From NCBI GenBank assembly GCA_019748395.1, contig JAIEPM010000331.1, positions 1-32,178 on the forward strand: DNA of 32,178 nt. Reading direction: 5' to 3'. The stretch comes from Candidatus Obscuribacterales bacterium. GTDB lineage: Bacteria; Cyanobacteriota; Vampirovibrionia; Obscuribacterales; Obscuribacteraceae. The number at the start of each line of letters is the position of its first letter. Position 1 is the first letter of the stretch. The position numbers and the translations under genes were made by a program. The notes under the pieces are model-generated. The model was not told where the DNA came from, ran no database searches, and worked only from the letters and a program-made list of their open reading frames with translations. Positions 1-32,178 of this stretch are shown piece by piece.

Positions 1-266
1 ATCCCTGAGACTTTCTCACCAAGACAAATAGATTGTTTGAAGAGTTGAGCCTGGGTAGCCAGGTTTTTAGCCAGATCCTTAGCGAGAATCTTCGGATGTC
101 CTGCTACGTCGTAAACATACTTTTCCGGGTAGAGCGCTGTCAGCTGACCTCCCATCTCTGCCAGTACGTCGACTACTTTAGTTTTGAGTCCGCGAAGACC
201 CGCATAGAAGCTGCCGAACAGTCCGGTCGGACCGGCTCCAATGATTGTAATATCGTATACGTCCAT
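1..266 (-). CDS. Ferredoxin-NADP(+) reductase, thioredoxin-reductase-like (YumC type), N-terminal part
   Basis: The frame opens with ATG at 266 and runs off the left edge without a stop, giving the first 88 residues. It begins [17 protein letters not shown], a Rossmann FAD-binding fold with GxGxxG (GAGPTG). Then come [20 protein letters not shown] and an [10 protein letters not shown] segment, which are hallmarks of the type-2 FNR family related to thioredoxin reductase. Family members are about 330-350 residues, so roughly three quarters is missing, including the NADP-binding domain. Known role: cytoplasmic FAD enzyme passing electrons between NADPH and ferredoxin. The ribosome binding site is modest (AAGAG, about 7 bases upstream). 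The 262-base spacer to the next gene shows no convincing promoter. Identity is secure from the N-terminal motifs; the direction of electron flow in this organism cannot be told. Confidence 0.9.
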
Positions 267-528
267 TTGTTTACTCTTAGTTTCCGGTCCAAATTACAGG
301 CGCACGCCAGCGACAATTCTAACCCGGACCGCGCTCGACTTTATATGCTCTAAGAAAGCCTTAGACATCCGTTGCACTTTGACGTCGACCGTCCCAATTC
401 TCGAACTTGTCTAGCCTTGGGCTTTGAGGCGAATTCTTTTGTTTCAAAGCTGACATTTTGTGTCGACAATCTCGGCTAATCAGGCGCAAAACTCCTTAAC
501 CTAATCGGGCTATTTGAAAGGACTCGAA

Positions 529-1317
529 TTAGCGGCTGACGATCGTTTTCACTCTGGTGCCGGAATTGCTTTGAACGCCAACCAGGTAGTTACCCTGTCC
601 GATGACCACGGGCGGCGTCGCGATCGGCATCGCCGGAGCCGGAGGCGCCATCGGCGCGTAAGCCGGCGCCCCGAACGCAGTCGCTCCGCCGCCTGTGGCT
701 GGTGCTGGAAATACGAGTGGAGTGGGGCCGCCTGCGGGGGCGTAAAATGCGGCGGGATGGCTGCCTGTTGCGGACAGCTGGCTCTGGTTGTTCAGCGGAC
801 TTGTAGCTAAATTTGAATTGAGTTGAGCTGCTGCATTTGCTTGCTGTACTGCCGGAGCAGAGTTCGGTACATAAATTTCGCCGGTTGTTGCTGAAGTTTG
901 TACCGGAAATGCATTCTTGATGCCTGCGACCAGCCTTCGGTCTGCGGCAGCGCTTCGATGGTTCTCTTTGGATGCTCCCAGAACCTGATTACTTAACGGC
1001 TCGTTATGCCGGATCCAGTAAATTACGAACAACCAGAGAAAGAATCCCAGAAAGAGCAGAAAAAACATGAAATTCGGAGTGAACTTCACGCCCTGCAGAG
1101 CATCTGAAAGTTTCACACCCTGTAGAGGCAGTGCGGCTTTCTTTGTAGTATTGCCGGCCTCGCTGGGGTGTTCGTGGTCCAAGCCCAACAAGTGAGAAAT
1201 GAACTTGTTTCCCTGCCCTTTGCTGATGTGTAAGTTAAAGAGCGGGTTGTCCTTCAGAGGACTTTGCTGGTGTTGAACGCCAGGCGCAGCTATTACTTTG
1301 CCGATTTTCTGACTCAT
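529..1317 (-). CDS. Membrane-anchored protein with Pro/Ala-rich tail, unknown function
   Basis: I do not recognise this 262-aa protein. Residues 1-80 are soluble and contain a short duplicated LQGVK motif (residues 65-78). Residues 83-102 (start FMFFLLFLGFFLW) form one strong membrane segment. After it comes a low-complexity Ala/Pro/Gly/Ser/Gln-rich stretch to about residue 235, then a short C-terminal patch ending in TRVKTIVSR. There is no signal peptide, so it probably sits in the inner membrane with a long flexible tail. The ATG is preceded by GGAGC at 7-base spacing. The upstream neighbour on the same strand is a coiled-coil protein 161 bases away; a possible promoter and a near-perfect palindrome lie in that gap, so the two may be separately controlled. 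The basic N-terminal region, single membrane span and low-complexity tail resemble the layout of the protein at 27439-28116, without evident homology. Confidence 0.75.
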   Translation of the reverse strand: MSQKIGKVIAAPGVQHQQSPLKDNPLFNLHISKGQGNKFISHLLGLDHEHPSEAGNTTKKAALPLQGVKLSDALQGVKFTPNFMFFLLFLGFFLWLFVIYWIRHNEPLSNQVLGASKENHRSAAADRRLVAGIKNAFPVQTSATTGEIYVPNSAPAVQQANAAAQLNSNLATSPLNNQSQLSATGSHPAAFYAPAGGPTPLVFPAPATGGGATAFGAPAYAPMAPPAPAMPIATPPVVIGQGNYLVGVQSNSGTRVKTIVSR

Positions 1318-1360
1318 TAAATAAGCTCCGTAGCGGGCGAATGGCGCACCGACTACCTAC

Positions 1361-1388
1361 ATATTAGCCAGCTATCGGACGGTGTAAA
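1361..1388 (-). promoter_or_regulatory. Possible sigma-70-like promoter for the 262-aa membrane protein
   Basis: On the minus strand a TTTACA hexamer (1388-1383) is followed after 16 bases by TAATAT (1366-1361). The start codon is about 44 bases beyond the -10 element. The -35 box matches consensus at five of six positions and the -10 at four of six. Only the sequence match supports it. Confidence 0.35.
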
Positions 1389-1401
1389 TAGGAAAGGGCT
1401 C

Positions 1402-1427
1402 AATCCATGGGAAGATTCCCACGGATT
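1402..1427. repeat. 26-bp near-perfect palindrome between two genes
   Basis: Two 12-base arms (AATCCATGGGAA and TTCCCACGGATT) are complementary at 11 of 12 positions around a central GA. The palindrome lies about 50 bases after the stop of the coiled-coil gene and just upstream of the possible promoter of the next gene, so it could be an operator or an mRNA hairpin. No U-run follows on either strand, which argues against a simple intrinsic terminator. Confidence 0.5.
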
Positions 1428-1478
1428 AACAGAAATCGTTAGAAACTGAAGTGACTAAATTGCGACTATTAAAAAAAC

Positions 1479-1907
1479 TTAGTCGATTTCAACAGCTTCG
1501 ATTTGAGCGACTTTTTCGCGAAGCTGCTCAACCATGGCCGGGATTTCAAAAACAGCCGGTAGTTTTTCTTCGATCGCCGTGATGTGTCTTGTCAATTCAA
1601 TAGATCGTTCCATCAATCTGATCAAAATTTGCTGGGTGGCAACCAGCTGTCTCTGGTTTTCAATAAGCTGATTGGATATTCGTGCTGTTTCGACACGCTG
1701 GTCGATATTGAAAGTCAGAAGCTCGGTCATTTTGTCGATGAGTTTGGCGATTTGACCGTTTAGATAAGAATCACCGACGGCAGTGGCAGCTGCCTGGCCT
1801 TCCGGACCGGCGGACTCGGCTGTCGGGTTTTCGAAAAAGGTTTCGAAGCCGCTCATTCCGAGATCGGATTCTGGTTTTTGATTTTGTTTGCGATTAGCTT
1901 CGGGCAT
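1479..1907 (-). CDS. Small coiled-coil protein, unknown function
   Basis: A 142-aa protein with no signal peptide or membrane segment. The first 45 residues are polar and probably disordered (Glu, Gln, Gly, Ala). From about residue 50 to the end it is almost continuous heptad-like helix, with segments such as LIDKMTELLTFNIDQRVE and NQRQLVATQQILIRLMERS, so an oligomeric coiled coil is likely. I recognise no family. The ATG has GAGGA at 9-base spacing. A good -10 (TATAAT) lies about 80 bases upstream, so it likely has its own transcript. A structural or scaffolding role is a guess from the coiled coil only. Confidence 0.7.
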   Translation of the reverse strand: MPEANRKQNQKPESDLGMSGFETFFENPTAESAGPEGQAAATAVGDSYLNGQIAKLIDKMTELLTFNIDQRVETARISNQLIENQRQLVATQQILIRLMERSIELTRHITAIEEKLPAVFEIPAMVEQLREKVAQIEAVEID

Positions 1908-1989
1908 GAAGGAAAATCCTCATGGATTAGATGAGTGGAGTCCGCGGGAGATGAATATGGGGGTCTCCGCCAGTGGTGGCGTCGTGATG

Positions 1990-2017
1990 ATTATAACCAA
2001 TGCCGAAGAATAGTAAA
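1990..2017 (-). promoter_or_regulatory. Promoter candidate for the coiled-coil gene
   Basis: The minus strand carries a perfect TATAAT at 1995-1990, with TTTACT 16 bases upstream (2017-2012), which matches the -35 consensus at four of six positions. The predicted transcription start is near 1983, giving a leader of about 75 bases before the ATG at 1907. Confidence 0.5.
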
Positions 2018-2257
2018 CGGCAAATCGAAAATTATTTTTTTGGAGCAATGAAGATCATTTAGCGGAATGTCGGATCTCGCCTTGCAAACAAGCGCATATG
2101 CGGATATGTCTGATAAGGATAGGGAAGAGGCGATTTGTCGGAAAAATAAAAACTTTGAGGACTGTTCCGGCATCGGTGGTGGTGCCGCCCCAGATGTGGT
2201 GCTGTAACTCCGTATATGGTGCCGGGTCGAAGAGGGCCGATCAACGAAGATCTGATA

Positions 2258-2273
2258 CCGCCTTTAGAGGCGG
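2258..2273 (-). terminator. Weak hairpin downstream of hutI
   Basis: A perfect six-base-pair stem (CCGCCT / AGGCGG) with a four-base loop lies about 31 bases after the hutI stop. No U-run follows on the minus strand, so it is at best a weak or factor-dependent terminator. Confidence 0.3.
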
Positions 2274-2304
2274 AGCGGCGGATCTCTTTTGCATATACAA
2301 AGAG

Positions 2305-3603
2305 TTATTGTTTGTGTACGAGAACGCCTTTTTTGAAAACCTTGTTGACCGGATTCGTGGTCATGTTGTAGGGGAGTTCTTCCAGGCTTTCCAGGTCGAG
2401 TAAAAGAAAGTCGGCTTGATAGCCTGCTTTGAGTTGACCTATGCTTTTTCCTCGACCGAGAGCAAAAGCTGCATTGACGGTTGCCGCACATAGCGCTTCT
2501 GAAATGGTCATTTTAAGATGCAGGCAAGAAAGCCCAATTATGAAAGGCATGGAAAAGATATGGCAGGAGCCCGGGTTGAAGTCGCTGCCCAGCGCAACTG
2601 CAACGCCGCCGTCAATCATTTGTCTTGCGGCTGCGTGTTCTTTCAGGTTCAAGAAAAATGAGGTGCCCGGCAAAAGAACCGCTACGGTGTCGGAAGCAGC
2701 CATCAGATCGATTTCAGCTTCTGAAATATTCAGCAAATGGTCTGCGCTTGAGGCGTTCAATTCAACTGCCAGTGAGCTGGCGCCCAGATTCACAAACTCG
2801 TCTGCGTGCACTTTCGGTCGAAAACCCAGTTCGATGCCGGTTTGTAATATGTCTCTGCTTTCTTCGAGGCTGAAGTAACCTTCGTCGCAAAAAACGTCTT
2901 GATAAACTTCGTTCTTCTCTAAACCTTCGCTCTTGCTCAATTCAGCCAGAGTCGGCAGCATCTTTTCCTTGATTTCGGCGATGTATTCTTCGCGGCTTTT
3001 ATCTGGTGGAAATGCATGCGCCGGCATGAAAGTCGGCACAATTTCCACTTCTTGCATTGATCTAAGAGCGAAGATCGCTTTCATCATATTCAATTCGCTC
3101 TCGGCGCTCAGTCCGTATCCTGTTTTTACTTCACAGCTTGTCGTACCGTGAGCCAGCATTTTTCTCAATCGCTTTAGTCCTGAGTTAAGCAGATCGTCAA
3201 GAGACGATTTGCGGGTGGCGCTCATGCTTGCGACAATACCGCCTCCGGCACGGGCTATTTCCTGGTAACTGCGCCCCTGGCAGCGCATTAAAAATTCATT
3301 GGCGCGATTGCCGCCGAAAACAAGATGTGTGTGTGGATCTACAAAGCCGGGTAATGCCAGGCGGCCTTCGGCATCAATTTTTTTGCCGCCTGCTTTCAGT
3401 TCGCATTCTGCAAGAACTTCTGCGCTTTCGCCGCAATGGACAAATTTCCCGTCGCTAACAGCAAGTGCGGCGTTCTTGACTCTGACCAGATTTGACATTT
3501 CGGCGCCGTGCAGAGGTTCGTCGGAGGCGATCGAGCTTACAAGTTCGCCGATGTTATGGATTATCAAATCGACAGCTTTTCTCTGCTTGGCATCTGCGCT
3601 CAT
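2305..3603 (-). CDS. hutI: Imidazolonepropionase
   Basis: A 432-aa amidohydrolase that converts 4-imidazolone-5-propanoate to N-formimino-L-glutamate in cytoplasmic histidine degradation. Visible family signatures: PGFVDPHTHLVFGG with the metal ligands H91 and H93, the substrate-loop motif EVKTGYGLS, the VHADEF histidine, ADHLL, and ALGSDFNPGSC with the catalytic aspartate. The length is slightly above the usual 405-420. I chose the ATG at 3603 because GGAAGGA lies just upstream. The frame stays open to a TTG at 3654, but that lies inside a strong hairpin and has no ribosome binding site. No hutH, hutU or hutG is in the window, so the rest of the pathway is elsewhere or absent. A bacterioferritin-like gene is 99 bases upstream on the same strand, with the hairpin at 3649-3686 between them. 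Confidence 0.95.
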   Translation of the reverse strand: MSADAKQRKAVDLIIHNIGELVSSIASDEPLHGAEMSNLVRVKNAALAVSDGKFVHCGESAEVLAECELKAGGKKIDAEGRLALPGFVDPHTHLVFGGNRANEFLMRCQGRSYQEIARAGGGIVASMSATRKSSLDDLLNSGLKRLRKMLAHGTTSCEVKTGYGLSAESELNMMKAIFALRSMQEVEIVPTFMPAHAFPPDKSREEYIAEIKEKMLPTLAELSKSEGLEKNEVYQDVFCDEGYFSLEESRDILQTGIELGFRPKVHADEFVNLGASSLAVELNASSADHLLNISEAEIDLMAASDTVAVLLPGTSFFLNLKEHAAARQMIDGGVAVALGSDFNPGSCHIFSMPFIIGLSCLHLKMTISEALCAATVNAAFALGRGKSIGQLKAGYQADFLLLDLESLEELPYNMTTNPVNKVFKKGVLVHKQ

Positions 3604-3648
3604 TCTTGTCCTTCCAGTTTTTTCTTTCTCGACATTTTCATCTATGTG

Positions 3649-3686
3649 GAACAAGTGCCGAGATACGCTGATCTCGACACTTGTTC
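3649..3686. promoter_or_regulatory. Long hairpin between the bacterioferritin-like gene and hutI
   Basis: Two 16-base arms (GAACAAGTGCCGAGAT and ATCTCGACACTTGTTC) pair at 15 of 16 positions around a six-base loop; the one mismatch is a possible G-U pair in one transcript. It begins 17 bases after the stop of the bacterioferritin-like gene and ends about 45 bases before the hutI ATG. No run of U follows on the minus strand, so it may stabilise the upstream mRNA end, attenuate read-through, or bind a dimeric regulator. Confidence 0.6.
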
Positions 3687-3702
3687 AGCTTCTAGCTTTT
3701 CT

Positions 3703-4137
3703 CTAGACCTTGAGTGCGCGCCTTGGTCCGAGGTACATTTCAAGCTGTTCTACGTGGGCTGTTTCTTCCACGATAATTTGTTCGAGCATGAGCTTGAGGG
3801 CTGTGTTGTCCTGAACAAGGCTCAGTTGCTTTTCGTACATTTCCAGATGATGTTTTTCCATTTCGAGATCTTCTTCGAGCATCTCTTCAATGGTTTGTTC
3901 GCCGGGTTCATAGATTTCTTGGATTTTGACCGAGGGATGACCGCCCAGAGCTACTATTTTTTCACCCAGTTGGATTGCATGTTGCATCGAGTCCTGAGCC
4001 TGAGTTCTGAACATGGAAAGCAGGGGTCCGCGTGTCGGACCTGTGACGATGAATGAGTGATGCAAGTAGCGAACAATAGCTGCCATCTCATGTTCGAGGT
4101 TGAGATTCAATTGCTCCAGTACCTTTTTCTTGTCCAT
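3703..4137 (-). CDS. Bacterioferritin-like diiron protein with one altered iron ligand
   Basis: A 144-aa four-helix ferritin-like protein; length and helix order fit the bacterioferritin/Dps-like superfamily, which oxidises and stores iron in the cytoplasm. Lining it up by eye with E. coli Bfr (ligands E18, E51, H54, E94, E127, H130) gives E17, S50, H53, E92 or E94, E125 and H128. The bridging glutamate E51 is therefore replaced by serine, with D49 next to it. The residue corresponding to the haem ligand M52 is conserved as M51, so haem binding at a dimer interface is possible. The ATG is preceded by AGGAG. Iron oxidation may be weakened, or D49 may stand in. It could also be a rubrerythrin-like or encapsulated-ferritin relative. 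The superfamily is confident; the activity is not. Confidence 0.8.
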   Translation of the reverse strand: MDKKKVLEQLNLNLEHEMAAIVRYLHHSFIVTGPTRGPLLSMFRTQAQDSMQHAIQLGEKIVALGGHPSVKIQEIYEPGEQTIEEMLEEDLEMEKHHLEMYEKQLSLVQDNTALKLMLEQIIVEETAHVEQLEMYLGPRRALKV

Positions 4138-4322
4138 TTGCCTCTCCTTGCGGGCTTGTTGTTTCGAGCGCCACGACGAAATGTCTGCGTGAAGCTATTG
4201 CTTAAGCTCACTCGCCTCATTGGCAAGGTCGGACAAAGTGCCGACGTTGATAAGATGGGCTCTCTGAGCGCGAGTCGAATAGAGCCAAATTATATAACAT
4301 CGAGCTCTTGCTACAGAGCAAA

Positions 4323-4346
4323 TGAGTATCTCGGAAGAGATACTCA
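4323..4346 (-). terminator. Intrinsic terminator after the PD-(D/E)XK-like gene
   Basis: A perfect ten-base-pair stem (arms TGAGTATCTC and GAGATACTCA) with a four-base loop starts 7 bases after the stop codon. The minus-strand sequence after the stem is TTTGCTCT, a moderate U-rich tail. It separates this gene from the bacterioferritin-like gene downstream. Confidence 0.6.
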
Positions 4347-4352
4347 AGAGGA

Positions 4353-5162
4353 TCAAGCACTGCGATAAACTACGTCGTCTCGTGACTCGCCTGTAAAAGT
4401 GCCTCTGTGACCGGCTTTTGCAGATAGAGCATTGCAGCGCTTGCAAAGCTCTCCGCTGTGCGGCGGAAACTCTTTTGCACTTTTCATCTCGTTAAGGCTT
4501 TCGCAAATTTCCGGCCAGTGCAGGCGATAAACAGATTCGTCGAGGTCGATTGAACGCAGCTGCTGGCCCTGAGACTGAATTTGAATGAAAGTCAGTCTTA
4601 TCAGCTCAAATGGAAGTCTGCTTCTCAATTTTTCGCAGAGGAACTGTTTGATCAGTATTGACGGTGCCGGCCAGGCTGCATCGAAATTCTTGAGAGGGTT
4701 GAGATGGTAGTCGACGATTTCCAGAATTTTTTCTTCCGGATGCCAGAGGATCATGTCGAATACATCTTCAAGATAAACACCGGCATGGGGCACTCTGGCT
4801 CTCATGGTTGTATTGACTGCCACTATTTCGCTGCCGCTAGGTCTGTATGGCTTGCTTACATAGCTGGTGAGCGCTCGGTAAGCAAAACGAAAAGCTTGAA
4901 TGCTTTTGGTTTGAAGATCTTCGGGGGCGTTGTTGTCTATTTTTAAGGAATTCCAGTGCTGCCCGATGAAGCGCTGTGATTCGCTGATAGATTTGATTTT
5001 GCCGCGATTTACTTCAGCGATTGCTTTTAGAAGGAAGCGCTTGCAGAGGGTGCTCAGTTTTGAAGCCGCCGATTCGCCGGATTTGATATATGCAAGTTCG
5101 TAAGCTCTTTTGCAGGCTCGGAACGTTTCGATCATGGCAGGCGTAAACAAGGTTCGGTCCAT
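4353..5162 (-). CDS. PD-(D/E)XK nuclease-like protein (Cas4/AddB-like fold), probably catalytically altered
   Basis: A 269-aa soluble protein. The N-terminus FTPAMIETFRACKRAYELAY resembles the opening helix of RecB/AddB/Cas4-type PD-(D/E)XK domains, including a cysteine (C17). In the middle, the segment with D136 (DVFDMILW) followed by EIVDYHL matches the usual core pattern D...DYK, but the catalytic lysine is H153. Near the C-terminus, C240 and C243 (CKRC) resemble the distal iron-sulfur cysteines of this group, but the usual last cysteine is not seen. I infer a degenerate or altered nuclease-fold protein, perhaps a DNA-binding or structural remnant. The ATG at 5162 has a strong AAGGGGG. A good promoter is upstream and a terminator downstream, so it is a single-gene transcript. 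No helicase or CRISPR gene is nearby. The assignment rests on motif resemblance only. Confidence 0.5.
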   Translation of the reverse strand: MDRTLFTPAMIETFRACKRAYELAYIKSGESAASKLSTLCKRFLLKAIAEVNRGKIKSISESQRFIGQHWNSLKIDNNAPEDLQTKSIQAFRFAYRALTSYVSKPYRPSGSEIVAVNTTMRARVPHAGVYLEDVFDMILWHPEEKILEIVDYHLNPLKNFDAAWPAPSILIKQFLCEKLRSRLPFELIRLTFIQIQSQGQQLRSIDLDESVYRLHWPEICESLNEMKSAKEFPPHSGELCKRCNALSAKAGHRGTFTGESRDDVVYRSA

Positions 5163-5575
5163 AATCGGCCCCCTTAGAATGTAGATACCAAACTTTTGTA
5201 TGTCATACTAATATACGGCATGACAACTGGTCCCGTCAATTTAAATTCAATTTTTTAGCTATTAGCTAATGACGTTTCCTGCATTCTTTGTTCCCGGCAA
5301 AAAAGTCCCGAAACCGGCTTGACATCGAAGTTTGCGGATATCGCATCGATCTCTTGTTTATCTCTTTTGCCTATCCCCTCGTGCTTGTCAGGAGGGCTTG
5401 GAAACCGGTGCGGCTTCTTTTTGTCTCCATTTTCGACATCTGTCGGATATTTTTTGCTTCCATCTTTTGTGGAGATTAAATCAAGACGGAGGATTATTCC
5501 TTTATTGAACTTATTTGCAGCATTATCCGTTTAAGGTCTTAGAGGGGATAATAGTTAGCCTGTCGGTGGAGTATC
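5163..5575. other. 413-base divergent intergenic region before xseA
   Basis: It contains the minus-strand promoter at 5210-5239, the 11-bp palindrome at 5198-5208 and a 15-bp palindrome TTAGCTATTAGCTAA at 5255-5269 just upstream of the -35 box. A perfect TTGACA occurs on the plus strand at 5319-5324 but has no matching -10 at normal spacing. Two short plus-strand frames (5288-5479 and 5319-5534) lack ribosome binding sites and look random. I could not place the xseA promoter with confidence. Confidence 0.45.
5210..5239 (-). promoter_or_regulatory. Sigma-70-like promoter of the PD-(D/E)XK-like gene
   Basis: On the minus strand TTGACG (5239-5234) and TATATT (5215-5210) are 18 bases apart, each matching consensus at five of six positions. 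The predicted start of transcription is near 5203, about 40 bases before the ATG. An 11-bp palindrome GTATGTCATAC (5198-5208) overlaps that start and could be a repressor site. Confidence 0.6.
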
Positions 5576-6799
5576 GTGACTTTGTTTCGCACCAGAGCTG
5601 GCCAGAAAGCCAAGATTCTGACTGTTTCAGAATTGACGGCCCAAATTCAATCCAAGCTGGAAGAAAACTTCGAGTATGTTGCTGTCTCAGGTGAAGTAAG
5701 TAATGCCAAGCAGTCGAATGGACACTGGTATTTTTCACTGAAGGATAAAGATGCAATTCTTCCCTGTGTTTGCTTTAAAGGTTATGCGCAATATATTCGT
5801 TTTGAATTGCAAGACGGTTTGCAAATAGTTGCTCGCGGCAAAATTGCAGTTTGGCCGCCGCGAGGCGCATATCAAATGGTTGCAAGCACCCTGCAGCCTG
5901 TAGGTATAGGCGACTGGCAGCTGGCATTTGAGCAGTTAAAGGAAAAACTTGAGAAAGAGGGTCTTCTGGCTCTTGAGCGTAAGCGTGCAATTCCTTTATT
6001 GCCACGCCGAATCGGTGTGGTTACAAGTCCAAATGCTGCGGCTTTGCAAGATATCATCACGGCATTGAAGAGGCGCAATTCCAAAGTTCAGCTTTTAATT
6101 TCACCCTGTCGCGTGCAGGGTGAAGGAAGTGCCGAAGAAATTGCGGCTGCAATTCAAGATCTCCAGTCTATCGAAGACATTGATGTAATTATTGTGGCGC
6201 GTGGTGGCGGCTCCATCGAAGATCTCTGGTCTTTCAACACGGAAGTGGTAGCGCGAGCGCTTGTGTCTTCGCGTATTCCGATTATCAGTGGTGTCGGCCA
6301 TGAAACCGATATTACAATTTGCGATCTGGTAGCTGATTTGAGAGCGCCAACACCGACTGCTGCTGCCGAGCTCGTGGCAAAGGGGCGTTTGGAGCTGCTT
6401 GAGCGCTGGTCCAGCTTAAATCGCCGTCTTCTTCATTCTATGGAGCAGCGGGTCAGCCGGACAAGAGTTGCTCTGCAAAGGCTGGACCCGCGTCATGCTC
6501 TTTTGCGGCATGCGGAGCGGCTGAAAAAGATTGCCATGCAAGTGCAGAACAATCGCAGCCGCTTGCTCTCTGCAATCGATTTGAAAATTCATAAGCTGCG
6601 CAATCGTCAGGAACGAGGACATGAAAAGCTTCTGGCTTTGAGCGCTCTCAATGTCCTGAAGCGTGGTTTTTCAATCTTGCAAAAAGCAGATGAAAGCGTA
6701 GTCTCGGACGTGAAAGATGTCGAAAAAGGAGAAATACTTGTTGCACGCCTGTCCAGCGGTAAGCTGCGGCTGAAAGTGGAGGAAATCGAAAATGACTGA
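5576..6799 (+). CDS. xseA: Exodeoxyribonuclease VII large subunit
   Basis: A 407-aa protein, close to the family norm of 400-450. The N-terminal OB-fold (about residues 15-110) contains the SGEVSNAKQSNGHWYFSLKD signature. The catalytic domain follows with RRIGVVTSPNAAALQDI, VIIVARGGGSIEDLW and ISGVGHETDITICDLVADLR, then a long helical arm and a short C-terminal region (LKRGFSIL). Exonuclease VII degrades single-stranded DNA from both ends to short acid-soluble oligonucleotides, in repair. Translation starts at GTG, preceded by GGTGGAG. The end overlaps xseB by 8 bases, so the two subunits are translationally coupled. Confidence 0.97.
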   Translation: MTLFRTRAGQKAKILTVSELTAQIQSKLEENFEYVAVSGEVSNAKQSNGHWYFSLKDKDAILPCVCFKGYAQYIRFELQDGLQIVARGKIAVWPPRGAYQMVASTLQPVGIGDWQLAFEQLKEKLEKEGLLALERKRAIPLLPRRIGVVTSPNAAALQDIITALKRRNSKVQLLISPCRVQGEGSAEEIAAAIQDLQSIEDIDVIIVARGGGSIEDLWSFNTEVVARALVSSRIPIISGVGHETDITICDLVADLRAPTPTAAAELVAKGRLELLERWSSLNRRLLHSMEQRVSRTRVALQRLDPRHALLRHAERLKKIAMQVQNNRSRLLSAIDLKIHKLRNRQERGHEKLLALSALNVLKRGFSILQKADESVVSDVKDVEKGEILVARLSSGKLRLKVEEIEND

Positions 6800-7124
6800 A
6801 AAAAACAGGCGTTCTCGTATGGAGGAAGCCGGAACACAGTTGAGCTTGCCGATTAGCGATGATGGAGCGAAGAAAGACATGAGTGTTGATAAAGGGCAGG
6901 ATTTTGAAGCGACTCTTATGGAGCTGGAAAAAGTCGTGCAGGCGCTCGAAGGCGAAGTTAAGCTTGAAGAAGCGCTTAAGCTCTTCGATCGCGGCATGCA
7001 ACTCTCTTCTAACTGCGAAACATTTTTAAAAGATGCCGAGCAGAAAATCGAGATATTGAAGAAAGCGGCAAACGGCACTTTGACAAGTGAAAAGTTCAGT
7101 GAAGAGTCAATTCAGAGTTCTTAA
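6792..7124 (+). CDS. xseB: Exodeoxyribonuclease VII small subunit with N-terminal extension
   Basis: The XseB core lies at about residues 36-95: FEATLMELEKVVQALEGE, then LEEALKLFDRGMQLS and a C-terminal helix with AEQKIEIL. Many copies bind the helical arm of XseA to form the active enzyme. The usual length is 60-85 residues; this one is 110 because of about 30 polar residues before the core. The ATG at 6792 overlaps the xseA stop. An internal ATG at 6879 would give a normal-length protein but its purine-rich site is about 12 bases away, so I kept the overlapping start. The unit ends at a hairpin shared with the convergent gene. Confidence 0.93.
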   Translation: MTEKNRRSRMEEAGTQLSLPISDDGAKKDMSVDKGQDFEATLMELEKVVQALEGEVKLEEALKLFDRGMQLSSNCETFLKDAEQKIEILKKAANGTLTSEKFSEESIQSS

Positions 7125-7152
7125 TCGAGCTTGAATGCAGGCTGGAAAATTA

Positions 7153-7189
7153 AAAGCGAAAGTCGGTTCTCAGAACAGGCTTTCGCTTT
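7153..7189. terminator. Hairpin between xseB and the convergent minus-strand gene
   Basis: Ten-base arms AAAGCGAAAG and CTTTCGCTTT flank 17 bases that themselves contain a small stem (GTTCT / AGAAC). On the minus strand the stem is followed by TAATTTTCC, a reasonable terminator for the gene ending at 7208. On the plus strand the tail is poor in U, so termination of xseB there is likely weaker. Confidence 0.6.
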
Positions 7190-7207
7190 GATGATTCCGG
7201 TCCAAAA

Positions 7208-7498
7208 TTAGTGAGTGAAACGGCTGCTATTGCCTGTTAATCCTAATTCGCGCGCATACTTGCAGAGAATGTTCTGGTAACGCTGGCTCAATGATTCTGC
7301 TTCGCTGAACATACCGATGCGCTCGAGGAAGTCTGCCAGCTCCAGCAAACAGAGTCCGGCTTCCGCGCTTTCCTTTCCGTGGCATTCCTCCGCGGAGCGC
7401 AAAGCTTTACGCAAGCAGTTTTCAGAAAAAACCGGATTGCGTGACTCGCTAGCCCTGGCGGCTTGAATTAAAAGATTCCATGTTTCCGAGGCCGGCAT
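7208..7498 (-). CDS. Small helical, TPR-like protein
   Basis: A 96-aa protein, nearly all helical, with spacing that looks like one or two tetratricopeptide-type helix pairs (about residues 22-85: CLRKALRSAEECHGK and LLELADFLERIGMFSEAES). There is no signal peptide or membrane segment. The ATG at 7498 has AAGGAG 9 bases upstream. The frame stays open to 7573, but the longer form has no ribosome binding site. It probably acts in protein-protein contacts; no partner can be named. The next gene upstream on this strand is 211 bases away. Confidence 0.65.
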   Translation of the reverse strand: MPASETWNLLIQAARASESRNPVFSENCLRKALRSAEECHGKESAEAGLCLLELADFLERIGMFSEAESLSQRYQNILCKYARELGLTGNSSRFTH

Positions 7499-7709
7499 AA
7501 TGACGAACTCCTTGTTGAGGGGGCGAAACTCTGCTGAGTATCGTCTTGAGGCGGAACATTGCAGCTCTTGCACTTAGTCCTATGACTTACTTTAAGGCTC
7601 TTGCCCGCTTTCGCCTATCGTGCAGAATACCCCTTGTCATTCAGTAGATCGGCGGATTACCAATAGAAGACATAGTGCTCTCCTCTAAGCCATTGTACCG
7701 AGGCAAAAC

Positions 7710-8081
7710 TTAAGAGTCGGTAAGTGACCCTTTTTCTCTGAATTCACGAACCCCAAGTTGAGTTAGCGCGCCAAGTTTGACCAGGGCTTTGCTGAGCTCA
7801 TTTGAGGCCGCTCCCAGCGCATCTCTGTCTACGGCTGCAACTACAGTGTTAAGACCACTGAAAACCTGATCGAGTCCAGCCGCAATTTTTTGGAAGTCCA
7901 TAGACTGTACGGCTGTTTTGCTCAAGCGTCCGCAGTTTTCGAGAATTTCCAGAAGCTGGTCCACGTCCTTCTGCCCGTCGTGGTCGAGATCAAGCTCTTT
8001 TAGCTTCTCAAATTTCTCTTTGAGATAGTCGGTTACCGAATCCACTGCTACTTCGGTTAATCGTCGTTTTATCATGCTCAT
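7710..8081 (-). CDS. Small protein with an EF-hand-like calcium loop
   Basis: A 123-aa soluble, mostly helical protein. Residues 31-42 (DLDHDGQKDVDQ) fit the DxDxDGxxD core of EF-hand/dockerin calcium loops (D31, D33, D35, D39). The twelfth loop position, normally Glu or Asp, is Gln, with Asp just before it. The rest, including FQKIAAGLDQVFSGLNTVV, is amphipathic helix. I recognise no family. GGGAG precedes the ATG. It starts 58 bases after the end of the 347-aa gene, so co-transcription with the XRE unit is possible. Calcium binding is a motif-based suggestion. Confidence 0.6.
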   Translation of the reverse strand: MSMIKRRLTEVAVDSVTDYLKEKFEKLKELDLDHDGQKDVDQLLEILENCGRLSKTAVQSMDFQKIAAGLDQVFSGLNTVVAAVDRDALGAASNELSKALVKLGALTQLGVREFREKGSLTDS

Positions 8082-8139
8082 CTAGATTTCTCCCTTGTGA
8101 CAGGGGGCAAGGATAGCATGGGCGGTCTTTACTTTGGTC

Positions 8140-9183
8140 TCAGATCGATTCGTCCCAGAAATCACCTTCTCTGACGCTTTTGGGACCAAGTTTGATAACT
8201 CGAATTCTCTCGTTTTCGGCTTTCTCGGGCAAAATCCTTTTCCTGGGGGGTGTGGAAATGCTTTTGAGGCTATCCAGAATTTTTGAGCCGGGCAGGCTTT
8301 GTCTGTTCTCGTCATAATAGTCGAACCAGGGAAGTCCGGCGTTTTTATAGCTTTGTGCCGAAACCGGCGAAGATGGCGCAGCTTCACCGGTAACTCTCTG
8401 CCAGTCTTGCGAGTTCAATATGTGTAGAAAGCAGCGAGAGCGATGAGCTTGATCGAATGAATCCGGTCCGAAAATATCTTTGTAAATTTCCTGCTTCATT
8501 CTGCCACCAGGGGCGATGCCCATTTTGTTCAGCGATTTTTGAGCTGTCCCTCCTGGAGCCGGTGCCCCGACCAGAGGGGCTCCCCAATCACTGAAAGCTT
8601 CATTTCGCGCGCGTTTGGGAAAGCGTGCTTCGTATTCGTCCGGGTCCATCGGATATACAAGTATCTGAATTCCTCCCCACTCGGCCTCGCCCGTCAGCTG
8701 CTCTTCGGCTGTGTATCCCTGTCCGAGCGGCATGGCTACAAACTGACGGATTGTGCCTTCTTCAACGCAATAGCCGTCCAGCCAGGGTTGTCCTGGTACG
8801 ACCAGATAGTCCTGTTTGTATGATGAGAGTCCGTTTTTGAATTCTTTGCCGGTGACCGCGTTTATTTTGCCGGTGTATATTTTCACTGCAAATGGGTAAC
8901 TGCTGCAGCGCTCGTGAGAATAGGGTTGCGAAAAGTAGATCCAGAGAGCTTCTCTCTGATACATAGGCATGATTACGCCGGCTCTTTCCAGCCAGGAATC
9001 GGGGACTCGATTTGCGTAATCGTCAATATGTCTCAGTGGAAAGTTACCCAGTCCCGGTGGTAATGGGTATCGTCTGCCATCATCTGGAATACGCAGTGTG
9101 CGTTGAAATGAAATGGATAATTTTGCTTCAGGATGTAGTTCCGGAAAGGAAAAATTGAGTTTGTCGTGTTCAAGTTCAATCAT
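8140..9183 (-). CDS. Conserved protein of unknown function, partner of the XRE regulator
   Basis: A 347-aa protein without signal peptide or membrane segments. The N-terminal half contains a striking LRIPDDGRRYPLPPGLG motif (from about residue 30) and later RQFVAMPLGQGYTAEEQLTG and IQILVYPMD. The C-terminal half has GIAPGGRMKQEIY and AGLPWFDYYDE. I recall very similar sequences in many unrelated bacteria as an uncharacterised family, sometimes labelled integral membrane protein, but I see no membrane segment here and know of no function. The ATG at 9183 follows the XRE gene by 9 bases, so the two form one transcript. There is no HExxH, so it is not an ImmA-type protease partner. What the regulator senses and what this protein does remain open. 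Confidence 0.8.
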   Translation of the reverse strand: MIELEHDKLNFSFPELHPEAKLSISFQRTLRIPDDGRRYPLPPGLGNFPLRHIDDYANRVPDSWLERAGVIMPMYQREALWIYFSQPYSHERCSSYPFAVKIYTGKINAVTGKEFKNGLSSYKQDYLVVPGQPWLDGYCVEEGTIRQFVAMPLGQGYTAEEQLTGEAEWGGIQILVYPMDPDEYEARFPKRARNEAFSDWGAPLVGAPAPGGTAQKSLNKMGIAPGGRMKQEIYKDIFGPDSFDQAHRSRCFLHILNSQDWQRVTGEAAPSSPVSAQSYKNAGLPWFDYYDENRQSLPGSKILDSLKSISTPPRKRILPEKAENERIRVIKLGPKSVREGDFWDESI

Positions 9184-9192
9184 GGAAATCTC

Positions 9193-9549
9193 CTACCAGT
9201 TGCCGTCGCGCACTTCGCGCACAAGGCGCAGTACTGCGTGATCCGGCATGTCTCTAAGTTCTCTTATAAGCCGAGCAAAAAGCTTTGGTCTTTTGCGAAT
9301 AATCTCCTGTAACTCGTCTGAAACTTTTCCGGCCAGCGCCAGCATCATGTCCGGGTCTTCATTCAAGATTTCTGCAAGAGCGCTGATTGATCTTTCGCCC
9401 GGGGGCGGCTGCTGTCCGCGTTCTATTTTGCTCAGATAAGATGCTTCGATGCCGACAGCTGAGGCGACTTTCCTGAGCGAATAAGTGCCCGGGCTTTCCT
9501 TTTGCAGGGCTTCGCGTTTTTCTCTGATGTAGTCGCCGAATTTGCTCAT
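9193..9549 (-). CDS. XRE-family transcriptional regulator
   Basis: A 118-aa protein whose first 70 residues form a Cro/CI-type helix-turn-helix: YSLRKVASAVGIEASYLSKI holds the two DNA-binding helices, followed by ERGQQPPP. The C-terminal half is a short helical region (LQEIIRKRPKLFARLIREL), probably for dimerisation. The ATG at 9549 has no ribosome binding site and lies only about 9 bases after a strong -10 element, so the mRNA is probably leaderless. A near-perfect palindrome covers that spot, implying autoregulation by a dimer. It is followed at 9 bases by the 347-aa gene. Confidence 0.9.
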   Translation of the reverse strand: MSKFGDYIREKREALQKESPGTYSLRKVASAVGIEASYLSKIERGQQPPPGERSISALAEILNEDPDMMLALAGKVSDELQEIIRKRPKLFARLIRELRDMPDHAVLRLVREVRDGNW

Positions 9550-9551
9550 GT

Positions 9552-9575
9552 AGTGTGTAGTATATGCTACACACT
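9552..9575. promoter_or_regulatory. 24-bp palindromic operator over the XRE promoter
   Basis: Arms AGTGTGTAG and CTACACACT are perfect inverted repeats around TATATG, whose middle ATAT is also symmetrical, so 22 of 24 positions are palindromic. It covers the -10 element, part of the spacer and the predicted transcription start, a position typical of a self-repressing XRE dimer. Confidence 0.75.
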
Positions 9576-9587
9576 TGCGGCTGTCAA
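9559..9587 (-). promoter_or_regulatory. Strong promoter of the XRE operon, giving a probably leaderless mRNA
   Basis: On the minus strand a perfect TTGACA (9587-9582) and TATACT (9564-9559, five of six) are exactly 17 bases apart. Transcription would begin around 9552, about three bases before the ATG. No Shine-Dalgarno sequence can fit. Confidence 0.8.
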
Positions 9588-9615
9588 TAGAACCCGGGCA
9601 TTCTCAATTTTTGAC

Positions 9616-10686
9616 TTAGCGTCTAAAGAGATGAAAAGCGTGCTTGGGATAGCTGACCGCTTTGTTGTTGACTGAAGTCTTTTGGAAATAGCCGTCCAGA
9701 TAGGTTTTAAATCCTATTGTTTTGGTTTTCACAAGGTGCCCTTTGCCAAGGCATTCATATCTGTAATTGTGGAAATCAAAATCAAGCGCATCTTTGCTGA
9801 CTGTACCCCAGGCTCTTATAGAACCTGAGTCCCAGGTTACAAACGGTCCGGATTGCGTGATTGTTATTGAGCCGTGGCTGCCGCTCCAGACGCCGCTCAT
9901 GTCCAGCAAATCATCTGGTTTTTTATTGCCTGAAGGACGGTTGTTGAATTTAGAGCTTAATTGCTTTCCGGCTGCTGCCCGGCATTCGATTTTTGTTTTG
10001 CCGCTTACCCTTAGTGGCGTGATGAATATGAGCTGCCTGGGCGATTCAGCTACAATTGAACAATTTTCAGAGCCAATTAAAACTTTGCTATCGGGGCCGA
10101 AGCTTCCCTTAATTCGAAGCTTTTGACCGGATTCTCCGCTTTCAGGCAGAGTGATACCGGCGGCGTTTACTGCAGAATCTTTCGTTGCTTCGCCTACCTG
10201 AATTTCCTGACTCGCCATCACTGCTCCATCTTTTGCAAGGAGCTTGAGTTTGAGTTGCTTTCCAGCTGCCGGGACCTGAAATGCAAATCTCCGCAAATTA
10301 GTGCATTCGACTGCTGCGCTCAGTCCGTTTTCAGTTTTTGCATTCTGTTGCCAGGGTCTTGTCGACAGCGGCTCTGCCTGCTCGAGTTCAAGACGATAGC
10401 TGCTGAGTTCGAGCGCTGAATGGGCCAGCTCTTCTGCGGAATTGGCTTTGGGCTTTGCGGTTACTGTTCCGGAAACACGGTCCCCGGCTTGCATATCATC
10501 TGGAAAATTGACAAGAACGGTTCCTGCCGGAGCGCTAAAAACCACGGTTTTTAGCCCATCGCTTGCTTCGTTTGATATAGTCACATTGCTTTCTGCAAGT
10601 ACCGGCGGGATGAAAAAAGCAGAACTGATAAGCAGAACTGTTGCGCTTAGAGTGGTTTTGAGATCTTGAGTTCGGCGAGATTGCAT
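9616..10686 (-). CDS. Secreted protein with IPT-like and C-terminal beta domains, unknown function
   Basis: A 356-aa exported protein. Residues 1-31 form a Sec signal (basic MQSRRTQDLK, a hydrophobic stretch, cleavage around VLA|ES). The mature part looks all-beta: an N-terminal domain, a middle region that resembles an IPT/TIG immunoglobulin-like fold (about residues 180-250, ITLPESGESGQKLRIKG), and a C-terminal domain beginning SGVWSGSHGSITITQSG. I recognise no exact family. I chose the ATG at 10686 because it puts the signal peptide at the N-terminus; the frame extends to a TTG at 10779 with nothing to support it. The ribosome binding site is weak (AGG, about 10 bases upstream). It lies downstream of the rplI terminator, so it is probably transcribed separately. 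Confidence 0.75.
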   Translation of the reverse strand: MQSRRTQDLKTTLSATVLLISSAFFIPPVLAESNVTISNEASDGLKTVVFSAPAGTVLVNFPDDMQAGDRVSGTVTAKPKANSAEELAHSALELSSYRLELEQAEPLSTRPWQQNAKTENGLSAAVECTNLRRFAFQVPAAGKQLKLKLLAKDGAVMASQEIQVGEATKDSAVNAAGITLPESGESGQKLRIKGSFGPDSKVLIGSENCSIVAESPRQLIFITPLRVSGKTKIECRAAAGKQLSSKFNNRPSGNKKPDDLLDMSGVWSGSHGSITITQSGPFVTWDSGSIRAWGTVSKDALDFDFHNYRYECLGKGHLVKTKTIGFKTYLDGYFQKTSVNNKAVSYPKHAFHLFRR

Positions 10687-10825
10687 TTTTTTTGCCTGTA
10701 TTATTTGAATTGGGACGCGTCTAGGGCGCAGCATTGCTTCTGCATTATTCTCCGTAATTCTAAGACCAATTTGTGACAATTAAAGCTTTGCAACCTGCTG
10801 AAAAACAGATTTTGCACTCAATTTG

Positions 10826-10869
10826 AAAAAGAGAGAATCCGGTCTTTTCAGGCCGGATTCTCTCTTTTT
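10826..10869 (-). terminator. Strong terminator of rplI
   Basis: Two perfect 17-base arms (AAAAAGAGAGAATCCGG and its complement at 10853-10869) surround a ten-base loop. Read on the minus strand the stem begins about 20 bases after the rplI stop and ends in a T-run. The symmetrical A and T runs also allow it to work in the other direction. Confidence 0.9.
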
Positions 10870-10890
10870 ATTTGCTTTTGAATCGCAAGC

Positions 10891-11415
10891 TTATTCAGCT
10901 GCAACAGCTTCAGTTGTTGCTTCTTCCTTTGCGGCAGCTTGCGGGGCGGGCGGTCCGCCTGTGACTGTTTCGTCGTAAACGACAACATTGATTTCAGCTT
11001 GAACGTCGGTTGCAACTTTGACATATGCTTTGTAAGTGCCGACAGCTGTGATTTCTTCCAGCGTTTTGATGCCTTTTTTGTCGATGTCAGCTCCGACAAC
11101 TGCAGCGATTGCATCGGCAATATCTTTGTTGGTGACTTTGCCGTAGAGTTTGCCGCCGTCGCCGGCGCGCTGATTGATATTTACGCTGCCTGCGGCAGTG
11201 ATTTTTGCTGCAAAAGCAATTGCTTCCTGATGCAGTCTTTCGGCCTTGGCACGCAGTGCTTCCAGCTCTTCTTCTCTTTTCTTCATTGCGCCATCGGTGG
11301 CGAGTACGGCGAAACCTCTGGGCTGAAGGAAATTACGGAAATAACCTGGCTTGGATTCGACCACATCGCCTATTTTGCCGAGCTTTTGCACATTTTTCTG
11401 CAATATGACTTTCAT
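10891..11415 (-). CDS. rplI: 50S ribosomal protein L9
   Basis: The 174-aa product begins MKVILQKNVQKLGKIGDVV, the canonical L9 N-domain that binds 23S rRNA. Next are PGYFRNFLQPRGFAVLAT and the long connecting helix (KREEELEALRAKAERL), and the C-domain contains GKLYGKVTNKDIADAI. L9 is usually near 149 residues; here about 25 acidic, Ala/Pro-rich residues follow the C-domain. The ATG at 11415 has TGGAG upstream; a longer frame to 11466 is not supported. The usual rpsF, ssb and rpsR neighbours are absent, so L9 stands alone. A strong terminator follows. Confidence 0.97.
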   Translation of the reverse strand: MKVILQKNVQKLGKIGDVVESKPGYFRNFLQPRGFAVLATDGAMKKREEELEALRAKAERLHQEAIAFAAKITAAGSVNINQRAGDGGKLYGKVTNKDIADAIAAVVGADIDKKGIKTLEEITAVGTYKAYVKVATDVQAEINVVVYDETVTGGPPAPQAAAKEEATTEAVAAE

Positions 11416-11608
11416 AACTACTCCAGTCCGACGAAAGAACGATTTCAGCCTGATAGTCCCTTGCAACGGGCAGGCTTCAGTCTTGCCGCTGGGCGGCGAA
11501 GACGCGACAGGTGAAACAATCTACCATGAATAGGCTCTTCCCGCCCCAAAGCTTTGCGCTTGCTTAAACTTTCGCAGCCAATTTGAAGGAAAGTTAATCT
11601 CTTTTGAG

Positions 11609-12070
11609 CTAGATTTCAGTGTCACGGAACATGCCGCGCACTCCGGCCGGGTCTGTGGAGAAGCCGAAACGCTTGTAAAATCCGTCTGTTCCCGGGTCTG
11701 CATAAAGAGTAATCAGCGGAATACCGTAAGAATCGAGGTCTTTCAAGAGCTCCACCATTAAAAGTCTTCCCAGTCCGCGCTTTTGATAGGCCGGACGTAC
11801 AGCCACATCCCAGATTGTGGCGTTGAAAACCTGATCTCCTGTGGCTCTGGCAAAACCGACCATAATATCCCTGTCCCAGGCGCTGACGACAGCCAGGCTG
11901 TTGGCAAGGGCTCTGGCAATTAATACAGGGTCTCTGCGGCTCCATCCGACTGAGGCGCAAAGGTCTTGCACCTGCAGAGGCGAGATGTTTTTTTCATGGC
12001 TGACGGTTAAACCCCTGGGTGGTTCGTCTTTTTGCCCGTCCTGTCGCTTCCAGATACCTGATAAAACCAC
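11609..12070 (-). CDS. GNAT N-acetyltransferase, Ycf52-like
   Basis: A 153-aa acetyl-CoA-dependent transferase. The GNAT core is clear: WDVAVRPAYQKRGLGRLLM contains the acetyl-CoA loop (Q96-K-R-G-L-G101), and GFARATGDQVFNATIWDV and the end FYKRFGFSTDPAGVRGMF follow the pattern I recall for Ycf52, encoded in red-algal plastids and cyanobacteria, and its plant relatives. The substrate is unknown; plant relatives include serotonin/arylalkylamine and protein acetyltransferases. GTG at 12070 gives a family-like length, with GGGG upstream at about 7 bases; no in-frame ATG is available nearby. The gene has its own promoter candidate. The cyanobacterial type is one of the few taxonomic hints in the window. 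Confidence 0.88.
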   Translation of the reverse strand: MVLSGIWKRQDGQKDEPPRGLTVSHEKNISPLQVQDLCASVGWSRRDPVLIARALANSLAVVSAWDRDIMVGFARATGDQVFNATIWDVAVRPAYQKRGLGRLLMVELLKDLDSYGIPLITLYADPGTDGFYKRFGFSTDPAGVRGMFRDTEI

Positions 12071-12116
12071 TTTGGGACCCCGGAAGGTGATGCTGAGCTA
12101 CCAGTGAGAATATCCT

Positions 12117-12146
12117 AATATATTTTGCTGCTTCTTGAAAAGACAA
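12117..12146 (-). promoter_or_regulatory. Promoter candidate for the GNAT gene
   Basis: On the minus strand TTGTCT (12146-12141, four of six) and TATATT (12122-12117, five of six) are 18 bases apart. The GTG start is 46 bases after the -10 box. Confidence 0.4.
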
Positions 12147-12153
12147 ATTTATC

Positions 12154-12175
12154 TCTTAAAGCTCGGGTTTTAAGA
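12154..12175 (-). terminator. Weak hairpin at the stop codon of the first histidine kinase
   Basis: Seven-base arms TCTTAAA and TTTAAGA overlap the TAA stop. The stem is AT-rich and the following minus-strand sequence (GATAAATTTG) is only moderately U-rich. Confidence 0.3.
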
Positions 12176-13654
12176 ATTGAGAATTTCCTGCCGACGCGGA
12201 ACTGTGAACCAGAACTTGCTGCCTTCTCCGCTTTTGCTTAGAACGCCTATCTCTCCATGGTGAGCTTTGACTATTTCTTTGCAGATTGCCAGTCCAAGGC
12301 CAGTGCCGCCGTACTTTTTTCTTTCTGCTGAATCGACTTGCTGAAAACGATCAAAAACGCTTTCTAAATTTGCTTCCGGAATACCTGGACCTTCGTCTTG
12401 CACATAAAGTTTCAGATAATCGGCTCCTTCCTCAAGCGTTATTTCAATCTTGCCGCCTTCGGGTGAGTATTTAATTGCATTTGAAAGCAGATTTACCAGG
12501 ACTTGTATGTAGCGATCTCCATCTGCATAAACAAGCGCCGTGGTTTTTGGCGAAATTATTTTGACTTGTTTGGCTTCCGCCGACTGTATGAGTGTTTCAA
12601 CTGAGTTATCTATAACCCTTTGAAAATCCGTGTTTTCAAAAAGCATTTTCATCATGCCTGCTTCCAGTTTTTCAACATCAAGCAGATCGTTTATTAGTTT
12701 GACCACTCGATTGACGCTGCCCTGACAGCGCTCGAGCAGGTCTTTTCCTTTGACCGTTAACTGGTCTCCAAGTGTGCCTTCACTCACAAGGGACATGGAG
12801 AGCAGCATTGATGTTAGAGGGCTGCGAATATCGTGAGTGATCATGGCTACGAATTCCTGCTTTTCTCTATTTGCCCTGGCTATCGATTCGGCCATTTTGT
12901 GAAAAACCGAATCAAGGTCCGCCAGCTCATCCGTGCCGCTAAGCGGTTCTGCCAGTGCTTCGCCTTTGCCGAAGCGCAGGGTGTTCTTGAGCAGGATTTC
13001 CAATCGGCTGCTTGTATCCTTGGTGAAATAAACATAGAGCCCGGCCGCCAGTATGATGCTTGTGAAAATGAAAATTATAAGGAAAGCTTTGAAAGCTACT
13101 CGCTGCCTTGCTTGCAATTCCGGACTCTTTCTTTCGATCTCGCGAAATTTTTCAGACAGAACTGCTATATCTTTGCGCATGCCGTCTGTAAGAGTTTTTA
13201 GCTCTTCAAAGGTCTTGAATGCTTTGGGAAAGTCGCCGTATTCGGCAAATCGTCTGCTTTCGTTGAGTATAGCAAGTGCCAGTGAAACCTTCGCCTCCAG
13301 ACCGCTTACGGCAGCTTGTTGCGCCGGATCTCGGTCGAGAAGCTTATGCAAAATTGCAAACTCGTCTTTGATACTTGTGGAAATTTGTCTGAAAACTTCC
13401 AGTTGCACCATGCCGCCTTTGATGTTGTAGCTGTATATCAGGCTGGGCGCCTCAATCGTCAGCATGGTGATTTGATTGAGTGCTTGTGTGATGCTGCGAG
13501 CTTTCTGCTCTTTCTTAATTTCGCGCTCGGCACTTTCAAGCGCAAAAAAGAGGGATGTGAATGAAACCAGTTCGAAAAGCAGCGGCACCGCCACAAGAAT
13601 CAGGGCTTTCTGAGTAAGCCGCAGATTTATTTTGCCCGCTTTGGAATTCTGCAT
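12170..13654 (-). CDS. Orphan membrane sensor histidine kinase (HAMP-HisKA-HATPase)
   Basis: A 494-aa inner-membrane kinase. Order: membrane segment 1 (17-37), a helical periplasmic sensor region (about 38-188), membrane segment 2 (190-210), HAMP (211-262), HisKA with phospho-acceptor H274 in FVAMITHDIRSPL, then the ATPase domain with N-box NLLSNAIKYS (N388, N392), G1 box DEGPGIP (420) and G2 box GTGLGLAICKEIV (450). All catalytic residues look intact. It would autophosphorylate H274 and pass phosphate to a response regulator, but no response-regulator gene is in the window. The sensor region has no motif I recognise. AAGGA precedes the ATG. A second kinase of identical length and architecture is at 30057-31541. 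Confidence 0.95.
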   Translation of the reverse strand: MQNSKAGKINLRLTQKALILVAVPLLFELVSFTSLFFALESAEREIKKEQKARSITQALNQITMLTIEAPSLIYSYNIKGGMVQLEVFRQISTSIKDEFAILHKLLDRDPAQQAAVSGLEAKVSLALAILNESRRFAEYGDFPKAFKTFEELKTLTDGMRKDIAVLSEKFREIERKSPELQARQRVAFKAFLIIFIFTSIILAAGLYVYFTKDTSSRLEILLKNTLRFGKGEALAEPLSGTDELADLDSVFHKMAESIARANREKQEFVAMITHDIRSPLTSMLLSMSLVSEGTLGDQLTVKGKDLLERCQGSVNRVVKLINDLLDVEKLEAGMMKMLFENTDFQRVIDNSVETLIQSAEAKQVKIISPKTTALVYADGDRYIQVLVNLLSNAIKYSPEGGKIEITLEEGADYLKLYVQDEGPGIPEANLESVFDRFQQVDSAERKKYGGTGLGLAICKEIVKAHHGEIGVLSKSGEGSKFWFTVPRRQEILNS

Positions 13655-13767
13655 TAATGAGGTCCTTGCCGGAGTGCTAGGCTATGATACCGTTTCTCGA
13701 TGCTTTTGGCAGTTTGGAGTAAGCAATCTGCGTGCATAAAAGCATTTGAGTCCGGAGCAGCTTGAGC

Positions 13768-14838
13768 ATGCTAATGAAAGAGATAATTGTAAATTTCAAG
13801 CAGGCAAGCCTTCTGGCTTTTTCTATTGCTTTGCTAACTGCGCTGGCTTGCGAGGCTGCAAATCGATTGAATGAGGAGGAGCGCAAATGGTTTTATATAG
13901 AAGCGCAGGCTAAGCGAGCCGTCAGGCAGAAAAAGTTTCTGGAAGCCGAAAAACTTTATATTGAAGCTTTGCAAATTTCAGAAAAAATGAAGAAGCAGGA
14001 CCGTCGTGCTGAAAATGAGCGCGATCTCGCCGACCTTTATGCTGAGCTTGGTGAGAGCAGCAAGATGCGCCTTTATCTGGAAAAGTGTGTGCTTACTCTC
14101 AGTCGTTTGGAAGGACCCCGCACTCAGTCGCTTGATCCGCCCCTGAGCAAACTCCTAGAAATTTATGAAAGCTCGGGAGAAAAAGAATTGCTTATAAAAA
14201 CGATGGAGCAATTGCTTGAGATCAGGGAGCTTTCGCTTGGCATGGATGAAATGAAGCCCAGATTTCTCAGGCATCGTCTTGCTGATATTTTCATAGCCGG
14301 GCATGAGCTTCTAAAAGCCGAAGAGCTCATTTCGCCATTGTTGTCGGTGGAGAATTTAAGCCCAGCCGACTTTATGATTTGCCGGGCTCTCTGGCTTGAA
14401 GAAAATCGTCTTGAGGCGGGTGAGCTGCTTCTGCGGGAGCTCATTGCCAAAAGCAAGGAAAAAACAATCAAGAAGGCCTATCTCTATTCTCAACTTGCTC
14501 AGTTGCTTAGATCCGAGCGGAAAAATCCGGAATCGGATCAAGCCTGGCAAGAAGCTTCTGCGCTGGCTATTGATGCGAAAGCTGAAAGACCTGAACTTGA
14601 TCCGCTATTTCTGCCGCTCTTGAACGATTTTCTTTTGACCGGTCTGAATGATTCAGCAAAAAAACTCTGTTTGAAAGCCGCGGCAAATCGAATGAAATCC
14701 GGACTTGATGCTCATGATTATCAGGCCGGTCTGGGCGAGAAATTCGATTATCTACTGAGGGCATATCCGGCGGCCGGGCGTTATTTCATTGCAACTGTGA
14801 TTAATTGCTCTAAGCCGCCCTCGGCAAAGAAAAACTAG
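13768..14838 (+). CDS. Exported TPR-repeat protein
   Basis: A 356-aa protein with an N-terminal hydrophobic segment (about residues 12-28, ASLLAFSIALLTALAC) that looks like a Sec signal or anchor. The sequence before the cysteine does not fit a lipobox well. The rest is helical; residues around 40-150 show TPR-type helix pairs such as RAVRQKKFLEAEKLYIEAL and ADLYAELGESSKMRLYLEK, with further helices to about 330. It may be a periplasmic scaffold. Start choice: GGAG at 13754-13757 serves either a TTG at 13762 or ATG at 13768 (10 bases away); I chose the ATG. It is divergent from the histidine kinase, sharing a 113-base gap. Its TAG stop overlaps the TAG of the convergent zinc-ribbon gene. Confidence 0.8.
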   Translation: MLMKEIIVNFKQASLLAFSIALLTALACEAANRLNEEERKWFYIEAQAKRAVRQKKFLEAEKLYIEALQISEKMKKQDRRAENERDLADLYAELGESSKMRLYLEKCVLTLSRLEGPRTQSLDPPLSKLLEIYESSGEKELLIKTMEQLLEIRELSLGMDEMKPRFLRHRLADIFIAGHELLKAEELISPLLSVENLSPADFMICRALWLEENRLEAGELLLRELIAKSKEKTIKKAYLYSQLAQLLRSERKNPESDQAWQEASALAIDAKAERPELDPLFLPLLNDFLLTGLNDSAKKLCLKAAANRMKSGLDAHDYQAGLGEKFDYLLRAYPAAGRYFIATVINCSKPPSAKKN

Positions 14839-15005
14839 GGTTGAAAACGCTTGCCGCAAACCGCACAGATGTGGCTGGCGCCGGCTCTGATCTTACCGGA
14901 GCAGTGTCCGTAGATTTTGCATTGAGCTTCTTTTTTTCTGGATTCCTGGCGATTGCTGCCGTATCTCAGACTTAGCTGCAATTTGCCTTTTGAGCTGGCG
15001 TTCAT
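14835..15005 (-). CDS. 56-aa zinc-ribbon-like small protein
   Basis: A small gene easily missed by length filters. It starts at ATG 15005 with a perfect AAGGAG at 8-base spacing and ends in TAG at 14835. The protein has a basic N-terminal half and then four cysteines at positions 29, 35, 47 and 50, in the order C-x5-C-x11-C-x2-C (CKIYGHC and CAVCGK). This fits a treble-clef or zinc-ribbon knuckle pair. The last four bases are CTAG, which supplies the stop for this gene and for the convergent TPR gene. With its basic charge a nucleic-acid or ribosome contact is plausible, but I recognise no family. Confidence 0.8.
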   Translation of the reverse strand: MNASSKGKLQLSLRYGSNRQESRKKEAQCKIYGHCSGKIRAGASHICAVCGKRFQP

Positions 15006-15096
15006 TTGTAAGGCTCCTTTCCTTCAGTCGTAATTCGCTTACAGAAAGTCTTGAATGAATTAGGAAGTCAAGAAAGAAGTTCTTTGAGTTTGAGTT

Positions 15097-16566
15097 CTAA
15101 TCTATTTTCTGTCTGTCCAGAACAGTGACTGATTCAATGTGATAGGTTTGCGGGAAAAGGTCAAGCGGTTGTATTGATTTGCTCTTATATCCGCATTCGC
15201 TGAGAATTTTCAGGTCACGTGCAAGAGTGGCCGGGTTGCAACTTACATAAACAATTCGTCTGGCCTCCATGCCGGCCGCGCAAATCAATGTCTCTCGGTC
15301 CACCCCTTTTCGAGGCGGGTCAAGAATAATCAGATCCGGTTTCAAGTTTTCACCCGAGAGCTGCGGGAAAACCGATTCAACCGTGCCGCATATTGCTTTG
15401 ACGTTTTCCACTGAGTTTGACTGCAATATCAACTCGGCATCTTTAATCGCATCTTCCACTTCTTCAATGGCAATGACTTTATGAGCAAGCGGGGACACCC
15501 AGATTGCCATACTCGCAACGCCGGCAAATGCGTCAATTACCAGGTCGAGCTTCTCCTTTCCAAGCGACTCGGCCAGCTCTTTTGCGGCTTGCAAAACAAG
15601 GTCCATCAAAATTTCTGCCTGTTTTGAATTTACCTGGAAAAAACTTCCTGTAGATATGCGGAACTTGAAATTACTCTTTTGATTTTGCTTCTTCAATATC
15701 GCCGAGCTGAGCTCTTCAATAATATGGTCGGCGCCGCCCAGCAGCCGGGTTTTCTTGCCCATAATTCGATTTCCGCGGGCATCGTTGAAGTTTATGCATA
15801 CGCCCTTCAGCTTGCCTGGAAAAGAGTCAATCAAGGCTTCTGCGAGTTTTTTTAAGCGCTTTTCCAGCTCAGTCTCAAGTTTTTGCTCGCTTAAATTAAG
15901 AACCAGAGTCAAAAGAACAGTATCTTCAGAAACGCTATGGCGTGCGATGAAATGCCTGATTAAGCCGCTATGAGTTTTTTCTTTGTATGCGCTCAATCCG
16001 AAATCCTCGGAAGCTTCCTTGGCTGCTTCCAGAATCCGGTCTAGTAACTCAGGTTGCACCGGACAGTGTTTGATGTTGATCAGCTCGTGAGAAGCTTCCT
16101 TGTAATATCCGGCCAGTATGCGGCTGGATTTTTCCGGCGAACTCACCGGGTACTGAACTTTGTTTCTGTAATGCAGTGAGTTCTCGGCTTCAAGCGCATC
16201 TTTAACTATGGAGGGGTCAATTCCTGTCATATGTCCGATTAATTGCTTAACCATGTCGGTTTTCAAATTCAACTGTTCTTCGTATTTGATATGCTGCCAC
16301 TGGCAGCCGCCACAAAGTTTGAACAATTTGCAGGGCGGCTCCTGTCTCAAATTGGACGGATGTTTCAACTTAGTGATTCGGGCGTGAGCGAAATCTTTTC
16401 TTACATCGTAAAGCTCGAGATCGGCAATATCTCCAGGCACCGCCCTGTCCACAAAAATGGCCAGACCTTCGCTTTTGCAAAAACCCTGTCCGCCCGGAGC
16501 AATTGAATCTATGCGGATGCCTTCAAGAATTTGATTCTTTCTGAATGAATGTCTGGCTTTGCTCAA
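15097..16566 (-). CDS. rlmD: 23S rRNA (uracil-5-)-methyltransferase, RlmD/RumA type
   Basis: A 489-aa S-adenosylmethionine-dependent methyltransferase of the TrmA/RumA family. A TRAM RNA-binding domain (about 10-68) is followed by a [4Fe-4S] ligand set C79, C85, C88 (CKLFKLCGGC) and C168. The methyltransferase domain has the SAM loop VIDAFAGV (from 343), DPPRKGVD (416-423), the nucleophile C443 in YVSCNPATLARDL, and the general-base glutamate E478 in HIESV. It methylates uracil C5 in 23S rRNA; U1939 is the E. coli RlmD site, but the exact position here (U1939, U747 or both) cannot be told from sequence. The stop of the upstream secreted-protein gene is 2 bases away, so the two are co-transcribed. 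Confidence 0.94.
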   Translation of the reverse strand: MSKARHSFRKNQILEGIRIDSIAPGGQGFCKSEGLAIFVDRAVPGDIADLELYDVRKDFAHARITKLKHPSNLRQEPPCKLFKLCGGCQWQHIKYEEQLNLKTDMVKQLIGHMTGIDPSIVKDALEAENSLHYRNKVQYPVSSPEKSSRILAGYYKEASHELINIKHCPVQPELLDRILEAAKEASEDFGLSAYKEKTHSGLIRHFIARHSVSEDTVLLTLVLNLSEQKLETELEKRLKKLAEALIDSFPGKLKGVCINFNDARGNRIMGKKTRLLGGADHIIEELSSAILKKQNQKSNFKFRISTGSFFQVNSKQAEILMDLVLQAAKELAESLGKEKLDLVIDAFAGVASMAIWVSPLAHKVIAIEEVEDAIKDAELILQSNSVENVKAICGTVESVFPQLSGENLKPDLIILDPPRKGVDRETLICAAGMEARRIVYVSCNPATLARDLKILSECGYKSKSIQPLDLFPQTYHIESVTVLDRQKID

Positions 16567-16568
16567 AA

Positions 16569-17411
16569 TTAAAGTCCTTTCGCCGGCTCGTTCTTGATCT
16601 GGGGACTCTGTCCTAACGCACTTTTGGCTCTTCTGAGTTCCGGCTTTTGAATTTGTCCTGAGTTGATCAAGCCCTGCAGATAATCATCGAGAGCTTTGTT
16701 CAGGGTGTTGATTTGGGCAAGCAACTCTTTATCCTTTCCTCGTCTGGCTGCATCTTCCAGTCTGAAATAATCATCGCGGAAATGTCCAATTTCAAGCTTC
16801 TGGCTGCTCAACTCTTTCAAACGCAGGTGAATTGCCAGCCTCTTATCTTCGAAAGCCCCCGGGCAAACCGAGTCTGCGTTTACGATTCCGCTGTATGAGA
16901 GAGCTGAAAATTTTGCGCTGAGAGGATTTTTCTGCTTGTCCTCAGTAAGCAAAATGCTGTCGATTAGTTCTCTTTCTCCGATCTTTCCCTGGGCAAAGGC
17001 GCTGACCAGCTGTGCTCTTACTTCGACATCCCAATATTCGTTCTGCCGATCGTAGTCATAAAAAACACAGCGAATGACTTTGATATCATGAGCTGCAAGA
17101 GCGATTATTTTGCGTGAGAGTAAAACCGCATCAATTTTGCAATCGGCTCGGCTTGCGTCCGGATGCCTGAAAAGTGAAACTGTGGCAACACCGTTTGAGT
17201 ATGAAGCAAAGACCTGTTGCTTGTAGTCATTGTCCAGAATGTCCGATTCCTGAACAAGCTTTTTGATACTTAAAGCCAGAGTCTGAGATTCTTTGTTATC
17301 GGCTGCCGCAGAAGCCGGGCTCGAGATGCTCAAAAACGCAATCAGGCTCAAGCAAGTCGAAGCTTGGACAGCTCTTTGAGCTATGCGGGAGTTGTGGCGG
17401 CTTTTGAACAT
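16569..17411 (-). CDS. Secreted protein of unknown function, co-transcribed with rlmD
   Basis: A 280-aa protein with a Sec signal peptide (residues 1-36: basic MFKSRHNSRIAQR, hydrophobic CLSLIAFLSIS, cleavage near ASA|A). The mature protein is mixed alpha/beta; about 46-130 may be one small domain (KQQVFASYSNGVATVSLFRH, IKVIRCVFYDYD), followed by helices (IHLRLKELSSQKLEIGHF) and a Pro/Gln-rich tail. No family recognised. It starts at ATG 17411 and its stop is 2 bases before rlmD begins, so it leads the operon. It is divergent from the SbcD-like gene with a 51-base gap. Confidence 0.72.
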   Translation of the reverse strand: MFKSRHNSRIAQRAVQASTCLSLIAFLSISSPASAAADNKESQTLALSIKKLVQESDILDNDYKQQVFASYSNGVATVSLFRHPDASRADCKIDAVLLSRKIIALAAHDIKVIRCVFYDYDRQNEYWDVEVRAQLVSAFAQGKIGERELIDSILLTEDKQKNPLSAKFSALSYSGIVNADSVCPGAFEDKRLAIHLRLKELSSQKLEIGHFRDDYFRLEDAARRGKDKELLAQINTLNKALDDYLQGLINSGQIQKPELRRAKSALGQSPQIKNEPAKGL

Positions 17412-17462
17412 TCATACATTGTATATCATGTGCTATTGTTCGATAGGAATAGAGGCAGGGTC

Positions 17463-18689
17463 ATGCCAATCAAGCTTATCCATGTTTCGGATATTCATTT
17501 CGGCTCGGGTGAAAGTCACGGGCGGGTCAATCCTGCAAGCGGCCTGAATGTGCGCTTTGAGGATTTTGCTCTGGCTCTGTCCAGAGTTGTAGATTTCAGT
17601 ATTGAAAATAATGCAGATATATTTTTGTTCTCGGGGGATGCTTATAAAAATGCTTCGCCCGAACCTGTATACCAGCAAGCCTTTGCCCGGCAGTTGAAAA
17701 GACTTTCTGATGCAGCAATTCCGACAATTCTTCTGGTCGGTAATCACGACCAAATTCTCAAAGCCGGTGCCAGTCATTCCATGTCGGTGTTTCAGAGCCT
17801 GGAAGTTCCCGGCGTAACAATCATTGCTCAGCCGACTTTGCTTAAAATTGCAAGCAAGCACGGTGAGCTGCAAATCATCGGCTTGCCCCATGTTACTCGC
17901 AATTTGCTGATGACTCATGAGAAATATGCGCAGCTCAGTCCGTCTGAGCTGGACCGGGTTCTTGTAAGTCATGTCGGAGAAATACTTGAAGGTTTTTATG
18001 AAGAGCTGAATCCTGAAATTCCAACTCTAGTGACTGCCCATCTCATGCTGGATAGTGCAAGAGCCGGGGCAGAGCAGGAATTGATGCTTGGTTATTCGAT
18101 GAGCTTTCCCCTTTGCCAGTTTCTGGACGAACGCCTTGATTATGTGGCGCTCGGTCATGTGCATGCTCACCAGGTCTTGCATGAAAAACAACCGCTTGTC
18201 GCTTATGCAGGCAGTCTTGATCGGGTTGATTTCAGCGAAGAAAAAGAGGACAAGGGTTTTATTGAGGCGGACATTGAAAGAGGCAATGTTAATTGGCGTT
18301 TTCATTCTCTTCAGCCCCGGCCTTTTATCACCTTTTCGATAGATTTGAGCGAGTCTGAAAACCCGATGGAAGAGCTTTATCAGGCTGTTTTGCCGGCTGC
18401 AAAAGATGCTGCCGTATTTAGAATCAAATACAAAATTCAGCAAAATCGCCTTCCTGAAATTGATGAAGACCGCATCCGGGCAGCGCTTCCGCAGCTCTTG
18501 AGTCTGCGTTTTAAGGCAGAGTTGATTTATACCGAGCGCCCGCGCCGTTTGCCGGAGCTGAATGAAAAGGCTGTTTTTCAGCCGCTGCAGGCACTTGAAA
18601 AATACCTTGAAGAAAGCTCGCCCGAAAACAAAGATGCTTTGATGGAAAAAGCGCGAATGCTTATAAGCAAGGCCCAGCAAGAAGAATGA
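17463..18689 (+). CDS. sbcD: SbcD/Mre11-like DNA repair metallophosphoesterase
   Basis: A 408-aa calcineurin-type phosphoesterase with the five metal-binding motifs in order: SDIHFG (D10, H12), FSGDAYKN (D59), GNHDQ (N94, H95), VTAHLM, and GHVHAHQ. The DAYKN variant and the following FARQLKRL helix are typical of SbcD-like repair nucleases. The C-terminal third carries the capping and dimer region. Mre11/SbcD acts with the SbcC/Rad50 ATPase on DNA hairpins and blocked ends. No sbcC follows; the next gene is unrelated, so the partner must be elsewhere if it exists. I chose the ATG at 17463 because the family begins at MPIKLIHVSD; an open frame back to 17364 overlaps the divergent gene. Confidence 0.88.
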   Translation: MPIKLIHVSDIHFGSGESHGRVNPASGLNVRFEDFALALSRVVDFSIENNADIFLFSGDAYKNASPEPVYQQAFARQLKRLSDAAIPTILLVGNHDQILKAGASHSMSVFQSLEVPGVTIIAQPTLLKIASKHGELQIIGLPHVTRNLLMTHEKYAQLSPSELDRVLVSHVGEILEGFYEELNPEIPTLVTAHLMLDSARAGAEQELMLGYSMSFPLCQFLDERLDYVALGHVHAHQVLHEKQPLVAYAGSLDRVDFSEEKEDKGFIEADIERGNVNWRFHSLQPRPFITFSIDLSESENPMEELYQAVLPAAKDAAVFRIKYKIQQNRLPEIDEDRIRAALPQLLSLRFKAELIYTERPRRLPELNEKAVFQPLQALEKYLEESSPENKDALMEKARMLISKAQQEE

Positions 18690-18746
18690 AAGATCGAACT
18701 CAGTTCCGCAAGCTCGACTTGAATTACTGAAAGCTCGCTAGATTAA

Positions 18747-18768
18747 GGATTTTTATGGGATTTTTATG
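18747..18768 (+). repeat. Tandem exact 11-bp repeat upstream of the gene at 18847
   Basis: GGATTTTTATG occurs twice back to back (18747-18757 and 18758-18768). The 11-bp period is one helical turn, as in tandem activator sites such as Pho-type boxes. It ends 78 bases before the ATG. A TATATA sequence lies at 18810-18815, but no -35 of quality sits at normal spacing, which would fit an activator-dependent promoter. Confidence 0.5.
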
Positions 18769-18846
18769 GTGGTCCTCCCATTTTTTAGCGAAAAATCAGG
18801 CGCTGCGGATATATAGTTGTTGTCATGAGACGCGCGGAGAAGCAAT

Positions 18847-19449
18847 ATGCCTCCTTTCTACAAACAATCTAACGGTATGAAAGCTGCCGGTGCAGGAATC
18901 TCGGAAGCTGGATATGAAGGTGCATCAACTCTTTTCGAGCAGGCTAAGGGAGCGCTTGGAGATGCCAAATGCCCTTTCATGCCATCCAACGCGGAAGAAG
19001 CTGCATCGGCTAAAGCGGCTGCCGACGCCTATCTATCCTGTCGCAACGGCCAGGTCGGAGCAGACGCGGCCTTTAATCAACAGGGAGCAGTTGATGTTCC
19101 CGATCTTCAAATAAGTTCCGATGCTTCTGTTTCCGGCTTTGATCTCGGTAAAATGCTCAATGACTTTGTAGGAAACATGGGCGATATGCTCAATCAAGTT
19201 GTGAGCGGACCGCTAGGCATAATCGGCTCTTTAGTGAGTTTTCTGGTCAAGTTATTTTCAGATATGGCCGGCAGTCTGGCCGACTTTCTGGCAGAAACCG
19301 CTCGAGCCGCAGCCGCTTCTGTTGAAGAAGCTTTGAAGAAGCAAATGCAGGCTTCGGCCGATTCTGCAAAGGCTTTGCAATCTCTCGAGCTTTATAACCA
19401 GAGTGCAAGTACTCAGATTCTGTCTCACTCGCTGAGCAGCTCAGTCTAA
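18847..19449 (+). CDS. Ala/Ser-rich helical protein with a hydrophobic middle, unknown function
   Basis: A 200-aa protein with no signal peptide. Residues 1-75 are Ala/Glu-rich helix with two cysteines (C42, C65). Residues 97-150 are amphipathic to hydrophobic, including GPLGIIGSLVSFLVKLF (121-137), long enough to enter a membrane. The C-terminus is again Ala/Gln/Ser-rich helix (AETARAAAASVEEALKKQ). The ATG is preceded by GGAG at good spacing. No family recognised. The pattern of polar helix, hydrophobic helix, polar helix without a signal is seen in translocator, holin or bacteriocin-like proteins, but that is only a resemblance. The tandem repeat upstream suggests dedicated control. Confidence 0.65.
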   Translation: MPPFYKQSNGMKAAGAGISEAGYEGASTLFEQAKGALGDAKCPFMPSNAEEAASAKAAADAYLSCRNGQVGADAAFNQQGAVDVPDLQISSDASVSGFDLGKMLNDFVGNMGDMLNQVVSGPLGIIGSLVSFLVKLFSDMAGSLADFLAETARAAAASVEEALKKQMQASADSAKALQSLELYNQSASTQILSHSLSSSV

Positions 19450-19491
19450 AAATCAAGCGGGAGTTTCGGCTTCAAGCTTCTGATTTTGAGC

Positions 19492-19788
19492 TTATAGCTG
19501 TCTTAGATCGATCAGCTTGTCTGCTTTTAGGCAGCGACTCGGTGCCTTTTCCGTGCTTGAATCGTTGTGCAGATCTTCGAGATTTGCCAGTTTTTCCAGG
19601 TAGTATTTGCCGAACATCGGGCTTACCCCGATTTCCGGCGGCTCTTCTGTTTCAGATGCCTTGTTCTTTGAGCGATCCTGAACTACCGATTTCTCTTGCT
19701 TTCGTGAAGAGCTGATTGGTCTTATTGCACTGTGTCTATTTGAAAGACGACTGATAATGCTGCGCGCCTGTTCGACAACTTTGCTCAT
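19492..19788 (-). CDS. Small polar protein, unknown function
   Basis: A 98-aa protein with a basic helical N-terminus (MSKVVEQARSIISRLSN), a central polar disordered stretch rich in Ser, Lys, Gln and Glu (about 25-55), and a short helical segment (SPMFGKYYLEKLANLEDLH). There is no membrane segment. I chose the ATG at 19788 because AGGAG lies 8 bases upstream; the frame is open to 19884. The N-terminal style recalls that of the 149-aa protein at 31568 (basic, Ser-rich), but I cannot show homology. No function can be given. Confidence 0.55.
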   Translation of the reverse strand: MSKVVEQARSIISRLSNRHSAIRPISSSRKQEKSVVQDRSKNKASETEEPPEIGVSPMFGKYYLEKLANLEDLHNDSSTEKAPSRCLKADKLIDLRQL

Positions 19789-20128
19789 GAGCATTACTCC
19801 TGTTGCCTTCTGCAGTTTCCTCCTGATTGGAAGCTGCCTAGAGTAAATATCCGGAGCCTGAATCGATTGGACAAGAATTGCCAATCTTGCTCATGGGAAG
19901 ATTTTCATCTGACTCCATATTTAGTGATGAAATTGAAATTGTAGTGTATTGACGGACTCTGAGATTTCGTTAACATGGAGTTATGGGTACTGTATATGGT
20001 GCCCTGACCGGTTGGAAATACAAAGCTCGAACTCATTCACATCACTTGAATACACCCGTGTGGATTTGACAAGCCGAATTCAAAACCGCAACATAAACTT
20101 CAGAACGCCTGACGGAGGCATCCAGAAA
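19789..20128. other. 340-base divergent region between two small genes
   Basis: It holds a plus-strand promoter candidate at 19970-19998. A plus-strand frame is open from a TTG at 19949 into the next gene, but the sequence before 20129 reads as noise and lacks a ribosome binding site. No structured RNA was seen. Confidence 0.4.
19970..19998 (+). promoter_or_regulatory. Promoter candidate for the 80-aa gene
   Basis: TTAACA (19970-19975, five of six) and TATATG (19993-19998, four of six) are exactly 17 bases apart. Transcription would start near 20005 and give a leader of about 125 bases. Confidence 0.35.
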
Positions 20129-20371
20129 ATGGAACCTTTTGATTTGATTGAGTTTCAACAAAAAGCAAGGGAAATAACAGATCCCCGAAAGCTTTTCGAG
20201 CTTTGGGAGGAATGCTGCCGCCGTTATGAGCGAAATGAAATTGGTCGCTACGAGCTTGAAGAGATGAAAGATGTAATCTGGCCTAACTTGCAAGCTCTGG
20301 CCTCGCTAAAACGAATTATCAACGACGACGTTTCAGACGTGAGTCTGGCTAAGAAACGAAAAATCTCTTAA
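20129..20371 (+). CDS. Small charged helical protein, unknown function
   Basis: An 80-aa highly charged helical protein (FDLIEFQQKAREITDP, then KLFELWEECCRRYERNEIG) with a CC pair and a basic C-terminus (AKKRKIS). There is no signal or membrane segment. The ATG at 20129 has GGAGG 10 bases upstream, which is better than any earlier start in the open frame reaching back to 19949. It sits 88 bases before the 454-aa gene on the same strand with a hairpin between; it could be an accessory or regulator of that gene, but nothing in the sequence proves it. Confidence 0.6.
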   Translation: MEPFDLIEFQQKAREITDPRKLFELWEECCRRYERNEIGRYELEEMKDVIWPNLQALASLKRIINDDVSDVSLAKKRKIS

Positions 20372-20400
20372 ATCCTGTTGCCCCTTAGCTTTCGGGATCT

Positions 20401-20424
20401 CACAATCTGGAGAGTCAGATTGTG
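20401..20424 (+). promoter_or_regulatory. Perfect hairpin just upstream of the 454-aa gene
   Basis: Nine-base arms CACAATCTG and CAGATTGTG with a six-base loop lie 29 bases after the 80-aa gene and about 21 bases before the ribosome binding site of the next gene. No U-run follows. It may reduce read-through or serve as an operator. Confidence 0.45.
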
Positions 20425-20459
20425 TATCATTTGGCGAGCAGTTCTGGGGGAGAATGGAT

Positions 20460-21824
20460 ATGGGCGTTGGTCTCAATCTGATTGGACAACTGGCAGCTCC
20501 TCAAGAACTGGAAAACTGGTTTAATGCCGTCTGGGATTGGCTCGGTAAAAGCTATCCCGGCATGGCCAGCGGTGCGGGTTTGGGAAAGACTCCCGATGAT
20601 GAATATCTGAATGTGACTTTGCGCTTTCATCCGGCTGCAGATCCGGTCAAGCTCTGGCTTTCGGATGCACAAGTTTTGCATGTCAGTGCTGAAACAGCCA
20701 GCGCCGGACCAGGTTATCATCTATTTCTTTGCGACGTTTTCTGGACAATGGCGGAAACCTTCGGTATAAGCTGGGCGCCCGAAGATGATGAAAGTGATCC
20801 TGATCGCAGCAACCCGACTTTCTTTTCAAAAGACCCCGAGCAAGCTTATTATGAGATGTTTTCCTGGCTTGCATCGATGGCGGCAAGCGCATCGATTATG
20901 TCTTCTAGTGGTACTTTTCGCCTGGCAATGTCTCCTTCATATCAGTTTTTCAGTGAGCAAGCCCTGATTACTTCCATGGGTCCTCGCTCTGCTGCCTGGC
21001 TCAAAGAAGTCGCGAAGAATCCCGGTGCCGGTGCCGATGTTTTCCCCTGGCTGAAACCGGACGCCGGAGCAGAATATCTCTTAAATCGGGCGCTCTGTCA
21101 TATGTGGACTGATATTCGCTGGTGCAAACCCATTGCCGACGGCGATGAAATATTGATGCGCAATGTGCTTTTCTTGCTGAAAGAGGCATACAAGCTTGAT
21201 CCGGCTTTGAATTATCCATGGCGGGAATGGGCTGAAATTATGGCTTATGCAAAGGTGGAAGACGAACTGAGCCCTATGGTTCGCAAAAATGCCGTGGCGG
21301 CGCCGATATCAGAGCCGATTGGTTACCGTCGTCGTGAACTTAGAGTCATGCTCGATCAGGGTTGGTCTGTTTTGATTCCCGGCAGCTTTTCCGAATCAGG
21401 TACTTTTGATCCGGCCACAATGAATCATAACTGGCAGTTCTGGAATGACGAACTGATGATCTGGTTTACCACTTATCCCACTTACGGTGATGCGTCAGGC
21501 AATATAATGCCTGTGAATGAGGCTATTAAAGAGCTGGATGAGCTTCAAAAAAATCTCGGTGACTTTGTGGAAGAAGACTCCTCCGGCAAAGTATGGCGTC
21601 GGACCTTCATGTCCGGAGATCCTCAAAAATCCGACTCTTTTAGATTCAGCTCAATTCTTCTAGTGCCCGGGCGACTTGCCATGACCCATGTGTTCTCTCA
21701 GAAGAAGGACGACCTTGATTCGGCAATCGGTTTTTTCAAAGCTGTCGATAACACTGCCGGAAACAGTATTAAATATCTGGACCAGCCGCGCTGGCCGCGG
21801 GTAGACCTGGTCAGTAACAATTAG
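20460..21824 (+). CDS. Large soluble protein of unknown function with a GPGYH motif
   Basis: A 454-aa cytoplasmic-looking protein with no signal peptide or membrane segment. It is rich in aromatics (many Trp, Phe and Tyr). A distinctive SAGPGYHLFLCDV segment lies at about 81-93, after a beta-like stretch (NVTLRFHPAADPVKLWL). A helical middle (LLNRALCHMWTDIRWCKP) and a C-terminal region (SFRFSSILLVPGRLAMTH) follow. I have a faint memory of GPGYH-containing proteins elsewhere but cannot name a family. The start is the second of two ATGs: GGGGGAG is 7 bases before 20460 but only 1 base before 20454. The gene follows the 80-aa gene and precedes a secreted GATase-like protein. Confidence 0.72.
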   Translation: MGVGLNLIGQLAAPQELENWFNAVWDWLGKSYPGMASGAGLGKTPDDEYLNVTLRFHPAADPVKLWLSDAQVLHVSAETASAGPGYHLFLCDVFWTMAETFGISWAPEDDESDPDRSNPTFFSKDPEQAYYEMFSWLASMAASASIMSSSGTFRLAMSPSYQFFSEQALITSMGPRSAAWLKEVAKNPGAGADVFPWLKPDAGAEYLLNRALCHMWTDIRWCKPIADGDEILMRNVLFLLKEAYKLDPALNYPWREWAEIMAYAKVEDELSPMVRKNAVAAPISEPIGYRRRELRVMLDQGWSVLIPGSFSESGTFDPATMNHNWQFWNDELMIWFTTYPTYGDASGNIMPVNEAIKELDELQKNLGDFVEEDSSGKVWRRTFMSGDPQKSDSFRFSSILLVPGRLAMTHVFSQKKDDLDSAIGFFKAVDNTAGNSIKYLDQPRWPRVDLVSNN

Positions 21825-21925
21825 CTTGAGGAAGCGGCTTTGAGAGATTCCTTGTGTAAAATGGAACCGATTGCGGCCGGCTTCGTCTGAACTTTAGTTG
21901 TCCCGAAAATTGTCGAGCTCTTGCT

Positions 21926-23011
21926 TTGAAAAAGAGACTGTTGTTTTTACTATCTTCAATTGCTCTGTCTATGACAGCCGCAACTGCCTCCGACTGGGAA
22001 GAAGAGTCGGGCATGCCGCATCGAGCACCGGCAATTGCAAGTCCACCCGGTCCTGAGCAAGCGCCGCCGCCTTTGTCGGTTAAAGCTGGTTCTGAAACTG
22101 CGTTTTTACAGGGCAGTGCCAGCACAATTAGAACGCGAATACCGAGCTATCAGACTTTGGCTGCTCAGAGCGCCGCTAGAGTTGCCGAGTTGCAGCGAAT
22201 CGACGCAGAAGCAACGCCTTTTCTTGCATCGGCAGTTACTGATCAAATTGTTCAACCTGCAGTTTTCCGGGCTTTTCTTGAAAAAAATCATCCAGGGACT
22301 GTTTTGAGCGCTGCGTCTGCCCAGGATCTTGTTCTGGCTAAGGGGCGCTGGGACGACAGCAGCAAGCCACTCAGAGCTTACGGACTGAGTTTTCAGAGTA
22401 TCAAAACCAAGCAACTGGAAGATTATTCTCTTTCAAATTGCAAGGTTTTGATTCTTGATTGTGCCGGCGAAATACCGCGCGCCGCTGTGCAAAAAGTCAG
22501 AGACTTTGTGGGTAACGGCGGTTATTTAATCAGCACGGACTGGGCTTTGCAAAATGTTATTGAACGGGCTTTCCCGGGCTTTGTGCAATGGAGCGGCGAC
22601 AAAACCGATGGTGTGATCACCGATGCTTTTGTGATCGAGGCAGACCCCTCTTTGCTTAAAGGTTTCAGCGGCAGACGCTTTACCTGGAAGCTTGACCGTC
22701 AGAGTCAGTGCGTAAGAATTTTGAATCCTTCGCGCGTTCATATTATTGCCCGCAGCTCGCGGCTGGCTCATCAAGATTCGCAATACCGGGTCCTGCCCGA
22801 TCAGATACAGGCCGGCGCGCTGGCACTTGAATTTGAGTTTGGACGAGGCAAAGTTTTGCATCTGGTCGGTCATTTCGACAACTGTTCAAACTCTTTTCGT
22901 CCATATCTTTTGCCTGATCCTGCCCCCGGTGCCGGTGTCAGTTTACGGCAGGGATTGGCTGGAAATTTCATTATGGAAGCACTTTCTAAAGCAAAGGCTC
23001 CGGCTCACTGA
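21926..23011 (+). CDS. Secreted GATase-like (DUF4159/ThuA-like) domain protein
   Basis: A 361-aa protein. Residues 1-22 (start MKKRLLFLLSSIALS) are a clear Sec signal, which fixes the unusual TTG start. A Pro-rich linker and helical region follow to about 150. Residues about 160-320 look like a class-I glutamine-amidotransferase-like fold: LSNCKVLILDCAGEIP, VRDFVGNGGYLISTDWAL, and late GRGKVLHLVGHF. Such domains in exported proteins (DUF4159, ThuA-like) often lack the catalytic triad and bind ligands; I see no certain nucleophile here, though C182-like positions occur. The ribosome binding site is poor. Its stop overlaps the end of the convergent DUF547 gene by 7 bases. Confidence 0.7.
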   Translation: MKKRLLFLLSSIALSMTAATASDWEEESGMPHRAPAIASPPGPEQAPPPLSVKAGSETAFLQGSASTIRTRIPSYQTLAAQSAARVAELQRIDAEATPFLASAVTDQIVQPAVFRAFLEKNHPGTVLSAASAQDLVLAKGRWDDSSKPLRAYGLSFQSIKTKQLEDYSLSNCKVLILDCAGEIPRAAVQKVRDFVGNGGYLISTDWALQNVIERAFPGFVQWSGDKTDGVITDAFVIEADPSLLKGFSGRRFTWKLDRQSQCVRILNPSRVHIIARSSRLAHQDSQYRVLPDQIQAGALALEFEFGRGKVLHLVGHFDNCSNSFRPYLLPDPAPGAGVSLRQGLAGNFIMEALSKAKAPAH

Positions 23012-23922
23012 AGCAAAGTGTCGCTGTCAATAATTTCTGCAGTTTTAGGGGCTGCGGCATCGTTTAGCGACCAGTCATAAGGCGAGTAGTTTATTTTGAT
23101 TTCTTTGTCGCTCATTTTTGCACGGCTGCTCTCAGGCAGGAAATCTTGAACATAGTTTTTGACTACTTCGTCATCTCTGGGCGGCGGCATTGGAATTTTG
23201 CCGTCCACGCTTTTTATAAAGTCGAGAGGAAACCATTTGAAAATCTGAGAAACAGTCAGCGTTTGCGAATCCGGGTCATAGCGCAGGTTCTCGGGCTTTG
23301 ACAAATAGTCTTTTGTAATTTTATCCAGCTCTTTTTCTATGTCTTTTGCCTGAAAAGCTCTGGCTCGCAGCTCGGGAGCGCTTCGACTTGCCGGTACCAT
23401 CGCAAAGTGCGCCCGGCAGTCACGGGATTTGCGCAAGAGGTCGTGGGCTATTGTGTAAAGTGAGACCTCCCGACCGGCAATTTTGGCGTGAGCCGCTTCC
23501 CAGGCGTTTGGAATTTGTCTGATGCTGGAAGCCGGATAGTCCGGTCTGACGCCCTTAATAGGATAATTGTCGATAACAAGCCTGATTGCCAGGGCATTAT
23601 AGGCGTTTATCCAGAGTGCTCGCTTTTCCAGCTTGCTGAATTTCTTGTACTCGTCTTCACTGAGTTCGCAAAGACTGCTCAGGTATTTATCGAGACCCTG
23701 GCGCTTGTTTTTCCATTTGCCGTACTGAACGCCGTTTGTTTGAACATATTTGCGCAACTCGCTTGTGAAAGCCCTGTGGCTCTGGTCGAAAGCCTCGGCT
23801 CTGCTCAGGCTCAAAAGCGACGCAATACTGAGCAAGCAGCTCAAAAGCTGTGGACGAAGAGCGCAGTTTTTATACTGAGGCTCAGGGAAGTTTTGAATGT
23901 GATCCGTCGCAGTTGGGTTCAT
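23005..23922 (-). CDS. DUF547 protein with both motif cysteines replaced, probably exported
   Basis: A 305-aa protein. After a polar N-terminus, residues about 22-44 (LRPQLLSCLLSIASLLSLSRAEA) look like a signal or membrane anchor. The DUF547 domain follows, with LWINAYNALAIRLVIDNYP (103-121) and HFAMVPASRSAPEL (172-185). The family normally has HFAL-C-S-SCP there; the two cysteines are P177 and A182 here, so any Cys-based chemistry is lost. The function of DUF547 is unknown. The ATG at 23922 lies 41 bases inside the CDGSH gene and has no clear ribosome binding site, so translation may depend on coupling. It is the last gene of a three-gene unit. Confidence 0.85.
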   Translation of the reverse strand: MNPTATDHIQNFPEPQYKNCALRPQLLSCLLSIASLLSLSRAEAFDQSHRAFTSELRKYVQTNGVQYGKWKNKRQGLDKYLSSLCELSEDEYKKFSKLEKRALWINAYNALAIRLVIDNYPIKGVRPDYPASSIRQIPNAWEAAHAKIAGREVSLYTIAHDLLRKSRDCRAHFAMVPASRSAPELRARAFQAKDIEKELDKITKDYLSKPENLRYDPDSQTLTVSQIFKWFPLDFIKSVDGKIPMPPPRDDEVVKNYVQDFLPESSRAKMSDKEIKINYSPYDWSLNDAAAPKTAEIIDSDTLLQ

Positions 23923-24121
23923 GCTTTGTATGTTTGCATAAACAGAGTGCCATCCGGGTTTCCTCTTTGACTTCCATTTTCAGCGGCTGAAAATCAGTCC
24001 CTTCGTGAGAGCCGTCGCAAAACGGTTGCGAGGCTGAGCGGCCGCAGCGGCAGTACCAGTAAGTTCCCGGAGCAAGTTCGAGTATACATGGTTTGCGATC
24101 TGCAATACGTGGCTCAGACAT
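23882..24121 (-). CDS. Double CDGSH iron-sulfur protein
   Basis: A 79-aa protein with two complete CDGSH zinc-finger-type [2Fe-2S] sites. The first uses C24, C26, C35 and H39 (CRCGRSASQPFCDGSH) and the second C60, C62, C71 and H75 (CLCKHTKHEPNCDGSH). Both keep the three-Cys one-His set of the mitoNEET family, which carries redox-active, labile clusters. There is no membrane anchor or signal. GAGGA precedes the ATG at good spacing. It starts 9 bases after the end of the thioredoxin/DUF255 gene and overlaps the DUF547 gene by 41 bases, so the three are a single transcript. A cluster-transfer or redox role is inferred from the family. Confidence 0.95.
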   Translation of the reverse strand: MSEPRIADRKPCILELAPGTYWYCRCGRSASQPFCDGSHEGTDFQPLKMEVKEETRMALCLCKHTKHEPNCDGSHSKLP

Positions 24122-24130
24122 CTCGATTCC

Positions 24131-25981
24131 TCATTTCTTTTTTGGAAGGTTCATGCTGCGATCTACCTGAGCTGCAATATCACTGCCATTGTACACGGGC
24201 AAAGAGCATCTTTGGTTGGCGCAGGCAAAGGCTGCAGCTTTTGGCATTTCCGGGTAATCAGTATCTGCGTTCGGCATTTTACCTTCTTTGGGGTCGTACC
24301 ACTCAACCCGCTTGTAGCCGACCGGATATTGATTTGCTGCCTGAAAAAGAGCCTGGGCCGCCGGGTCGCTTTTGGCACCGACAATGGTTATATGTGCCGG
24401 AGCTTTTGAAATTTCGCGATCGCATAATAAAATGCCGGCTACCATCATTTTTCGATAATGAGCAATTTCGTCCGTGGCAAGATAGCGCATGCAGTTCTCT
24501 GCCATTTGCTTATAAGTTTCATTGCCGCTGTAGTGATAAAGCAGATTGCTGAATCGAGCCAGCGGAACATTCTCGTCGAGCAAGGGCTCCGGTTTTTGCA
24601 AAGAAGAGCTTGCCGGGTCGCTTGTTAAGAAGCCTGCTTTGTCTTGAGAGTTCTTAAAATGAGCATTGATGAAGTCGGCTGCTGCTTGCGCTTTAGCGAG
24701 CCACTCGCGATTGCCCGTGGCCTGATAAAGGCTGAGCATAGCGCGACCCATGAAGAGTGTATCTCCCAGATAAGGTCCGGCGCTGTCATTTGCGTCATGT
24801 TTGAATCCTCCGCCTGGAAGCGAACGATTTGAAAGGATCCAGTTAGCTGCTTTTTCAGCTTCATCCAGATAGCGCTTGTTGGCAGTTGCCATATAAAGTC
24901 CGGCCAGTCCGGCAATTGCCCAGCCATTTTCTCTTGCGTAAATATGCTTGTCGATGCGCGGAATGCCCTGTTTGCGACGCTCGGTATCGTCAAGTTTGAA
25001 ATAATCGCCGGAATGCTGCCCTTGTTTCACGTCGGCATCCTGACTGGTGTAAAAAGCGCCTTCAGGACTGAGCAAAAAGCTGCGCAAATAGCGCTCGATA
25101 TTTTCAGCTGCAGTCAGAAAGCGAGCGTCCTTGAAGAATAGATAAGCCAGAGAGTAAATGCGCAGGTTTTCACCTTGAACGCTCATGATTTTTTCAAAGT
25201 GCTGATGTTTCCAGTCGCCACCTGTAGAGTATTGATAAACACCGCCCCAGACCGGATCAATCAAATTGATTTGAGCAATCAAAGTGTTTTTGGCCATGCT
25301 CGATTCAAGACTGTCCGCATCTTCTTTAGCCAGAGTCATGGCATATTCGATGCTGTCTGCGTCCAGGAATTTATGCACTGTTTGCCAGCCTGCCGCTTTT
25401 TTGTCGTAATATTTGCGGTGGTTGTTATAGAGCTCGCTGCGCACGGCTTTCGATAAGGCGGCTGTGCTTGAATATTTGATTTCGCTTTTCTTTTGAGCTT
25501 CTTCCGGCACCGGATTTTTTACCAGCGACTCTAAGAGTGTCCGCATCTCCTCCGGTTCTATGAAGCCCGAGCGTTTAGCCAGCTCTTGTCCTTTTGAGTC
25601 GAAAAAAATGGTTGCCGGCCAGCCGTAATCTTCATAGCGATTTGAAAGGTCCGGTCTTGAATCCTGATCTACTTTTACTGCAATGAAATGCTCTTGCATG
25701 ATTTTGGCTATCTCAGGATTGCTGTAGGTTTTCTGGTCCATCACATGGCACCAGTGACACCAGATTGCTTCCAGATCGAGGATTACCAGTTTCTTTTCCT
25801 TTTGAGCCCTTTCAAAAAGATCGTTGGTCCAGGGTCCCCAATGGACCAGGCTGGATTCATGCGCTTCCGCTGCAGCCGCCAGTGGACGTTTTTCGAGTCC
25901 ATCTTTTGCTTCTTCGGCTTTTGCTGCTGAAAACCCGAGACTTAGACCAATTAAAAGAGAAAATGCAGTAATGCGCTTCAT
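24131..25981 (-). CDS. Exported thioredoxin-fold/DUF255 protein (YyaL/SPATA20 family)
   Basis: A 616-aa protein. Residues 1-22 (start MKRITAFSLLIGLSLGFSA) are a Sec signal. The N-terminal thioredoxin-like domain has WCHWCHVMDQKTYS with C75 and C78, the family hallmark, and GWPATIFFD with the cis-proline. A long six-hairpin-like alpha/alpha domain follows (GENLRIYSLAYLFFKD, EGAFYTSQDADVKQG, ENGWAIAGLAGLYMA). The family is conserved but uncharacterised; most copies I recall are cytosolic and about 680 residues, so an exported form is notable. I chose the ATG at 25981 because GGGGAG precedes it and the signal begins there. It heads the operon with the CDGSH and DUF547 genes. Confidence 0.92.
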   Translation of the reverse strand: MKRITAFSLLIGLSLGFSAAKAEEAKDGLEKRPLAAAAEAHESSLVHWGPWTNDLFERAQKEKKLVILDLEAIWCHWCHVMDQKTYSNPEIAKIMQEHFIAVKVDQDSRPDLSNRYEDYGWPATIFFDSKGQELAKRSGFIEPEEMRTLLESLVKNPVPEEAQKKSEIKYSSTAALSKAVRSELYNNHRKYYDKKAAGWQTVHKFLDADSIEYAMTLAKEDADSLESSMAKNTLIAQINLIDPVWGGVYQYSTGGDWKHQHFEKIMSVQGENLRIYSLAYLFFKDARFLTAAENIERYLRSFLLSPEGAFYTSQDADVKQGQHSGDYFKLDDTERRKQGIPRIDKHIYARENGWAIAGLAGLYMATANKRYLDEAEKAANWILSNRSLPGGGFKHDANDSAGPYLGDTLFMGRAMLSLYQATGNREWLAKAQAAADFINAHFKNSQDKAGFLTSDPASSSLQKPEPLLDENVPLARFSNLLYHYSGNETYKQMAENCMRYLATDEIAHYRKMMVAGILLCDREISKAPAHITIVGAKSDPAAQALFQAANQYPVGYKRVEWYDPKEGKMPNADTDYPEMPKAAAFACANQRCSLPVYNGSDIAAQVDRSMNLPKKK

Positions 25982-26171
25982 GGAAACTCCCCATCCGGAG
26001 CCAAACGGCGTCATGATAACACCTTCTTAACTCCGGGCGATTCTTTTAGGCTAGGGGAGAAACCGTGTCGACATTTCTTGCTCTTTCCACGATAAAGACA
26101 GATATCAGGTGGATAATTTTGAGACGAAGTCAATTGTTGACGGCAGTCATGCATCGAGCAGGGAATCATTG

Positions 26172-27434
26172 ATGCTGGTTCTGGAACAAGCAAAAGGCAA
26201 AATCAACTCGAAGCTTGAGCTGAATTCGCTGGCTTTTGGAGGGCTTGCTCTTGGATTGAGCGTAGCTTTCGGTTTGCTCGGCGCTGAGTATCTGCATAGC
26301 GGCATAGCCGGATTTTTTCTCGGCACGTCACTATTTGCCTACAGTATTTTACTGGCCGGAATGTTCAAACGACAGCCACCGCTTTTTATCAAGCGTCTTT
26401 TCTCTCGAAAAGACTTGCTCAAGTCTCCCCGCACCATTAATGAACTCTCCGGGCTGCGTCTTGATTATGTGGCAGCCAAAGACCCTCAAGACAATATCGA
26501 CGGTGTGGTTCATAATCGCGCCGGTGAATTGCAGCGTCTGATTCGCTGCGCTTTGCCCGAGCGGCATCAGCTCAGTGCTAATTCGCTTTTGCTTGAACTG
26601 CTTTTTGCCGATCTGGCGTCCTTTGAAGATGCCAGATTTCAAATTGTTTTTCCGGCAAGCGATAGGGCTTCCCGCAAGGAAATGATCGTGATCGCATCTT
26701 TTCTGAATGTGCAGAAATCAGGCGAAGAGCAGGATTTGATGCCGCCGCTTTTGCACTTGCAAGAGATAGTGAATCGCCTTCTGGAGCGTTTGATTACGCT
26801 TGGAATAGCACCGAAAATCATGAATGCTCTGGAAGCAAGACAGCTGATTTCGCAGGAGTTGGGTTCTCGCGCTAGTTGCAATCAACTTCAGCGTGACTGG
26901 CGCAGTGCCGGTGAGCTTGGCTGGGAACCGAGCTTTAGAGACCTCGTTCTAAGACCGACAGAACGCTCTATGCAAGTAGCAGATCGACTGGCTTTGACTA
27001 TGACTTTGGAGCAGTTACCTGTGCGTTCCGGATTTGAGTGGTTGTCGGCGTTCTTGCTGGACCTGCCGGAGGCTCACCTTTCGATTTTTCTTTCTCCTTT
27101 TAACACGGCAGCTCCCCTGAGCAAGCTCAGGCTTAAGCAGAAGCTCAAGAAAATTGCGGCAGATTCACTTGATTCATTCTCGGAAGCTGCTGCTGCGCAG
27201 ATGAGTTTTTCCATACGCTTTGATGGAAGGGATAGTTACAAGCTTGAATCCGAATTGTCGACTGCGCGTAAATATTTGGGATCTTTTGGTATCAAAGGCA
27301 GTTTTACGACACAGAGACAGCAACAGTTACAGAACTGGCGAGCTACGCTTCCCTGCGCTCAAGCCGGAACGGCAGTTGCTAAACATTTGATTGCTTTCAG
27401 GGCTAAAGCCCAGCGCGTTCAAGCTCAAAGCTGA
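26172..27434 (+). CDS. VirB4/SCO6880 N-terminal-like membrane protein lacking the ATPase domain
   Basis: A 420-aa protein. After about 20 helical residues come two membrane segments (about residues 22-40 and 46-66: GLALGLSVAFGLLG, IAGFFLGTSLFAYSILLAG), as in PrgI-type domains. The rest resembles the N-terminal domain of VirB4-like conjugation ATPases: LQEIVNRLLERLITLGI, a strand-rich middle (SIFLSPFNTAAPLSKL), and late QQQLQNWRATLPCAQAG, matching the Q...LP pattern that precedes the ATPase core. The protein ends about 20 residues later with no Walker A or B, and a convergent gene follows, so no ATPase is adjacent. Start: AGGGA is 7 bases before ATG 26172; a GTG at 26109 would add 21 residues but has a poor site. 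Homology is by pattern only. Confidence 0.55.
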   Translation: MLVLEQAKGKINSKLELNSLAFGGLALGLSVAFGLLGAEYLHSGIAGFFLGTSLFAYSILLAGMFKRQPPLFIKRLFSRKDLLKSPRTINELSGLRLDYVAAKDPQDNIDGVVHNRAGELQRLIRCALPERHQLSANSLLLELLFADLASFEDARFQIVFPASDRASRKEMIVIASFLNVQKSGEEQDLMPPLLHLQEIVNRLLERLITLGIAPKIMNALEARQLISQELGSRASCNQLQRDWRSAGELGWEPSFRDLVLRPTERSMQVADRLALTMTLEQLPVRSGFEWLSAFLLDLPEAHLSIFLSPFNTAAPLSKLRLKQKLKKIAADSLDSFSEAAAAQMSFSIRFDGRDSYKLESELSTARKYLGSFGIKGSFTTQRQQQLQNWRATLPCAQAGTAVAKHLIAFRAKAQRVQAQS

Positions 27435-27438
27435 TCTC

Positions 27439-28116
27439 TTATCTGGATGGAGGCATTTTGCCGAAATCCGGGCTCTCAAAGTACTTCCTCAATTTAGGAT
27501 AGCGAGTAGACAACTCTTCTTTGCTGAGCGTGTTGTTTTCACCCTTGAATGCTTTGCCTGCATTTTCTCCTTTAGCCTTTTCAGTTTTAACAAGACTTTG
27601 GTCGGGCATTGAGATCTGATTTATCGGGAATCTGGATAGTGCGCTGTCAAGTTTTGATTTGAGATTAATTGATAGAGCTGATATTGGTGTACTGGCTTGC
27701 TCTGCTGCTGCCTTTTCCGTGGCTGCTTGTTTTGATTCGGGCTTGATCTCTTTAATGCTTGGGGGCTGCTTTGAGTTTGCAATCACAGGTGATTTGGCTG
27801 TGCTTGGACTTTCGTTTTTTGCGGGACTATGGTCTGAGAGTCTGTCGAGTGTACCGCTGTTGAGCAGCCAGTAATAGCCGGGCAGACTGATAAGACCTGA
27901 AATAAGTAGTCCTGCCGCAATTAGATTGTATTTACTGTGCTTCTTATCTTGTTTGCCGGTGGCGCCGAAGTAAAAGCGGAGCTCATAGACTGTTTGAAAA
28001 ATAGCAGAGAGAAGGTCGGGAGCCTGGATCTTCCGCTCTTTTCGTTCCGACATTCGGCGAAGCTCCGTACTTGCTTTGTACTTTGAGTTGTCCGTGCTCA
28101 CTTTTCCTTTGTTCAT
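27439..28116 (-). CDS. Single-pass membrane protein with charged tail, unknown function
   Basis: A 225-aa protein. Residues 1-62 are strongly basic and probably cytoplasmic; 64-85 (NLIAAGLLISGLISLPGYYW) form one membrane segment. After it, a Lys/Ser/Ala/Pro-rich flexible linker reaches to about 150, then come a helix (INLKSKLDSALSRFP) and a tail with LSTRYPKLRKYFESPDF. No family recognised. AGGGA precedes the ATG. The stop is 4 bases from the stop of the convergent VirB4-like gene. The C-terminal region could be an extracytoplasmic interaction peptide. Confidence 0.7.
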   Translation of the reverse strand: MNKGKVSTDNSKYKASTELRRMSERKERKIQAPDLLSAIFQTVYELRFYFGATGKQDKKHSKYNLIAAGLLISGLISLPGYYWLLNSGTLDRLSDHSPAKNESPSTAKSPVIANSKQPPSIKEIKPESKQAATEKAAAEQASTPISALSINLKSKLDSALSRFPINQISMPDQSLVKTEKAKGENAGKAFKGENNTLSKEELSTRYPKLRKYFESPDFGKMPPSR

Positions 28117-28259
28117 TTTTTTTGTTCCCTTGCCAACTTATAGACAATTAGTAGTTCGGATTTGTCCATGTTTTGTGACCAAAATTTTTTCGACTGCGGA
28201 CTTTTTGTTCACAAAAAAAAACTAGGATGCTCCGCACTTGGGATTTTGAGGACTAGCTA

Positions 28260-29966
28260 ATGAAAAAAACGCCGGAAGTTCGCAATCGCAAAGCGCTGGG
28301 AAGTACGCTGGCCATTTGTTCTTGTTTTACTTTTGTTTTCGGTTTGTTGGCCAGCCTTTTTCTGGGACTACTTATGGTCTTCGGCGGAGATCGTGAGGGC
28401 ACCAATGCTAACGATGCCGGAACTTTGAACGTAGCTAAATCCTCCGTTAGAGTGAGCGTGCTTGGTAGTTCAGAAGAGAATTCCATATATGGATCTCTGG
28501 CGGAAGGAGACGCGCATGATCAATATAGTTTGAGGACTATAAATAAGGTCTGGGGTCATGCCTTTCTGACCATGATGAACAGCCGATCTATGAATATGAC
28601 CGGCAATGGAACGGCGGCCAGTATGGATGCCGAAACTGCAGCCTGGAAAAACGCTCTATCTATAAGTGATAAGCTCTCGGATGCACTTAACACTCAAGAA
28701 AATCTTGAAGCATACTCGAATGCCATTACCAGCACTGCTGCCGTTAGAATGTTGGCTCCGGTTCAGAAGCTTGCGCCCTGCAAGAGCTGGCAAAGTTCCT
28801 GCATGAACAGAGACACGGAGAGCAATATTCGCATTGATCTTTTTCAACTGCCTCCGCATATCAGTTATCTCGACCTGGGCGGCACAACAGCTTCCGGTGC
28901 GCTCTTGAACGGCAGTGGGACAGAGCTTTATCTCAAAGGTTATCATCCGATTTCTTTTGGTAATGGTCGCTATATAAACTTTGTGCCTTTTGAAAGAAAC
29001 AAGCAGCCTCACCAGGTTTCCTTGAAAGACTTCCAAGCCGCAAAACTCTCGCGGGCGCCTTACCCCGAATGGCAGAAACCCGTGCCCAATGCTTTCTTGT
29101 GCGAAACTGCGCTTAAGGCTCAAAATCTTTATGAACACAAGTTTGTATCAGCTGCTATAGCCAATCCGATGGAAAAGCAGGATCTTTCCATTCCAAACGG
29201 ATTTATTAAGATAAATCTGCTGGAGGACAGAGTTAAATGGCTGCCTGACGGAATCCCTCTGGGGCAGCAAAACACGGTGCCCAAAGAATACGATATTGTT
29301 CATAATCCATTTGTCATAGCTCCTACCCTTCCGCTTAATTGGTTTGAACCATTCCTCGATTACGGACATCAGTATTACGATTCAGATGGTCGCCGCACTG
29401 TTTTTAAAGCGATATATGCAGCCGGAAGAGTGAGTGATGACATTTATAAAAGAACAAATGAACTGCTTATGAATCGGGTTAATGAAATCAAGCCGGGTAC
29501 CAGCTTTGCAGAGATTGTGGCATTGTTGAAATCAAAGGACATACACGGTGCCGGAGATAGCTTTGTAATTGCACTGGACCGCAACAATAGGCTTGTTCTG
29601 GTCAACTTAAATATTCCGGCTGAGCGTGCTCTTTTGAATTCATATACTTTGAATGCCGTGAATATGAGCCGGGAGCCCGACGGAAAAGTCTTTTCGGAAA
29701 AAATGAATATCCCCTTTTCTTTGAATAACATAGTCCTGGTGCTGCACTGGGTTATTGGACCGTTAGGTTTTCCGATTATCGATAATATTGTCCCTGGTGG
29801 CTCGATCTGGCGGCATCGTCTTGATCTGACCCCGGGAACCGGAGTTAATGGGGCTTTGCTTAAAATTGAGCAATCCGATACCACTTATGCTTTTTTTGGT
29901 GCAGATGGACCGCCCGTGGAAGATGAGGGTGCTGTGACCACCAGTGTCGGTTGTACTTGTATGTGA
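28260..29966 (+). CDS. Membrane-anchored protein with TadG-like N-terminus, unknown function
   Basis: A 568-aa protein. Residues about 16-42 (LAICSCFTFVFGLLASLFLG) are one membrane segment after a basic N-terminus (KKTPEVRNRKALGST), which looks like the Tad/Flp pilus minor protein layout (RxxxG+S then hydrophobic). The large exported part contains YINFVPFERNKQPHQVSLKDF at about 238-258, similar to a VPxxxxxPHxVS motif I recall from TadG-like proteins in planctomycetes and relatives. The C-terminus has a GCTCM end. No other tad gene is present. GAGGA precedes the ATG. A strong terminator follows, so the gene is its own transcript. I call only the membrane topology with confidence. Confidence 0.7.
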   Translation: MKKTPEVRNRKALGSTLAICSCFTFVFGLLASLFLGLLMVFGGDREGTNANDAGTLNVAKSSVRVSVLGSSEENSIYGSLAEGDAHDQYSLRTINKVWGHAFLTMMNSRSMNMTGNGTAASMDAETAAWKNALSISDKLSDALNTQENLEAYSNAITSTAAVRMLAPVQKLAPCKSWQSSCMNRDTESNIRIDLFQLPPHISYLDLGGTTASGALLNGSGTELYLKGYHPISFGNGRYINFVPFERNKQPHQVSLKDFQAAKLSRAPYPEWQKPVPNAFLCETALKAQNLYEHKFVSAAIANPMEKQDLSIPNGFIKINLLEDRVKWLPDGIPLGQQNTVPKEYDIVHNPFVIAPTLPLNWFEPFLDYGHQYYDSDGRRTVFKAIYAAGRVSDDIYKRTNELLMNRVNEIKPGTSFAEIVALLKSKDIHGAGDSFVIALDRNNRLVLVNLNIPAERALLNSYTLNAVNMSREPDGKVFSEKMNIPFSLNNIVLVLHWVIGPLGFPIIDNIVPGGSIWRHRLDLTPGTGVNGALLKIEQSDTTYAFFGADGPPVEDEGAVTTSVGCTCM

Positions 29967-29989
29967 TTTCCAGACAGAACTATTGGAGA

Positions 29990-30024
29990 AAGAGACGGAC
30001 GAGCTCTCGTCCGTCTTTCTTTTT
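29990..30024 (+). terminator. Strong intrinsic terminator of the TadG-like gene
   Basis: A nine-base-pair GC-rich stem (AGACGGACG / CGTCCGTCT) with a six-base loop is followed by TTTCTTTTT. It begins about 24 bases after the stop codon. Confidence 0.92.
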
Positions 30025-30056
30025 GTACCTTTGGGAATTTAGTAAAGCTGCAATGC

Positions 30057-31541
30057 TCAGTTTATCGGCAGAGGCAGACTAAACCAGAATTCGCTGCCTT
30101 TTCCGGGCTCGGAATTAACGCCGATTTTGCCGTCATGCTCTTCTACTACCATCTTGCAAATGCTCAGCCCCAGACCGCTACTTCGAGTTTTTGAGTTTCT
30201 GGCTTCCGATGTTTGCGAAAAATGTTTGAAGAGCTTTTTCTGCGACTCAGCATCGATTCCCGGACCTCGATCTTTGATTGAGAAGCGCGGCATCTGCTCA
30301 TGTTTTTTTACTTGGATATCTATTTGAGCTTTCTCCGGGCTGAATTTAACAGCGTTGCTCAATAAATTCGCTATGACCCTTTTCAGGAGATCTCGATCAC
30401 CCATGAACTCATAGTTTTCCATGCTCAGCTCAACGATTATGCCTTTCTCTTCGAAGAGTCCTTGTGCGGCATCTCTGCTTGCTTCCACGAGTTCGACGCT
30501 GTTGAGTCTTTCCGGGAAAATCTCAAACTTACCGGCGCTGAGTTTTTCAATGTCCAGAAGATCGCTAATCAGGTTGCTGATTTGCTCAAGGCCTCGGCAG
30601 GCTCGACGTAGATATTCGTTTGTTTTTGCTGGAAGTTCTTCTTGCTTTTGGGCTAGACCGACTGTGATTTTTGCTGCCAGCAAAGGACTTCTGATGTCAT
30701 GAGCAATCATGGCATAAAGCTCACGCTCTTTGGCTTTTGCCTCTCTTAAAGCATCGGCCATTTCACGAAAAGCCTCATCCAAGCTTCTAATTTCGTCGGC
30801 GCCGCCGACTGGAGGATTTAGTGCCTCGTTCTTTTTGAGCAGTACAGTATTGTCTTTTATGATGGCAAGACGCGAGCGGATCTCTTTGCTGAAGATATAG
30901 CCTACCCAGACTGCGATCAACGCGCTTGTTATTGCCGCCGCGATTATCCAGTTGCGTTCTTTTGCACGAGTTTGTACCTGGAGCTTGTTAGCCTTGTTGC
31001 TCAAGTTCATTGCATTTATACACAGGTCTTGCTGTTCATGTAGAAAGCGAGGAACAAGTTCAAGAAGGCTCGTTTTTAGCTCGAAAAGCTCGCAGGCCGA
31101 GTCTATCTCAAGTTTACCGCTGAGAAGGCTGCGGGCTCTGCTGAATGTTGTTCTGAGTGTTGCGGCTGTAGCCAGCATTTTGGCGCTGGCTTGTGATGAT
31201 TCCGAGTCTTTAAGTGCTTCGGCCTTTACGCGTTCCAGGGTTTGATCGAGCAGATTCAGATCTCTGTCGACCGCTTCCAGATCTTCCCCGCTGTATCCAG
31301 CCAGTGCGTTTTGTAAATGCTGGAAAATTCCTGCGGAACTGAATGACATGAGCGCGCATTCTGCAAGTAAGCGGCGATAATGCGCTTCTCTGTTAGCTTG
31401 CGACTCAAGCTTTTTATTTTCGAAAGTGATCAGTCCAAGAAAAACCAGTTCAAGCGTTATCGGTAGTCCTATTATCAGGAGCCCCTTTTGGGCAAGATTA
31501 CCCGGCAGAACGCGGAGCTTCTTCGAACCTCCCTTTGTCAA
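30057..31541 (-). CDS. Second orphan membrane histidine kinase, TTG start
   Basis: A 494-aa kinase with the same architecture and length as that at 12170-13654: membrane segment 1 (20-40), a helical sensor region, membrane segment 2 (198-218), HAMP (219-270), HisKA with H281 in LYAMIAHDIRSPL, N-box NLLSNAVKFS (N392, N396), G1 DRGPGID (424) and G2 SSGLGLSICKMVV. The N-terminal motif LAQKGLLIIGLPITLELV parallels LTQKALILVAVPLLFELV of the first kinase, so they are paralogues. The start is TTG at 31541, with GGAGG 8 bases upstream. A hairpin at 31512-31556 would hide that site. A 149-aa gene ends 26 bases upstream on the same strand, so they are likely co-transcribed. No response regulator is nearby. 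Confidence 0.93.
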   Translation of the reverse strand: MTKGGSKKLRVLPGNLAQKGLLIIGLPITLELVFLGLITFENKKLESQANREAHYRRLLAECALMSFSSAGIFQHLQNALAGYSGEDLEAVDRDLNLLDQTLERVKAEALKDSESSQASAKMLATAATLRTTFSRARSLLSGKLEIDSACELFELKTSLLELVPRFLHEQQDLCINAMNLSNKANKLQVQTRAKERNWIIAAAITSALIAVWVGYIFSKEIRSRLAIIKDNTVLLKKNEALNPPVGGADEIRSLDEAFREMADALREAKAKERELYAMIAHDIRSPLLAAKITVGLAQKQEELPAKTNEYLRRACRGLEQISNLISDLLDIEKLSAGKFEIFPERLNSVELVEASRDAAQGLFEEKGIIVELSMENYEFMGDRDLLKRVIANLLSNAVKFSPEKAQIDIQVKKHEQMPRFSIKDRGPGIDAESQKKLFKHFSQTSEARNSKTRSSGLGLSICKMVVEEHDGKIGVNSEPGKGSEFWFSLPLPIN

Positions 31542-31556
31542 GTTCGAAGCCTCCGC
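31512..31556 (-). promoter_or_regulatory. mRNA hairpin occluding the ribosome binding site of the second kinase
   Basis: In the minus-strand transcript, GCGGAG pairs with CTCCGC (31551-31556 with 31512-31517), and CTTCGAAC pairs with GTTCGAAG (31542-31549 with 31521-31528), giving 14 base pairs with one unpaired G (31550) opposite AAG (31518-31520). The ribosome binding site GGAGG lies in the stem and the TTG start (31541-31539) is the first codon of the 13-base loop. Such an arrangement would block ribosome entry unless the stem melts or is opened. Confidence 0.65.
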
Positions 31557-31567
31557 AATTGCAGGGT

Positions 31568-32017
31568 TTACCAGCCGAAGCCGTAAAACCTCAGTCCGTC
31601 GATGAGACTTATGCCCTTTTGTGATGCAGTTTCAAACCCTTTAAGCAGGAGCTCTAAGCAGATCAGATCTTGGTCAATGAATTTTGCTGCATCTTTAGCC
31701 AGCTTAAGGTCATGTGCGGCGACGAACTGGCCTCGTTTCAGAACTTCTTCCGGTTCTTGTTTCAGGTTTGCGGCAATTTCATTTAAGTCGGCATATTCAG
31801 CTTTGCCCAATTTGCCGGTTCTTTGCAAGATTTCAATCACCAGACTTTTTGCGGGGTCGGCAAAAAAGTCACGATTTTCTCTTCGATGCCTTGAGCCGTA
31901 GTCTTCAGTGTTCAGTTTGATTAGCTGCACGGTCTTGCCGATAGCCTTTGTTTTGCTTTGCTTTCGCGAGTTGAAGCTGCCAAATAACGATGATGTGGAA
32001 TTCAGTACTCTCGCCAT
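31568..32017 (-). CDS. Small helical protein upstream of the second kinase
   Basis: A 149-aa soluble protein. The first 50 residues are basic and Ser-rich (ARVLNSTSSLFGSFNSRK), then mostly helix (VIEILQRTGKLGKAEYADLNE, LKLAKDAAKFIDQDLICLELL). The block LGKAEYADLNEIAANLKQEP has a winged-helix-like spacing, but no domain is certain. The ATG at 32017 has AGGGAG upstream. It ends 26 bases before the kinase start, so it is probably the first gene of that operon and may help it sense or respond. This is inference from position only. Confidence 0.65.
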   Translation of the reverse strand: MARVLNSTSSLFGSFNSRKQSKTKAIGKTVQLIKLNTEDYGSRHRRENRDFFADPAKSLVIEILQRTGKLGKAEYADLNEIAANLKQEPEEVLKRGQFVAAHDLKLAKDAAKFIDQDLICLELLLKGFETASQKGISLIDGLRFYGFGW

Positions 32018-32075
32018 GTCATCTCCCTGCCTTTCGTGGTGACCTTCTTCGAAAAGCGTAGTGGCGAATTGTGAA

Positions 32076-32163
32076 TTATTTGTCCATGCTTTTTTTGGCT
32101 ATTGCTTGAGCCGAAATCTTGCTTATTTCATCGGCTGCTTTTTTGAGTATTCTTAGAGCCTCC
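32076..32163 (-). CDS. C-terminal fragment of an unidentified gene
   Basis: An open minus-strand frame enters from the right edge and ends in TAA at 32076. The last residues are helical and charged: EALRILKKAADEISKISAQA, then a short Lys-rich end with SMDK. About 28 genuine residues remain; beyond 32163 the sequence is adapter. The end is 59 bases before the ATG of the 149-aa gene, so it may be part of the same operon. Too short for a family call. Confidence 0.5.
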
Positions 32164-32178
32164 AGATCGGAAGAGCAC
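32164..32178. other. Illumina adapter sequence at the contig end (artefact)
   Basis: The final 15 bases AGATCGGAAGAGCAC equal the start of the standard TruSeq read-through adapter. A chance 15-base match exactly at a contig terminus is very unlikely, so these bases are not genomic and the contig was probably extended by untrimmed reads. Confidence 0.95.

Follow-up and report, generated by a model that had tools for sequence, protein, structure and literature searches.

Ribosome termination structures (RTSs) are stable RNA structures lying just past a stop codon, with the next gene at least 25 nt away, and have been proposed to insulate that gene from re-initiation (Chemla et al., 2020; PMC7518266). 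As described in the same paper, they form a statistical class that was tested mainly in synthetic operons. In the coupled gene pairs MS2 coat-lysis and f1 VII-IX, the Shine-Dalgarno (SD) sequence of the downstream gene lies in a hairpin, both genes are on the same strand, and the upstream reading frame extends into, or right through, the inhibitory structure (PMC12548453). Intrinsic terminators, too, have a GC-rich hairpin a short way past a stop codon, followed by a U-tract. In RNA thermometers, the SD sequence is paired in a stem.

The locus described here lies in a stretch of 32,178 nt (the window) from a Candidatus Obscuribacterales bacterium (contig JAIEPM010000331.1). As in an RTS, a stable structure occurs just past a stop codon, that of a 149-aa gene; unlike in an RTS, the hairpin also contains the SD and start of the next gene, encoding a sensor histidine kinase, and should therefore reduce fresh initiation too. 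As in the MS2 and f1 pairs, the downstream SD is in a hairpin and the genes are on the same strand, but the upstream frame stops 11 nt before the stem and 26 bases before the TTG start of the kinase. In contrast to RNA thermometers, the hairpin has a predicted stability much too high for melting at growth temperatures, and it differs from an intrinsic terminator in having no U-tract past the 3' arm, the stem being followed by GUUCUGCC. The features are listed in Table 1.

Table 1. Features of the 149-aa gene/kinase junction (positions in the window; pairing as in the predicted fold)
Feature	Position	Strand	Remarks
Sensor histidine kinase, 494 aa	30057-31541	minus	HisKA + HATPase_c (Pfam); orthologues in G030, G013 and, in part, G017
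TTG start of kinase	31539-31541	minus	aligns with ATG of orthologues
149-aa gene	31568-32017	minus	related small proteins share a C-terminal G(W/F/Y)GW
Hairpin	31512-31556	minus	16 bp (6 + 10, one G-U), 1x3 internal loop, 9-nt terminal loop
Lower 5' arm, GCGGAG	31551-31556	minus	pairs with 31512-31517; carries most of SD
Unpaired G	31550	minus	5' side of internal loop
Upper 5' arm, CUUCGAACUU	31540-31549	minus	includes first two bases of TTG start
Terminal loop, GACAAAGGG	31531-31539	minus	
Upper 3' arm, AGGUUCGAAG	31521-31530	minus	kinase codons 4 to 7
Unpaired AAG	31518-31520	minus	3' side of internal loop
Lower 3' arm, CUCCGC	31512-31517	minus	kinase codons 9 and 10; pairs with SD arm
Shine-Dalgarno, GGAGG	31550-31554	minus	8 nt 5' of TTG; from sequence and pairing probabilities
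Outer helix, GGUAAACCC + GCA with UGC, GGGU, UUGCC	31572-31560 with 31507-31491	minus	encloses UAA stop of 149-aa gene

The original prediction had described a 14-bp hairpin with a small internal loop at these coordinates; the structure and its position were confirmed, the number of pairs being 16. Burial of the SD was also borne out by the predictions, with four of its five bases paired (predicted probability 0.98-1.0 at 37°C) and the last G free. A second SD-like sequence, GGGAGG (31533-31528), lacks a suitably spaced start codon. The TTG, which had been placed in the loop, was instead found at the top of the stem, where the two Ts are paired (probability about 0.95-0.98) and the G alone opens the loop. 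Similarly, the distance from the upstream stop to the stem, given as 12 bases, came to 11. The hairpin was the dominant predicted fold in every context tried, i.e., alone and within 111, 261 and 401 nt. It is enclosed by an outer helix, which takes in the UAA of the 149-aa gene on one side and extends to kinase codons 14-17 on the other. TTCGAA occurs twice within the hairpin (31548-31543 and 31527-31522), as part of an imperfect direct repeat, GGAGG-C-TTCGAA/GGAGG-TTCGAA, that spans the kinase start (31554-31522, minus strand) with a spacing unique in the genome. No other copy of the hairpin sequence was found in the genome, and this uniqueness ruled out a repeated or mobile element as its source.

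The TTG is the only in-frame ATG, GTG or TTG ahead of the first membrane segment of the kinase. Orthologues were sought among the proteins of 60 relatives, in 50 genomes of the family and by a scan of genome contigs, yielding two full orthologues (42-45% identical) and one in G017 that is cut off before its start. In orthologues L015 and L016, the alignable part begins at an ATG in almost the same position (MAGKRRSSLPGTLAQKGL and MKGGPPSSLPGTLAQKGL, versus MTKGGSKKLRVLPGNLAQKGL in the window kinase); because their frames remain open further upstream, this alignment supports the TTG start but does not prove it. Compared with the window kinase, L015 and L016 also have roughly 100 extra residues separating HisKA from the sensor part. 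Both full orthologues start on ATG and lack the hairpin, with predicted footprint opening costs of 12.9 and 16.5 kcal/mol, and both have a response regulator divergent upstream and no small gene before the kinase. The complementary arms that the original prediction had sought in homologues are thus missing from the only two full orthologues; these are, however, too distant (at the above identity, and with a different upstream gene) to be decisive. The window kinase is not next to a divergent regulator, and regulators 60% and 59% identical occur on contigs C342 and C290 of this genome, whose group carries many paralogous kinases.

The 149-aa protein had no Pfam or NCBIfam match. Its relatives (L003-L007 and L011-L013) are 125-150 aa long and share the ending given in Table 1; the family is represented by two or more copies in this genome and also occurs in two relatives of the same genus. 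None of these genes adjoined a kinase in the loci inspected, and the gene pair was found in no relative searched, being known from this contig alone. In plasmid and viral collections, searches found neither a kinase match over the full length nor any relative of the 149-aa protein. That the hairpin is a conserved element belonging to the 3' end of the 149-aa gene was ruled out, since the relatives of that gene have no shared comparable hairpin after their stops. At the end of the contig (32164-32178), the minus strand reads GTGCTCTTCCGATCT, which we take to be the end of an Illumina adapter; it is probably an assembly artefact, and the upstream sequence beyond it cannot be trusted.

Folding calculations show that the hairpin is unusually stable beyond chance. 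Its fold energy was -22.4 kcal/mol, with a z score of about -4.1 (-3.8 to -4.4), and none of 200 shuffled sequences was as stable; among 204,640 55-mers of the genome, 0.37% folded as well. The background was 1.49 of the 6.47 Mb of the same genome, with gene starts called by a simple script. The kinase start region was the most stable among 306 called genes and ranked third of 1067 for local stability in the larger set (1.49 Mb), although such ranks overstate the case because the site was selected for being striking; on visual inspection, both starts with a higher rank resemble internal ATGs. The predictions support a non-random use of coding bases in the pairing, since only one of 3000 synonymous recodings, made at genome codon usage with protein and leader fixed, was as stable. 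The predicted cost of opening the 30S footprint at the kinase start, which also counts pairings other than the hairpin, was 20-21 kcal/mol (20.2 in the ranking) compared with a genome mean of 12.3. This placed it 38th of 1063, a value that is high but not exceptional.

Equally stable 55-mers beginning 0-12 nt past a stop were found for 44 of 1056 called genes, whereas a control position inside the reading frame, 300 nt ahead of its end, gave 4 of 1056; strong hairpins are thus about ten times commoner after stops than at this control position in this genome. A U-tract was present in 17 of the 44 and missing, as in the kinase hairpin, from the other 27, some of which may be terminators missed by a simple U count. 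Within gene pairs no more than 80 nt apart there were five such hairpins in 312, the kinase junction included, and the other strong post-stop hairpins inspected had no clear SD and start buried in them. The mean dip after stops was weak genome-wide (about -1 kcal/mol versus shuffles, at +24), and extra structure was not seen at close gene pairs in general, which had slightly less if anything. Since strong hairpins are frequent after stops here, one near a start can belong to the end of the preceding gene.

Two further structures were observed in the window. At 3649-3686 (minus strand), 17 nt past the stop of a 144-aa gene (3703) and ahead of an imidazolonepropionase-like gene, there is a 16-bp hairpin with a 6-nt loop (-27 kcal/mol) and no U-tract. 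A 20-bp inverted repeat flanked by runs of A and T lies between two genes at 10826-10869, and is likely to be a two-way intrinsic terminator.

On both features that could be computed, the junction resembles an RTS. Such structures show a run of five or more 40-nt windows, between -10 and +20, that are more strongly structured than shuffled sequences, with one at or below -6 kcal/mol, and they have a co-directed gene at least 25 nt downstream. At the kinase junction the gap is 26 nt, and the windows from +5 to +20 were all negative relative to shuffles, with a minimum of -14.1 kcal/mol; the shuffling was of single bases, that in the paper being codon-preserving (PMC7518266). A consensus scan revealed no promoter or terminator at the hairpin, there was no tRNA, and Rfam 15 gave nothing above the curated cut-off, with only a chance-level match on the other strand.

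The original prediction had interpreted the hairpin as a translational switch, either a thermometer or a device coupling the kinase to the 149-aa gene. Our predictions lend no support to a switch, the stem staying closed both on heating and under a terminating ribosome, and such readings, for which the models provide no positive evidence, are weak. A thermometer is scarcely credible: burial of the SD is all that speaks for it, while the predicted fold was unchanged from 20 to 70°C, pairing of the four SD bases was still 0.89-1.0 at 60°C, so that the stem would not melt in the growth range, and the structure is not conserved, being missing from two (albeit distant) orthologues. Folding at 20-70°C thus ruled it out. 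As to coupling, toeprints in E. coli put the leading edge of a ribosome at about +15 or +16 relative to the P site. For a ribosome terminating with the upstream stop codon in its A site, that edge is predicted to fall at 31559-31558, leaving one or two bases between it and the stem. When the RNA was blocked to this point in the footprint model, the outer helix was lost but SD pairing remained at 0.98-1.0, and it disappeared only once the block reached 31553, about 5 nt further. Because the upstream stop is 11 nt before the stem, a terminating ribosome would therefore abut the stem without opening the SD; upstream translation would not disrupt the SD structure, as coupling by unfolding demands.

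We consider it unlikely, then, that the kinase is made only if the 149-aa gene is translated, with ribosomes that end there either helping to unfold the hairpin or starting again at the TTG. The shared strand, the 26-nt gap, the weak TTG start and the buried SD all fit with such coupling, as does the outer helix, which holds the upstream stop and in the model would open under a terminating ribosome; in E. coli, coupling has been reported for rpmI-rplT at +52 nt (PMC12548453). However, the predicted ribosome edge does not reach the inner stem, which remains paired in the model, and gaps near 20 nt almost abolished coupling in six tested pairs (PMC10666635). In addition, f1 VII-IX loses coupling when the stop is moved well upstream of the hairpin, i.e., unfolding there requires the upstream frame to enter the hairpin, rpmI-rplT being the longer-gap counter-example (PMC12548453), and stable structure directly after a stop inhibits re-initiation (PMC7518266). 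With the stop ahead of the stem, the SD still paired at the predicted edge and a gap that is long, the position of the stop does not favour coupling as had been proposed. A better layout exists in the same genome, at a TPR-like gene with a TTG start (L129, 14483-15263, minus strand; start at 15263), whose SD is within a hairpin; the upstream frame builds the 5' arm, and its TGA sits in the loop beside the TTG. This is the layout expected for translational coupling, making L129 a good candidate. The long stem with its internal loop could also be a target for a small RNA, protein or metabolite that opens a true switch in trans, or a substrate for processing by RNase III. This is decidedly unlikely, with no Rfam family above the curated score, no conserved homologue and no known partner. 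Very improbable, too, is a lineage-specific hairpin responding to two signals, a single structure built from the end of the small-protein gene and the opening codons of the kinase, in which terminating ribosomes would open the outer helix and a second signal the inner stem, both being needed for the kinase to be made.

We tentatively favour the view that this is a stop-proximal intercistronic hairpin over the only start of the kinase, damping its translation and insulating it from the 149-aa gene. A hairpin of the sort common after stops in this genome would happen to overlap the only start of the next gene; pairing of the SD and half of the TTG would lower translation of the sensor kinase, and the hairpin would shield that start from ribosomes finishing the 149-aa gene. 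Damping and insulation would together result in a low level of kinase, and, on the basis of the models, the hairpin probably keeps the kinase weakly translated. What the computations show is the fold itself, how rare it is at starts, that it closely follows a stop, and that a terminating ribosome is not predicted to open it; co-transcription of the two genes, together with damping and insulation in the cell, is inferred. Several results weigh against this reading: few of the strong post-stop hairpins lie in close gene pairs and the others inspected bury no clear SD and start, the footprint cost is not exceptional, the gene pair occurs in no relative searched, and the dip after stops is weak across the genome.

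The main rival, which we regard as somewhat unlikely, is that the structure has no regulatory role and arose by chance or rearrangement, the kinase having come to sit behind the 149-aa gene at a junction that is self-complementary. Consistent with this, the gene pair occurs in no relative, the kinase orthologues have a divergent regulator upstream and the inspected relatives of the 149-aa gene are not beside a kinase; the hairpin is missing from both full orthologues, and the site was picked as the most striking of many. The direct repeat, unique in the genome, points the same way: because TTCGAA is palindromic and occurs twice behind GGAGG, a short duplication would yield a hairpin at once. 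Two stems in register, together with the outcome of the synonymous recoding, nevertheless exceed what a 6-base palindrome gives, and the intact frame of the kinase implies that its start must work to some degree. That the two TTCGAA boxes at the kinase start, 21 bp apart, form an operator at the DNA level is extremely improbable, since TTCGAAC and GTTCGAA at this spacing occur once elsewhere in the genome, no more often than a reversed control, and no promoter matched at the site.

The hairpin is an ordinary though striking single case. If the damping and insulation reading is true, RNA structure, and not a promoter, would determine how much is made of one among the very many histidine kinases encoded in this genome, and the hairpin would add a further case to the start-site and stop-proximal structures already known.
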